DNA from: Chthoniobacter flavus
GTDB taxonomy: Bacteria > Verrucomicrobiota > Verrucomicrobiia > Chthoniobacterales > Terrimicrobiaceae
Direction: 5' to 3'
Length of the DNA: 52,847 nucleotides
Assembly (NCBI GenBank): GCA_945883435.1
Contig: CAMCXK010000011.1
Span: 1-52,847, forward strand
Shown here piece by piece: positions 1 to 52,847 of this stretch. The first letter of the stretch is position 1, and each line of letters opens with the position of its first letter. Under the pieces are notes generated by a model. That model worked only from the letters and a program-made list of their open reading frames with translations. It did no database searches and was not told where the DNA came from. The translations under genes and the position numbers were made by a program.

Positions 1-231
1 GCGGAGAAGATCGACTTCGCGGGTGCGTTTTGCTTTCAGCAGTTCCTCGGATCTTAAAGTGGTTTTCTCCCTCGCCAGACGGTCCTCAAGCGCGGCGAGT
101 TTGCTTCGCTCCGGCGCGAAGACCGCTGCACCAAGCGCCAGGAGCATGACCACAACAAGCGCCATCAGATACCGGTTCGCTTTTTTCCAAAGATCCGGCC
201 GTCGTCTCCGCTTGATGCTGAGGGATTCCAC
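1..231 (-). CDS. FtsB/DivIC-like septum formation initiator, 5' part only
   Basis: The minus strand reads open for exactly 77 codons from a GTG at 231-229 to the window edge. The product has a basic N-terminus (KRRRRPDLWKK), one membrane segment at residues 21-39 (YLMALVVVMLLALGAAVF) and then a charged heptad-like stretch (KLAALEDRLAREK, LRSEELLKAK) typical of a periplasmic coiled coil. This is the layout of the FtsB/DivIC family, small bitopic divisome proteins. The gene is divergent from secA across 95 bp. The GTG start was chosen because no ATG is in frame, and its RBS is weak. Other small coiled-coil membrane proteins share this layout, so the family call is moderate. Confidence 0.55.
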   Translation of the reverse strand, partial: MESLSIKRRRRPDLWKKANRYLMALVVVMLLALGAAVFAPERSKLAALEDRLAREKTTLRSEELLKAKRTREVDLLR

Positions 232-326
232 GAATCCAAATCTACCAAGGAAGTCCGGGAAATGCCAGATGCGACTTTTTCTGCCATTCCCCTCCCCGCG
301 CATCCATGCTTCACTAAGCCACTGCC

Positions 327-3284
327 ATGTTCAGTTGGATCCTCAAAAAAATCGTCGGCTCGAAAAACCAGCGCGAGTTGCGCCGCATGTTGCCGGTCGT
401 CAAACATATCAACGAGCTGGAAACCGGCTTCCAATCACTCTCCGACGACGCCCTGCGCGCCAAGACGCTTGCTTGGAAGGATCGGTTCGCTGGCATCTCC
501 GGATCCGCCGAGCGCGCCGCGGCGTTGGATGAAGTTCTTCCCGAGGCGTTCGCGGTGGTTAAAAATGCCGCCCGCCGCCTTTGCGGGCGCACATTTGAAG
601 TTTGCGGCCAGTCGCTGGCCTGGAACATGGTGCATTTCGACGTCCAGCTCATCGGCGGCATGGTTCTGCACAAAGGCCGCATCGCCGAAATGGCCACCGG
701 CGAGGGCAAGACCTTGGTAGCCACCCTTCCCGTCTACCTCAACGCGCTCGCCGGCCAAGGCGTCCATGTGGTGACGGTCAACGACTACCTCGCCCGGCGC
801 GATGCCGAGTGGATGGGCCAGCTGTATTCGTTTCTTGGGCTCTCGGTGGGCGTTCTTCAAAACGACCAGCACCCGTCCGTGCGCCGCCAGCAATACCATT
901 GCGACATCACCTACGGCACGAACAGCGAGTTCGGATTCGACTACCTGCGCGACAATGGCATGGCCACCAGCCGTGAGCAACAGGTGCAACGGGGACATCC
1001 GTTCGCCATTGTCGACGAGGTGGATTCCATCCTCATCGACGAAGCCCGGACGCCGTTGATTATTTCCGGCCCGGCGACCGTTTCAACCCATCAATACGAC
1101 CGTTTCAAGCCCCTCATCGACCAGCTCGTCCGCAAGCAGACTCTCCTGTGCACGCGTCTCGCCGGCGAAGTCAAGGATCTCGTGGATCAAGGCAAACCCG
1201 CCGAGGCCGGCCGCACACTTTTCAAGATCAAGCTCGGCCAACCCCGCAGCAAGGCTCTTCTCCGCCACCTTGAGGATCCCGAAATGCGCAAGCTCATGGA
1301 CAAGGCGGAACTCGAATTCTACAAGGATACCGAGGGAAAGGCGGCCCTTGTTGCCCTCAAGGAGGAACTTTATTTCACCATCGAAGAGCGTTCGCACGAC
1401 GCCGATCTCACGGAACTCGGCCGCACCTTCTTGAACCCCGATGATCCGAATGCGTTTGTGCTTCCCGATCTGCTGACGGAATTCGCCGATATCGAGAACG
1501 ACACCTCGATCACCCCCACGCAAAAAGTGCAGAAAAAGGCCGAGCGGCAGCGTCACTGCGATGCCCAAGCCGAGCGCATTCACAATATCACACAGCTCCT
1601 CAAAGCTTATTGTCTCTACGAGAAAGATGTGGAGTATGTCGTTGAAGAAAACAAGGTTATCATCGTTGATACATTCACCGGACGCAAAATGCCAGGGCGC
1701 CGCTGGAGCGATGGGCTACACCAAGCCGTGGAAGCCAAGGAGGGCGTTCAAATCGACCGGGAAACCCAAACGCTCGCCACCATCACTATTCAGAATTATT
1801 TCCGTCTTTACGACAAACTGGGCGGTATGACAGGCACGGCCGAGACCGAGGTGAGCGAGTTCCACGATATTTACAAACTCGACGTCAACGTCATCCCCAC
1901 GAATCGCACCGTCCGGCGCGTGGATGAGAACGACCGCATTTACAAAACCCGTCGCGAAAAATACAACGCCGCCATCGAAGCCATCAAGGAGGCCCACGGC
2001 CGCGGCCAGCCGATTCTCGTCGGCACCGCCAGCGTCGAAGCCTCCGAGCTCCTCAGCCGGATGCTCAAGCTGCAGAAAATCCCCCATACCGTTCTCAACG
2101 CCAAGTATCACATGCAAGAGGCGGAAATCGTCGCGCGCGCCGGCCTTCCCGGTGCCGTCACCATATCCACCAACATGGCGGGCCGTGGCACCGACATCAA
2201 ACTGGGCGAAGGTGTTTCCGACCTCGGAGGGCTTTTTGTGCTTGGCACCGAGCGCCACGAATCCCGCCGGATCGACCGCCAGCTTCGCGGACGCTGCGCC
2301 CGCCAGGGAGATCCCGGCCGTTCGAGGTTTTATGTCAGCTTCGAAGACGATCTCATGCGCAACTTCGGAGCCAGCGACCGCATGACCAAGATCATGGAAA
2401 CCTTTGGTCTCAAGGAGGGCGAGGAACTGGAGCACCCTTGGCTCAACCGCAGCGTGGAAACCGCCCAAAAACGCGTTGAACAGCGCAACTATCTCATGCG
2501 CAAACGCACCTTGGAGTTCGATGATGTCATGAACCAGCAACGCGAAGTCATCTACGGCTATCGCAACGAGGTCATGGACTCCGACTCCCCGCGCGATCTC
2601 ATTCTTGAGGTGATCCGGGAAACCGTTCCCAAAAAAACCGCCACCTTCCTGGACGATGCCGAGGGGGCCGAGTCCGACCCCGATGGCCTTTTGCAGTGGA
2701 TCAATACCAGCTTTCCATTGGGACTCACCCGCGAGAAGGCCGCTTTCGATTCCCGGTCTGTTGAGGAAAACAGCCGATTTCTCGTCGAAACCATCCAGTC
2801 CGCCTACGAACGCAAGGCGGCACTGGAAAATCCCGAGGCACTTGCCGGACTCGAGCGCTACATCATTCTCAACGCCATCGACCGGCTCTGGCAGGAACAC
2901 CTCTATGCCATGGACGGCCTTCGTGAAGCCGTTTACCTCCGCGCCTTCGGCCAAAAGGACCCCCTTGTGGAATACAAAAACGACGCCTACGCCATGTTTG
3001 TCGACCTCATGGATTCCATCAAGGCCGAGGTCCTCAACAATCTCTTCCGCAGCACCACCAATCTCCAGGCCTTCGAGCAACTCCTTGCCGGCATGGGCCA
3101 GATGCTCAGCCATCCCGAAGAGGCCCTCAACCCCGGTTCTGGCGCCGCCACAGCCGAGGAGCCTGCCGTCAAACCGCGTCTTGAGCTCCCTCTCCGGCGC
3201 GAACCACCCAAGGCCGGCCGCAATGATCCCTGCCCTTGCGGATCCGGCAAAAAATACAAATCCTGCTGCGGCCGCCTGGCCTGA
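327..3284 (+). CDS. secA: Preprotein translocase ATPase SecA
   Basis: SecA is the ATP-driven motor that pushes unfolded preproteins through SecYEG. Visible motifs are Walker A (ATGEGKT, residues 123-129), the [13 protein letters not shown] motif near 230-242, [35 protein letters not shown], the [13 protein letters not shown] motif, and a C-terminal SEC-C zinc motif ([14 protein letters not shown]). At 985 aa it is longer than the roughly 900 aa of E. coli SecA. The extra length sits in the region after ISGP (about residues 250-430), a charged helical insertion of the kind known in PVC/Bacteroidetes SecA proteins. The ATG start gives the expected SecA N-terminus. The gene stands alone and is followed by a parS site 22 bp after the stop codon. 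Confidence 0.97.
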
Positions 3285-3305
3285 GTGGCCGTTGGGGCAG
3301 ACAAG

Positions 3306-3321
3306 TGTTCCACGTGGAACA
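3306..3321. promoter_or_regulatory. parS: parS centromere site 1 (ParB-binding palindrome)
   Basis: The 16 bases TGTTCCACGTGGAACA form a perfect palindrome matching the bacterial parS pattern (tGTTtCACGTGaAACa and its GTTCCACGTGGAAC variant). It lies just downstream of the secA stop codon. ParB loads at such sites to form the partition complex, and they normally cluster near oriC. A second perfect copy lies 1.1 kb away. No parB is in the window. Confidence 0.85.
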
Positions 3322-3329
3322 ACCGGTTC

Positions 3330-3800
3330 AACCGCGACCTGTGTCAGTGCTTGTCTTGCCTGGCCTGGATGGATGGCATCTGGAACAATGCGCCATTGAG
3401 CCAGGATCAACCACCCGGCCAATCGATCCAACAAAGGACGTCGGGATTCCGCCACGGATGGCTTGTGTGATCACGGATTTGATGTCGAGCCATAGATCCG
3501 GTTCATTGCCGTTGTCGCCAAGGCAACCCATACTCGCCAACAAAGCCTGATTCACGAAAAGCGTGATCGCTGGGGCGGGAAACAGCATCTGCATGCTCAG
3601 GCCAGAAAACCTCTCGCTCGTCCACTACCCAATACGCCAAACGACAGATTCCAGGCGCTTCCAACGAGGTCGTCCATTCATCCCCATTTGATCCGTAGTC
3701 GGGAATAGGTCCAAAGCGACTCCAAGCGGGATTTTCAACCGCGGCATGTTGGAAAAACCTTTCGCCCGCGCGCAAAACCGCTTCAACGGCGATGCTGCGT
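3330..3800 (-). pseudogene. Possible gene debris in the 3285-3890 gap
   Basis: This 606-bp gap between secA and trmL has no convincing intact gene. On the minus strand one frame after a stop at about 3810 reads protein-like text (AVEAVLRAGERFFQHAAVEN, then DYGSNGDEWTTSLEAPGI and RLAYWVVDE). It then loses sense, and another frame upstream of 3594 continues plausibly (NQALLASMGCLGDNGNEPDL, WLDIKSVITQ). There is no ATG with an RBS. This looks like a frameshifted remnant, perhaps of a prepilin-type or Verru_Chthon cassette protein, but the family guess is weak and chance openness in GC-rich DNA cannot be excluded. Confidence 0.25.
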
Positions 3801-3890
3801 TGGCGCGCCGCAATGGCTGTTTAAAACGGTCGACTCCCTCTTGGGCTGCCATGCCCTTGCTTTGGCGCGGAAAGGGCGTTTACGGGGCGT

Positions 3891-4382
3891 TTAGGAGGCC
3901 GTTTTTTCGCGATCACCCGAAAATTCTGAAGGTTTCCATCCGGTTTGTCGCAGGGCCTCATAAAGACCGATGCCGGCCGAGCAGGCGAGGTTCAGACTCC
4001 GGGTCCGGCGCTCCATTGGAATGCGAAGGTTGGCATCCGGATGCACCCGCAGGAGTGATTCCGGCAAACCCCTTGACTCCCGGCCGAAGACGAGAAAGTC
4101 CCCGTCCGAGAATTGCGCCTCCCAGAGACTGCGCGTGGCCTTGGTGGTGAACAGATGCAAGCGGGCCGTCGGGTGTCTTGCCAGGAAGGTGTTCCAGTCC
4201 TTCCATTGACAAATATCACACTCATGCCAGTAGTCCATGCCGGCCCGCCGGAGGGACTGTTCGTCCAGGCGAAAGCCCAGCGGCTCCACCAAGTGCAGGC
4301 GGGTGGAAGTGGCATGGCAAAGCCGGGCGATATTGCCGGTGTTCGGAGGAATTTCGGGTTCGACAAGCACGAGGTTCAGCAT
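3891..4382 (-). CDS. trmL: tRNA (cytidine(34)-2'-O)-methyltransferase, TrmL/SpoU family
   Basis: The 163-aa protein is a compact SPOUT methyltransferase of TrmL length. TrmL methylates the ribose of the wobble base of tRNA-Leu isoacceptors using SAM. Motifs: an N-terminal LVEPEIPPNTGNIARLCHAT (substrate motif 1 with the conserved N-T-G-N-I-x-R), FLVFGRESRGLPESLL (motif 2, FGxExxGLP) and IPMERRTRSLNLACSAGIGL (motif 3, the SLNL knot). The ATG at 4382 was chosen because it starts directly at the family N-terminus. The frame is open further upstream, but that would run through parS site 2 and adds 53 unmatched residues. Confidence 0.88.
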   Translation of the reverse strand: MLNLVLVEPEIPPNTGNIARLCHATSTRLHLVEPLGFRLDEQSLRRAGMDYWHECDICQWKDWNTFLARHPTARLHLFTTKATRSLWEAQFSDGDFLVFGRESRGLPESLLRVHPDANLRIPMERRTRSLNLACSAGIGLYEALRQTGWKPSEFSGDREKTAS

Positions 4383-4433
4383 GGTCTGAGCATGGCGGGC
4401 GCATGGTCGGGAATTCAACTCCCGAAAATCAAT

Positions 4434-4449
4434 TGTTCCACGTGGAACA
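4434..4449. promoter_or_regulatory. parS: parS centromere site 2 (ParB-binding palindrome)
   Basis: This is a second exact copy of TGTTCCACGTGGAACA. Here the dyad extends one base on each side to an 18-bp perfect palindrome (4433-4450). It lies 51 bp upstream of the trmL start and 13 bp beyond the stop codon of the minus-strand gene 4463-5125, so it is intergenic. The two copies are 1.13 kb apart, which fits a parS cluster near an origin. Confidence 0.87.
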
Positions 4450-4462
4450 AGATTCAACCGGC

Positions 4463-5125
4463 TCAGTGCTGGAAAGCCCGCACCAACCGCTCTTGGGGAC
4501 CCTGTGGCGACTCGCCGTCCGGTATGAGCGGCCATATCCACTCCGCGCAGGGTTCGGGAAGTGCGCTGGAGTCAAACAGGGGATCCCAAGCCTCGCCGGG
4601 ATGGCTGCGGGCGGCCACGTCGGTGATCAACAAACTGTGGCGGGCGCTGGAGAGGAGCTTCCAATGGAGCGCCGCAGTGCCGGGGCCCGGCCCGGAGCGC
4701 GGGTCGAGTGCGAGCTGGGAAAGCAGCCCGGCGGAAACACAGAAATCGGCAGCGGCGATCACGGATTGCAAACGGGATGAGACTTCAAAAACATCGGCGG
4801 TTTCAAGGACCAAACGCCCGCGGGAACAGGCGGCGGCGATTTGAATTTCGACGGGGTGCACCAGATCGACCAGGACAGAACGAAATCCGGATGGCGGAGC
4901 GGGAACATCATTGAGATGACCACTGCCGAGAACAACCATCAGGCCCCCGGCCAACCTGTTTTGACATTTCTGAACCTGCGAGCGGGACCGGGCGAGGTGA
5001 TCCGCCCAGGCCGCGCGGCAACGGTGGTGGCGATGGCGGATCGCGATCTGGCGGGCCAGGGATCCATCCCACCGGGCTGTCCAAGGGCAAGGAGTGACCA
5101 GCCACTCGAGTGCTTCGAGAAGCAT
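4463..5125 (-). CDS. Conserved hypothetical, Rossmann/SAM-methyltransferase-like
   Basis: The product is 220 aa. The N-terminal part is rich in Trp, Arg and His (ARQIAIRHRHHRCRAAWADH). A glycine-rich turn follows (VVLGSGHLNDVP, residues about 84-95), then a strand ending in acid (RSVLVDLVHPVEI) and a further strand/acid pair (RLVLETADVFEV). This order (GxGxxxD, then VLVDxVH) resembles motif I and motif II of class I SAM-dependent methyltransferases, but no catalytic NPPY or similar motif is visible. The start ATG abuts the TAA of the upstream ArsR gene with no spacer, so the two are probably translationally coupled. Substrate unknown. Confidence 0.7.
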   Translation of the reverse strand: MLLEALEWLVTPCPWTARWDGSLARQIAIRHRHHRCRAAWADHLARSRSQVQKCQNRLAGGLMVVLGSGHLNDVPAPPSGFRSVLVDLVHPVEIQIAAACSRGRLVLETADVFEVSSRLQSVIAAADFCVSAGLLSQLALDPRSGPGPGTAALHWKLLSSARHSLLITDVAARSHPGEAWDPLFDSSALPEPCAEWIWPLIPDGESPQGPQERLVRAFQH

Positions 5126-5449
5126 TTACAAGGAAAACTCCCGAGCGGCTACCAAGCGGGCCCGCTCTGTCATGGCATCGCACATCAAGCGGCAAAGCTC
5201 CATCACAAGCGGGTCGGAGATGGAGTAGAAGGCACTGGTGCCCCGGGCCTCGCGTTTGAGAAAGCCTGCCTCGCGCAAAACGCCGAGTTGCTTCGAGATG
5301 TTGGCTTGCGAAAGACCGATGGATTCGACCATTTCTCCGACCGTGCGTGGACCGCTTTTGAGCTCTTGCAGGATAGCCAGACGGGTGGGCTCGGACAATG
5401 CACGGAAACGGGCGGCGATTTCCTCGAGCGATTCCCGGGATTGAGCCAT
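5126..5449 (-). CDS. ArsR-family winged-helix transcriptional regulator
   Basis: The 107-aa protein is a typical single-domain ArsR/SmtB repressor. It has FRALSEPTRLAILQEL (helix 1), then the helix-turn-helix (RTVGEMVESIGLSQANISKQ, LGVLREAGF), then the beta-wing (RREARG-type turn, AFYSI) and a C-terminal helix. The CxC alpha-3 metal motif of arsenic and cadmium sensors is absent, so it is unlikely to be a classical metal sensor although a metal ATPase gene lies 1.4 kb upstream. It resembles the SAM- or redox-linked ArsR members often found beside methyltransferase genes, and the next gene downstream is methyltransferase-like. It lies 22 bp after the DUF4159 gene in the same direction. Confidence 0.9.
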   Translation of the reverse strand: MAQSRESLEEIAARFRALSEPTRLAILQELKSGPRTVGEMVESIGLSQANISKQLGVLREAGFLKREARGTSAFYSISDPLVMELCRLMCDAMTERARLVAAREFSL

Positions 5450-5471
5450 GTGCGCGAAAGGAGTCCGTGCC

Positions 5472-6773
5472 TTACAGGGAGGCAGCGGACTTGGTTTTCG
5501 ACTCCCAGCGGGTCAGCAAATGCAGCACCACATTGGTCCCGAACTTGTAGGTGAGATCGAGGGATTCCTTGCTGATATTCCGCAGGTAGGTGTCGCGATT
5601 TTTCCAGATATTGTCATTGATGGCCACGTAGGCGTTGCGCTCGTTCCGCCGGAGGTCGATGTTTCCGTCCGGTAAAAGACCGATTTGCCACATGTCGCCG
5701 TAGTCGTTCGCGGTGTAAATGATCGCGATTTCTCCGTAAATGCGCAGGGCGTAGACGGGCTCGCGGTAGTAGTTCAGGCCGGGAGGAATCTCTTTGACTT
5801 CAGGATAGTAGGCTTGACGCTGGTCAAAAATCGGGTGGTTCTTCGGAAGTTCTTCCCAGTCCTTGTCTTTGTCGGGAATCACGCGCTTCATCTCGCGACG
5901 GAAGGCGATATCAAACCGTGAAAAGCGGCCTGGCACCGAACTGTCGCCCCAGATGGCACCGCCGAGACGCACGTATTTCCGGAGGTTCTCGACCTCGGCC
6001 TCTGTGAGTTTGAAGTCTTTGGTGCCGGTGATGAAGATGAACGGGGGCTTCTTGGTGAAGAGATCCTGCGAGTCGAGTTTGATGGCTTCGACTTTGTCGT
6101 AGTTGGTTTTCACCTTGTTTTTCGAGCGCGTGCTCATGTAGGCGAGGAGGTTCGGGAGGCTGCCGTTGTCGATTTTTTTGGGATCGCCGCCCACGCTGCT
6201 GATGGTCGAGTTCCAGTTGCCGCCATCGTAGCGGCCGATGTAGGCGGTGAATTCGAATTCCCGCGAGCGGGTGCCGGTGCCGCTGCCGGTGCCCTTGCCC
6301 CAGCCTTGGGTAAAGCTCTTGATGGCAGCCGCCTCCTGAGCCGTCATGCCGCCGCTGCCGAGGCTTGGGGGTGCGACCGCAGGTTTCGCCATGGTGACTT
6401 CGTTCATGCTTGCTGTGGGAGCCGGTGGAGCCATGACCATCTGAGCCATGTTGAAATTCATCGGCGAGACAGCGGTGGTGGTTATGGCATTCACCGTGGT
6501 GTTGTTCACCGGGGTGGCTGTGACGGTGATATCCTGGGTGGGCGGTAAAACCTGGGTTTGTTGCGGTGGCGGAGCGGCCACGGCTTCCGAGTTGCCGACA
6601 AAGCCGCCGCCGTCGCCCTCGAAATCCGGGGGCTCTTGAACCGCTTTGAAGAGGACAGTGCCGCCGAAAACCGCCACGAGGATCACATGGAGCAACAACG
6701 AAATCGTGAAGTCCGTGCGGTTGCGCAGTTTTTCGACAAACTTGTCAAGAGGGGATTGCTTCACATCCGACAT
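5472..6773 (-). CDS. DUF4159 protein with TonB-like N-terminal anchor
   Basis: The product is 433 aa. A cytoplasmic N-terminus (LDKFVEKLRNRTD) precedes one membrane helix (residues 22-42, FTISLLLHVILVAVFGGTVL), the arrangement of TonB-type proteins. A long periplasmic linker rich in Pro, Ala, Thr, Asn and Met follows (to about residue 150) with a glycine-rich tract (GKGTGSGTGT). The C-terminal half has the DUF4159 pattern: PPFIFITGTKDFKLT, then LRKYVRLGGAIWGDSS, then FDIAFRREMKRVIP, ending YKFGTNVVLHLLT. DUF4159 resembles ThuA/class I glutamine-amidotransferase folds and is frequent in PVC and Bacteroidetes genomes, but its function is not established. The linker suggests a protein spanning the periplasm. 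Confidence 0.8.
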   Translation of the reverse strand: MSDVKQSPLDKFVEKLRNRTDFTISLLLHVILVAVFGGTVLFKAVQEPPDFEGDGGGFVGNSEAVAAPPPQQTQVLPPTQDITVTATPVNNTTVNAITTTAVSPMNFNMAQMVMAPPAPTASMNEVTMAKPAVAPPSLGSGGMTAQEAAAIKSFTQGWGKGTGSGTGTRSREFEFTAYIGRYDGGNWNSTISSVGGDPKKIDNGSLPNLLAYMSTRSKNKVKTNYDKVEAIKLDSQDLFTKKPPFIFITGTKDFKLTEAEVENLRKYVRLGGAIWGDSSVPGRFSRFDIAFRREMKRVIPDKDKDWEELPKNHPIFDQRQAYYPEVKEIPPGLNYYREPVYALRIYGEIAIIYTANDYGDMWQIGLLPDGNIDLRRNERNAYVAINDNIWKNRDTYLRNISKESLDLTYKFGTNVVLHLLTRWESKTKSAASL

Positions 6774-6810
6774 GGCTTCGCAACGTGCCGCAGCCCGGCG
6801 GAGCGTGCAA

Positions 6811-9201
6811 TCACAATTTCGGCTTGTGAATCAAAAGCCGCAGTCCGTTGAGGCACACCAGCACGGTGCTGCCTTCGTGCCCGACGACACCCATGGGCAG
6901 GGGAAGGTCGATGCCGAAGGCCGCGATCAACAGCACCACAATCACCGACCCCGCGAAGGCGAGGTTTTGCCACAACACGCGGCGGGCATGACGGGCCGTG
7001 GCAAGGAGGATCGGGATGTTCTCGAGCTTGTCTCCCATGAGAACAACATCGGCGGTTTCCATCGCGATATCGGTCCCGGCCGCGCCCATGGCCACGCCAA
7101 GGTCGGCTGTGGCGAGCGCGGGGGCGTCGTTCACGCCATCTCCCACCATCATGACGCGGCCTTGCTTTTTAAGTTCCCGGATGGCCTCGACCTTGCCCTC
7201 GGGAAGAAGTTCGGCGCGCACCTCGTCCACATGCGCCTCCGCGGCGATGGCGCGGGCCACAACACCTTGGTCTCCGGTCAGCATCACGACTTTTTTCACG
7301 CCGAGCCGGTGCAGGTTGTCCACGATCCGCAAGGATTCGGTCCGCAAAGTATCCGCCAGGGCAAACACCGCGAGCGCCTCGAGGCCGTCGGGGGTTTGCT
7401 CGGCCAGCCAGATGCCGGTTTTGCCGCGATCCGCCAACGGGCGCGCCGCCGAGGCGAGGGGTGCGATGCCGCCGGCGTTCAATTCCCGCAAATACCGCTC
7501 GCTACCCATGATGAATTGCCGACCGTCCACTTCCGCCGAGGCGCCCTTGCCCGGAACCGCCGCAAAGGCGCGGGCTTCGGGCCATTTCAAATCCACTCCC
7601 CGGGCGCTTTGCACGACTGCGCGGGCGAGGGGATGCTCGGATTTTTCCTCCAGCGAAGCCGCCAGGCGGAGCATTTCGTCGGCGCCAGCGCTTCCGCCGG
7701 GTGCAAAAACTCCGCCTGAAGTGGCGATATCCGTCACCACCGGCCGCCCGACAGTGAGAGTGCCGGTTTTGTCGAACGCCACGATATCGATGCGGGCGGA
7801 GGTTTCGAGGTGCGATCCGCCCTTGATCAGGATGCCACGCCGTGCGGCGCCACCGATGGCCGAGAGGACCGTGGCCGGAGTGCTGATCACGAGTGCGCAG
7901 GGCGATGCGACAACCATCACGGTCATCGCCCTGTAAAAGGCCTCGGCGAAGGATTCGCCCATGAGAAAAAACGGCACGGCGAAGACCGCGGCCGTGAAAA
8001 CGATCACGGCTGTGGCGTAGTATTGTTCGGCTTGCTCCAAGAACCTCTGGGTGCCCGACTTCTCCGCCTGGGCCTCTTCCACAAGGCGCACCATCCGCGC
8101 CAGAGTGGAATCCTCGGCGCGTTTGGAAACGGAGAATTCCAGACCGCCGCTTTGATTGAGGGTTCCCGCAAACACGGGATTGCCCGGGGACTTCCGGACC
8201 GGAATCGGCTCGCCGGTGAGGCTGGATTCATCGACGTGGCTCGAGCCTTCGGACACCACGCCGTCCACGGGAACATGCTCGCCGGGCCGCAGCACCACGA
8301 CATCGCCGATGGCCAATTCCTCGACCGGCAGCAGGGTGGTGGTCCCGTCGCGCCGCACCAGCGCCTTGTCGGGCCGCAGCTTCAGCAGCGATTGAATCGC
8401 CTTTCGGGTGCGCTCGAGCGCGTAACTTTGGAGCACATTGGAAAATGCAAACAAAAACAGCAGCAAGGCCCCCTCGAAGGGCTGGCCCACGAGGCCCGCT
8501 CCGATGGCCGCCAGAACCATGAGCACATCGACGTCCAGAACCCTCTCGCGGAGCGATGCAACCGCCGAGCGGACGCCTTGTTGGCCGCAGAAGAAATACG
8601 CTCCGGCATAGCCGATCCATGTCGCCAGCGCTTGGGGGCCAGCGGTTTTTTCCAGCACAAACGAGCCCACAAGAAAAACCAATCCCAGCGCGGCCGAAAT
8701 CTCCTCGTTGAGCGAGCCGTTGCGAATCCGCACCCACAGGCCATCTCCGTCATCCGTCCCGGGTGCGTAGGGACTCACCCGTGCGCCGATGGAGCGGAGG
8801 GCCGATCGCAGGGCGTTTTCACTCGTCACCCGCTCGTCAAAAGTCAGGCAGAGAATGCGGCCGATGTAGGTGGCCGTGGCCTTGCGGACGCCGGGTATTT
8901 TTTTAACTTTGTTCTCGAGACGGATCGCACAGGCTTCGCAGGCGCGGCTGTCCAGGCGCAGGGTCCGTTTTTGCAAGCCCGGAGCGGGGGCGTGCTCTTC
9001 GGCAATCCGGCGCAGGGCATCCTCGCTGAGCGTTTGAGGGTCGAATTCGATCTCGAACGCCGAGCGGCCCGGCACCGGGTGGACGCTGACCACGCCTTCG
9101 TGCGCCGCAATCGAGCGGGTGGCTTCCTTCAGTGACTCCTCGGGCGATTCCTCTGGGCGCATCATGGGGGCCAACGTAGCGCCTGCGACTGCCTTGGCCA
9201 C
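6811..9201 (-). CDS. P1B-type heavy-metal-transporting ATPase with N-terminal HMA domain
   Basis: This is an inner-membrane metal efflux pump. It has an N-terminal heavy-metal-associated domain with CEAC, the TGEPIPV actuator motif, the phosphorylation loop DKTGTLT, SEHPLA, and the hinge GDGVNDAPA. The membrane metal motif is SPC (VVASPCALVIS), not CPC, and the last membrane segments carry HEGSTVLVCLNGLRL. SPC plus HEG[GS]T is the signature of subgroup P1B-4 (Co, Zn or Fe export). The start is uncertain. GTG at 9201 was chosen because AGGAAAA lies 2-3 bases upstream and it leaves room for a promoter. ATGs at 9165 and 9162 give a shorter form and ATG at 9258 a longer one with an extra CGGHSCH motif. 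Confidence 0.9.
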   Translation of the reverse strand: MAKAVAGATLAPMMRPEESPEESLKEATRSIAAHEGVVSVHPVPGRSAFEIEFDPQTLSEDALRRIAEEHAPAPGLQKRTLRLDSRACEACAIRLENKVKKIPGVRKATATYIGRILCLTFDERVTSENALRSALRSIGARVSPYAPGTDDGDGLWVRIRNGSLNEEISAALGLVFLVGSFVLEKTAGPQALATWIGYAGAYFFCGQQGVRSAVASLRERVLDVDVLMVLAAIGAGLVGQPFEGALLLFLFAFSNVLQSYALERTRKAIQSLLKLRPDKALVRRDGTTTLLPVEELAIGDVVVLRPGEHVPVDGVVSEGSSHVDESSLTGEPIPVRKSPGNPVFAGTLNQSGGLEFSVSKRAEDSTLARMVRLVEEAQAEKSGTQRFLEQAEQYYATAVIVFTAAVFAVPFFLMGESFAEAFYRAMTVMVVASPCALVISTPATVLSAIGGAARRGILIKGGSHLETSARIDIVAFDKTGTLTVGRPVVTDIATSGGVFAPGGSAGADEMLRLAASLEEKSEHPLARAVVQSARGVDLKWPEARAFAAVPGKGASAEVDGRQFIMGSERYLRELNAGGIAPLASAARPLADRGKTGIWLAEQTPDGLEALAVFALADTLRTESLRIVDNLHRLGVKKVVMLTGDQGVVARAIAAEAHVDEVRAELLPEGKVEAIRELKKQGRVMMVGDGVNDAPALATADLGVAMGAAGTDIAMETADVVLMGDKLENIPILLATARHARRVLWQNLAFAGSVIVVLLIAAFGIDLPLPMGVVGHEGSTVLVCLNGLRLLIHKPKL

Positions 9202-9226
9202 GATTTTCCTGTGACAAGAATGGCCG

Positions 9227-9248
9227 CCACAACCCGCAGAGGTTGCGG
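9227..9248. promoter_or_regulatory. Candidate operator, inverted repeat in divergent promoter
   Basis: CCACAACC (9227-9234), a 6-bp spacer, then GGTTGCGG (9241-9248) forms an imperfect dyad (7 of 8 pairs). It lies in the short interval between the metal ATPase and the TetR-like gene, where a TetR-type repressor would bind. Assignment rests on position and symmetry only. Confidence 0.35.
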
Positions 9249-9266
9249 TTCGTAACATGCGCTGAC

Positions 9267-9905
9267 ATGGAGAATAAAGAAAAACTGCTTGCCGGCTTCC
9301 GCGACCACATGGGCCGTCACGGGCACCCGCCCGCGTCGGTGCCGGCGCTGTGTGAGACGCTGGGTGTCGCCGAGAGGGATTTTTACTTGGAATTCGGCTC
9401 TCTTGAGGCGTTGGAGTCCTCGTTTTGGGAGGATCTTGTCGCAAAAACCGTCACAGCCGTCGAGGAGGGCCCGGAATGGCAAGGCTTCGGAGCCAGGCAG
9501 CGCCTGTTGGCCTTTCTCTTTGCCTTTCTCGAAAAGTCCCTGGACGTGCGCACAGTCTTGCTCTTCCGCTTCCGGAGCGTTTCTCCGCTTTGCAATCCCG
9601 AGTGGTTGCGCGGCATGGAACGGCGCTTCAAGGAATGGGCCTCCGATTTGGTGGCGCACGCCTCGGCCACCGGCGAGATTGCGGACCGCGGACGCCTCTC
9701 GGGTCTTTACCCGGCGGCTTTCTACCTTCACCTGCGCGCGGTCATTGATTTCAACGTCAAGGACACCAGCATGCGATACGAGCGCTCGGATGCGTTTGTC
9801 GAAAAATCCACGCATTTGGCGTTCGACTTGCTGCGGACCCAAGCGATCGATTCCGCATTCGACCTTCTGAGGTTTTTCGCTCCTTGGGGACACCGGGCGG
9901 GCTGA
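9267..9905 (+). CDS. TetR/AcrR-like transcriptional regulator
   Basis: The 212-aa protein has the size and build of a TetR regulator. The N-terminus (EKLLAGFRDHMGRHGHPPAS, then VPALCETLGVAERDFYLEFG) gives the helix-turn-helix with the usual F-Y-x-x-F-x-S-x-x-x-L ending (FYLEFGSLEALES). An all-helical C-terminal domain with FAFLEKSLDVRTVLLFRFRS follows. It is the first gene of a five-gene run and is only 3 bp from the ABC1 kinase gene. I recall similar regulator-kinase-photolyase clusters in Bacteroidetes. The ATG at 9267 was preferred over an upstream TTG at 9243 because it starts at the domain. Confidence 0.75.
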   Translation: MENKEKLLAGFRDHMGRHGHPPASVPALCETLGVAERDFYLEFGSLEALESSFWEDLVAKTVTAVEEGPEWQGFGARQRLLAFLFAFLEKSLDVRTVLLFRFRSVSPLCNPEWLRGMERRFKEWASDLVAHASATGEIADRGRLSGLYPAAFYLHLRAVIDFNVKDTSMRYERSDAFVEKSTHLAFDLLRTQAIDSAFDLLRFFAPWGHRAG

Positions 9906-9908
9906 TTC

Positions 9909-11216
9909 ATGGCGGCCCAATCGACCATTCGCAGCTCCCGCCTCGGGCGCATGGCCGCCTTTGCCGGCACCGGCGCCCGTGTCGGCATCAACTACCTCAA
10001 ACACTACGGCCAGCGCTCGATCGGATCGGGCGTGGACGAGAACGATTTGCACGAGCGCAATGCGGAGGCCGTCTACAAAACGTTCAGCGAGCTCAAAGGC
10101 GGGCCGCTCAAGCTGGCTCAGATGCTCAGCATCGACCACAACCTCCTGCCCGCAGCTTACGCGGGACAGTTCGCCAAGGCCCAATACTCCGCGCCGCCAC
10201 TGTCCTACCCGCTCGTTGCGCGCACCTTTCGACGGGAAATGGGGCGTGGCCCACTGGAGGTCTTTGAAACCTTTTGCGAATCCGCCGCCCATGGAGCCTC
10301 GATTGGGCAGGTTCACAAAGCCACGCGGGACGGCCGCGATTTCGCCGTCAAGGTCCAGTATCCGGGCGTGGCGGAGAGCCTGCGCAGCGACCTGCGGATT
10401 GTGAAGCCGATCGCCCTTCAAGTGATCGGCCTGCGCGAGCGCGATGTGGAGAATTACTTCCGCGAAGTAGAAACACGCCTGCTTGAGGAGACCGACTACA
10501 CGTTGGAACTGGAGCGCTCGATGGAGCTCTCCCGCGCCTCCTCGCACCTGGAAGGGGTTTCGTTTCCCCGGTATTTTCCGGAGTATTCCTGCCGGCGCAT
10601 CCTCACCATGGAATGGATCGACGGACTGACGCTCGACCGATTCGCCAAAGGTCCTGCCGATCAGGCGGAGCGCGACCGTGTCGGCCAGGCCCTGTGGGAT
10701 TTTTACGAGTTCCAGATCCACACGCTCCAACTCTTCCACGCCGACCCCCATCCCGGAAACTTTCTCGTTTCCCCGCCCGGATTGACGGTGCTTGACTTTG
10801 GCTGCACCAAAAAAATCGAGACTTTGTTTTACCGTCGGCATTTCCGGTTTCTCGACGAACGCCTTCTTGGCGACCGCGACGCCCTGGAAGAGGCGCTGGT
10901 TGATCTGGGCATCCTTCTTCCCGGAGATGCGGATGCGAGTCGCGCCCGCATTCGCGACCTTTGCGCGGCCTCGATTGCCATTCTCGCCCGGCCCTTCCGG
11001 GATGGTTTTTTTGATTTCTCGGACCCTTCGTTCATGCGCTCGATCTACGATCTCGGCGAGCAAAACCGCCGCGATGACAGCCTCCGTGGCTTGAGGGGGC
11101 AGCGGGGATCGCCGGACAGCATTTATGTGAACCGCGCCTATTTCGGGCTTTACAGCTTGCTGAGCGCGATCGGGGCGCGCGTGAAAACCCGTTTGCCCGC
11201 GTGGCTGGCCACATGA
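9909..11216 (+). CDS. ABC1/UbiB/AarF-family atypical kinase
   Basis: The 435-aa protein belongs to the ABC1 (COQ8/UbiB) family of atypical protein-kinase-like ATPases linked to isoprenoid quinone and lipid metabolism. Visible motifs: the N-terminal KxGQ-type motif as LKGGPLKLAQMLS, the Ala-rich loop GASIGQVHKA that replaces the canonical P-loop, the VAIK-type lysine (FAVKVQYPGV), the catalytic loop HADPHPGNFLV and the metal-binding LDFGCTKKI. It lies 3 bp after the regulator, and its last codons overlap the photolyase-like gene by ATGA. Its role beside light-repair proteins is unknown. Confidence 0.93.
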   Translation: MAAQSTIRSSRLGRMAAFAGTGARVGINYLKHYGQRSIGSGVDENDLHERNAEAVYKTFSELKGGPLKLAQMLSIDHNLLPAAYAGQFAKAQYSAPPLSYPLVARTFRREMGRGPLEVFETFCESAAHGASIGQVHKATRDGRDFAVKVQYPGVAESLRSDLRIVKPIALQVIGLRERDVENYFREVETRLLEETDYTLELERSMELSRASSHLEGVSFPRYFPEYSCRRILTMEWIDGLTLDRFAKGPADQAERDRVGQALWDFYEFQIHTLQLFHADPHPGNFLVSPPGLTVLDFGCTKKIETLFYRRHFRFLDERLLGDRDALEEALVDLGILLPGDADASRARIRDLCAASIAILARPFRDGFFDFSDPSFMRSIYDLGEQNRRDDSLRGLRGQRGSPDSIYVNRAYFGLYSLLSAIGARVKTRLPAWLAT

Positions 11217-12370
11217 TTCCAGCCACGCGACCCGAGGCGCTCGCCGCGCTGGAGGCCTTTGTGGACGGTCCGGTCCGGTCCTACGCCCGCCTTCGCAACT
11301 TCATCGATCCCGGTCATCGCGATGTGTCGCGCCTGTCCGCCGCGATCAGCCACCGTCTGGTGGGGGAGGCCGAGGTCGTGCGGGCTGTTCTGGCCGTGCA
11401 CAAACCGGCGACCGTCGAAAAGTTTCTTCAAGAGGTGGCTTGGAGATCCTACTGGAAGGGATGGCTGGAGGCCCGGCCGGGTGTTTGGAGGGATTTTGCG
11501 GATGCCCCGCCCAGCGCCAACCCCCGCGCATCGGCGCTGTGTGCGGCATCCAGCGGCTGCGAAGCGATGGATGCCTTCGCAAGGGAGCTTGTCTCGACCG
11601 GCTACCTGCACAATCACGCCCGTATGTGGTGGGCGTCGTTCTGGATCCACCGCCACAACCTGCCATGGAGGGAGGGAGCCCGCTTTTTTCTGGACCACCT
11701 CCTCGATGCGGATGCCGCCAGCAACACCCTCTCGTGGCGCTGGGTGGCGGGTTTGCAAACTTCGGGAAAGACCTACCTGGTTCGCCGTTCCAACCTTGAA
11801 GCCTACTGGCCCGACGTGCCCCTCGAAGGATTGGAAGCCTTGAGCGGGGAACCCACACTGGTGCCTCCACCGGACACCGCGGACCGCACCGTCAGGCCCC
11901 TGGACGATTATCCCCGGACACCCGGCACCGAACCCGCCGTCCTGCTTGTGCACGAGGAGGACCTCTCGGTGGAATGCGCGTTGCCGCAATCTTTCACTCC
12001 CGGCGCGGTGATTCTCTGGCGGACACCGCCACGGTCGGCGGTTCGCGCCGCCTGGTTGGAAAGAGCGGTTGCCGAGACCCGTATTCGGCTGCAAGCGGCT
12101 TTTGGACAGGAACCGCAGGCCGCCAGCGATCTTCCGTCTCTCATAAAATGCGTGGAATCGCAGTCGGCTCGGCGGATCGTCATGGCAGCCCCCTGTGTTG
12201 GGCCGGTGCGTGATGCATTGCAGCCCTTCCTGGGATGGTGTGCCACAAGCGAAATCCCGGTCACCGCCGTGCGTCGCCGCTGGGACGCACAAGTCTTTCC
12301 ATTCGCCAAATCCGGTTTCTTTCCGTTTTGGAATGCCGTGCGCCCGCAACTGGAGGACTTGTGCCGGTGA
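11213..12370 (+). CDS. Photolyase/cryptochrome-related protein with reversed domain order
   Basis: The product is 385 aa. Residues about 20-200 carry the FAD-binding helical domain of the photolyase family: [51 protein letters not shown], and [20 protein letters not shown] (the photolyase pattern HNRARM...W.W...TG). There is no alpha/beta domain before it. Instead the C-terminal ~150 residues read as alternating strands and helices ([52 protein letters not shown]) and could be the Rossmann domain moved to the end. The ATG start overlaps the upstream stop codon (ATGA). Whether it repairs DNA or senses light is unknown. Confidence 0.8.
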
Positions 12371-12513
12371 ACGGCGTGAAAAAAGAGCACTTGCCTTCAA
12401 AGGTGTGTGTCACCTGCGGGCGTCCGTTTGCGTGGCGTAAAAAGTGGGAACGGTGCTGGGCCGAGGTGCGCTGCTGCAGCAATGCCTGCCGCCGCCGTGC
12501 CAAGCGCCTATGA
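12367..12513 (+). CDS. DUF2256 zinc-ribbon-like small protein
   Basis: The 48-aa protein matches the DUF2256 pattern: [19 protein letters not shown], then [10 protein letters not shown], i.e. CxxC, a PFxWRKKW core and a CxxxC pair, likely a zinc-binding treble-clef-like unit. DUF2256 genes commonly lie beside photolyase/cryptochrome genes, as here. The start is GTG. I chose 12367 (GTGA overlap with the upstream stop, 10 bases after GGAGG), but GTG at 12361 with 4-base spacing is also possible. Its stop overlaps the next ATG (ATGA). Function not known. Confidence 0.85.
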
Positions 12514-14054
12514 ACCGTCCTCGTGCCCATGTGGTGTGGTTCAAGAAGGACCTGCGCGTTTTGGATCATGAGCCTTTGGCGAAGGCGGGCCGCGAGGGGC
12601 CGGTGGTTTGCCTGTTCATCCACGAACCCGTGTGGTGGCTCACTCCGGAATGTGATGGTTCGCACAGGGTGTTTCTGGCCGAGTGTCTTGCCCACCTGGA
12701 GGCTTCACTGCGACTGGTCGGTGTGGGATTGCTCCAACGTCACGGAAATGCCGTCGAGGTGCTCGACCGCCTTGCATCGGAGATCGGTATCGCGGCTCTC
12801 TGGTCGCACGAGGAAACCGGGGCCGCGTGGACATTCCAACGCGATCTGGCGGTGAAATCCTGGTGCCGCCACCACGGTGTGGTTTGGCACGAATTCCGGC
12901 AGGATGGAGTGATCCGGCGGCTGAAAAATCGAAACGGCTGGGCGGACCGCTGGCAATCCACCATGCATCAGCCGATCTTTGAAATTCCCGCATGCCTTCA
13001 TGGACCTCCGCTGGCCAACGATCCGCTTCCAACCGAATGCACGCAGGCTGATTCCTCCAAACCATGGGCGCAGCGCGGAGGTGAAACGACCGCTCAAGCC
13101 ACCCTCGAAGCCTTTCTGAACAGGCGGGGTGTGGATTACCGCAGCGCGATGTCCAGCCCCTTGGACGGTTGGTCGTCCTGCTCGCGCATCAGCCCCTATC
13201 TCGCCTGGGGATGTCTTTCGATGCGAACCGTGGTGCGGGCGCTTGAGGAGCGCCTGCTCACCTTGAAGGAGGCCGCTCTCTGCGGGGCGGCGGTAGACCG
13301 GCGCTGGAATGCCTCGCTGCGGAGCTTCGCCTCGCGGTTGCGGTGGCACTGCCACTTCATGCAAAAACTGGAGGACGAGCCACGCATCGAGTTTGAGAAC
13401 ATGTCCCGCTCGTGCGACGGCCTCAGGGAGGATTTTTCGGGAACCGCAGAGGCCCGCCGCCGACTTGAGTTGTGGACCGCCGGCCGGACCGGCTACCCGA
13501 TGGTGGACGCCTGCATGCGCTGTCTTCAAGCCACCGGCTGGTTGAACTTTCGCATGCGGGCCATGCTTATGAGCTTTGCCAGCCACCATCTTTGGATTCA
13601 CTGGGGACCTACGGCCGCGATTCTCGCCCGCCACTTTCTGGACTTCGAACCCGGCATCCACTACAGCCAGGCCCAGATGCAAAGCGCCACCACGGGAATC
13701 AACACGGTTCGCATCTACTCCCCCGCCAAGCAGGCACTCGACCAAGATCCCGATGGACGGTTTATCAAACTCTGGGTTCCGGAACTCCAAGGTGTTCCTG
13801 CAGCTTGGCTGCCCGAACCGCACCGAATGACTGCCGCGCTTCAATGTGCCAGCGGTTGCCGCATCGGCACGGATTATCCGGCTCCTGTCGTCGACCACGC
13901 CACGGCCTATCGCGAAGCACGGGCAAAAATCGCCTTGTTGCGGCGCCAGCCCGCCGCCCGGGACGAGGCCCGGCGGGTTTTCCTGCGCCACGGTAGCCGC
14001 AAGCGGCGCGCGGCCAGGCTCCCCGCCACGCAACTCAGTTTGCCGGCTCTTTAA
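12510..14054 (+). CDS. Deoxyribodipyrimidine photolyase/cryptochrome family flavoprotein
   Basis: The 514-aa protein has the full photolyase architecture. The N-terminal alpha/beta domain begins [20 protein letters not shown]. The FAD-binding domain has [97 protein letters not shown] and LWVPEL. These identify the subfamily common in Bacteroidetes and gamma-proteobacteria and annotated as photolyase/cryptochrome. The ATG at 12510 overlaps the DUF2256 stop by 4 bp and starts right at the domain. Repair versus signalling cannot be told from sequence alone. Its 3' end overlaps the convergent DUF4410 gene by 20 bp. Confidence 0.92.
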
Positions 14055-14772
14055 AAAGCGCCTCGAAGGGCGAGGTGTATTCGCCGGGCGTCTTCGGCTG
14101 CAGCGCCTTGTCCCTGGATATCCACCCCTCGTCGGCAAAACTGCGGGACAGCGTGGCGGCGATCTCGCGGGCTGTCCGCTGTGTGTCGAAAGTAACACCG
14201 CTGCGCACGCCTTCAAATGCATTGAACAAAGAGGTGAGGGCCATCGGCCCGCTGACGGGAACAGTGACAATCCCTCCGATGCCGGGGGAAATATTGGACC
14301 CGCCGGTGGTTTCGAAGCTCATGATGCGCACTGGCTCTGCCCCGCGCAAATCGTAGACATTCACGATCGCCTCCATTTTGGTTCCCCCCGCACCGAGGCC
14401 CAGTGTGCTTCTCAGCAACCGGCTTCCTTGGTTCACCCTCACGAACCGTCCGGTCACGAGCCAATACGGACCGTTCGGCCAAGTCGCGGAGGCTTGAAGT
14501 CCGGCTGTCGGAGCCACGTGGCGGGCGATGCGGTCGCGCAGTTCCCGCGAGAGAGTGCGCTGCAGCACAAATTCAAACTCCTTCAACTCGGCACCGGTGC
14601 GGTCGACCCTCAAAGCGCCCGGCGAAAACTCAAAGGGTGCCACCAGAATTTTCTCCGGCCTCTCCAAGCCGCGCTGGTGAAGGCGGAAATCGTCCACGCT
14701 CACCGAAGCACAGCCGGATATCATCAGGATGAGAACGGCCAAGCCCGCAAGTCTTGCAATCAGGTCACGCAT
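14035..14772 (-). CDS. DUF4410-type lipoprotein
   Basis: The 245-aa protein has a lipoprotein signal peptide (MRDLIARLAGLAVLILMISG then C, lipobox ISGC at residues 18-21). The mature part fits the DUF4410 pattern: ILVAPFEFSPG near the N-terminus, LSRELRDRIARHVAP in the middle, YWLVTGRFVRVNQGSRLLRS, then GLGAGGTKMEAIVNVYDL and MSFETTGGSN. DUF4410 proteins are outer-membrane or periplasmic lipoproteins of unknown role. The ATG at 14772 was chosen so that the signal peptide starts normally. Its end overlaps the convergent photolyase gene. Confidence 0.8.
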   Translation of the reverse strand: MRDLIARLAGLAVLILMISGCASVSVDDFRLHQRGLERPEKILVAPFEFSPGALRVDRTGAELKEFEFVLQRTLSRELRDRIARHVAPTAGLQASATWPNGPYWLVTGRFVRVNQGSRLLRSTLGLGAGGTKMEAIVNVYDLRGAEPVRIMSFETTGGSNISPGIGGIVTVPVSGPMALTSLFNAFEGVRSGVTFDTQRTAREIAATLSRSFADEGWISRDKALQPKTPGEYTSPFEALFKEPAN

Positions 14773-14819
14773 GAACGGGTAGGGAACCACGAACCTCCAC
14801 CCGCCTCAAGACCCGCCAC

Positions 14820-16331
14820 TCAAAAAACCAATCCCGTCAGCAACCCCAGCACCGCCGCGTTTGCAACCTCCGGCGTGCCGTTCGGCCGCGCGAAGTATTG
14901 GAAAAATGGCTGCGCATAAGCCCACCCGTTGATCTGGTAGCGGTAACCAAGTTCGATGACCGCCGTGTAGGATTTCGAGGGATTCGTCACCCCGCCTTGG
15001 TAGGCGCCATAGCCGATCGACGCCATGGTCAAATCCTGGTCTCGCGTGGGCAGGAAGCCGGTGTAGACAAGTCCGGACTGGAAGTAGAACGGGAAGTTGT
15101 TGGCCCGCGCGTAGCCGGGTGCCATCGTGAGGAGGTTGAACGTGCTCAAGCCTTGCTGGGAGAGCTTCGGCTTCTCCATGGACACCGGAGAGGCCAGTGT
15201 CTTGCCGTCCACCACCGCGTTGCCGGCCGTTGAGACCGCTCCTGGAACCGATGGCTCGCGATAGAGCATTTGGTCCCCCTGGAAGTAAAACCCGTATTGG
15301 CCGGGTTCGGAGCTGCCATTCCATGTCGTGGTCAAATCAGCCGGCGTTCCGAAAAAATATCCGCCGAAGGCATATTTGCCGGGCAGCTTCGACTCCGTGA
15401 AGGTCGGGGTCCACCCCGTCTCCCCGATGTAGAAAAGACCGTTGCGCGACGTGTCGGGACCGAATCCCTGATAGGCGAGACCATGGTTCGTGCTGGCCGT
15501 GGCCTGGGGAAACGACATGTAAAGGCCGTTTTTCACATAGACCGTCTCATGCAGCGCGATGCGCAAGACCCCGCCCCAGGTCGAGAAACTCGAGCTGAAG
15601 GGAATGTTGCCGCCCACGCCCTTGGCGCTGTTGACGGCGTTGTTGAGGAACAGCTTTGAGAGCGGCTGGTCGATAAAGTCTTTTTGTGGCTGGAGCCATC
15701 CGCCGCGCACGACGACCTGGTCCTTGATCGGCAGGTTGCCCGCCGTGCCCGCTTCGACGCCGAATGCGAGAACCCGGAATTGGGTGCCCGATTGCCAGTT
15801 GCTCGGATTGAACATCGATTGCGCCTCGACAAAGTTGTTCGGATTCGACGACTGCGCGCTGTCACGATAGCGGAAGAGCCCGAACGCAAACACGCCATCC
15901 AGCGATTTGTTGTCGAGCAATTTTCCCAGATGGATTTCCGGCCCGAAGGTCAACTGCTGGTCCCAGAATCCCCGCGATCCTTTTTCGCTGTCCAGCACAC
16001 CGAAAAAGGCACCTTGGTAAAATCCCTGCATGACAACACCGCGATCGGCTAATAGCCGCCGGGTATCGAAACCGAAGTTGCCATAGCCTCCGAGCATCGT
16101 CTTGCCGTTCCACCAATCAAGGAACGGCGTGGAGACATCGGTGCCCGCTTCCAGCCTTCGTTGACCACTCAATGTGCCGGCCGTTCCCGAAAGCACCGCG
16201 CCGTCGAGTTGGCTGAAAGGCCCCCGGCTGGGAAGAGGCTGCCAGTTTCCAAACGGACTGGCCAGAACGGGGTTGGCAACCATCATCAGAGCGCCCGAGA
16301 GCATCGCAAGAAATGGGAGATTTTTCATCAT
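14820..16331 (-). CDS. OprB-family carbohydrate-selective porin
   Basis: The 503-aa precursor has a signal peptide ending ANPVLASPF. The mature part is rich in aromatic beta-strand text ending in a C-terminal aromatic (LGLLTGLVF), as in outer-membrane barrels. OprB signatures: an N-terminal sugar-porin start with LDWWNGKTMLGGYGNFGFDT, VMQGFYQGAFFGVLD, WDQQLTFGPEI, FRYRDS, FRVLAFGVEAG, the KDFIDQPLSKLFLNNAVNS segment, and the terminal YRYQINGWAYAQPFFQYFARPNGTPE. OprB porins pass glucose and other sugars. The ATG at 16331 (tandem ATG at 16328) starts the signal peptide. The gene is divergent from the PpiC lipoprotein across about 140 bp. Confidence 0.88.
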   Translation of the reverse strand: MMKNLPFLAMLSGALMMVANPVLASPFGNWQPLPSRGPFSQLDGAVLSGTAGTLSGQRRLEAGTDVSTPFLDWWNGKTMLGGYGNFGFDTRRLLADRGVVMQGFYQGAFFGVLDSEKGSRGFWDQQLTFGPEIHLGKLLDNKSLDGVFAFGLFRYRDSAQSSNPNNFVEAQSMFNPSNWQSGTQFRVLAFGVEAGTAGNLPIKDQVVVRGGWLQPQKDFIDQPLSKLFLNNAVNSAKGVGGNIPFSSSFSTWGGVLRIALHETVYVKNGLYMSFPQATASTNHGLAYQGFGPDTSRNGLFYIGETGWTPTFTESKLPGKYAFGGYFFGTPADLTTTWNGSSEPGQYGFYFQGDQMLYREPSVPGAVSTAGNAVVDGKTLASPVSMEKPKLSQQGLSTFNLLTMAPGYARANNFPFYFQSGLVYTGFLPTRDQDLTMASIGYGAYQGGVTNPSKSYTAVIELGYRYQINGWAYAQPFFQYFARPNGTPEVANAAVLGLLTGLVF

Positions 16332-16474
16332 TCCCGACTTCAAAGGCCCGCCTCCACCACTCACAGCGGAGAATTGTCACGATTTTGTCAGGCACAGCCG
16401 GGCTCCAGCCACGATTCTTTTCGCTCGCCCGCTCCGGTTCGGCATGCATTGTGTGTATGTTTCCACGTTCATTC

Positions 16475-17563
16475 ATGAAAATCTCCACCTCCTCACTTGC
16501 CGCGCTGGCATTGGCCGGCTCGATCCTCGCGACCGCTTGCAAGCCTCCGGCGGCGCCTGCCCCGGCCCCCGGCACACCGTCTCCAACGCCTGCGCCAGAG
16601 GCTTCGTCAGCCGCTCCCGATCAAGCATCGTCCACTCCGGCGCCTGCCCCCGCCGGCACGCCACTCGCCCTTCCGGAGGTCGTCGCCACGGTCAACGGAC
16701 AGAACATCACCCGCGAGGATTTGGAAAAAGTTTTCAACGCGGCTGTTCAAGCCTCGGGTGCGCAAGTCTCGGATCTCGCCCCCGATCAGCAACTGGCTGG
16801 CTACAACCAACTCCTCCAAGATCTGATTCTCGACAAGCTCGTCGATGAGGCTGCCTCGAAGGAACAAGTGACCGACGCCGATGTCGATGCCGAGATCGCG
16901 AAAATCAAAGCTCAATTCCCCGATGCCGCTGCTTTCGATGCCCAACTCGCCCAAGCGGGCATGACACCCGAGAAACTGCGCGAAAACATCCGTGACGGCC
17001 TCATGCAAAGTCGCTGGATGCAGTCCCAGGTGAAACCTGCCGACATCACTCCCGAGAAAGCCCGCGAATTCTACGACGCCAATCCGCAGGAGTTCGAACA
17101 ACCGGAGACGGTCAAGGCCAGCCACATCCTGTTCATGGTGGATTCCGAAGCCACACCCGAAGTCGCCGCCCAGAAGGAGGAGGCCGCCAAAAAGGCAGCC
17201 GAGCGCGCCTCCAAAGGCGAGGATTTTACCGCTCTTGCCAAGGAACTCTCCGAGGAACCCGGTGCCTCGGAATCGGGCGGTGACCTCGGTTTCTTCCCAA
17301 AGGACCGCATGGTTCCGGAATTCGCCGAGGCGGCTTTTGTTCAAGAGGTCGGCACCGTCGGCCAGCCCGTGAAAACCCAGTTTGGTTGGCACGTGATCAA
17401 GGTCACGGACAAAAAGCCGGCTGGGAAAGTGCCTTTTGACGAAGTGCAGGAGCAGATCACCGGCTACCTCAAGTCGCAAAGCCAGCGTGAGGCCGTCCAG
17501 GCGGTTCTCAACAAATTGAAGGAATCGGCGAAAATCGAGACCTTCCTGCCGCAGGCGAGCTGA
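16475..17563 (+). CDS. Parvulin-type (PpiC/SurA-like) peptidyl-prolyl isomerase lipoprotein
   Basis: The 362-aa precursor begins with a lipoprotein signal (MKISTSSLAALALAGSILAT then AC). A low-complexity Pro/Ala/Ser/Thr linker (about residues 20-65) tethers the folded part away from the membrane. Residues about 68-200 form a SurA-like helical chaperone region (VVATVNGQNITREDLEKVF, then DGLMQSRWMQSQV). Residues about 210-310 are a PpiC rotamase domain: VKASHILFMVDS, FTALAKELSEEPGASESGGD, LGFFPKDRMVPEFAEAAF and FGWHVIKVTDKKP. It probably assists folding of outer-membrane or periplasmic proteins. The upstream in-frame extension to 16313 is not supported because it would bury the signal peptide. 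Confidence 0.92.
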   Translation: MKISTSSLAALALAGSILATACKPPAAPAPAPGTPSPTPAPEASSAAPDQASSTPAPAPAGTPLALPEVVATVNGQNITREDLEKVFNAAVQASGAQVSDLAPDQQLAGYNQLLQDLILDKLVDEAASKEQVTDADVDAEIAKIKAQFPDAAAFDAQLAQAGMTPEKLRENIRDGLMQSRWMQSQVKPADITPEKAREFYDANPQEFEQPETVKASHILFMVDSEATPEVAAQKEEAAKKAAERASKGEDFTALAKELSEEPGASESGGDLGFFPKDRMVPEFAEAAFVQEVGTVGQPVKTQFGWHVIKVTDKKPAGKVPFDEVQEQITGYLKSQSQREAVQAVLNKLKESAKIETFLPQAS

Positions 17564-17573
17564 GCCGCACCGC

Positions 17574-18548
17574 ATGGAGCGGCTTGCGGACCACGATCCC
17601 GTTGGCATCGCCGGGCTCGGTATCATCGGCTCGCGCGTGGCGTCCCGCTTGCGCGCCGCGGGCCGTCCCCTGTGGCTCTGGAGCCGCACGGTCCGTCCCG
17701 AACCGAATTTTCTCGCCTCGCCGGCCGAGCTTGCCGAGGCGAGCCGTGTCATTCAGATTTTCGTCTCCGACGGTCCCGCCTTGCGCGGCGTTTTGGAAGC
17801 GATGGCACCGGCACTGACGCCGGCCCACATCGTCCTGAACCACGCCACCGTGTCACCGGCCGAGGCCCGTGAAGCGGCTGCGATCGCCCGGGAGCGCCAC
17901 GCGGGGTTTCTGGATGTCCCTTTCACGGGCAGTCGCGATGCCGCGGCGGCCGGGCAACTGGTGTATTACGCCGGGGGGCCTTCCCACCTTCTCGAGGCCG
18001 TCCGTCCGGTTCTTTCCGCCTCGGCCCGGGAGATCCTTCCCATGGGAGACGTCGGCGAGGCGTCGGCTGTGAAAATCGCCACCAACATGATTTCCGCTGC
18101 TGCTGTTTCCTCGTTGGCCGAAGCCCTTGCGCTCCTTCATCGCCAAGGCGTGCCGTTGCATTTTTTGCACGCCGCCCTGGAAAAAAATGCGGCCCACTCG
18201 GGTGTGATCGATCTCAAGCTGCCGCTCATGCTGGCCGACGAGTTCGAACCCCGTTTCAGCCTCAAAAACATGTTCAAGGACTCCCGCCTCGCTTTGGCTC
18301 TCGCCGCTGAAACCGGACTGGACCTGCCCACCGCCTCGGCCTTTGCGGGGTCCGCCCTGGCGGCCCTTCAGCGTGGCCTTGGAGATGCCGATTTTTCCGT
18401 GATCGCCCGCTGCCACGGCTTCACCGACGCCCGAAATACCCTGCCGGCCCAGCCATCGGCCGCGCCAGTCGAGCCTCCACCCTCACCGCCTGCCCCCCCG
18501 CTCCCCCGTCCCGGTTTTTTCCGCAACCTCTTCAAACGCCCCGCATGA
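17574..18548 (+). CDS. NAD(P)-dependent 3-hydroxyisobutyrate dehydrogenase-like oxidoreductase
   Basis: The 324-aa protein is of the beta-hydroxyacid dehydrogenase family. It has the dinucleotide fold VGIAGLGIIGSRVASRL (GxGxxG), a strand ending in Arg (LWLWSRT) suggesting NADPH preference, LDVPFTGSRDAAAAGQL (substrate motif), and the catalytic lysine segment ASAVKIATNMISAAA. The C-terminal helical domain has FSLKNMFKDSRLAL (Lys/Asp motif). The last 40 residues are Pro/Ala-rich and end FFRNLFKRPA, an unusual tail. Glyoxylate/succinic semialdehyde reductase is one possible activity. Its stop overlaps the ygfZ start (ATGA). Confidence 0.88.
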   Translation: MERLADHDPVGIAGLGIIGSRVASRLRAAGRPLWLWSRTVRPEPNFLASPAELAEASRVIQIFVSDGPALRGVLEAMAPALTPAHIVLNHATVSPAEAREAAAIARERHAGFLDVPFTGSRDAAAAGQLVYYAGGPSHLLEAVRPVLSASAREILPMGDVGEASAVKIATNMISAAAVSSLAEALALLHRQGVPLHFLHAALEKNAAHSGVIDLKLPLMLADEFEPRFSLKNMFKDSRLALALAAETGLDLPTASAFAGSALAALQRGLGDADFSVIARCHGFTDARNTLPAQPSAAPVEPPPSPPAPPLPRPGFFRNLFKRPA

Positions 18549-19378
18549 CGCCCGAAGGCTTTTTTCCCGTGACCGGTCGCGCCCGCTTCGCTCTGACGGG
18601 CCCGGATGCCGCGCGCTATCTGAACGGCCAGCTTAGCATCGACGTCCCCGCGCTCTCTCCGCTGGCTCCGCGTCCCGCCTGTCTGCTCACGGCGAAAGGA
18701 AAACTCTGCGCGGTGGTGCTGGTTTTCCGCAACGCCGGTGGTTTCACGGTGGAATGTGACGCCGCGCTTGCGGAGACCGTTCTCATGCGCTTGGAACGCT
18801 ATCTGGTCGCCGATGATGCACAGTGGGAGGCGATACCAACACCTGCCGGGTGGTTTCATGTCCTGGGGCCGCCTCCGCCCGAAACCCCTGTGGTGAACCG
18901 CCTCGGCCCGCCTGGCTTTGATTGCTTCGCGCCGCCGGCCAACCGGCCCCTGTTGGAGACCGCCGCGTGTGAAGACCTGCGCATCCGCCATGGCATGCCC
19001 GTCTGGGGCGCCGAACTCGACGAAGACACGCTGCCCCATGAAGCAGCCCTCGAACTCACGGCGGTCGACTTCCACAAAGGTTGCTACGTTGGCCAGGAGA
19101 CCGTTTCCCGCCTGCAAAGCGTCGGCCGCGTCAACAAGCACCTCCAGGGATTCCAAGCCGGCATGCCCTTGCGCCCCGGGTGGGATCTTGTCGTGCCCGG
19201 CCAGTCCGGAGCCTGCGCCGGTCGTTTAACAAGCACCTCCTCCCACTTTGGCATCGCATCCACCGTTGCGCTCGGTTATGTCCATCGTTCATTCGACGAT
19301 TCACCCCGGTTGCTGGTTCGCGACGATCTCGGCCAGATAATCGGCGAGGTGGAGCGCCGTCCCTTTCCGATTTTATGA
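18545..19378 (+). CDS. ygfZ: YgfZ/GcvT-domain folate-binding protein
   Basis: The 277-aa protein carries the YgfZ hallmark K-G-C-Y-x-G-Q-E (HKGCYVGQETVSRLQSVGRV), with the conserved cysteine near residue 181. Upstream lie LTGPDAARYLNGQLSIDVPAL and ACLLTAKGKLCAVVLVFR, as in GcvT-like domains. YgfZ/IBA57 proteins bind folate and help to build or repair certain Fe-S clusters, notably in MiaB-type enzymes. It overlaps the preceding dehydrogenase by ATGA and the following cyclophilin gene by ATGA, so the three are probably translated together. Confidence 0.92.
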   Translation: MTPEGFFPVTGRARFALTGPDAARYLNGQLSIDVPALSPLAPRPACLLTAKGKLCAVVLVFRNAGGFTVECDAALAETVLMRLERYLVADDAQWEAIPTPAGWFHVLGPPPPETPVVNRLGPPGFDCFAPPANRPLLETAACEDLRIRHGMPVWGAELDEDTLPHEAALELTAVDFHKGCYVGQETVSRLQSVGRVNKHLQGFQAGMPLRPGWDLVVPGQSGACAGRLTSTSSHFGIASTVALGYVHRSFDDSPRLLVRDDLGQIIGEVERRPFPIL

Positions 19379-19989
19379 AAACTCTCGCCGCCCTCATCCT
19401 CTGTGTGCTGATCCTCCGCCCGGCCCACGCGGGCTCTCCGCCCCTTGGACCCGAGGTGGCCATCGTGGAAATCAAGTTTCCCCGACAGAAGCAAACCCGC
19501 CGGGTGGTCATCGGACTCCACGATGAAGCCGCGCCCCACACGGTTGAAAACTTCAAAGCCCTCGTTCAAAAAAAATTCTACCACGGGCTTCGTTTCCACC
19601 GTGTTTTTCCCGACACCCTCGTGCAAACCGGCGACCCCCAAAGCCGCCATGGACAAAGCGACCAATCCGGCACCGGCGGTCCAGGTTGGACCCTTCCCTG
19701 TGAGATCCGCCTGCCGCATGACAAGGGCGCCGTGGCCATGGCCCGCCTGCCCGACCGCATCAATCCCGCCCGCCACTCCAACGGCAGCCAATTCTATGTC
19801 AGCCTTGTCCCCGCGCCCAAATTGAACGGCGCCTACACCGTCTTCGGAACAATCCTCGAAGGTCTCGATGTGCTTGAGGACATCAGCAAGGCCCCGACAA
19901 ACAGCAACGATTTTCCCTTGCCCAAAATCACAATCAAATCCATTGTCCTTGCCCCGCGTGATTCCACCGCGTCCACCACGACGCGCTGA
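19375..19989 (+). CDS. Secreted cyclophilin-type peptidyl-prolyl cis-trans isomerase
   Basis: The 204-aa precursor has a Sec signal peptide (MKTLAALILCVLILRPAHAG). The mature part is a short bacterial cyclophilin: APHTVENFKALVQKKFYHGL, RFHRVFPDTLVQTGDPQ (catalytic Arg in FHRV), GAVAMAR, then NGSQFYVSLVPAPKLNGAYT and VFGTILEGLDVLEDI. It catalyses proline isomerisation, presumably in the periplasm, and is the second rotamase in this short gene run. The ATG at 19375 overlaps the ygfZ stop (ATGA). Upstream in-frame openness to 19081 is a shadow of ygfZ. Confidence 0.94.
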   Translation: MKTLAALILCVLILRPAHAGSPPLGPEVAIVEIKFPRQKQTRRVVIGLHDEAAPHTVENFKALVQKKFYHGLRFHRVFPDTLVQTGDPQSRHGQSDQSGTGGPGWTLPCEIRLPHDKGAVAMARLPDRINPARHSNGSQFYVSLVPAPKLNGAYTVFGTILEGLDVLEDISKAPTNSNDFPLPKITIKSIVLAPRDSTASTTTR

Positions 19990-20005
19990 GCACGCCGCAA
20001 TCCAA

Positions 20006-20091
20006 GGGTAGATACCGAAGTGGCCAAACGGGGCGGACTGTAAATCCGCTGGCTTACGCCTTCACTGGTTCGAATCCAGTTCTGCCCACCA
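20006..20091 (+). tRNA. tRNA-Tyr (anticodon GTA)
   Basis: This is a class II tRNA with a long variable arm. The acceptor stem GGGTAGA pairs with TCTGCCC and the discriminator A is followed by an encoded CCA. The anticodon stem-loop is GCGGA-CTGTAAA-TCCGC with anticodon GTA at 20040-20042. The T-arm is ACTGG-TTCGAAT-CCAGT. All arms fold without mismatch. Confidence 0.97.
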
Positions 20092-20167
20092 TCCTCTTAA
20101 TCAAGAGATTGGACATACACCCGCAGATCTGGAAAAAAAGTTCGAATGATGCCGGTTGGGGAAGAAG

Positions 20168-20239
20168 CAGCGCCTACGGGATTCGAACCCGTGCACCAGC
20201 CGTGAGAGGGCTGTGTCCTAACCCCTAGACGAAGGCGCC
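20168..20239 (-). tRNA. tRNA-Glu (anticodon CTC)
   Basis: On the minus strand the acceptor GGCGCCT pairs with AGGCGCT (one G-U). The D-arm is GTCT...GGAC, the anticodon stem-loop is CAGCC-CTCTCAC-GGCTG (anticodon CTC at 20206-20204), and the T-arm is ACGGG-TTCGAAT-CCCGT. The discriminator is G and CCA is not encoded, unlike the neighbouring tRNA-Tyr. The two tRNA genes are convergent and 76 bp apart. Confidence 0.96.
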
Positions 20240-20329
20240 GACTTTCAGAATTTAATTTGGCTGGGGTGTTGGAGCTTGACAAGCGGGAAGTCGGCTTGAT
20301 TTGAAGCTGGATTTCGGGACAATGATGCC

Positions 20330-21448
20330 GTGGCCAGCCATTCCGACCCCACCGCGCGTATTTTGATTTTAACCGCCAGTATGGGCGAAGGCCACAACAC
20401 GGCTGCGCGCAACATCCGCTCGGCGCTCGAGCGCGAGTCCGGCGGCCAGGCTTTGGTGCGGGTCGAGGATCCCTACACACGCACAAATCCGACTGTGAAC
20501 CGCCTCGTTCAAAAAGGCTATGCGGCGGCAATCAACAACTATCCGCGGTTGTGGAAGGCGGTGTTCGCGTTGCTGAGCGAACCGCGTGTCATCGAGGGCA
20601 TGGGTCCACTTTTCAGTGAACTCAACAAGGCCGTGGAGGGCATGGTGCGGGAATTCGAGCCGACGGTGATTGCCTCGACCTACCCGGTTTTCGGCTACGT
20701 GATGCAACGGGTCCGCCCCATTGCCGGCGAGGTGCCGTTTTTCATGGTGATCACGGATTCCACCATGATCAACCAGACCTGGTATCGCTACCCGTGCGAC
20801 GGAGCGATCGTGGCTGACGAACCGACGGCGGAGGTGCTTCTGCGGGATGGTGTGGATGACCGGAAAATCCACACGCTGGGGTTTCCCGTGGGATTGGAAT
20901 ACGAGGATTTTGTGCCTGCGCCGCCGCCAACCAACGGGCGGTGGAAAGTGCTTTTTTTCCCGGGCGGGCCGGCTCAGCGGGCGATCGAAACATTGCGGTT
21001 GCTTGGCCGCCACGATTCCATCGAAACCACGGTGATCACCGGACGCCGCGAGGAGACGCGGCAGGCCCTCTTGAGGGCGGGCCTGCCTGTGCGCGGCGAG
21101 TTGCTGGGCTGGAGCGACCAGATGCCGCGTCTCATGGGCAGCCACCATGTCTTCATCGGCAAGGCCGGCGGCGCCACCGTGCAGGAGGCGATCGCGGCCC
21201 AGATTCCGTTTCTCGTGAGCCACATCGTGCCCGGGCAGGAGGAGGGAAATATCGCTCTTATCCAAAAAACGGGTATCGGTGCGCTGGTGGCCAACAGTCC
21301 CTCCGAGGTGGCCCAGGTGCTGGAGGGCGCACTTCGCAACGAGGGAGCGGTCTGGCGGACTTGGCGGCGAAACCTGGTGCAACTTCAAAAACCCTCGGCT
21401 TCGCGCATGATTGCGCGCTTTTTACTGGAGCGGTCATCCAGACGCTGA
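20330..21448 (+). CDS. MGDG synthase/UgtP-like glycosyltransferase (GT28 fold)
   Basis: The 372-aa protein has the GT-B fold of the monogalactosyldiacylglycerol synthase/UgtP and MurG relatives. The N-terminal domain starts ILILTASMGEGHNTAARNI (acceptor-side GxGH motif), followed by EFEPTVIASTYPVFGYVM and FFMVITDSTMINQTWYR (the MGDG-synthase TD motif). The C-terminal donor domain has KVLFFPGG, TTVITGRREE, LLGWSDQMPRLMGSHHVFIG and KAGGATVQEAIAAQIPFLVS. It probably transfers a sugar from UDP-sugar or GDP-sugar to a lipid acceptor at the inner membrane. The start is GTG at 20330, since an overlapping ATG pair just upstream is out of frame. Confidence 0.87.
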   Translation: MASHSDPTARILILTASMGEGHNTAARNIRSALERESGGQALVRVEDPYTRTNPTVNRLVQKGYAAAINNYPRLWKAVFALLSEPRVIEGMGPLFSELNKAVEGMVREFEPTVIASTYPVFGYVMQRVRPIAGEVPFFMVITDSTMINQTWYRYPCDGAIVADEPTAEVLLRDGVDDRKIHTLGFPVGLEYEDFVPAPPPTNGRWKVLFFPGGPAQRAIETLRLLGRHDSIETTVITGRREETRQALLRAGLPVRGELLGWSDQMPRLMGSHHVFIGKAGGATVQEAIAAQIPFLVSHIVPGQEEGNIALIQKTGIGALVANSPSEVAQVLEGALRNEGAVWRTWRRNLVQLQKPSASRMIARFLLERSSRR

Positions 21449-21527
21449 TCCTCCCGATGCTTCATCGGCCCGCCCCTGGAGGGTTTCCGCCGGTCAATTG
21501 GCCATGCGGGTTTTCGACGCGGGCCGC

Positions 21528-21556
21528 TTGACATCGGATGGGGCCGGGTCGATTTT
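21528..21556 (+). promoter_or_regulatory. Candidate sigma-70 promoter upstream of the 6S-like RNA
   Basis: A perfect -35 box TTGACA (21528-21533) is followed after 17 bp by GATTTT (21551-21556) as a weak -10 box. Transcription would start near 21563 and run through the structured region to the terminator at 21825-21877. There is no open frame with an RBS in between. Confidence 0.4.
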
Positions 21557-21616
21557 GAAGCCGGCGCATTTGGTGCCACTGGTCTTTCCCAAATTTGAAT
21601 CCTTGCGGCCATGTGC

Positions 21617-21816
21617 CGCAGAGTCACTTTGCCCTTCTGTGTTCGCGATTACACGGAGTAAAGCCCCGGACCTATGTTTAACAATCCCGGAGGCCTGGCT
21701 CCCGGTTGTCGAACAGGCCTTCATTGGACGTTTTTCAGCCGGTCAAGCGGTCATCCACCCTAAAATTAGGGAACGGGAGCTGCTCCGAAACGGCACAAGC
21801 GGGGCAATCTCCTTCC
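21617..21816 (+). ncRNA. ssrS: Probable 6S RNA (SsrS)
   Basis: The 430-bp gap after the glycosyltransferase gene holds a highly structured segment with conserved-looking 6S RNA elements in the right order. These are TGTTCGC (21640-21646), CCCCGGACCTATGTTTAA (21664-21681; E. coli 6S has CCCCTGAGCCGATATTT), and GGCTCCCGGTTG (21697-21708; E. coli GCGCTCCGCGGTTGG), then GAACAGGCC. GGCCTG (21692-21697) pairs with CAGGCC (21714-21719) as the apical stem. A closing stem can form between GAG...TTGCCC (21621-21634) and GGGCAA...CTC (21802-21811). 6S RNA binds sigma-70 RNA polymerase and represses transcription in stationary phase. Ends are approximate, and the identification rests on remembered consensus and hand folding. 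Confidence 0.6.
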
Positions 21817-21824
21817 CCCGCAGC

Positions 21825-21877
21825 GACGCGCTCCCGGCAAACAAACATTTGCCAACGGGAGCGCGTCTTGTTTTTTT
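21825..21877 (+). terminator. Strong rho-independent terminator
   Basis: GACGCGCTCCC (21825-21835) pairs with GGGAGCGCGTC (21857-21867), and the inner GGCAAA pairs with TTTGCC, giving about 17 pairs with a small bulge. TTGTTTTTTT follows. It ends 1 base before the ATG of the next gene. It most simply terminates the 6S-like RNA but could also act as an attenuator for the cNMP-binding gene. Confidence 0.88.
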
Positions 21878-21878
21878 G

Positions 21879-22388
21879 ATGGCCATGTCTTTGGACTCTC
21901 CACACCTCCCCGCCGTTGGTCTCGTTGCCACTTTGGAAAAAGAAGACCGAGACGCACTTGGCTCCTACGGCACGTTCCACCTCGCCCAACCGGGCAAGGT
22001 CGTCATCGAACAGGGCAAGCCCCACGGCAAGCTTTTCTTCATCATCGAAGGCCTTCTCCACGCCCGTCGCAATGACGAGGGCAACGACATCCTGCTCGGC
22101 CGTGTCCAACCGGGCGAGTGGATGGGCGAGGTGGATCTGTTCGACCCGTCGGCCGCCGTCTGCTCGGTCGTCGCCATCGAGCCGACGCAATATTGGGTCA
22201 TCACCCGCGACGATCTGGAGGCTTTTATCAACAATTACCCGCATGCTGGAACCATCCTGCTCATCGGATTGGCTACCACGCTCGGCCGCCGCATTCGGGA
22301 ATTGACGCGCAAACTGGCCGAGCAAAGCGAACTCGCCCAACTCCGCGAGTCGCTTTACCGGCACACCGAGCTCCCGCCCGAAAGCTAA
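21879..22388 (+). CDS. Stand-alone cyclic-nucleotide-binding (CRP-like) domain protein
   Basis: The 169-aa protein consists of one cNMP-binding beta-roll. It has FHLAQPGKVVIEQGKPHGKL, FFIIEGLLHAR, NDILLGRVQPGEWMGEVDLF (phosphate-binding-cassette position) and SVVAIEPTQYWVITRDDLEAF. A C-terminal helix (RIRELTRKLAEQSELAQLRE) follows, without any helix-turn-helix, so it is not a normal CRP/FNR DNA-binding regulator. The typical PBC Arg is not obvious, so ligand binding is uncertain. The start is unclear: ATG at 21879 or 21885 follows directly after a terminator T-run and lacks an RBS. The open frame continues upstream to 21411 but only across the structured RNA. Confidence 0.82.
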   Translation: MAMSLDSPHLPAVGLVATLEKEDRDALGSYGTFHLAQPGKVVIEQGKPHGKLFFIIEGLLHARRNDEGNDILLGRVQPGEWMGEVDLFDPSAAVCSVVAIEPTQYWVITRDDLEAFINNYPHAGTILLIGLATTLGRRIRELTRKLAEQSELAQLRESLYRHTELPPES

Positions 22389-22413
22389 ACTGCTCCTGCG
22401 CGCGGGAGGGGGC

Positions 22414-23529
22414 TCATACCACGCGGGAGCCGCTGTCCGTGTCGAAGAGGTGCACGCGGTCCGTTTGGAGTTCGAAGACCAGCTTGTGCCCGGCCTCGGC
22501 CCGGTTCACGGAGTCGTGGATGCGGCTGACCATTTGGTGGGCGCCGGTGGTGAGATAAAGAAATGTCTCCGCCCCCATGGGCTCGATGATTTCAACCGTC
22601 GCCTCAAACCGGTTGCTGGCTGGATCGGCGGGAGCGTGGACGCAAAGGCAATGCTCCGGGCGAACGCCCAAGGTGGTTGGTTTTCCCGCTTGGGAGCCCA
22701 GCCCCGGTCGGGCGGGGATGCGGAACGCGAGTCCTGTGCCGTTCTCCTCGAAAACAAACTCCCGATCCAGGGCCCGGAGGGAGCCTTTGAGAAAATTCAT
22801 GGGCGGACTCCCGAGAAAGCCGGCGACAAAGAGGTTGGCCGGCTCGTTGTAAATCTCCATGGGAGCCGCCACTTGCTGAATCACGCCGTCTTTCATGACC
22901 ACAATGCGCTCCCCCATGGTCATCGCCTCGACCTGATCGTGCGTGACATAAATCATGGTTGCTTGAAGGCGCTGATGGAGTTTTGTGATCTCGGCCCTCA
23001 TCTGGACGCGCATCTTGGCGTCGAGATTCGAGAGCGGTTCATCGAAGAGAAAAACGCTGGGTTGTCGAACGATGGCGCGGCCGACAGCCACGCGCTGGCG
23101 CTGGCCTCCGGAGAGTGCCTTCGGTTTGCGCTCCAAATAGTCGGTGATCCCCAGAATGGCGGCGGCATCCATCACCCGGCGGCGAATCTCATCCTTTGGA
23201 ACTTTTCGCAATTTGAGGCCGAACGCCATGTTGTCGTAAACCGACATGTGGGGATAGAGCGCGTAGTTTTGAAAAACCATGGCGATGTCGCGGTCCTTGG
23301 GCGGGACGTCATTGACGGTGCGTTCGCCGATGACAACCTCGCCGCGCGAAATTTCCTCCAAGCCGGCAATCATGCGCAGCGTGGTGGATTTTCCGCAGCC
23401 CGACGGGCCAACGAAGACCACGAATTCCCGATCCTTGATTTCCAGATTGAAATCGCGGACCGCAGTGACCTCGCCGCCCTTCTCGGCGGGGTAGGTTTTA
23501 AAGACATTTTTCAAGGTGACTTTTGCCAT
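22414..23529 (-). CDS. ugpC: ABC transporter ATP-binding protein, MalK/UgpC type
   Basis: The 371-aa protein is a carbohydrate-importer ATPase of the CUT1 group. It has Walker A GPSGCGKST, the Q-loop VFQNYALYPHMSVYDN, the signature ALSGGQRQRVAVGRAI, Walker B VFLFDEPLSNLDAK and the switch His in YVTHDQVEAM. The C-terminal 130 residues are the TOBE/MalK regulatory region (LGVRPEHCLC, EIIEPMGAETFLYL). Such ATPases energise uptake of maltose, glycerol-3-phosphate or other sugars and can serve several permeases. No permease or binding protein is adjacent, so it is an orphan that may be shared. Confidence 0.93.
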   Translation of the reverse strand: MAKVTLKNVFKTYPAEKGGEVTAVRDFNLEIKDREFVVFVGPSGCGKSTTLRMIAGLEEISRGEVVIGERTVNDVPPKDRDIAMVFQNYALYPHMSVYDNMAFGLKLRKVPKDEIRRRVMDAAAILGITDYLERKPKALSGGQRQRVAVGRAIVRQPSVFLFDEPLSNLDAKMRVQMRAEITKLHQRLQATMIYVTHDQVEAMTMGERIVVMKDGVIQQVAAPMEIYNEPANLFVAGFLGSPPMNFLKGSLRALDREFVFEENGTGLAFRIPARPGLGSQAGKPTTLGVRPEHCLCVHAPADPASNRFEATVEIIEPMGAETFLYLTTGAHQMVSRIHDSVNRAEAGHKLVFELQTDRVHLFDTDSGSRVV

Positions 23530-23567
23530 GGAATGAATGTTTGAGGGGAGGGGTGCATGAGTGCCCG

Positions 23568-23573
23568 ATTATA
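23568..23573 (-). promoter_or_regulatory. Candidate -10 box for ugpC
   Basis: The minus strand reads TATAAT here, 39 bp upstream of the ugpC start codon. No good -35 box is visible at 16-18 bp in this GC-rich stretch, so only the -10 element can be supported. The rest of 23530-23696 shows no gene. Confidence 0.35.
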
Positions 23574-23696
23574 AAAGCCTCCGGATGGGCGGCCCGGCGG
23601 CTGACTTCCATAGCTTGAACAAAAATCCCGCCCGGGCAAATGCGGAATGTCGCCATCACTACGCAGGCAGCCCCCAGCGATTTGATGAGTTTTGGG

Positions 23697-23772
23697 TGGT
23701 GGAGGTAAGGGGATTCGAACCCCTGGCCTTCTCATTGCGAACGAGACGCTCTACCAACTGAGCTATACCCCC
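23697..23772 (-). tRNA. tRNA-Ala (anticodon CGC)
   Basis: On the minus strand the acceptor GGGGGTA pairs with TACCTCC (one G-U) and the A discriminator is followed by an encoded CCA. The D-arm is GCTC-AGTTGGTA-GAGC, the anticodon stem-loop TCTCG-TTCGCAA-TGAGA (anticodon CGC, reading GCG), and the T-arm AGGGG-TTCGAAT-CCCCT. GCG is common in this GC-rich genome. Confidence 0.97.
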
Positions 23773-23924
23773 GATGCTGCACAGATGCGAGTTGCAGCTG
23801 CCAATCGATATCGATTTGAACTCGTCTTGCGCAAGTCGAATCCCGTGCCACGGCGCCGGGAAACTCCGGAAAGTCCTGATGCTTGTTTTCAGAGATACGC
23901 CGTTTGGCAGTTGCTGAAAAGGGA

Positions 23925-24191
23925 TCAGGACGCGGAGCGGATGGTTTCTTTTTCCCGCTCGCGTTTTTCCTCCAGCGCAGCGAGTTCGGAGGCGAGTTGG
24001 CGGCGAAGCCCGTCCTGCTCATGAAAGTCCGCCTTGGCGATGAGGTCGTGCAGGAAAATCTTCTTCTCGGCGATTTTGGCATCAATAGCCGCATCGACCT
24101 CGGCAAGACGCTGTTTAACCTCGGCGGTGGGCGCTGTGGTTGGCGATACGGCCTGGAGGCGGGCCATGGCGAGTTCATAAGAGGATTTCAT
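23925..24191 (-). CDS. Small coiled-coil protein, unknown function
   Basis: The 88-aa product is almost entirely charged alpha-helix. KQRLAEVDAAIDAKIAEKKI, then FLHDLIAKADFHEQDGLRRQ, then a Glu/Arg/Lys-rich end (LASELAALEEKREREKETIR) predict an antiparallel or dimeric coiled coil. There is no signal peptide, membrane segment or cysteine. The ATG at 24191 was chosen because the longer frame upstream (to 24347) is poor in helix-forming residues and overlaps the next gene. The 152 bp between its stop and tRNA-Ala hold nothing recognisable. Confidence 0.65.
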   Translation of the reverse strand: MKSSYELAMARLQAVSPTTAPTAEVKQRLAEVDAAIDAKIAEKKIFLHDLIAKADFHEQDGLRRQLASELAALEEKREREKETIRSAS

Positions 24192-24271
24192 GCGGACGCA
24201 GGATAGGGACATCCCGAAATCGTGAAAACGCGGAAATTGCCGGCGGCGGGAAAAGCTGGTTGGGTGGCCAT

Positions 24272-25057
24272 ATGGCTCGCGTTCGATTGTTAAGCACGGA
24301 TTTTGACGGCACGTTGATCGGGTTTGGCTCGGACGGGCGTTGCACACCCGCGCTGGCCTCCGTGCTGGCCGAGCACAAGCGGTCCGGTGGTTTGTGGGCG
24401 ATCAATACGGGCCGGAATCTCTGGCACGCACAAAATGGAGTGGCTTCGCTGGAGGCTCCGGTCGAGCCCGATTTTCTGCTGACAAACGAGCGCGAGATTT
24501 TCCACCGGACTCCCGACGGGCGTTACGTGCCCGAGCACCACTGGAACGAGACGTGTTACAGGCATCACGATGAGTTGTTCCGGCGCGCGGAGCCTGTCTT
24601 CCAGAAAATCCGGGCCTTGGCTTCGCGGCACGAGGGAATCGATTTGATCGAGGAAGACAACCGCCCCGCGGGAATCATTACCTCCAGCGAGGGGATCATG
24701 CAGGAGTTCGTGGATTTTCTCGAGGCTCTCGACCACGACCTCGAGGATTTTTCGTATCAGCGCAACACGATTTATCTGCGCTTTTCGCATGCCTTCTACC
24801 ACAAGGGGTCCGCGCTAGGGGAACTGTCGCGGATCACGGGCATCGACCCGAGAGAGATCATGGCCGCCGGAGACCATTTCAACGATATCCCCATGCTTGA
24901 CGGGCGCTACGCCGTTCATGCCGCTTGTCCCTCGAATTCGATTCCTGAGGTGGTCGCCACCGTGCGGGCGGCAGGAGGCTACCATGCCGGACGGGTCGCG
25001 GCGGACGGCGTTGCGGAAGCCTGGCATCACTTTTCTTCTACTTCGCGCGACGTATGA
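24272..25057 (+). CDS. HAD-superfamily phosphatase (Cof/sucrose-phosphatase-like)
   Basis: The 261-aa protein has the HAD motifs. Motif I is LLSTDFDGTLIG (nucleophile Asp near residue 9), motif II is WAINTGRNLW, a lysine is supplied by YHKGSALGEL, and motif III is IMAAGDHFNDIPMLDGRYAV. A C2-type cap lies between motifs II and III. The pattern resembles Cof-type, sucrose-6-phosphate and mannosyl-3-phosphoglycerate phosphatases, so a sugar phosphate is a likely substrate. The ATG at 24272 starts directly at motif I. Its stop overlaps the following oxidase start (ATGA). Confidence 0.88.
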   Translation: MARVRLLSTDFDGTLIGFGSDGRCTPALASVLAEHKRSGGLWAINTGRNLWHAQNGVASLEAPVEPDFLLTNEREIFHRTPDGRYVPEHHWNETCYRHHDELFRRAEPVFQKIRALASRHEGIDLIEEDNRPAGIITSSEGIMQEFVDFLEALDHDLEDFSYQRNTIYLRFSHAFYHKGSALGELSRITGIDPREIMAAGDHFNDIPMLDGRYAVHAACPSNSIPEVVATVRAAGGYHAGRVAADGVAEAWHHFSSTSRDV

Positions 25058-26421
25058 GTGCGGTCCTGTTTCGCGCCTTGCGCCGGGGATTGGGGGACGA
25101 GCAGATCGTCAGGCGTCCGGACGACGTGTATCGCTCGGACAAGTGGTTTGCAAAAGGAGAGCCCTTGGCGGTCCTCTTTCCCGGGAGCACCGGGGAGGTT
25201 TCGTTTGTCATGCGCACAGCCAGCCGCTTGGGAGTGCCTGTCACGCCACGCGGAGCGGGATATGGATACGTGGGAGGATGCACGCCGGTCGAGGGTGGTT
25301 TGGTGGTGTGTCTGGACCGAATGACGCGGATCCTGGAGATCCACCCGCGCGATTTTGTGGCCGTTGTCGAGCCGGGCGTCATCACCGGACGCCTGCAGGA
25401 GGCCGCGCGCCGGAAAAGGCTTTTTTACCCGCCCGATCCCGCCAGTTTGAAGGATTGCAGCATCGGCGGAAACATCGCCACCAATGCCGGCGGGCCGCGA
25501 TGTCTAAAATACGGCGTCACCCGCAACTATGTCCTCGGACTCACGGTCGTGATGCCCGACGGGACAGTGGTGCCCTGCGGGGGACGCACGCACAAAAACA
25601 AAACCGGGTTCGATCTGGTGGGCTTGTTTACCGGCTCCGAAGGGCTTCTGGGGCTGGTCACCGAAGCCACATTGCGGCTGCTGCCGCTTCCTCCCGCGCG
25701 GGCGGTTCTCTCGGCCGGATTTGCCACTCCCCGTGCCGCCGCGCGGGCGATTCAGGCCGTTTTTTCGGAGGGCTTCCTGCCTGCCGCGCTTGAAATCGCG
25801 GATGCCTTCACACTCGATGCCGCGCGGGCGTTCCAGCCGGGAGCCGATTTTCCGGGTGGAAAAGCCCAGGTGCTTTTGGAGGTTGATGGGCAGCCAGAAA
25901 GTGTGCGACTCGAGTCGCTCGCGCTGGAACGCTTGCTGGGTGGGCATGGCGCGCTGGATGTCCGCCGCGCCGATACCGCGGAGGGTTGTGAGGCGTTGTG
26001 GGGATTGCGCCGCTTGTATTCCCAATCCCTGAAGGCGACCGGCCTGAAAAAACTCAACGAAGACATTGTAGTTCCAAGAGGGCGCTTGGTGGATCTTATG
26101 GCTTTTGCGTCAAGATTGCGCAAATCCTCGGGGTTTCCCATCGCCTGCTTTGGTCACGCTGGCGACGGGAATATCCATGTCAACATCATGGTTGCCGATG
26201 CGGAGAATCCGGATGTGAGGAAACGTGCCGACGGCGCCTTGAACCAATTGTTCCGCCAAGTCCTGGCTTGGGAGGGAGCCATCACGGGCGAACACGGCAT
26301 CGGCCTAGCTAAAAAACCCTGGTGGTCCGAGGCCCTGCCCGAAAGCGCACGCCTGCTTCATCGGCAGATCAAATCGGCTCTTGATCCGAACGGATTGATG
26401 AATCCCGGCAAGTTTGTGTAA
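25054..26421 (+). CDS. GlcD-type FAD-binding 2-hydroxyacid oxidase/dehydrogenase
   Basis: The 455-aa protein belongs to the FAD-linked GlcD/D-lactate dehydrogenase family. The PCMH-type FAD domain has PRGAGYGYVGGCTPVEGGLV, VVEPGVITGRLQEA and CSIGGNIATNAGGPRCLKYG, then VLGLTVVMPDGTVVPCGG. The C-terminal FAD-oxidase domain has GHAGDGNIHVNIMV and ITGEHGIGLAKKPW. It probably oxidises D-lactate, glycolate or a similar acid and feeds electrons to quinone. Partner subunits GlcE and GlcF are absent here, so it may work alone. It is coupled by ATGA to the HAD phosphatase gene. Confidence 0.93.
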   Translation: MSAVLFRALRRGLGDEQIVRRPDDVYRSDKWFAKGEPLAVLFPGSTGEVSFVMRTASRLGVPVTPRGAGYGYVGGCTPVEGGLVVCLDRMTRILEIHPRDFVAVVEPGVITGRLQEAARRKRLFYPPDPASLKDCSIGGNIATNAGGPRCLKYGVTRNYVLGLTVVMPDGTVVPCGGRTHKNKTGFDLVGLFTGSEGLLGLVTEATLRLLPLPPARAVLSAGFATPRAAARAIQAVFSEGFLPAALEIADAFTLDAARAFQPGADFPGGKAQVLLEVDGQPESVRLESLALERLLGGHGALDVRRADTAEGCEALWGLRRLYSQSLKATGLKKLNEDIVVPRGRLVDLMAFASRLRKSSGFPIACFGHAGDGNIHVNIMVADAENPDVRKRADGALNQLFRQVLAWEGAITGEHGIGLAKKPWWSEALPESARLLHRQIKSALDPNGLMNPGKFV

Positions 26422-26490
26422 GGCGGGTTTCTCGGTGCTGGACATCGCTCTTGCGCGGCACTAACAAAATCCCCGCAATTTCGACACACC

Positions 26491-27561
26491 ATGATTGACA
26501 CCATTACCCAAGCGCTCGGCGACAAGGCCGACTACCTGCTCAAGCACACCTCGAAAACCGTCTCGAAAGATACCCTCCACCTGCCGGGACCCGATTTTGT
26601 GGATCGCATGTTTGCTCCTTCTGACCGCAATCAGCGTGTTCTGAACAATCTCCAACGCATCTACAACACCGGTCGCCTCGCGGGCACGGGTTACGTATCG
26701 ATCCTGCCGGTCGATCAGGGCATTGAACACTCGGCGGGAGCCAGCTTTGCCAAAAATCCCGCTTATTTCGACCCGGAAAACATTGTGAAACTCGCGATCG
26801 AGGGCGGTTGCAACGCGGTTTGCTCGACCTTCGGCGTGCTCGGTTCCGTCTCCCGCAAATACGCACACAAGATTCCATTCATGGTCAAAATCAACCACAA
26901 CGAGCTTTTGACCTACCCGAATGCATTCAAGGAAATCCTCTTTGGAAAAGTCAAAACAGCCCATGACATGGGCGCGGCTGCGATCGGAGCCACGGTGTAT
27001 TTCGGTTCGGATGATGCGCATCGCGAGATCGTGGAAGTCGCGGAAGCCTTTGCCTATGCCCACGAACTCGGCATGGCGACTGTCCTCTGGTGCTACCTGC
27101 GCAATCCCGCCTTCAACATCAAAGGTGACAAGGATTATCATGTCTCGGCGGATCTTACCGGTCAGGCCAACCACCTCGGTTGCACGATTCAAGCCGATAT
27201 CATCAAACAAAAGCTCCCCGAGAACAACGGTGGCTTCAAAGCTCTCAACACCGGCGGATCGAGCTATGGAAAATTGGACGAGCGCATCTACACGGAACTC
27301 ACCAGCGACCATCCGATCGACCTGTGCCGCTATCAAGTCATCAACTGCTATATGGGCCGCGCCGGATTGATCAACAGCGGTGGCGCCAGTGGAAAGAACG
27401 ACTTCAACGAGGCTGTTTACACCGCAGTGGTCAACAAACGTGCCGGCGGCACAGGCCTCATCTCCGGCCGCAAGGCGTTCCAGCGCCCGATGGATGAAGG
27501 CGCCAAATTGTTGCATGCGATCCAAGACGTTTATCTCTGTAAAGACGTCACGATTGCGTGA
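26491..27561 (+). CDS. fbaB: Class I fructose-bisphosphate aldolase, DhnA/FbaB type
   Basis: The 356-aa enzyme cleaves fructose-1,6-bisphosphate in glycolysis and joins the trioses in gluconeogenesis, through a Schiff-base lysine. Family text is clear: [92 protein letters not shown] (Schiff-base Lys region), then [16 protein letters not shown] and [19 protein letters not shown]. The length is typical for the long bacterial form. It is followed 29 bp later by a strong terminator, so transcription ends with it. Confidence 0.96.
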
Positions 27562-27590
27562 TTTCCTGCAATCCTTCCAGAAATTCATGC

Positions 27591-27620
27591 GAAGCGGGCC
27601 TCGGGGCCCGCTTCTTTTTT
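27591..27620 (+). terminator. Rho-independent terminator of fbaB
   Basis: GAAGCGGGCC, a TCGG loop and GGCCCGCTTC form a perfect 10-bp stem, followed by six T residues. Confidence 0.95.
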
Positions 27621-27703
27621 AGTCATATTACCGGCGGCATTTTTGTTTCAAAAAAAGAAGTGAATCCGCTGCAATCCTTTATTAACCGGAGCGTGATACT
27701 CTC

Positions 27704-28771
27704 ATGATCCGTTTTCACTACAAACCCTCTGGCACACCTCCCGGCACGCTCGTCGCGCCCGAGGGAGCGAAGAGTCAGGCCCGCTTGCGGCTCACGCAAT
27801 ACAACGCCGACTCGATCGAGGATCGAGAGTTTACCGACTGGGAATCGCTTGAAGCAGCCCTTGATCCCAACCGGGTGAACTGGATCGATATCGAGGGACT
27901 GGGCGATCTTGAATTGCTGAAGCGCGTCGCGGACCGATTCCGACTCCATCCGCTGGCAGTCGAGGATGTCTTGAACACGGCCCAACGGCCCAAGGTTGAG
28001 CGCTTCGACGAGCATTTTTTCGTCGTGACCGAGATGGTTTACTTCAAAGAGGGGGATGAACTTTGTTTCGAGCAGGTCAGTCTTTTTCTCGGAGAGTGGT
28101 TTTTGATCACAATCCAGGAGGATGCCGGTCGCGATGTCTTCGAGGCAATCCGGAGTCGTCTGCGCACCGGGCGCGGTTACGCCCGCAAAATGAACAGCGA
28201 CTACCTGGCCTATGCTCTTCTTGATTGCGCGGTGGACCAGATTTTTCCAGTGCTCGAATCGGTGGGCGACAGCATCGAAGAGGTCGAGGAGGAACTTCTG
28301 GAGAAGCCCGCCCGGAGCAGCCTGCGCAAACTTTACGATGCAAAGAGGCTTCTCCTCGCGCTTCGAAGGGCGGCTTGGCCCCACCGTGAAATTTTTGCCA
28401 CCCTTATGCGGGACGATACGGGTCTCATCGCGCGCGAGACCCAGCTCTTCCTGCGCGATTGCTACGATCACGTGACCCAAATCATCGATATCATCGAGAG
28501 TTATCGCGACCTGAGCGCCGGCCTCATGGATCTCTACCTCTCCAGTGTGGGATTCCGCACCAATGAAATCATCCGCGTGCTCACCATCGTCTCGGTGGTC
28601 TTTATTCCATTGACGTTTTTGGCCGGGGTTTACGGGATGAATTTCGACACCGAGTTTCCGTCCAACATGCCGGAACTCCACTGGCCTTTCGGCTACGTGT
28701 ATTTCTGGGTTCTGTGTCTGTTGATCAGCGGGGGCATGGTGGCTTTTTTCAAAAGCCGCCGTTGGCTGTGA
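27704..28771 (+). CDS. corA: CorA-family magnesium/cobalt transporter
   Basis: The 355-aa protein has the large N-terminal cytoplasmic domain of CorA (NWIDIEGLGDLELLKRVADR, FRLHPLAVEDVLNTAQRPKV), the long stalk helix (DSIEEVEEELLEKP) and two C-terminal membrane helices. The universal pore motif YGMNF sits near residue 310 (LAGVYGMNFDTEFPSNMPEL), followed by the loop and the last helix ending KSRRWL. It imports Mg2+ through a pentameric channel. The ATG follows an AT-rich 80-bp gap after the aldolase terminator, so it has its own promoter. Confidence 0.96.
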   Translation: MIRFHYKPSGTPPGTLVAPEGAKSQARLRLTQYNADSIEDREFTDWESLEAALDPNRVNWIDIEGLGDLELLKRVADRFRLHPLAVEDVLNTAQRPKVERFDEHFFVVTEMVYFKEGDELCFEQVSLFLGEWFLITIQEDAGRDVFEAIRSRLRTGRGYARKMNSDYLAYALLDCAVDQIFPVLESVGDSIEEVEEELLEKPARSSLRKLYDAKRLLLALRRAAWPHREIFATLMRDDTGLIARETQLFLRDCYDHVTQIIDIIESYRDLSAGLMDLYLSSVGFRTNEIIRVLTIVSVVFIPLTFLAGVYGMNFDTEFPSNMPELHWPFGYVYFWVLCLLISGGMVAFFKSRRWL

Positions 28772-28783
28772 AGGCCGCGGTCC

Positions 28784-31700
28784 TCAGTTCAACACCGGCA
28801 AGCTGACAATCTCCTCGCGGAGGCGCCGCTCGTCACCGATGCCGATCGATTCTCCACCGGCGATGGTGGCGGAGCGGCCGTCGGGAAGAACCAATTCCAA
28901 GAGCAGCGGACGCTTGCCGGGGTTGTTTCGAACAGCCGCTGCCAGAGCGGTCAAATGGTCCTCGGCCAAGCGGCTGCGATCCAGACGCACCCGCACGGCA
29001 CGCACCGAGGCTTTGGTTTTCAGCGCCGCCATTGCGCCCGCCGAGGCCCGGATGGCTTCATCCCGGCGCTGGATGCGGGTGTTGATGGACACCGCCGAGC
29101 CTGACACGAGAAGCTCCGCGTTTTTGGAAAAAGCCTCGTCCCAGGCGGTCATTTCGAGTGTGCCGGTGAAGTCCTCCAGCACAAGAATGCCGAACGGCTT
29201 CCCGTCCTTTTTGGAGAATTTTTTTTCCACGGACGCGATCAAGCCGGCCAGTTTGAACGTTCCCGGTTCGGAGGCCTCTTTTGCCGCGGCGATCGTCTGG
29301 TATTTTCCCGAATCGAAATGGCCGGTGTAGGCGTCGAGGGGATGGCCACTCACATAGTAGCCGAGCAGTTCCTTTTCATGGGCGAGAATTTCGCTCATCG
29401 ACCAAGGTTCGATTTTTACGGCGGAAGTCTTGCGGCGCGGCGCGAGGGGTTCTTCGGCGAAGAGGGAGACTTGTCCACTGGCACGGTCACGCTGAAGGGC
29501 GGAGGCCACGGCCATCGCCGGTTCGAGATCTGCGAACAACGAGGCGCGGTCGGTTCCCAAGCAGTCAAACGCGCCACATTTAATGAGGCTCTCCATGATT
29601 TTCCGGTTCACCGTGCGCGAATCAAGGCGTGAACAAAAATCCTCAAGCGAGCGGAATGGCCCGTTTTTCATCCGTTCGGCAATCGCCGACTCCATGGCGC
29701 CCGCGCCCACATTTTTAATCGAGGCGAGCCCGAAGCGGATACCCGGCCCGGCGGCATCGGGGGAGAATTTCAACCCGCTGGTATTCACATTCGGAGGCAG
29801 GATCGGGATGTCCATGCGGCGGCATTCGGCGATCACGATGGCCAGGCGGTCGGTGTCGTTGGCGTCGAACGTGAGCATGGCCGACATGAACTCCCGCGGA
29901 TGGTGGGCTTTGAGGTAGGCGGTTTGGTAGGAGACCCAGCCATAGGCGGCACTGTGGGACTTGTTGAAGCCATACTCCGCGAATGCTTTGATGAACTCCC
30001 AGATGGCCTCGGCCACTTTGGGGGGGATATTGTTTTTTTCGCCGCAGCCTTGCACGAAGCGGGGGCGTTCCTTGTCCATTTTCGCCTTGTCCTTTTTCCC
30101 CATGGCGCGGCGCAGAAGGTCGGCCTCACCGAGGCTGTAGCCTGCGAGCACACTGGCGGCCCTTTGCACCTGCTCCTGATAGACGATGATGCCCTGCGTC
30201 TCGGCGCACACCTCCTGCAGGAGGGGGTGGAGATACTCGATTTTTTTCAAGCCCTTCTTGCGCTCGATGTAGGTGTCGATGAATTGCATCGGGCCCGGCC
30301 GGTAAAGCGCGCCGATGGCGATGATGTCCTCGATGCTGGAGACGTCGAACCGCTTGCAGCAATTTGTGATGCCGCCGCTTTCCATCTGGAAGACGCCCAA
30401 CGTCTCTCCGCGGTTGTAAATATCGAAGGCCGCCTTGTCGTCCGCGGCGATGCGGTCGATATCGAAGTCCGGTGTGTGCAGCCGCACGAGTCGCACCGCC
30501 TCCTGGATGATCGTGAGGGTGCGAAGCCCCAAAAAGTCCATTTTCAGCATGCCCAGGTCGGTCAGCGGTCCCATCGCATATTGCGTAACGATTTCGTTGT
30601 CCTTGCCCTTGCAAAGCGGAATGAACTCATCCAACGGGCGGTCTCCGATTACCACCCCGGCGGCATGGATGCCGGCATTGCGGCTGAGGCCCTCAAGCAC
30701 GGTGGCATAGTCCCAGAGCTGCCGGACGGAAGGGTCGGACTCGATCAAGGCTTTCAGTTCCGGGTTTTTCTCCTCCGCTTTCTTGAGGTCCATCTGAAGC
30801 TCGTTCGGGATGAGCTTGGCGATCCGATCCCCGTCGCTGAAGCTCCAGCCCATGACACGGGCGACGTCGCGCACCACGCTTTTGGCGCCCAGCGTGCCAA
30901 AAGTGATGATTTGCGAGACCGCCCGTTCGCCGTATTTGCGCTTGACGTAATCGATCACCTCGTTTCGCCGTTCCATGCAAAAATCGACGTCGATATCGGG
31001 CGGGCTGACGCGCTCGGGGTTGAGAAACCGCTCGAAAATAAGGCCGTAGCGAAGCGGGTCGATGTCGGTGATTCCCAACGCGTAGGCGATGAGCGATCCC
31101 GCAGCCGAACCCCGTCCCGGGCCGACGGGAATCCCTTGCTCCCGGGCGTGGCGGATGAAATCCCACACGATCAGAAAGTAGCTGACAAAGCCCGTCTTCT
31201 CGATCACGCCCAGTTCGTAGTCCAGTCGGGTGGTCAAATCGGGTTCCGTCGCGAGTCGCGGCCCGAACCGGCGTTCCATGCCCTCGTGGCAAAGGTCGCG
31301 GAGGTATTGCTCGCGGGTGCGTGTGTCGGGCGAGTCGAAGTTTGGATACTTCGGCACGCCGAATTCCATTTCAAAATCCACCTGCTCGGCCAGTGCGAGG
31401 GTATTGTCACAAGCCTCGGGAATCTCCCGGAAGAGGGCTCTCATTTCATCCGGGGTCTTGAAGTAAAGCTCCGGACTGTAATGAAGGCGCTTCTCGTCGA
31501 TCAGGTTCGCTCCGGTGCCGATGCAGATCAACACGTCGTGCGCCTCGTGGTGGGATTTCTCCAAAAAATGCACATCGTTGGCTGCGACGAGCCGGAGGCC
31601 GTTGCGCCTGGCGAGATCGACAAGTTGCGGATTGACGCGGCGCTGGACGTCCATCCCGTGGTCGTGGATTTCGATGAAATAATTCTCGGGACCGAACACA

Positions 31701-32191
31701 TCCCGGTAAAATCCGATCGTCTCGCGGGCGGCATCGATTTGGCCGGCGGCCAGTTGGCTGGCCAGTTCACCCTTCAGGCAGCCACTCAGAACTACAAGCC
31801 CTTTGCTGTGGGCGGCGAGAAGCTCGTGGTCGATCCTTGGCTTGTAGTAAAAACCCTCGAGATAGCCCAATGTCGAAAGTTTCACGAGGTTTTGGTAGCC
31901 CTCGGCGTTGCGGGCGAGCAGTGTCAAATGGAATGCGGCCTCCTTCGCCGAAGAAGCCGATTTCTCGCGCATCGAGCCCGGAGCGACATACACTTCGCAC
32001 CCGATGACCGGTTTGATATTGGCGGCGCGCGCCGCCTGGTAAAACGTCACCGCGCCATGCATGTTTCCATGGTCCGTAATGGCGACCGCAGGCATGCCCA
32101 AGGCCGCCGCCTTTTTCACCAAATCCCCTGGCCGAATGGCTCCATCGAGGATCGAAAACTCGGTGTGGCAGTGAAGGTGAACAAAAGACAT
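28784..32191 (-). CDS. dnaE: DNA polymerase III alpha subunit (DnaE1 type)
   Basis: The 1135-aa catalytic subunit of the replicative polymerase. It starts with the PHP domain (FVHLHCHTEFSILDG, AITDHGNMHG), then the polymerase core with PGRGSAAGSLIAYALGITDI, FERFLNPERVSPPDIDVDFC (catalytic Asp pair), KMDFLGLRTLTIIQ, YRPGPMQFIDTYIERKKG, and FNKSHSAAYGWVSYQTAYLK. A helix-hairpin-helix and an OB-fold region end the protein (FKLAGLIASVEKKFSKKDGK). The length matches the E. coli enzyme. It stands 56 bp downstream of the small gene 32248-32496 and may share its transcript. Confidence 0.98.
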   Translation of the reverse strand: MSFVHLHCHTEFSILDGAIRPGDLVKKAAALGMPAVAITDHGNMHGAVTFYQAARAANIKPVIGCEVYVAPGSMREKSASSAKEAAFHLTLLARNAEGYQNLVKLSTLGYLEGFYYKPRIDHELLAAHSKGLVVLSGCLKGELASQLAAGQIDAARETIGFYRDVFGPENYFIEIHDHGMDVQRRVNPQLVDLARRNGLRLVAANDVHFLEKSHHEAHDVLICIGTGANLIDEKRLHYSPELYFKTPDEMRALFREIPEACDNTLALAEQVDFEMEFGVPKYPNFDSPDTRTREQYLRDLCHEGMERRFGPRLATEPDLTTRLDYELGVIEKTGFVSYFLIVWDFIRHAREQGIPVGPGRGSAAGSLIAYALGITDIDPLRYGLIFERFLNPERVSPPDIDVDFCMERRNEVIDYVKRKYGERAVSQIITFGTLGAKSVVRDVARVMGWSFSDGDRIAKLIPNELQMDLKKAEEKNPELKALIESDPSVRQLWDYATVLEGLSRNAGIHAAGVVIGDRPLDEFIPLCKGKDNEIVTQYAMGPLTDLGMLKMDFLGLRTLTIIQEAVRLVRLHTPDFDIDRIAADDKAAFDIYNRGETLGVFQMESGGITNCCKRFDVSSIEDIIAIGALYRPGPMQFIDTYIERKKGLKKIEYLHPLLQEVCAETQGIIVYQEQVQRAASVLAGYSLGEADLLRRAMGKKDKAKMDKERPRFVQGCGEKNNIPPKVAEAIWEFIKAFAEYGFNKSHSAAYGWVSYQTAYLKAHHPREFMSAMLTFDANDTDRLAIVIAECRRMDIPILPPNVNTSGLKFSPDAAGPGIRFGLASIKNVGAGAMESAIAERMKNGPFRSLEDFCSRLDSRTVNRKIMESLIKCGAFDCLGTDRASLFADLEPAMAVASALQRDRASGQVSLFAEEPLAPRRKTSAVKIEPWSMSEILAHEKELLGYYVSGHPLDAYTGHFDSGKYQTIAAAKEASEPGTFKLAGLIASVEKKFSKKDGKPFGILVLEDFTGTLEMTAWDEAFSKNAELLVSGSAVSINTRIQRRDEAIRASAGAMAALKTKASVRAVRVRLDRSRLAEDHLTALAAAVRNNPGKRPLLLELVLPDGRSATIAGGESIGIGDERRLREEIVSLPVLN

Positions 32192-32247
32192 CCCGCCAAT
32201 CTAATCTTCCGGGGGCCTCCGCGAAAAACCTTTCTTCGTGCGGACGC

Positions 32248-32496
32248 CTAGGCGGGTCCGTCGCCGTTCGGATCCACGATCGAAGGAAGCATGATTTCAT
32301 AAACCACGCCCGCGCCGCGGCCACTCCCTTCGCGGGCCTCGAGCCCAAGCTCCCGCCAGGCCCGCTCCAGCGCTTCCGGATCCCGGCGCAGCTCCGGAAA
32401 CAGCCGCTTCAGCCTCTCTTTGACCCAGCGCTTTGCCGCATGGGAGTCGACCGGATGAACGGGGGCTGCTGTCGACTGGAACAAATCGCGCCACAT
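32248..32496 (-). CDS. Small hypothetical protein, 82 aa
   Basis: No family recognised. The product is basic and helical in the middle (SHAAKRWVKERLKRLFPELR, DPEALERAWRELGLEA) and ends in a Gly-rich turn and a short strand (VVYEIMLPSIVDP). It has no signal peptide or membrane segment. The ATG at 32496 shares a base with the stop of the upstream membrane-protein gene (TGATG), which supports it as real and coupled. The sequence could be an adaptor or nucleic-acid-binding helix pair, but that is a guess. Confidence 0.55.
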   Translation of the reverse strand: MWRDLFQSTAAPVHPVDSHAAKRWVKERLKRLFPELRRDPEALERAWRELGLEAREGSGRGAGVVYEIMLPSIVDPNGDGPA

Positions 32497-33167
32497 CACT
32501 GCGCACGGAGCTGGGCGATCGTCCGGGCGGCCGCAAAAAGCACATTGAGCCCCGCGAGCAAAACCGTTGCCCAACCCCAGCGCTTGAGCTTGAGCGCGGT
32601 ATCATCGGGAACCGTGCGCGCCACCAGATAGGCCAAAAGCCCGAGCGATCCCCCGATCGAGACACCTGTCAGCGGGCCGACTGTCTCGTGCCAAGGATTC
32701 CACAGCCACCACAGGCGGACTTTCTCGAAAAACACCCAGCCATTCCAAAATGTGAGGCTGAAAAGCATGGCCACCCCGCCGGCGAACATGCGTCCGCCCC
32801 ACGAAGGAAAGCCGATGGCCACCGCCCGCGCGGAGAGAAGCAGCAAGCCCGTTGCAAAAAGAGGAGGCAACATGGAAAACCGGCCGGCCACGCGAAAAAT
32901 TTCCGGGCCCGCGAATCGCACCGGTCCCAGCGGCCATCCGAAAACAACGTTGAAAATCTCCAGTGCGGCGAACATCGCCAGAGCGGCACCCGCGCAGAAC
33001 CTGGCCCGGGCGAGTCCAAACACCGAGTAAAAACCCGCATATCCGGCCGCCAACAATGCCAACACCCAAAGCGCATCCCACAGCGGCAGAACTCCGGCAT
33101 CCTGAAAAATCAAACCCAGCCCCGCCACCGTCAGGGCCAGGGCGGCGATATCCGTCGCGTGCCTCAT
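32496..33167 (-). CDS. Multi-pass membrane protein, weak resemblance to DUF422/CruF
   Basis: The 223-aa product has about seven hydrophobic segments (IAALALTVAGLGLIF, LWVLALLAAGYAGFY, AALAMFAALEIFNVVFGWPL and others). The text EIFNVVFGWPLGPVRFAG followed later by WWLWNPWHETVGPLTGVSIG recalls the DUF422 carotenoid 1,2-hydratase-like family (E-x-x-x-x-FGWPxGP ... GPxxGVSxxxxxG), but no carotenoid genes are nearby, so only the membrane nature is firm. The ATG at 33167 overlaps the DUF2062 stop (ATGA), and its own stop overlaps the next start, giving a tight three-gene operon. Confidence 0.75.
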   Translation of the reverse strand: MRHATDIAALALTVAGLGLIFQDAGVLPLWDALWVLALLAAGYAGFYSVFGLARARFCAGAALAMFAALEIFNVVFGWPLGPVRFAGPEIFRVAGRFSMLPPLFATGLLLLSARAVAIGFPSWGGRMFAGGVAMLFSLTFWNGWVFFEKVRLWWLWNPWHETVGPLTGVSIGGSLGLLAYLVARTVPDDTALKLKRWGWATVLLAGLNVLFAAARTIAQLRAQ

Positions 33168-33655
33168 GAGACGATTTCCGCAGGAGCCCGGCGGCGTTTT
33201 TGGCGGCGCTCGAACACCGGGTAAAGAAGAACATAGGCCAGCACGCTGAAGGGCACCGACAGAAAAACCGACCCCGCCAGCATGGGCAGCCCGATGCCCA
33301 GAAACGTGGTCCATTTCATGACATCATGGATTTGGAAATCCGCCGGCAAGGCAGGGACCTGCAAGCCCGGCACGAGTTGTAAAACGGCACGCCCCCATTC
33401 GTATTCCCAGTGCAACAAAACCGGCCACAATGGCGTGACCACATCGTGTAGTGAAACCGCGATCACGGCAGCCAGGGGATTGCATCGCAAGACGGCAGCC
33501 GCGCCGAGGCACAAGAGGGTTTTCAGCCCGAAAAGAGGCGTGAAGCCCATGAAAATGCCGATGGCCACCCCTCCCGCGAGGGACCGGGGCGTGTCGCTGA
33601 TCGCCAGCAAACGGAGTCCGAGTCCTTGAAAATGAGAAGCCAGCTTTCTGAACAT
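33164..33655 (-). CDS. DUF2062 membrane protein
   Basis: The 163-aa product has the DUF2062 pattern: ISDTPRSLAGGVAIGIFMGF, TPLFGLKTLLCLGAAAVLRC, N-P-L-A-A-V, a conserved H-D motif, and two further hydrophobic segments near the C-terminus (GIGLPMLAGSVFLSVPFSVL). DUF2062 proteins are small inner-membrane proteins found across bacteria, often next to glycosyltransferases or lipid genes, without an agreed function. ATG at 33655 was chosen. An upstream in-frame TTG at 33691 preceded by GGGAG is possible and would add 12 residues. Confidence 0.85.
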   Translation of the reverse strand: MFRKLASHFQGLGLRLLAISDTPRSLAGGVAIGIFMGFTPLFGLKTLLCLGAAAVLRCNPLAAVIAVSLHDVVTPLWPVLLHWEYEWGRAVLQLVPGLQVPALPADFQIHDVMKWTTFLGIGLPMLAGSVFLSVPFSVLAYVLLYPVFERRQKRRRAPAEIVS

Positions 33656-33718
33656 GGACTTTGAGAATGGCGCGACGCCGGGATTCCGCAAGACTCCCTT
33701 CGCCGTCCCGCCGCCCCC

Positions 33719-33928
33719 TCAGGGTTCGGCCACGGGAGGCGGAATGTAGGCTTCAGGAATTTTCTCGCAGCGGCGGTTCTTGGCATCCCAACGGCCGCCG
33801 GATTCCACACACCGGTTAATCTCCAAAAAATCGGGACTGAACCCATGAATCGCAAACAATGTGAAGAAGTAAGCCGCGGTGAGAACTACCACGGTGCTGA
33901 AAATCATGATCAAAGCCTTGGGGGGCAT
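33719..33928 (-). CDS. Small single-pass membrane protein, 69 aa
   Basis: No family recognised. The first 30 residues form one membrane helix (ALIMIFSTVVVLTAAYFFTL). A short outward part has a Cys pair with aromatic/Gly text between (INRCVESGGRWDAKNRRCEK) and a Pro-rich end. The CxxxGGxWxxxxxxC spacing is seen in various small secreted or membrane-anchored proteins of Gram-negative bacteria and may form a disulfide. The ATG at 33928 lies back-to-back with the ThuA-like gene across 81 bp. Confidence 0.6.
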   Translation of the reverse strand: MPPKALIMIFSTVVVLTAAYFFTLFAIHGFSPDFLEINRCVESGGRWDAKNRRCEKIPEAYIPPPVAEP

Positions 33929-34009
33929 GCGTGGCTCTTGAGCCAAGCCGTGTCCGCTGGCAATCATAAAATCGCGACAATGCCGATTTTTCCGTCTAAA
34001 TCCACCGAC

Positions 34010-34783
34010 ATGAACGAATGCCAACCCCGTGTGCTGGTGTGGAACGAATTCCGTCACGAAAAGGAAAACCCGAAGGTGGCCGCCTTGTATCCCCAAGGCA
34101 TCCATGCGGCCATTGCGGCCGGGCTGCAGTGCAATCCCGGGTTCGCTGTCCGCACCGCGACATTGGACGAACCGGAGCACGGGTTGACGGAAGAGGTTCT
34201 TCAAAACACCGACGTCCTTGTCTGGTGGGGCCACAAGGCGCACGGCGATGTGGCGGATGAGGTGGCGCAGCGCGTGCAACGCCACGTTCTCGAGGGCATG
34301 GGACTGCTGGTGCTCCATTCGGGCCATTTTTCGAAAGTCTTCAAGTTGCTCATGGGCACGCCCTGCTCGCTGAAATGGCGGGAGTCCACCGACAAGGAGC
34401 GAGTCTGGGTGGTGTCTCCGTCACATCCCGTGGCGTCGGGTCTGCCGGAGCAGTTTGTGATTCCCGCCGAGGAAATGTATGGCGAGCCGTTCGCCATTCC
34501 AGAGCCCGACGAACTCGTCTTCATTTCATGGTTCACCGGCGGGGAGGTCTTCCGCAGCGGCGCGGCTTGGCGGCGCGGGCACGGGCGGGTTTTCTACTTC
34601 CGCCCGGGCCACGAAACCTACCCGACCTACCACCAGCCCGAGGTGCTGCAAGTCATCCGCAATGCCGTTCAATGGGCTGTCCCCGCTCTGCGCCGTCCCG
34701 ACACCTGTCCGAATTCCCCCGCCTTGGAGCCGCTGCCGCTGGATTCCGAAGCCGCCTCACGCTCCACCACAGGACACCGCTGA
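34010..34783 (+). CDS. ThuA-like (trehalose utilisation) domain protein
   Basis: The 257-aa product has the ThuA fold, related to class I glutamine amidotransferases. It reads RVLVWNEFRHEKENPKVAAL, GIHAAIAAGL, TDVLVWWGHKAHGDV, GMGLLVLHSGHFSKVFKLLM, VSPSHPVASGLPE, and ends FYFRPGHETYPTYHQPEVLQ, VIRNAVQWA. ThuA proteins are linked to sugar (trehalose and other glycoside) metabolism and often sit beside Gfo/Idh/MocA dehydrogenases, as here with only a 2-bp gap. The ATG at 34010 starts the domain. An ATG at 33980 would add 10 residues. Confidence 0.87.
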   Translation: MNECQPRVLVWNEFRHEKENPKVAALYPQGIHAAIAAGLQCNPGFAVRTATLDEPEHGLTEEVLQNTDVLVWWGHKAHGDVADEVAQRVQRHVLEGMGLLVLHSGHFSKVFKLLMGTPCSLKWRESTDKERVWVVSPSHPVASGLPEQFVIPAEEMYGEPFAIPEPDELVFISWFTGGEVFRSGAAWRRGHGRVFYFRPGHETYPTYHQPEVLQVIRNAVQWAVPALRRPDTCPNSPALEPLPLDSEAASRSTTGHR

Positions 34784-34785
34784 CG

Positions 34786-35847
34786 ATGAAAAAAACCATC
34801 CGTTTGGCAGTGGTCGGAACCGGAGGAATGGCCAACGCCCATGCAGAGCGGTTTCTGGCGATTCCAGGTGTTGAAATTTGTGCGGTTTGCGATGTGGATG
34901 CCGGGCGTGCGCGGGCTTACGCGGACAAGCACGCCCCCGGTGCGGTGGTTTTTTCCGACCTCGGGAAAATGCTGGTGGAGACCCGTCCCGACGGTCTCTC
35001 CAACGTCACGCCCGACCGGTTTCACGCTCCTTTGTCGATCCAGGCCCTTGAGGCGGGCGTTGCGGTGTTTTGTGAAAAGCCGTTGGCGACGAGCGCGGTC
35101 GACGCACGCCGCATGGCCGCTCTTGCAGCGGAGACCGGGCTGCCGAACATGGTGAATTTTTCCTACCGCAACGCTCCAGCCATCCAAGAGGCGGCACGCA
35201 TGGTTCGCGAGGGAGCGTTGGGCCGGATTGTGCATGTGGAGGCAAGCTATCTGCAAAGTTGGCTTGCCTGCGACATCTGGGGCGACTGGCGCACCACGCC
35301 CGCCTGGTTGTGGCGTCTCTCCAGCAGCCACGGCAGCCTCGGAGTGCTGGGCGATATCGGAGTGCACATCCTCGACTTCGCCACATTTCCCGTGGGGCCC
35401 TTGGCGCGGATCAACGCGCGCTTGAAGACGTTCCGCGAGATCAAGGGCGCGGAAGCAGGTGGTTACACGCTCGATGCCAACGACTCCGCCGTGATGCATG
35501 TCGAGTTTGCCAATGGCGCCCTCGGGGTGATCCACACTTCCCGGTGGGCTTCCGGCCATGCAAATTCGCTTGCCTTGCGCCTTCATGGGACGCTGGGGGC
35601 GCTTCGCATCGATCTGGACCGCTCGACCACGGATCTGGACATCTGCACAGGAGAGGATTTGCGGAAGCCGCTGTGGAAAACCATCACCGCGCCCCCGTCC
35701 CCCTCGACCTACGAGCGCTTTGTCGAGGCCCTGCGATCGGGCGTCAACGACCAGCCCGATTTTGCCCGCGGGGCTGAAATCCAAGCCGCGTTGGAAGCCT
35801 GCGTCGCATCCGATGCCGGCGGAACAACGGTTTCATTATCCGTCTGA
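34786..35847 (+). CDS. Gfo/Idh/MocA-family NAD(P)-dependent oxidoreductase
   Basis: The 353-aa protein has the Rossmann start (IRLAVVGTGGMANAHAERFL, GxGxxA/G type), the strand-acid ICAVCDVD, and the family motif VFCEKPLATS (EKP, catalytic Lys). The substrate domain has LGVLGDIGVHILDFATF (D-x-x-x-H motif), and DSAVMHVEFANGALGVIHTS. These enzymes oxidise or reduce ring hydroxyls of sugars or inositols. It follows the ThuA-like gene by 2 bp, and the two are likely one operon for an oligosaccharide or sugar-acid pathway. The longer upstream frame to 34375 is a shadow. Confidence 0.92.
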   Translation: MKKTIRLAVVGTGGMANAHAERFLAIPGVEICAVCDVDAGRARAYADKHAPGAVVFSDLGKMLVETRPDGLSNVTPDRFHAPLSIQALEAGVAVFCEKPLATSAVDARRMAALAAETGLPNMVNFSYRNAPAIQEAARMVREGALGRIVHVEASYLQSWLACDIWGDWRTTPAWLWRLSSSHGSLGVLGDIGVHILDFATFPVGPLARINARLKTFREIKGAEAGGYTLDANDSAVMHVEFANGALGVIHTSRWASGHANSLALRLHGTLGALRIDLDRSTTDLDICTGEDLRKPLWKTITAPPSPSTYERFVEALRSGVNDQPDFARGAEIQAALEACVASDAGGTTVSLSV

Positions 35848-35857
35848 AGGTCCCCCG

Positions 35858-38155
35858 TTACTGGTCGATGGGAATCGAAGGATTCCATTTGAGCCATTCG
35901 GGACGCGGTTCGGCGAACAATTCGAACGCCGAGTCCTCATTCGCCACCGGCCCCGTGTTTTCAGGCGTGGAGAATGAAATCCGTCCATCCGGTGCCATGA
36001 TCGACTCGGTTTGAATACGGAATTTGACCACTCCCAGACTGGCTTTGATGCCGCTGGCATTCCAGAAACGCGAATTCTCCCGCACGAGGTGACGGTAGCG
36101 CTTTTCGATGATCACGGTCAGGACAATCTCCCGGCCGTCGGGGGACAGGGATTTGGCAGTGACGCGCCCGACGCCGATCCCGCGGTAGAAAATCGAAGCC
36201 CCGACATTGATGGGAGTTGAGCGCGAGGTCAGTTTGATGGTCAGGCCGCTTTGCAAAATCTCCTCGGCATCCAGTGTGGAGCGGCCCTCGAACCATGCCG
36301 CAGTCCGGTGTGATGACCCCGGTGTGCACTCGATGTAAACACCGCTGATCAATGTCTCCAGACCGGTCACGCCTTGAAGCGAGATGTTCGGCCTCACCAG
36401 TGAGAAAATCGATCCCTCCTGGCGGAGAAAATCATATCCTTCGTTGAAACGCGCTTTCACGCAAACGCGCCCCTGGGAGGTTTCGACCGCCTCCACCACA
36501 CCGACCGGAACCCCCAGATATCGCAGCTCGGTCTCGCCCGCCCGCAGACCCCGGCCGTTGAGAAAGCGGATATTAACCGGCTCTGAAACAGCTTGGGCGA
36601 GGCGATGGTTGTCCTGCAGCGGAAAACGGCTGCCCGAGGGTGCCACGGGCTTTGGGGGGCCCATGTTTTCAAAAGCCACGCCGCCCTGCAGCAGGCTCTG
36701 CACGCCGTTCACATCCATCCGAAGATACCCCGGACCGGCTTTGATTGATGTGGCTGGAACACGCCAGAACCGCGCCGATTGAGTGAGGGCGCCGCGGAAC
36801 GACGGGCGTATGACACCCTCCAGGCAGGGCCGGCCCGCGGAGTCCAGCGTCTTGCGCGTGATGGATCCCACCACGAGACCCTTGTGGAAAACCGGTGCTC
36901 CTTTGTCCAGAGAGGGCAGGTTTTCGGCATGCAGTTGGAAGGGCACGCCGTGACGCTCGGCTTGAAGGGCCTCCCATTCCTCGCCAGCCACTGTCCGGCC
37001 TGAAAATTCGCTGGCGGCGACGTTGGCGGCAGAGGGCTCGACCTCGATGTAAGACCCGGTGATCAGCGTGTCGAGGTTGCTCACTCCCTCCAGGGAAATC
37101 CGCGGGCGCACCAGCGTGAAAACCGACCCTTCGCGCAAAAGTCCATTTTGTGCGGGTAGAAGGCGCACGGAGACTGTTGCCAGCCCGCTTGCGGAATCCG
37201 TGGAGACGGACTCAACCACTCCAACGGGCACTCCCAGATGGCAAACCGGAGTGCGTCCAGGAACGATCCCCCGCCCACTTTCAAAAGTGATGGTCGCCGT
37301 AGATCCGCTGCAGCGCGCGGTGAATTCATCGGCCACGATCGGGAGTATGGAATCATTCGAAGCGGGCACTCCCTCGTTGTCGAAGTGGTCGAAACAAATC
37401 GCCCCCTGCACGAGTGCGTCCACACCTTCGATGCGCAGGTTGAACCCATGCTGGCCGACCGTGAGCGATGTGGCCGGCTGGGGCCAGAAGCGGGATGTCG
37501 TGCGCAACACATCGCGGTGGGCGGGTTCGATCAAAAGCTCCAGCAAAGGCGCCCCTTCCGCCGTAAGTTTTTTTTCACGCACATATCCGACATTGACTCC
37601 ACGGTGGTAAACCGGCGTTCCCCTGTTGAGAAACGGCACATCCAAGCCTCTCAACCGGATTGTGAACGATCCCGGCTGCAGGGGCAGCAGGGGCGCCTCG
37701 GCCAGCCCCCGGAACGTGAAGCACGGGTTTCCCCCCGGATTGCTGGCCCGCATCGAATTGCCCGTGATGATGGATTCCAAGCCGGTCAATTCCGCCAATG
37801 TGATCACAGGGCGTTCGACCCAAAAGTCCGTGTTCTCGGTGGCCAGTCCTCGTGCGAATTCCTTGAGTCTCACCCCCACAACAACCCTGTCCAGGGCCGT
37901 GTCCAAGCGCACACTATGGACTGTGCCGGCTTCGACGCCGCGATAAATCAGGGGCGTTTTGCCGGCGGTGATTCCCGGAGCCTCATCCAAGGTGACCGTG
38001 ATTTCGGGGCCGAGGGATTGGTAGTCCTTCCAGAAAAACCACGCCGACACCGCGAGGGCCAGTGCGGGAAAAAACCACACCCAGGACAAACCGGCCTTGT
38101 GGCGGCGCACCACTCGGCCATGGTCGACGGGCGGACTTGGTTCAAGCGGGCTCAT
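35858..38155 (-). CDS. MCE-domain protein, PqiB/LetB type, with six MCE repeats
   Basis: The 765-aa protein has one membrane helix near the N-terminus (residues about 24-42) and then six MCE repeats, each with the G-x-x-x-G-x-V/I core. They read ITAGKTPLIYRGVEAGTVHS, LNRGTPVYHRGVNVGYV, IVPGRTPVCHLGVPVGVV, LDKGAPVFHKGLVVGSI, LRAGETELRYLGVPVGVV and INVGASIFYRGIGVGRV. MCE hexamers stack into tunnels that carry lipids between inner and outer membranes. E. coli PqiB has three and LetB seven repeats, so six is intermediate. Its start overlaps the end of the PqiA-like gene by 14 bp. No PqiC lipoprotein follows. Confidence 0.92.
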   Translation of the reverse strand: MSPLEPSPPVDHGRVVRRHKAGLSWVWFFPALALAVSAWFFWKDYQSLGPEITVTLDEAPGITAGKTPLIYRGVEAGTVHSVRLDTALDRVVVGVRLKEFARGLATENTDFWVERPVITLAELTGLESIITGNSMRASNPGGNPCFTFRGLAEAPLLPLQPGSFTIRLRGLDVPFLNRGTPVYHRGVNVGYVREKKLTAEGAPLLELLIEPAHRDVLRTTSRFWPQPATSLTVGQHGFNLRIEGVDALVQGAICFDHFDNEGVPASNDSILPIVADEFTARCSGSTATITFESGRGIVPGRTPVCHLGVPVGVVESVSTDSASGLATVSVRLLPAQNGLLREGSVFTLVRPRISLEGVSNLDTLITGSYIEVEPSAANVAASEFSGRTVAGEEWEALQAERHGVPFQLHAENLPSLDKGAPVFHKGLVVGSITRKTLDSAGRPCLEGVIRPSFRGALTQSARFWRVPATSIKAGPGYLRMDVNGVQSLLQGGVAFENMGPPKPVAPSGSRFPLQDNHRLAQAVSEPVNIRFLNGRGLRAGETELRYLGVPVGVVEAVETSQGRVCVKARFNEGYDFLRQEGSIFSLVRPNISLQGVTGLETLISGVYIECTPGSSHRTAAWFEGRSTLDAEEILQSGLTIKLTSRSTPINVGASIFYRGIGVGRVTAKSLSPDGREIVLTVIIEKRYRHLVRENSRFWNASGIKASLGVVKFRIQTESIMAPDGRISFSTPENTGPVANEDSAFELFAEPRPEWLKWNPSIPIDQ

Positions 38156-38645
38156 AAGTGTCCAAGTCCTGCCAGACCATGTGGGGCTTGTAAACCTCCG
38201 CCGCGTAGAGAACACACAAGATCATCGCGCCGAAAAACAAGGCTCCGGGCTCTGCTTGCACACCCGCCAGAACACCCAACTGCCCCACAGCGGCCAGTAT
38301 CGAGAGCAGAAAAAGATCGATCATCGCCCATGTCCCGATGCGCACCAGAAAGGCGTGCACGGAAATCCTCCGGCGCACCAAAACTCCCGATCCATGGCGG
38401 CTCAGGAGCCAGAGCAACGCCAGCACCTTGAGTGCCGGAACCGCCACACTCGCCAGAAACACGATCGCCGCCACCGGCGGAAGTCCGCTTCGATACAACT
38501 CCATCACCCCGCCCATCACCGTGAGTGGTTCGATTTTTCCCGGCAGTGAAATGGTCATGACGGGAATCGTGTTCGCGGGAAAATAAAGAACCGCACCCGA
38601 GAGCGTGAGAGCCCATGCGATCCGGAGTCGCAGTTCGTCGCTCAT
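38142..38645 (-). CDS. PqiA-family membrane protein, C-terminal half type
   Basis: The 167-aa product corresponds to one PqiA domain with four membrane helices. Family text: LTLSGAVLYFPANTIPVMTI (the PAN-x-x-P motif), TVMGGVMELYRSGLPPVAAI, VAVPALKVLALLWLL, and VRIGTWAMIDLFLLSILAAV. It has no zinc cysteines. In E. coli PqiA is one protein of two such domains. Here the two are separate genes that overlap by 4 bp. The protein probably docks the MCE tunnel at the inner membrane. Confidence 0.9.
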   Translation of the reverse strand: MSDELRLRIAWALTLSGAVLYFPANTIPVMTISLPGKIEPLTVMGGVMELYRSGLPPVAAIVFLASVAVPALKVLALLWLLSRHGSGVLVRRRISVHAFLVRIGTWAMIDLFLLSILAAVGQLGVLAGVQAEPGALFFGAMILCVLYAAEVYKPHMVWQDLDTYEPA

Positions 38646-39268
38646 TGCAAGGTCTCCAAACGTTCGCGCGCCTGCCGGACATCGAAAAACCGCATGGTCA
38701 AAAACGTTGCGAGGGCCGAGACCAGAATCCACACCGACCCGGATTCCCAGGAGACGGTTCCCAGCGTTCGGAGCTTCACCACCGAGACCAGGCACGCCAC
38801 TGCAAAAACGGGCAGCAGACACCAGGACTCGAAAATCACGGCCATGCGCAGCAAAAGCACCGCAAAACGCGATTTCAATCGCAGGTGGCAGGCCGTGGCC
38901 GACACGGCGACGCCGGCCAGAAACAATGCCGGGGCCGCAATCGCTGAAAATCCCACCAGCACCGCCAACGGCCCGTAGCCCTGCTCCCACAAACTCAAAA
39001 CGCCGGTCACCACCAAGTTTTCCTGGGTGTTTCCAGCCACGTTGAAAATCAATACCGGAAACAAGTTGGCCGGGACCAATGCCACGAGTCCGGTCCATGC
39101 AAAGGCCATGGCCAAGGCCATCCGGCGCGCTTGAAAGGGGCCTTCGACGGTGGTGCCGCAGCGTCCGCAATCCAGAAACTCCCCGTCGGACAGGGCCCGA
39201 TGCCTGATCATGGCCCGGCACTGCGGACATCGAATCCAAGTGCTGGAAGATTGGCTTGTGGTTTCCAT
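38642..39268 (-). CDS. PqiA-family membrane protein, N-terminal zinc-ribbon half type
   Basis: The 208-aa product begins with a rubredoxin-like zinc site (IRCPQCRAMIRHR, then LDCGRCGTTVEG), followed by a PqiA membrane domain with WTGLVALVPANLFPVLIFNV (PAN motif), TGVLSLWEQGYGPLAVLVGF and FESWCLLPVFAVACLVSVVK. It is the natural partner of the next gene, and the two equal one full-length PqiA. The ATG at 39268 starts shortly before the zinc motif. It is divergent from sucC across 186 bp. Confidence 0.9.
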   Translation of the reverse strand: METTSQSSSTWIRCPQCRAMIRHRALSDGEFLDCGRCGTTVEGPFQARRMALAMAFAWTGLVALVPANLFPVLIFNVAGNTQENLVVTGVLSLWEQGYGPLAVLVGFSAIAAPALFLAGVAVSATACHLRLKSRFAVLLLRMAVIFESWCLLPVFAVACLVSVVKLRTLGTVSWESGSVWILVSALATFLTMRFFDVRQARERLETLQ

Positions 39269-39454
39269 CGGCACACTCCGGACTCTGATCCTCCGTCCGC
39301 CGAAGCAAAACAATTTTTCTCTTCGGCAAGACGGCCGGCCCGGAGCGGCTCTGTGTGATCCGGCAGTCCTTCCGGACTTCCTTGAAACCACACTGCCATT
39401 TGCGGGATTGCAGAATTCCCCCCGCCTTCCCTATGGTGCTGGTTCCAAAGCCCG

Positions 39455-40636
39455 ATGAACATCCACGAATACCAAGCCAAAGAGCTTCTTGACCTGTTTC
39501 AAGTCGCCAACAGCCCCGGAGGCGTTGCCTCCACTCCCGAGGAGGCGGAGAAAATCGCCGCCTCGCTCCAAACTTCCGACCTTGTGATCAAGGCCCAGGT
39601 CCACGCCGGCGGCCGAGGCAAGGGAACTTTCAAAAACGGCTTCCGCGGCGGGGTTCATCTGTGCGCCACACCGGCGGAAATTCGTGACACGGCCTCCCGG
39701 ATGCTTGGCGAAACACTGGTGACCCACCAGACGGGCGAGGCTGGCCGCGTCGTCCGCAAGGTTCTCGTTGCCAAATCGGTTGCCATCCGCAAGGAGCTTT
39801 ATTTTGCGATTCTCATCGATCGAGCCGTTTCCGGGCCGGTCATTGTGGCGAGCACCGAGGGTGGCGTGAACATCGAGGAGGTCGCGGAGCACACTCCGGA
39901 AAAAATCTTCCACCTTGCTGTCGATCCGCTTCTTGGGCTTCAAGCCCACCAAGCCCGCAAGCTGGCCCGCCTTCTGGAAATTCCCTCGGACCGCGTGAAG
40001 GAGGCCAGTGCCCTCTTTGAAAACCTCTACAAGCTCTTTATCGCACGTGATTGTTCGATGGTGGAAGTGAACCCCCTGGTGATCACCACCGAGGGCTCGA
40101 TCCTTGCGCTCGACGCGAAATTCAACTTCGACGACAATGCCCTCTACCGCCATCCCGACGTGCAGGCCTATCGGGACATCGAAGAGGAGGATCCCCGCGA
40201 GGTGGAAGCCTCAAAATTCAATCTGAGCTACATCGGCCTTGACGGAAACATCGCTTGCCTTGTCAATGGCGCCGGTCTGGCCATGGCGACCATGGACATC
40301 ATCAAACACCATGGCGGCGAACCCGCGAATTTCCTCGACGTGGGAGGCGGAGCCACCGAACAGCAGGTCACCGAAGCCTTCAAAATCCTCGTGGCCGACA
40401 GCCGTGTGAAAGCGATTCTTGTGAATATTTTTGGCGGTATCATGAAGTGCGATGTGATCGCGCAAGGCATCATCAATGCCGTGAAAGCCGTGAACCTTCC
40501 GGTGCCCTTGGTGGTGCGCCTCGAGGGAACCAACGTCGAGGCCGGTCGCAAGTTGCTTGCCGAATCCGGTCTTCAACTCACCCCTGCCACCGACATTGCC
40601 GACGCGGCCCGCAAGGTCGTCGCCGCCGCCGCCTGA
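39455..40636 (+). CDS. sucC: Succinate-CoA ligase (ADP/GDP-forming) beta subunit
   Basis: The 393-aa subunit has the N-terminal [11 protein letters not shown] start and the ATP-grasp domain ([20 protein letters not shown]), [20 protein letters not shown], then FVx-type ligase text ([57 protein letters not shown]). With SucD it interconverts succinyl-CoA and succinate with nucleotide phosphorylation in the TCA cycle. sucD follows 10 bp later, the usual arrangement. Confidence 0.98.
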
Positions 40637-40646
40637 ACCCACTCCC

Positions 40647-41522
40647 ATGTCCATCCTCGTCAATAAAAACACCCGCCTTCTCGTCCAAGGCATCACCGGA
40701 AAATCCGGAGGCTTCCATGCGAAATCCTGCATGGAATATGGAACCAATGTCGTTGCCGGAGTCACCCCCGGCCGCGGCGGGGAACTTTTCGAAAGCAAGG
40801 TTCCGGTTTTCGACACCGCCCACGAGGCGCGCCGCGAAACCGGCTGCAATGCGACCATGATCTTCGTCCCCGCCGCGGGCGCCGCCGACTCGATTCTCGA
40901 AGCGGTCGACGCCGGCATCGAGTTGGTGATCTGCATCACCGAGGGCATCCCGGTTCTTGACATGATGAAGGTGAAAGCGGCCATGAAATCGAGCTCCAGC
41001 CGCCTGATCGGTCCGAATTGCCCGGGGATTATCACTCCCGGCGAGTGCAAAATCGGAATCATGCCGGGCTACATTCACAAGCCGGGTGCTGTGGGCGTGG
41101 TTTCGCGCTCCGGAACGCTCACCTACGAGGCGGTCTGGCAGTTGTCCAGCCGCGGGCACGGTCAATCCACCTGCGTCGGGATCGGAGGCGACCCGATCAA
41201 CGGCACCTCGCACCTCGATGTGGTGAAAATGTTCAATGACGACCCCGGCACCGAGGCGATCATCATGATTGGCGAAATCGGCGGCACCGCCGAGGAGGAG
41301 GCGGCCGAATGGATCGGCGCCCATTGCCAAAAGCCGGTGGCCGCGTTCATCGCCGGCGCCACAGCGCCTCCGGGACGGAGAATGGGCCACGCCGGAGCCA
41401 TCGTGAGCGGTGGCAAAGGCACCGCCCAGGGCAAGATCGAAGCGATCAAGGCCGCGGGCATTGAAGTCGCCGCCACGCCTGCGGATATGGCCGACGCCCT
41501 CCTTCGCCGGATGGCGCGCTGA
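40647..41522 (+). CDS. sucD: Succinate-CoA ligase alpha subunit
   Basis: The 291-aa subunit has the CoA-binding domain ([20 protein letters not shown]), [35 protein letters not shown] and the phosphohistidine region [20 protein letters not shown], in which His248 is the expected phosphorylated residue. It pairs with SucC directly upstream. The ATG at 40647 begins right at the family N-terminus ([10 protein letters not shown]). No other TCA genes are adjacent. Confidence 0.98.
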
Positions 41523-41680
41523 AGATCACCGCCAGGACCGGTCATCCTGATCCGGATTGCCTTTCCACTTTTCGGGGAAACGCAGTCCGGACGGGTTGGG
41601 GGCATCATCCGATCTGTGGGTTCCAACGCATTTTTCCGCTTCCGCTTGAATTTTTCCGTTTCCTCAGCACTATCTCCGCT

Positions 41681-42181
41681 ATGAAATTTTCTCCGCTCGT
41701 TCTTTTGATGGTGCCTGTTCTGATTCTCAGCGCCTGCAACAAGAAAAAATCCGACCAGTTCGCCGGCGTGGACGGCGATTTCGTCACCAGCACACCACTG
41801 GGTGAGCGATTCGAGGGGGGGGCGAATTTCTTCAGTGAAAGCGTGGCGAAGGGTCAATTCTCGCCCGTGTATTTCGGCTTCGACAGCTACTCGGTCGAGC
41901 CCGGCGAGTCCGCCAAAATCCAGCAAGTCGCCACGGCTCTCCGGGATTCCTCGAGCCGTTTGATTGTGGCGGGATTCACCGACGAGCGAGGCACGCAGGA
42001 ATACAACCGTGGTCTCGGTGAGCGCCGGGCCCAGGCCGTGCGCCAAGCTTTGATCGACGCCGGGGTGGCTTCCGACCGGATTCAAACGGTCAGCTTCGGC
42101 AGTGAAATGCCGGCCGATCCTGCCAGCAGCGAGGCAGCGTGGGCTCTCAACCGGCGCGCGGAGTTCGGTATCGTCAAGTAA
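41681..42181 (+). CDS. pal: Peptidoglycan-associated lipoprotein (Pal/OmpA family)
   Basis: The 166-aa precursor has a lipoprotein signal (MKFSPLVLLMVPVLILSAC, lipobox LSAC). A short linker follows, then an OmpA-like peptidoglycan-binding domain. VYFGFDSYSVEPGESAKIQQ, LIVAGFTDERGTQEYNRGLG, ERRAQAVRQALIDAGV, TVSFGSEMP and ALNRRAEFGI contain the conserved D and R that bind meso-diaminopimelate. Pal anchors the outer membrane to the wall with the Tol system. tolB and the other tol genes are not in the neighbourhood. Confidence 0.94.
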   Translation: MKFSPLVLLMVPVLILSACNKKKSDQFAGVDGDFVTSTPLGERFEGGANFFSESVAKGQFSPVYFGFDSYSVEPGESAKIQQVATALRDSSSRLIVAGFTDERGTQEYNRGLGERRAQAVRQALIDAGVASDRIQTVSFGSEMPADPASSEAAWALNRRAEFGIVK

Positions 42182-42197
42182 ATCTGCGGGCCGTCGT

Positions 42198-43229
42198 TCA
42201 GGTTTCCCTCAAGGCTTTCAAGGCCTCGAGGGCATTTCCTGAATCGATGGACTCCGAGGTCAATTCAAGACCCTCGGCGAGGGAACCGGCCCGGCCGCAA
42301 ACCACCAGGGCGGCGGCTGTATTCGCCGCCACGGCGCGGCGTTGGGCCGGCTCGCCGCTTCCCGCAAGGATGTTGTGAATGATCCGTGCATTCGCGGCGG
42401 CGTCGCTGCCTTGCAAATCCTGCAAGGAATCGCCTGCGGGTCCAAAAATTCCCGGGGATAATTCAAAGAATGCCGTTTTCCCGTCCGCCACCGATGTCAC
42501 CATCGTTGGGCCAAGCGTGGAGACCTCGTCCAAACGGATTCCCTCCGGTCCGGTGCCGTGAACCGCCCACGCCCGTCTGCGTCCGAGGGTGGTCATGGCC
42601 GCGCCATAAACCTCCAGCAGATCGGGGTCGAAGACGCCTGCCAGCTGGAATTCGGGTCGTGCCGGGTTGAGCAGGGGTCCAATGATATTGAACAGGCTGG
42701 CTTCGCCGCGCGCGCCCAGGAACTGACGAACCGGGGCAACCGCCCGGAATGTCGGGTGGTAGTCGGGAGCGAATAAAAAACAGCATCCCGCCCGCTCCAG
42801 TGCGGTTTCGGCGCGGTCCGGCGCGAAGTGGATGTCGATGCCCAACGCCTCGAGCACGTCGGCGCCGCCGGATTTCGATGTGATGCCCCGGTTGCCATGC
42901 TTGACGAGGCGCGCCCCGGCCCCGGCGGCGACGAAAAACACGGTGGTCGAGATATTGAAAAGCCCCGCTTTGTCACCGCCGGTGCCACACACATCCAAGC
43001 AACCGGCCCCGCTCCAGGGAATCTTGACCGCGCGTTCCAGAAGCACTTGAACGAACCCGGCGATCTCCTGCGGGGTTTCCCCCCTCCGGTGAAGACTTGA
43101 CAGGAAAGCCGCCCGCGCTTCCACAGACAATGCTTCATCGAACAGCAAGTCGCAGGCGAGGCGGATTTCCCCGGTGTCGAGCGGCTTCGCTTCGGCGGCG
43201 CGGCGGGTGAGGGTTTCCAATTCCCCCAT
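42198..43229 (-). CDS. trpD: Anthranilate phosphoribosyltransferase
   Basis: The 343-aa enzyme transfers phosphoribose from PRPP to anthranilate in tryptophan synthesis. Motifs: DVCGTGGDKAGLFNISTTVF (PRPP-binding GTGGD), ARLVKHGNRGITSKSGGADV (KHGNR), FLFAPDYHPTFRAVAPVRQF, RGEASLFNIIGPLLNPARPE (glycosyltransferase N-P motif) and GPEGIRLDEVS. ATG at 43229 is used; the stop codon of glgP overlaps it (TGATG), so the two genes are coupled although their pathways differ. No other trp genes lie here. Confidence 0.96.
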   Translation of the reverse strand: MGELETLTRRAAEAKPLDTGEIRLACDLLFDEALSVEARAAFLSSLHRRGETPQEIAGFVQVLLERAVKIPWSGAGCLDVCGTGGDKAGLFNISTTVFFVAAGAGARLVKHGNRGITSKSGGADVLEALGIDIHFAPDRAETALERAGCCFLFAPDYHPTFRAVAPVRQFLGARGEASLFNIIGPLLNPARPEFQLAGVFDPDLLEVYGAAMTTLGRRRAWAVHGTGPEGIRLDEVSTLGPTMVTSVADGKTAFFELSPGIFGPAGDSLQDLQGSDAAANARIIHNILAGSGEPAQRRAVAANTAAALVVCGRAGSLAEGLELTSESIDSGNALEALKALRET

Positions 43230-45670
43230 CAATCAACCTTCACTGGCTCAAGCTTCCAGATGTCGCGGGCGTATTCGCGGATCGTGCGGTCGCTGGAGAA
43301 TTTGCCGACCCGGGCGGTATTGAGAACCGCCATGCGGGCCCAGCGGGCCCTGTCCTGAAAGGCCGCCGACACGCGGTCTTGCGCCTGGCAGTAGGAATCA
43401 AAGTCGGCGAGACACAGGTAGGGATCGTGGTAAAGAAGGTTGTCGCGCAGGGGAGCCAGCACCGAGCGGTCCTCCCCCGGGGTGAATTCACCGGAGGCCA
43501 GCCAATCGAGGAGTTCACCCAGCACGGGATTCGCGCGCACGGCATCGGCAGGGTTGTATCCGCTGTCCAGCAGCGCATGCACCTCTTCCACGGTTTTTCC
43601 AAAGATGAAGATGTTGTCGTCGCCCACCTCCTCGCGAATTTCGACATTCGCGCCGTCGAGCGTTCCGATCGTGAGGGCGCCATTGAGGGCGAGCTTCATG
43701 TTTCCGGTGCCCGAGGCCTCTTTTCCGGCGGTCGAAATCTGCTCCGAAAGGTCCGCCGCCGGCACGATGCGCTGCGCGAGCGATACGCGGTAGTTCGGCA
43801 TGAACGCGACCTTGAGCTTTCCGCCGATCCGCGAATCCGCGTTGATCCGTGCCCCGACGGCATTGATCGCCTTGATGATCCGCTTGGCCATTTCGTATCC
43901 GGGAGCGGCTTTGGCCGCAAAAACAAACACCCGTGGCGGGATATCGAGCCCGGGATTGTCGAGCAGGCGCCGGTAAAGCGCGAGAATGTGGAGCAGGTTC
44001 AAATGTTGGCGCTTGTATTCGTGAAGGCGCTTGATCTGAACATCGAACAGGGCTGCTGGATCGACTTCGATGCCGCATTCCTCCTGGATGCGGCGTGCGA
44101 GTCGCACTTTGTTCGCGTGTTTCACTGCCATGAACTCCTCGCGGAACCCGGCGTCGTCGGCGAACGGCTCCAGATCGCGCAACCGGTCGAGATCGCGTTC
44201 CCAAGCGCGCCCGATGCGGCTGGAAACCAGATTCGACAAGCGCGGATTGCAAACCAGAAGCCACCGGCGGGGTGTGATGCCGTTTGTCTTGTTCTGGATT
44301 TTGTCCGGGAAAAGCTCGTCGAACTCCGGGAAGAGATGCTCCTTGAGAAGCTGGGTGTGGAGGGCGGCCACGCCATTGACCGTGTGGCTGCCAACAACGC
44401 TCAGGTGCGCCATCCGCACCATTTGCTCCTGGCCCTCCTCGATAAGCGACAGAGTGCGTTTCTTGGCGATGTCGCCGGGCCATTTCGCCTCCACCTCGTC
44501 GAGGAAGTGTTTGTTGATTTCAAAAATGATTTGCAGATGCCGGGGAAGCACTTTGCGGAAGAGGGCCACACTCCATTTTTCCAGTGCCTCGGGCATGAGC
44601 GTATGGTTCGTGTAGGCGAACGTGCGGGTCACGATTCCCCAAGCCTCGCTCCACGACAAATTGTGCTCGTCGTGCAAGAGGCGCATGAGTTCGGCGACAC
44701 CGATGGCCGGGTGGGTGTCATTGAGCTGGATCGCCACCTTATCGGGGAAGGTCGCCCAATCCGAATTGTTCTTTTGGAACCGGCGGATGATGTCGCGCAG
44801 CGAGCAGGCCACGAAAAAATACTGCTGGATCAGGCGCAGTTCCTTGCCCGCCTCGGTTTGGTCGTTCGGGTAAAGCACCTTGCTCACCGTCTCCGCCATG
44901 TTTTTGTCGTGCACGGATTGTTCGTAGCCTCCCCGGTTGAAGGCCTCGAAATCAAACTCCGCCGGGGCCTTCGACTCCCAGAGGCGCAGAAAATTCACCG
45001 TTTCCGTTCCATATCCGGGGATCGGAATATCGTAGGGCACGCCGATGAGTTTGCGGTGGTCGGTCCAGACGCTGCGGGAAACACCGAGGCTGTCCGAGTG
45101 CGTTTCGACATGGCCGTATATCGGAATCTCCTGGCTGTGCTGGGGACGGATGATTTCCCAAGGGGATCCGAAGTGAACCCACTCGTCGGGAAGTTCGATT
45201 TGATAGCCATTCCGGAACTCCTGTTTGAAAAGGCCGTATTCATAGTGGATGCCATAGCCCACCGCCGGAAGGTCGAGCGTGGCCAGGGAGTCGAGAAAAC
45301 AAGCGGCCAAGCGGCCCAATCCACCGTTGCCGAGAGCCATGTCGTATTCCTGGTCGCGCGTCTCCTCCAGGGGATGCCCGAGGTTTTCCAACGCCTCGCT
45401 CACCTCTTTGAGAACGCCGGCGCAAGTCATATTGTTCACAAAAAGCCGGCCCATCAGGAATTCCATCGAAAGGTAGTAAACCCGGCGCACATTCCCGCGG
45501 TGGTGGGTCTCCAGGGTTTTCATCATTCGCTCGATGACGACCTTTTGAATCGCTTTGGACGTGGCGATCCACCACTCGCGCCGCGAGGCCGACTCGGTGT
45601 CCCGCGCGAGCCCGAAGCGAAGCTGGTCGACGATTTCCTTTTCAAACTGTGTGGCGGTGCCGTGTTTCAT
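43229..45670 (-). CDS. glgP: Glycogen/starch phosphorylase
   Basis: The 813-aa enzyme releases glucose-1-phosphate from alpha-glucans. The text is typical: [127 protein letters not shown] and the PLP-lysine segment [23 protein letters not shown] at 45670 fits the family. An upstream ATG at 45736 would add 22 residues. The downstream overlap couples trpD. Confidence 0.97.
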
Positions 45671-45772
45671 GGTGTCGTTGGGTGTTCCGCAGACTTTCTT
45701 GGACGGATGCGGCGCGGCGGGCGAGGAAAAATTCACTCGCTCCCGGGGCCGGGCGCCTCGTGCGGACAGGGC

Positions 45773-45805
45773 AAAAAAAAGCCGCCGCAGGAGTCTGCGG
45801 CGGCT
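45773..45805 (-). terminator. Rho-independent terminator of the gene at 45823-46359
   Basis: On the minus strand AGCCGCCGCAG, loop ACTC, CTGCGGCGGCT form an 11-bp perfect stem followed by a run of T residues (45780-45773). Confidence 0.93.
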
Positions 45806-45822
45806 GTGTGAGAAGTAGGCTT

Positions 45823-46359
45823 TTACTTTTTCTTGATCGCCTGTCCGGCGTCTTGGGCGGCTTCACCGGCGGCGGCACCGACAGTGGATGCGCTGCTGGT
45901 CGCCGTGTTGACAGTGCCTTTCACGGCGCCCGCGCCGGTGACCGTGGTGTCGGCGGCGGCACCGAGTGCGGTTTCAGTCGCATCGGCGGCGGTTTTCAAA
46001 GTGCCTCCCACAGCGGTGCCGGTGGTTTTCAAAACCCCGTCGGTGGCCGCTCCAGCAGCATTGGCGGCTCCTTTGAGAGGGTTTTTGTTGACAGCGGCCT
46101 TGCCTGTTTGCACAACGGTTTCGCCGGCCGCCTTCACTGTTTTCACGGCTGTTCCAGCGGCATCGCTGGCGGTTGCCACGGTGCCTTCGGCCGCGTTGAC
46201 GGCGGTGTTCTTGATGTTTGTGCCCGTTGTTTTGGCGGTCGACTTGGCGTCTTGCGCGGTTTGCTGGGCGGCCTCGGACGTCTTCGGCTTGCTGGAGCCG
46301 GCGTGGGAGGCGGTGGTGATGGCCACAAGGGCGGTCGCGGTAAGGAGGAATTTGATCAT
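45823..46359 (-). CDS. Secreted Ala/Thr-rich, LEA/apolipoprotein-like repetitive protein
   Basis: The 178-aa precursor has a signal peptide ([20 protein letters not shown]). The mature part is extremely biased to Ala, Thr, Lys, Gly and Val, with an amphipathic ~11-residue periodicity ([60 protein letters not shown], and so on). It has no Trp, Tyr, Cys or catalytic motif. Such text is seen in LEA-like and apolipoprotein-like proteins that are disordered in water and helical on surfaces. A role in stress protection of the envelope is only a guess. It ends at a strong terminator and is monocistronic. No good RBS precedes the ATG. Confidence 0.8.
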
Positions 46360-46406
46360 AGGATGAGGCTTTTTGTCATGCCAAACCACGCCTCGTCCTG
46401 TCAATC

Positions 46407-47177
46407 ATGACATCCGTGAATTTTTCAATTCCCCGCCAACCAGTCGATTGGAGGGTGGTCGTTTTGGATACGACCGCCTCCACCAACGACGAGTGCCGCA
46501 CATTGGGCCCGTGGGAGGCTGTCCAGGCCCTCCGGCAAAGCGCGGGCCGTGGACGCCGGGGGCGCAAGTTCGCCTGCGGCCCCGGGGGGTTGTGGATTTC
46601 GGCAAACATTCCTTCGACGGGATTGGATTTGCGCGGCGCGGCCTTGCATGTCGGTGTGGCCCTTCAATCCGCCCTCCGGCCCGTCGCGGAATTGAGTTTG
46701 CGGTGGCCGAACGACCTGTTGCTGCACGGGAAAAAAGTCGCCGGACTCCTGCTCGAAAACTTCGGCGGCGGTTGCCTCACGATCGGCCTGGGATTGAATG
46801 TCCGGAACGAGCCGTGGATTGAAATGCCCGACCTGGCCGGCACCGCAACAAATCTGGCCGCCCTGGGAGAACCTCCCCCGCTGGAGGGACTGCGGATGTC
46901 GGCCTTGAACGCCTTTGCTGTCGCATTCTCACGCATCCGGGAATCCGGTCTTGCCGGCGCGGTTGCGGATTGGAACCACGCGGCCCGGCTGCCCCGGCGG
47001 GTGGGTCTTGCACTCCGCTCCGGCGTCACGATCCGCGGCTCGTTCCAAGGACTCGAGTGCGATGGCGACCTCCGTGTTCTGGAGGACTCCGGAGAGTTGC
47101 GCATTGTGCCCCACGAGGATGTGGAGCGCCTTCACCAAGAGATCAATCTTTTGGACAATGACCGTCCGAAAACCTAA
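46407..47177 (+). CDS. birA: Biotin-[acetyl-CoA-carboxylase] ligase
   Basis: The 256-aa enzyme attaches biotin to the carboxyl-carrier protein of acetyl-CoA carboxylase. It shows LDTTASTNDECR, LRQSAGRGRRGRKFACGPGG (GRGRxGR biotinyl-AMP loop), LWISANIP, LRWPNDLLLHGKKVAGLLLE (KWPNDL motif with the catalytic lysine), ITIGLGLNV and a C-terminal SH3-like cap. There is no N-terminal DNA-binding domain, so it is a pure ligase, not a repressor. gatC follows 12 bp later. Confidence 0.95.
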   Translation: MTSVNFSIPRQPVDWRVVVLDTTASTNDECRTLGPWEAVQALRQSAGRGRRGRKFACGPGGLWISANIPSTGLDLRGAALHVGVALQSALRPVAELSLRWPNDLLLHGKKVAGLLLENFGGGCLTIGLGLNVRNEPWIEMPDLAGTATNLAALGEPPPLEGLRMSALNAFAVAFSRIRESGLAGAVADWNHAARLPRRVGLALRSGVTIRGSFQGLECDGDLRVLEDSGELRIVPHEDVERLHQEINLLDNDRPKT

Positions 47178-47189
47178 GAGATACCGTCC

Positions 47190-47480
47190 ATGAGCAACCC
47201 ATCACTGGACGTCCGCGACGTGGCCCGGCTGGCGCGGATCGAACTCAACGATGCCGAAGTGGCCACGTTCCAAGAGCAACTCGGCCGCGTGCTCGGGTAT
47301 GTCGAGCAATTGAACGCCTTGGATGTTTCCGGCGTCGAGCCCACAGCCCACGCGAATCCCGTTTTCAACGTGCTCCGGGTGGACGAGTCCCGTGCCGGCC
47401 TGGACCGGCGCGACGCCCTGAAAAACGCGCCCCGCGTGGCCAACAATCTGGTGGTTGTCACCAAAGTCATCGATCAATGA
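47190..47480 (+). CDS. gatC: Aspartyl/glutamyl-tRNA(Asn/Gln) amidotransferase subunit C
   Basis: The 96-aa subunit has the family pattern: LDVRDVARLARIELNDAEVA, FQEQLGRVLGYVEQLNALDV, SGVEPTAHANPVFNVLRVDE, and the C-terminal DALKNAPR. GatC stabilises the GatA-GatB heterodimer that makes Gln-tRNA(Gln) and Asn-tRNA(Asn). Its stop overlaps the gatA start (ATGA). Confidence 0.95.
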   Translation: MSNPSLDVRDVARLARIELNDAEVATFQEQLGRVLGYVEQLNALDVSGVEPTAHANPVFNVLRVDESRAGLDRRDALKNAPRVANNLVVVTKVIDQ

Positions 47481-48931
47481 ACGACCTCTCCACACTCACT
47501 GTTCACGAACTGCAGGCCGGATTCCGCCGGGGTGACTTCACGCCCCTGGAGGCTCTGGAGTCGCTGGAAAACGCCATCTCAAGCCGCGACCCGCAGATTG
47601 GGGCCTATCTGTCCCGCGATTTCGAGACGGCGCGGGCGGCGGCCGCCTCGGCCGATATCCTCCTTCCCCTCGGGGGTGTGCCGATCGCGATCAAGGACGC
47701 GATCAATGTTCAGGGCGAACCGTGCCGGTGCGCCTCGAAAATGCTGGAAAATTTCATCTCGCCCTATGACGCCACGGTGATTTCGAAATTGCGCGCCGCC
47801 GGTGCGATTCCCTTCGGCCGGCTCAACATGGATGAGTTTGCGATGGGATCCTCCACCGAGAATTCCGCTTTTCAAAAGACCCGCAACCCGTGGGATACCG
47901 GCCGCATTCCCGGGGGATCAAGCGGAGGATCGGCGGCGAGCGTTGCCTCGCGGACGGCTTTTGCAAGCCTGGGCAGCGATACCGGGGGGTCGATCCGCCA
48001 ACCGGCGGCCCTGTGCGGTGTGGTGGGATTGAAGCCGAGTTACGGCCGGGTTTCGCGCTACGGACTGGTGGCCTTCGCCTCCTCGCTCGACCAGATCGGG
48101 CCTCTGGCCCGCACCACGCGGGATTGTGCCTCCCTCATGAACATCCTGGCCGGCAAGGACTCCAGGGATTCGACATCCTTGGACCTGCCTGCGGAGGACT
48201 TCACCGCCGCCCTCGGACGGGACTTGCGCGGCGTCAAGCTGGGTATTCCCAAGGAATATTTCGTCGATGGCATGGATACACGGGTGCGGAGCCGCGTCGA
48301 GGCGGCCATCGCGCATTGCGAGTCCCAAGGTGCGGAATTGATCGAGGTCTCGCTGCCGCACACCGCCTACGCGGTCGGGGTCTACTACATCATCGCGACT
48401 GCCGAAGCCTCTGCGAATCTCGCACGCTTCGACGGCGTGCGTTACGGACACCGGGCCGATCATCCGCGTGATTTGCTGGACCACTACATGCGCTCCCGGG
48501 AGGAGGGATTCGGCAGTGAGGTGAAGCGCCGGATCATTTTGGGAACCTACGTGCTCTCCAGTGGCTACTACGACGCCTACTACCTCCGGGCCCAGAAGGT
48601 GCGGACGCTGATCCGCCGTGACTTCGAGCAGGCTTTTGAAAAAGTCGACGCGCTGGTGTGCCCCACCTCTCCGGATCTTGCATTCCGGATCGGCGAGCGC
48701 ACCGACGATCCCCTCCGCATGTATCTGGCGGATATCTTTACGATCGCCACCAATCTGGCCGGGATTTGCGGCTTGAGTGTGCCGTGTGGATTCGTCGAGG
48801 AAAACGGACGATCCCTGCCGGTGGGAATGCAGTTTCTGGGCCGGGCCCTGGACGAAACACGCCTTTTGGGAATCGCCGACGCCTACGAGCGCAGTTGTGG
48901 CCTCGACTTTGCCCGGGCGCTTCCAAAGTAA
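47477..48931 (+). CDS. gatA: Glutamyl/aspartyl-tRNA amidotransferase subunit A
   Basis: The 484-aa subunit supplies ammonia from glutamine for tRNA-dependent amidation. It is an amidase-signature enzyme with the Ser-cisSer-Lys triad: Lys73 in GVPIAIKDAI, Ser148 in PGGSSGGSAASV and Ser172 in SLGSDTGGSIRQPAALC. Other family text is VGLKPSYGRVSRYGLVAFAS, SLDQIGPLARTTRDCA and LPVGMQFLG. It directly follows gatC. gatB is not within reach. Confidence 0.97.
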   Translation: MNDLSTLTVHELQAGFRRGDFTPLEALESLENAISSRDPQIGAYLSRDFETARAAAASADILLPLGGVPIAIKDAINVQGEPCRCASKMLENFISPYDATVISKLRAAGAIPFGRLNMDEFAMGSSTENSAFQKTRNPWDTGRIPGGSSGGSAASVASRTAFASLGSDTGGSIRQPAALCGVVGLKPSYGRVSRYGLVAFASSLDQIGPLARTTRDCASLMNILAGKDSRDSTSLDLPAEDFTAALGRDLRGVKLGIPKEYFVDGMDTRVRSRVEAAIAHCESQGAELIEVSLPHTAYAVGVYYIIATAEASANLARFDGVRYGHRADHPRDLLDHYMRSREEGFGSEVKRRIILGTYVLSSGYYDAYYLRAQKVRTLIRRDFEQAFEKVDALVCPTSPDLAFRIGERTDDPLRMYLADIFTIATNLAGICGLSVPCGFVEENGRSLPVGMQFLGRALDETRLLGIADAYERSCGLDFARALPK

Positions 48932-48990
48932 CGCATTTTTCACAAAATCCGGATTGCCCACCGGCGTCCGCTGTGGCGTGACTGGTCTTC

Positions 48991-49884
48991 ATGGACAGCA
49001 CCTCGGACTCCCGTTTGCATCAAAAACTCCGCGACGAAATTCTCGATTCGCTCGACGAGGAGCTGGAATTGGAGGCTGAAGATCGCGAAAGCGCGGCGGG
49101 CGACGGTTCACCGGCTTTCCGGAAAGTCTACTTTTCGGAGTTGCTCCGCCTGCAGGGGGAACTGGTCAAGTTGCAGGATTGGGTTGTTCAGCGCGGCCGC
49201 AAGCTGGTGGTGCTGTTCGAGGGCCGCGATGCCGCCGGAAAGGGGGGGGTGATCAAACGCATCACCCAGCGCTTGAATCCACGGGTGTGCCGGGTGGCTG
49301 CCCTGCCGGCCCCGAACAACCGTGAGCGCACCCAATGGTATTTTCAGCGCTATGTGGCGCACCTGCCGGCGGCCGGCGAAATCGTGCTTTTCGACCGGAG
49401 TTGGTATAACCGCGCGGGTGTCGAGCGGGTGATGGGGTTTTGCAACGACGACGAATACCAGCAGTTTTTCCACGATGTGCCGGAGTTTGAACGCATGCTC
49501 GTGCGCTCCGGCATCCAATTGGTGAAGTATTGGTTTTCGATCACCGACGCGGAGCAGGAATTCCGGTTTCGTGCGCGGATTCAAGACCCTCTCAAGCAAT
49601 GGAAATTGAGCCCGATGGATCTGGAATCCCGCACCCGCTGGGAGGATTACACCAAGGCCAAGGAGATCATGCTTGACCGCACCAGCATTCCCGAAGCACC
49701 CTGGTGGGTTGTTCACGCGGTGGACAAAAAAAAGGCCCGCCTCAACTGCATCCACCACCTTCTCGGTCTTGTTCCCTACGAGCCGACGCCGCACACCCCG
49801 GTTTCGCTCCCGCAACGCATCCACCATCCGGACTACCATCGCCACGTTGTGCCGCCCGAAATGTTCGTGCCCGGGGTTTATTGA
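48991..49884 (+). CDS. ppk2: Polyphosphate kinase 2 (PPK2)
   Basis: The 297-aa P-loop kinase transfers phosphate between polyphosphate and nucleotides. Walker A is LVVLFEGRDAAGKGGVIKRI (GRDAAGKGG at 78-86). Walker B follows in IVLFDRSWYNRAGVERVMGF (DRSWYNR), with the lid region PNNRERTQWYFQRYV and YWFSITDAEQEFRFRARIQD, PLKQWKLSPMDLES. The first 45 residues form an acidic helix (LDEELELEAEDRES), often present in class I PPK2. Direction (polyP to GTP/ATP or reverse) cannot be read from sequence. The CHAD gene follows within 100 bp, forming a polyphosphate cluster. Confidence 0.95.
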   Translation: MDSTSDSRLHQKLRDEILDSLDEELELEAEDRESAAGDGSPAFRKVYFSELLRLQGELVKLQDWVVQRGRKLVVLFEGRDAAGKGGVIKRITQRLNPRVCRVAALPAPNNRERTQWYFQRYVAHLPAAGEIVLFDRSWYNRAGVERVMGFCNDDEYQQFFHDVPEFERMLVRSGIQLVKYWFSITDAEQEFRFRARIQDPLKQWKLSPMDLESRTRWEDYTKAKEIMLDRTSIPEAPWWVVHAVDKKKARLNCIHHLLGLVPYEPTPHTPVSLPQRIHHPDYHRHVVPPEMFVPGVY

Positions 49885-49983
49885 CTCTTGCGCCGCCGCG
49901 GCACCGCGTGTTCATTCTCCGCGACCTTGATCCGCCACCATCCATTTCACCCCGTTTTTCCGAAGAGCGGCGCTGATGCGGCG

Positions 49984-51468
49984 ATGCCGGTTTCCCTTGT
50001 GGCCGCAGGCGGTTGGACGGTGCCGTCGTCGTCCCCCGGTTGGAATGTCCGCTGCGTTGCCTCAAGAAAGTCTACGTTGTCACTGCGCGACACCCACACG
50101 TGGGCCCTTTTTTTCGGCGGTTCGGCATTGGGCTTTGAAAACGGGGAGTGGATCGGGGAAACAGCCGGCAGTTTGATTCGCGATGCAGCCACGCCCGCTG
50201 CAGCCCGCTGCGCGTCCGATTTCGGAGAGGGCCGGATGCGCGCGTTTCTCGCGGAAGCGATCGGGGTGCGCGCCTTGAGGGAGACCGCCCGGGCTGGACT
50301 CCAACGCGAGTTGCATGAGATTCTGGATGGCTCGGACAAGGTTGTTTTACGCCTGGAGGTCACCCGCCTGACCGCTCCGGAAGGGCCGGTTTACATCACT
50401 CTCCATCCGTTGCTTGGCTATGGAGCTGATGCCGCGCGAATGCTCCAAATCCTGGGCACATCGGGATGCGGGCCCGCCCCGGAGACGCTCATTGGAGGCG
50501 TTTATCGACTGCTCGGGGTGCAGCCGCTCGCCTACTCGGCCAAGCCGCCCCTGACATTTGCGCCCGGGAGTGAAGCCGCTGCCGCAGTGGTTGAAATCCT
50601 GCAAGGCCTGCTGGAAGTGGCCCGCTGGAACGAGTTCGGCATCGCCGGGGATGTGGACACCGAGTTTTTGCACGACTTCCGGGTGGCGTTGCGAAAAATG
50701 AGGTCGGTTCTGAGCCTCACCAAAGGCGTTTTCTCCGGCGACGCGACCACACGCTGGAAGAAGCAGCTTGGCGATGTGTGCCGCAAAACCAATGCCCTGC
50801 GCGATCTGGATGTGCAGATTCTCGGACGCGAGGATCTCTGTGCGATGCTTCCGGAGGAGCTCCGTCCCGGACTGGACCGGTTTTTCGAGGAGTCGGGAAA
50901 CGCCCGCGCCGTCCAAGCCCGCAAGGTGGCCGCCTATTTGAAATCGAAGTCCTATACCGCGCTGGTCGAAACGCTGCCGGGGGAATGGGAAAATCCCGTT
51001 TATCGCGGACCCGCGGCGGCACACCCCGTCGGCTTGATGGCTTCTGCGCGGCTTCAAAAGCGGTTTCAACGCATCCGAAAACTCCAGAAATCGATCACCC
51101 CTGAAACCACCGATTCCGCCATCCACGCCCTTCGCATCGAGTGCAAAAAAATGCGCTACTTGCTCGACAGTTTTGGCCGCCTGTTTCCCGCCGATTGCGC
51201 CCTGCCGATTGCAAAAAGCCTGGCACGCGTTCAAAACCGCCTCGGACGCTACAACGACACCTCTGTCCAGCAGGACCACTTCCTGGAACGGGCCCACGGC
51301 TGTCTGGAAACCGGTGATTGCCGGATGGCCCTTGCCCTCGGGGGGCTGATCGGAAGCCTCCACCACGAGCATACCGCCCTTCGCAAAAAGGTGGTCGAGG
51401 CGCTGGCAGCTTTTTGCAACCGGGAACACCGTGCCCTGGTCAAAAGCCTGATTCCCCTCGATCAATGA
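49984..51468 (+). CDS. CHAD-domain polyphosphate-binding protein with degenerate CYTH-like N-terminus
   Basis: The 494-aa protein has a C-terminal CHAD domain (conserved-histidine alpha-helical domain), which binds polyphosphate through basic helices. It reads FLHDFRVALRKMRSVLSLTK (first His/Arg helix), DVCRKTNALRDLDVQILGRE, and the second repeat IHALRIECKKMRYLLDSFGR, then LARVQNRLGRYNDT. The N-terminal ~190 residues have the order of a worn CYTH domain (SLRDTHTWALFFGGSALGFE, LQRELHEILDGSDKVVLRLE) but lack the ExExK motif and most of the basic tunnel residues. Start uncertain: ATG at 49984 used, TTG at 49888 possible. Its stop overlaps the ParA start (ATGA). Confidence 0.88.
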   Translation: MPVSLVAAGGWTVPSSSPGWNVRCVASRKSTLSLRDTHTWALFFGGSALGFENGEWIGETAGSLIRDAATPAAARCASDFGEGRMRAFLAEAIGVRALRETARAGLQRELHEILDGSDKVVLRLEVTRLTAPEGPVYITLHPLLGYGADAARMLQILGTSGCGPAPETLIGGVYRLLGVQPLAYSAKPPLTFAPGSEAAAAVVEILQGLLEVARWNEFGIAGDVDTEFLHDFRVALRKMRSVLSLTKGVFSGDATTRWKKQLGDVCRKTNALRDLDVQILGREDLCAMLPEELRPGLDRFFEESGNARAVQARKVAAYLKSKSYTALVETLPGEWENPVYRGPAAAHPVGLMASARLQKRFQRIRKLQKSITPETTDSAIHALRIECKKMRYLLDSFGRLFPADCALPIAKSLARVQNRLGRYNDTSVQQDHFLERAHGCLETGDCRMALALGGLIGSLHHEHTALRKKVVEALAAFCNREHRALVKSLIPLDQ

Positions 51469-52214
51469 AAATCCTCTCTTGCTACAGTATCAAAGGCGGT
51501 GTCGGTAAAACCGCGCTTGCCGTGAATCTCGCCTATCAACTGGGCACTCGCGGGTTCCGCACCCTTCTGGTCGACCTCGATCCCCAGGGCGCGGCGGGGT
51601 TTTACTTGCGGGTCGCTCCCGCCCGGGATTTTCCCATTGAAGAGTTGAAAAGCCTCACTGGCACTTGGGTGCGCGCAAACCTCCGCGAATCCGATTTTCC
51701 GGGCCTTCACATCCTGCCGTCCAGCCTTGCCTACCGCCACCTCGACAACCGCTTGTCCGGCATGAAAAAATCCCGCAAGCAGCTCCAGTGGATGCTGGAG
51801 GAGATTGAAGACGGCTACGACGTGGCGGTGCTGGATTGCCCGCCCAACATCACACTCCTCTCGGAAAACATCTTTCGCGCCTCCCGGGCCGTTCTTGTGC
51901 CTGTCATCCCGACACCGCTCTCGTCTCGGACGTTCGACCAACTTTGCGGATTTTTCGGCGATGAGGATCTCGATACCACAAAAATCCAACCGTTTTTCTC
52001 TATGGTTCAATCGCGCAAAGGGCTTCACCGCTCCGAAATGGAGTCTCTCCGGTCCAGCCATCCGTCCTTTTACCGCGCTTGCATTCCATTCTCGGTTGAT
52101 GTCGAGGCCATGGGGGCCCGTCGCGCGCCGCTGACTTCATACAGCCGAGGCACGGCCGCCCGCGCTTTTGTGGAACTCTCCACCGAGATCATCGATCGCA
52201 ATCCTCTCCGATGA
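51465..52214 (+). CDS. Orphan ParA/MinD-type ATPase
   Basis: The 249-aa protein has the deviant Walker A of ParA proteins (CYSIKGGVGKTALAVNLAYQ, both lysines present), the switch strand RTLLVDLDPQGAAGFYL, Walker B DVAVLDCPPNITLLSENIFR and a VPVIPTPLSSRTF segment. No N-terminal DNA-binding helix-turn-helix is present and no parB lies next to it, so it is a cargo-positioning type ParA rather than a plasmid partition protein. It sits between a CHAD gene and a CYTH-like/NUDIX gene, overlapping each by ATGA. This strongly suggests co-translation and a joint task in polyphosphate biology. Confidence 0.93.
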   Translation: MKILSCYSIKGGVGKTALAVNLAYQLGTRGFRTLLVDLDPQGAAGFYLRVAPARDFPIEELKSLTGTWVRANLRESDFPGLHILPSSLAYRHLDNRLSGMKKSRKQLQWMLEEIEDGYDVAVLDCPPNITLLSENIFRASRAVLVPVIPTPLSSRTFDQLCGFFGDEDLDTTKIQPFFSMVQSRKGLHRSEMESLRSSHPSFYRACIPFSVDVEAMGARRAPLTSYSRGTAARAFVELSTEIIDRNPLR

Positions 52215-52847
52215 AGCCCCCCTTGAAAGAACGTGTGTTTCACCTGCCAGACCCCGGCCCCCCCTTGGGCGAACCTCTGTGGCTGGCGTGCGTATCGCGC
52301 GGGCAGGGTCGCGAGGTGTGGATTCAAAGAGATTCGCGAGCATGCTTTCTGGAGGTGCACGGTGGCCACCCCGCGGCGCCGGAGGTCCAGCGCATTGACA
52401 TTTCAGGGCCTGATTTTGACCGTTTGTGGAATTCCGGCATCTCCCACCGCGTCGAGATTGTCCGGCAGTCCTCGGAGTGGAATGGACAACCCGTCGTGAT
52501 CGATTTCTTCCCGGACCGCCAATCGGCGCTGGCACGCATTGCCTTCCATGGTGCCGCGCAGGCCCGCCGCTTCCGGAAGCCGCTCCAATGGGGCGGCGAG
52601 GTCACGGAGGGGGGCTCGTTGCGCGATCTCGCGCTGCATGGTTGGCCCCAAGGGGACGACACCGAAATCCAAGCGGGAGCGGTTCCCTTTCTGCACAAGA
52701 AGGGAGTGCTGCATATCGTTTTGATCACAAATTCCTCTGGAAGCCGCTGGATCATTCCCAAGGGCCGCATGGAAGCGCATCTCACTCCGCAGGAGGTCGC
52801 ACTCATGGAGGCGGCCGAGGAGGCCGGGGCGATCGGCCGCATCGAGG
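52211..52847 (+). CDS. CYTH-like plus NUDIX hydrolase protein, 3' end cut by window
   Basis: The open frame from ATG 52211 (overlapping the ParA stop by ATGA) runs to the window end, 212 codons. The N-terminal part (LKERVFHLPDP, then REVWIQRDSRACFLEV, RVEIVRQSSEWNGQPVVIDF) recalls a diverged CYTH domain, the triphosphate/polyphosphate tunnel fold. From about residue 165 a NUDIX fold starts: AVPFLHKKGVLHIVLITNSS, SRWIIPKGRMEAHLTPQEVA, LMEAAEEAGAIGRIE. This matches the diphosphoinositol/polyphosphate phosphohydrolase style (W-x-x-PKG, EA-x-EEAG), although the usual REUxEE arginine is replaced by Met. The NUDIX call is good and the CYTH call weaker. Confidence 0.8.
   Translation, partial: MKPPLKERVFHLPDPGPPLGEPLWLACVSRGQGREVWIQRDSRACFLEVHGGHPAAPEVQRIDISGPDFDRLWNSGISHRVEIVRQSSEWNGQPVVIDFFPDRQSALARIAFHGAAQARRFRKPLQWGGEVTEGGSLRDLALHGWPQGDDTEIQAGAVPFLHKKGVLHIVLITNSSGSRWIIPKGRMEAHLTPQEVALMEAAEEAGAIGRIE

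Follow-up and report, generated by a model that had tools for sequence, protein, structure and literature searches.

A predicted chromosomal parS doublet beside secA and a trmL-like gene, and its apparent change of position within one family of Verrucomicrobiota

The chromosomal ParABS systems of Bacillus, Caulobacter and Pseudomonas combine clustered copies of a 16-bp palindrome having a CACGTG core (parS) with a chromosomal ParB and a Soj-like ParA. As a general rule, parS lies in the ori domain, and GTTCCAC is a half-parS (PMC7022226). In P. aeruginosa, nine of the ten parS sites most likely fall within protein-coding genes (PMC4368675). The Caulobacter sites are placed in essential or costly genes, and a permissive zone around the existing cluster tolerates new or moved parS clusters (PMC5815017). 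We analysed a DNA stretch of 52,847 nucleotides (the window) carrying two identical palindromes, which very probably form a chromosomal parS doublet and the genome's whole visible set of predicted ParB-loading sites. The palindrome with its CACGTG core, the clustering of the copies, and the chromosomal ParB and Soj-like ParA are like those of the systems above. Unlike in those systems, only two sites are present here, ∼1.1 kb apart, and parA, parB and parS are unlinked; moreover, most of the order has one site fixed in mnmG, a site that the window's family has lost. The features around the doublet are the following (window coordinates, strand, description).

327..3284, + strand: secA, protein translocase subunit
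3306..3321, no strand: predicted parS site 1, a perfect 16-bp palindrome, 21 bp past the secA stop codon
3322..3890, no strand: 569-bp stretch from site 1 to trmL, holding only short overlapping ORFs without a convincing gene
3891..4382, − strand: trmL-like SpoU-family tRNA methyltransferase gene (PF00588, E 1.5e-31), between the two predicted parS sites
4434..4449, no strand: predicted parS site 2, a palindrome identical to site 1, 51 bp upstream of the trmL start codon

The initial annotation had reported one 16-mer twice, in intergenic positions beside secA and trmL, and had considered this repeat to be no chance event. Both copies of TGTTCCACGTGGAACA are indeed exact matches, 1128 bp apart, and both are perfect when judged against what we take to be the parS consensus. 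No other match with up to three mismatches was observed in the window, and 0.19 such matches are expected from the shuffled window. Two or more of these loose matches arose in 1 of 100 shuffles, and the two in the window are exact. We also performed the whole-genome scan that the annotation had proposed (2.84 Mb in 126 contigs, 97.6% complete). It yielded two perfect copies, both in the window, and none of the reversed-pattern control; far from being spread evenly, the genome's only perfect copies sit together. With up to three mismatches allowed, there were 11 sites for TGTTCCACGTGGAACA and 14 for the reversed control, therefore no additional degenerate parS copies stand out in the genome. 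Compared as an inverted repeat, the copies have 17 bp in common; compared as a direct repeat, they agree at 20 of 21 bp.

The gene between the sites, to which we presumptively give the name TrmL, reads back towards secA. A longer, GTG-started frame of this gene would cover site 2; as the SpoU domain begins at the ATG at 4382, we regarded site 2 as intergenic despite this frame. In most of the relatives trmL is oriented towards secA, and in L088 it is oriented away; in L109 and L153, it is co-directional with secA and parS is not present. Inversion of trmL between the two palindromes is possible in some of the relatives. Site 2 is located 13 bp beyond the end of an ORF (4463-5125) encoding a 220-aa protein with no Pfam match, distant relatives of which are found near secA in L084 and L123.

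The genome has one ParB gene (C16:32288-32566), which is of the chromosomal type, having ParB_N, HTH_ParB and ParB_C (C-terminal dimerisation) domains; the absence of a ParB, which would have spoken against the annotation, was thus not observed. By our reading of the sequence, it lies between a desaturase-like and a ligase-like gene. The genome's strongest ParA match is Soj-like (C3:387-920; 183.7 bits), and one ParA of similar score is present in each of G003, G010, G017 and G027, all of which bear ParB. In the 0.9-Mb genome G031, we found neither ParB nor a ParA resembling the Soj-like one. The more usual arrangement is a parAB operon close to oriC; here the ParB gene, the Soj-like ParA gene and the doublet are mutually unlinked, which we counted against the parS assignment. 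A KGGxGKT motif is absent from all 30 ParB loci of ∼3.3 kb (own genome, L003, and 29 relatives, L034-L062), and ParB stands in these loci without a close ParA gene.

The window itself carries a ParA-like gene at 51.3-52.2 kb, which the annotation (placing it at 51465) had thought probably not to be the chromosomal ParA. This view is borne out by the far stronger Soj-like match on C3 (the window gene scores 107.8 bits), and by the presence of such a match in all four ParB-bearing relatives searched. The ParA-like gene adjoins CHAD and PPK2 genes, within a row of PPK2, CHAD-domain and ParA-like genes (all by Pfam) at 48991-52214, and its product may position polyphosphate granules rather than DNA. 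A ParA match scoring similarly to this gene also occurs in G017.

By analogy with the studied species, ParB clamps would load at each of the two sites with CTP and would spread by sliding, both across the ∼1.1 kb that separates the sites and for a few kb outside it. The loaded ParB would recruit SMC, and ParA would move the ParB complexes, such that the parS region of each sister chromosome would be segregated first.

By its SecA, the organism belongs to Chthoniobacterales and probably to Terrimicrobiaceae: the closest SecA proteins from named genomes come from draft genomes labelled 'Spartobacteria', Chthoniobacterales and Verrucomicrobia (80 of 366 loci kept; best 86%). We then compared the doublet among 58 genomes drawn by kinship, own genome included. 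The perfect 14-mer core GTTCCACGTGGAAC was found in 40 of them, at 1-3 per genome, and the reversed control in none. Several genomes lacking the perfect core have site pairs with one changed base; in a search covering chosen genomes of this set, such pairs were seen, among the matches listed, in at least G003, G015, G017, G020, G023, G026, G034, G036 and G039. The median spacing of the doublet is 797 bp in the window's family (n = 17 genomes) and, for the nearest pair, 833 bp in the other families (n = 20 genomes), with G044 (3.2 and 5.1 kb) as an exception. A single relative without ParB, G031, was searched; in place of a doublet it has one degenerate, one-mismatch site at the mnmG position (C1:124670-124683), which may be a relic. 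In G003, G015, G017, G020, G026 and G036, the two copies of the doublet often share one and the same off-palindrome base, oriented either directly or inversely, and the copies in G027, G038 and G046 mix off-palindrome types.

Most of the order has the site in mnmG. This gene (PF01134, E at most 1e-60) was found in 54 of the 58 genomes, and a parS-like core (up to one mismatch from GTTNCACGTGNAAC) lies 722-755 bp into its GIDA domain in 26 of the 27 usable genomes from other families. Most of the 26, which include G031, have the core at exactly 728 bp; the exception among the 27, G050, has an upstream site only. The 27 are the 32 genomes outside the family minus G052 and G055 (mnmG not found) and G040, G049 and G057 (without usable match lists). 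The site in frame encodes FHVEQ. Across most of the order, a second parS usually lies near the mnmG start. Within the window's family, the listed parS sites all fall outside mnmG by coordinates, and the corresponding place, as read in two genes, encodes LDVRQ in G017 (seven mismatches to parS) and FHARQ in G010 (five).

Across the phylum, a strict pattern of the mnmG site, which undercounts, matched 15 of 288 genomes. Two of the 8 genomes from the order matched, as did 13 of the 86 from the class's other orders, but none of the 194 from other classes. The matches in other orders of the class indicate that the mnmG site is older than the order, or that it arose more than once in the class. A search of open-licence papers turned up neither a report of parS within mnmG nor one of parS in Verrucomicrobiota. 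In a codon test on 23 distinct mnmG genes, 3 of 149 invariant-residue columns had a single codon, all of them in the site; this test was dropped as evidence because most of these genes had been retrieved with the parS pattern. In its place we used the count of 26 in 27 genomes, drawn by kinship.

In the other families of the order, the neighbours of the mnmG-parS include pdhA, pdhB, pdhC, msrA and cdd (the names pdhA and cdd have Pfam support; pdhB, pdhC and msrA are our reading of the sequence). Three genera of the window's family still have parS beside some of these pdh-msrA-cdd genes, with mnmG gone: the order is parS, msrA, pdhABC in G017; cdd, msrA, parS, folE2 in G018; and msrA, cdd, parS in G022 and G019. 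In the window's genus, parS directly follows secA in 8 of the 16 genomes (G000, G003, G004, G005, G008, G010, G014 and G015), a single site being shown in G004, G008 and G014. Seven of the 16 have parS on another contig than secA, in some because contigs end there, and in the remaining genome, G001, parS was not seen; in G006, parS flanks trmL on a contig different from that of secA. The eight genomes of the genus in which parS was not seen next to secA count against the parS assignment, as does the mixed GC skew described below. One contig of G010 carries msrA-cdd (105 kb), parB (331 kb), mnmG (466 kb) and parS (908 kb), placing about 800 kb of this draft between the old pdh-msrA-cdd neighbourhood and the present parS. 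On these sequence comparisons, the secA/trmL position of the doublet is derived, and the mnmG position is the usual one in the order. The move to secA/trmL would reflect either copying of parS into its present location or rearrangement of the chromosome around it. The permissive zone of Caulobacter offers a plausible route for such a shift; the Caulobacter shifts were engineered, whereas the present one is inferred from natural relatives and its ∼800 kb from one draft genome.

A palindrome pair flanking a gene, with one copy 51 bp upstream of its start codon, would also fit a looping repressor, and the sites could accordingly be operators of a non-ParB regulator controlling trmL and secA. We consider this very improbable. 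In relatives, the same pair lies within or close to mnmG, or is found by folE2 or by a gene for a solute-binding protein, and one of the sites is intragenic in most of the order; the gene context varies, whereas the palindrome sequence stays. The window's ParA-like gene raises a different possibility, namely that a plasmid or mobile element has integrated here and that the doublet is its partition site, served by this ParA. However, the doublet occurs throughout the order, roughly once in each genome, the sole ParB_N gene of the genome is on a different contig, and the ParA-like gene adjoins PPK2 and CHAD genes, which leaves this origin scarcely credible.

Noc, the nucleoid-occlusion protein, is paralogous to ParB and recognises a related palindrome, and its binding sites could be mistaken for parS. 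However, the CACGTG core is of the parS type, from which the Noc site differs; Noc binds at sites scattered around the chromosome, whereas the two copies are together here, and the genome has a single ParB-family gene. We therefore hold Noc sites to be extremely unlikely as well. The assignment as chromosomal parS, in contrast, is well supported because the palindrome is perfect, the doublet is unique in the genome, a ParB is encoded, and the doublet is conserved across the order; on this homology, the annotation's proposal of parS marking a ParB loading zone appears sound.

The annotation had further proposed that the parS doublet gives the window a position near oriC, and this part stood less firmly. 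We measured GC skew in four relatives (G017, G032, G010 and G027), using 10-kb windows that were sampled, not complete, and whose neighbours are not independent. A minus-to-plus switch at parS is clear in the first 1.02 Mb of G017, where the skew is negative in 7 of 7 windows before parS and positive in 15 of 19 after it. G010 (p 0.038; p 0.24 in an evenly spaced test) and G032 (p 0.040) show such a switch weakly, and there is none in G027 (p 0.28). In none of the four is parS the best split of the skew (rank 6 of 20 in G017, 5 of 36 in G032, 4 of 53 in G010 and 7 of 36 in G027). As these tests are mixed, GC skew was rejected as strong support for the origin. dnaA is no guide to the origin in this group: G032 has it on the parS contig, at a distance of 490 kb. 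Matches to the DnaA box TTATNCACA with one mismatch number 20 in the whole window against 11.2 expected, and none lies between 673 and 6824; with no cluster near the sites, oriC was not seen at the doublet itself. From the general rule on parS (PMC7022226) and the modest skew support in relatives, the doublet is likely to be origin-proximal.

Taken over the class, the data led us to a tentative scenario, to which we give somewhat less than even credence. In the class, an old centromere site in mnmG would dictate FHVEQ. In the window's family, it would have been freed from mnmG and, in three genera, left in the pdh-msrA-cdd neighbourhood. In the window's genus, it would have moved on (∼800 kb in G010) to flank trmL by secA, remaining nearly always a ∼0.8-kb doublet that tracks the origin better than dnaA, parB or mnmG.

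The doublet is very probably a genuine chromosomal parS pair, ordinary in kind; its added interest is in the change of address within one family and in the mnmG site of the order's other families. It is customary to regard parS as a fixed landmark of the origin. This lineage provides a natural series, with the site in mnmG, the site left behind by mnmG, and the site at a new place, and the series lets one ask how a bacterial centromere changes its address. In these genomes dnaA need not mark the origin, and when draft genomes of the order are annotated, the doublet can serve to mark the likely origin region.
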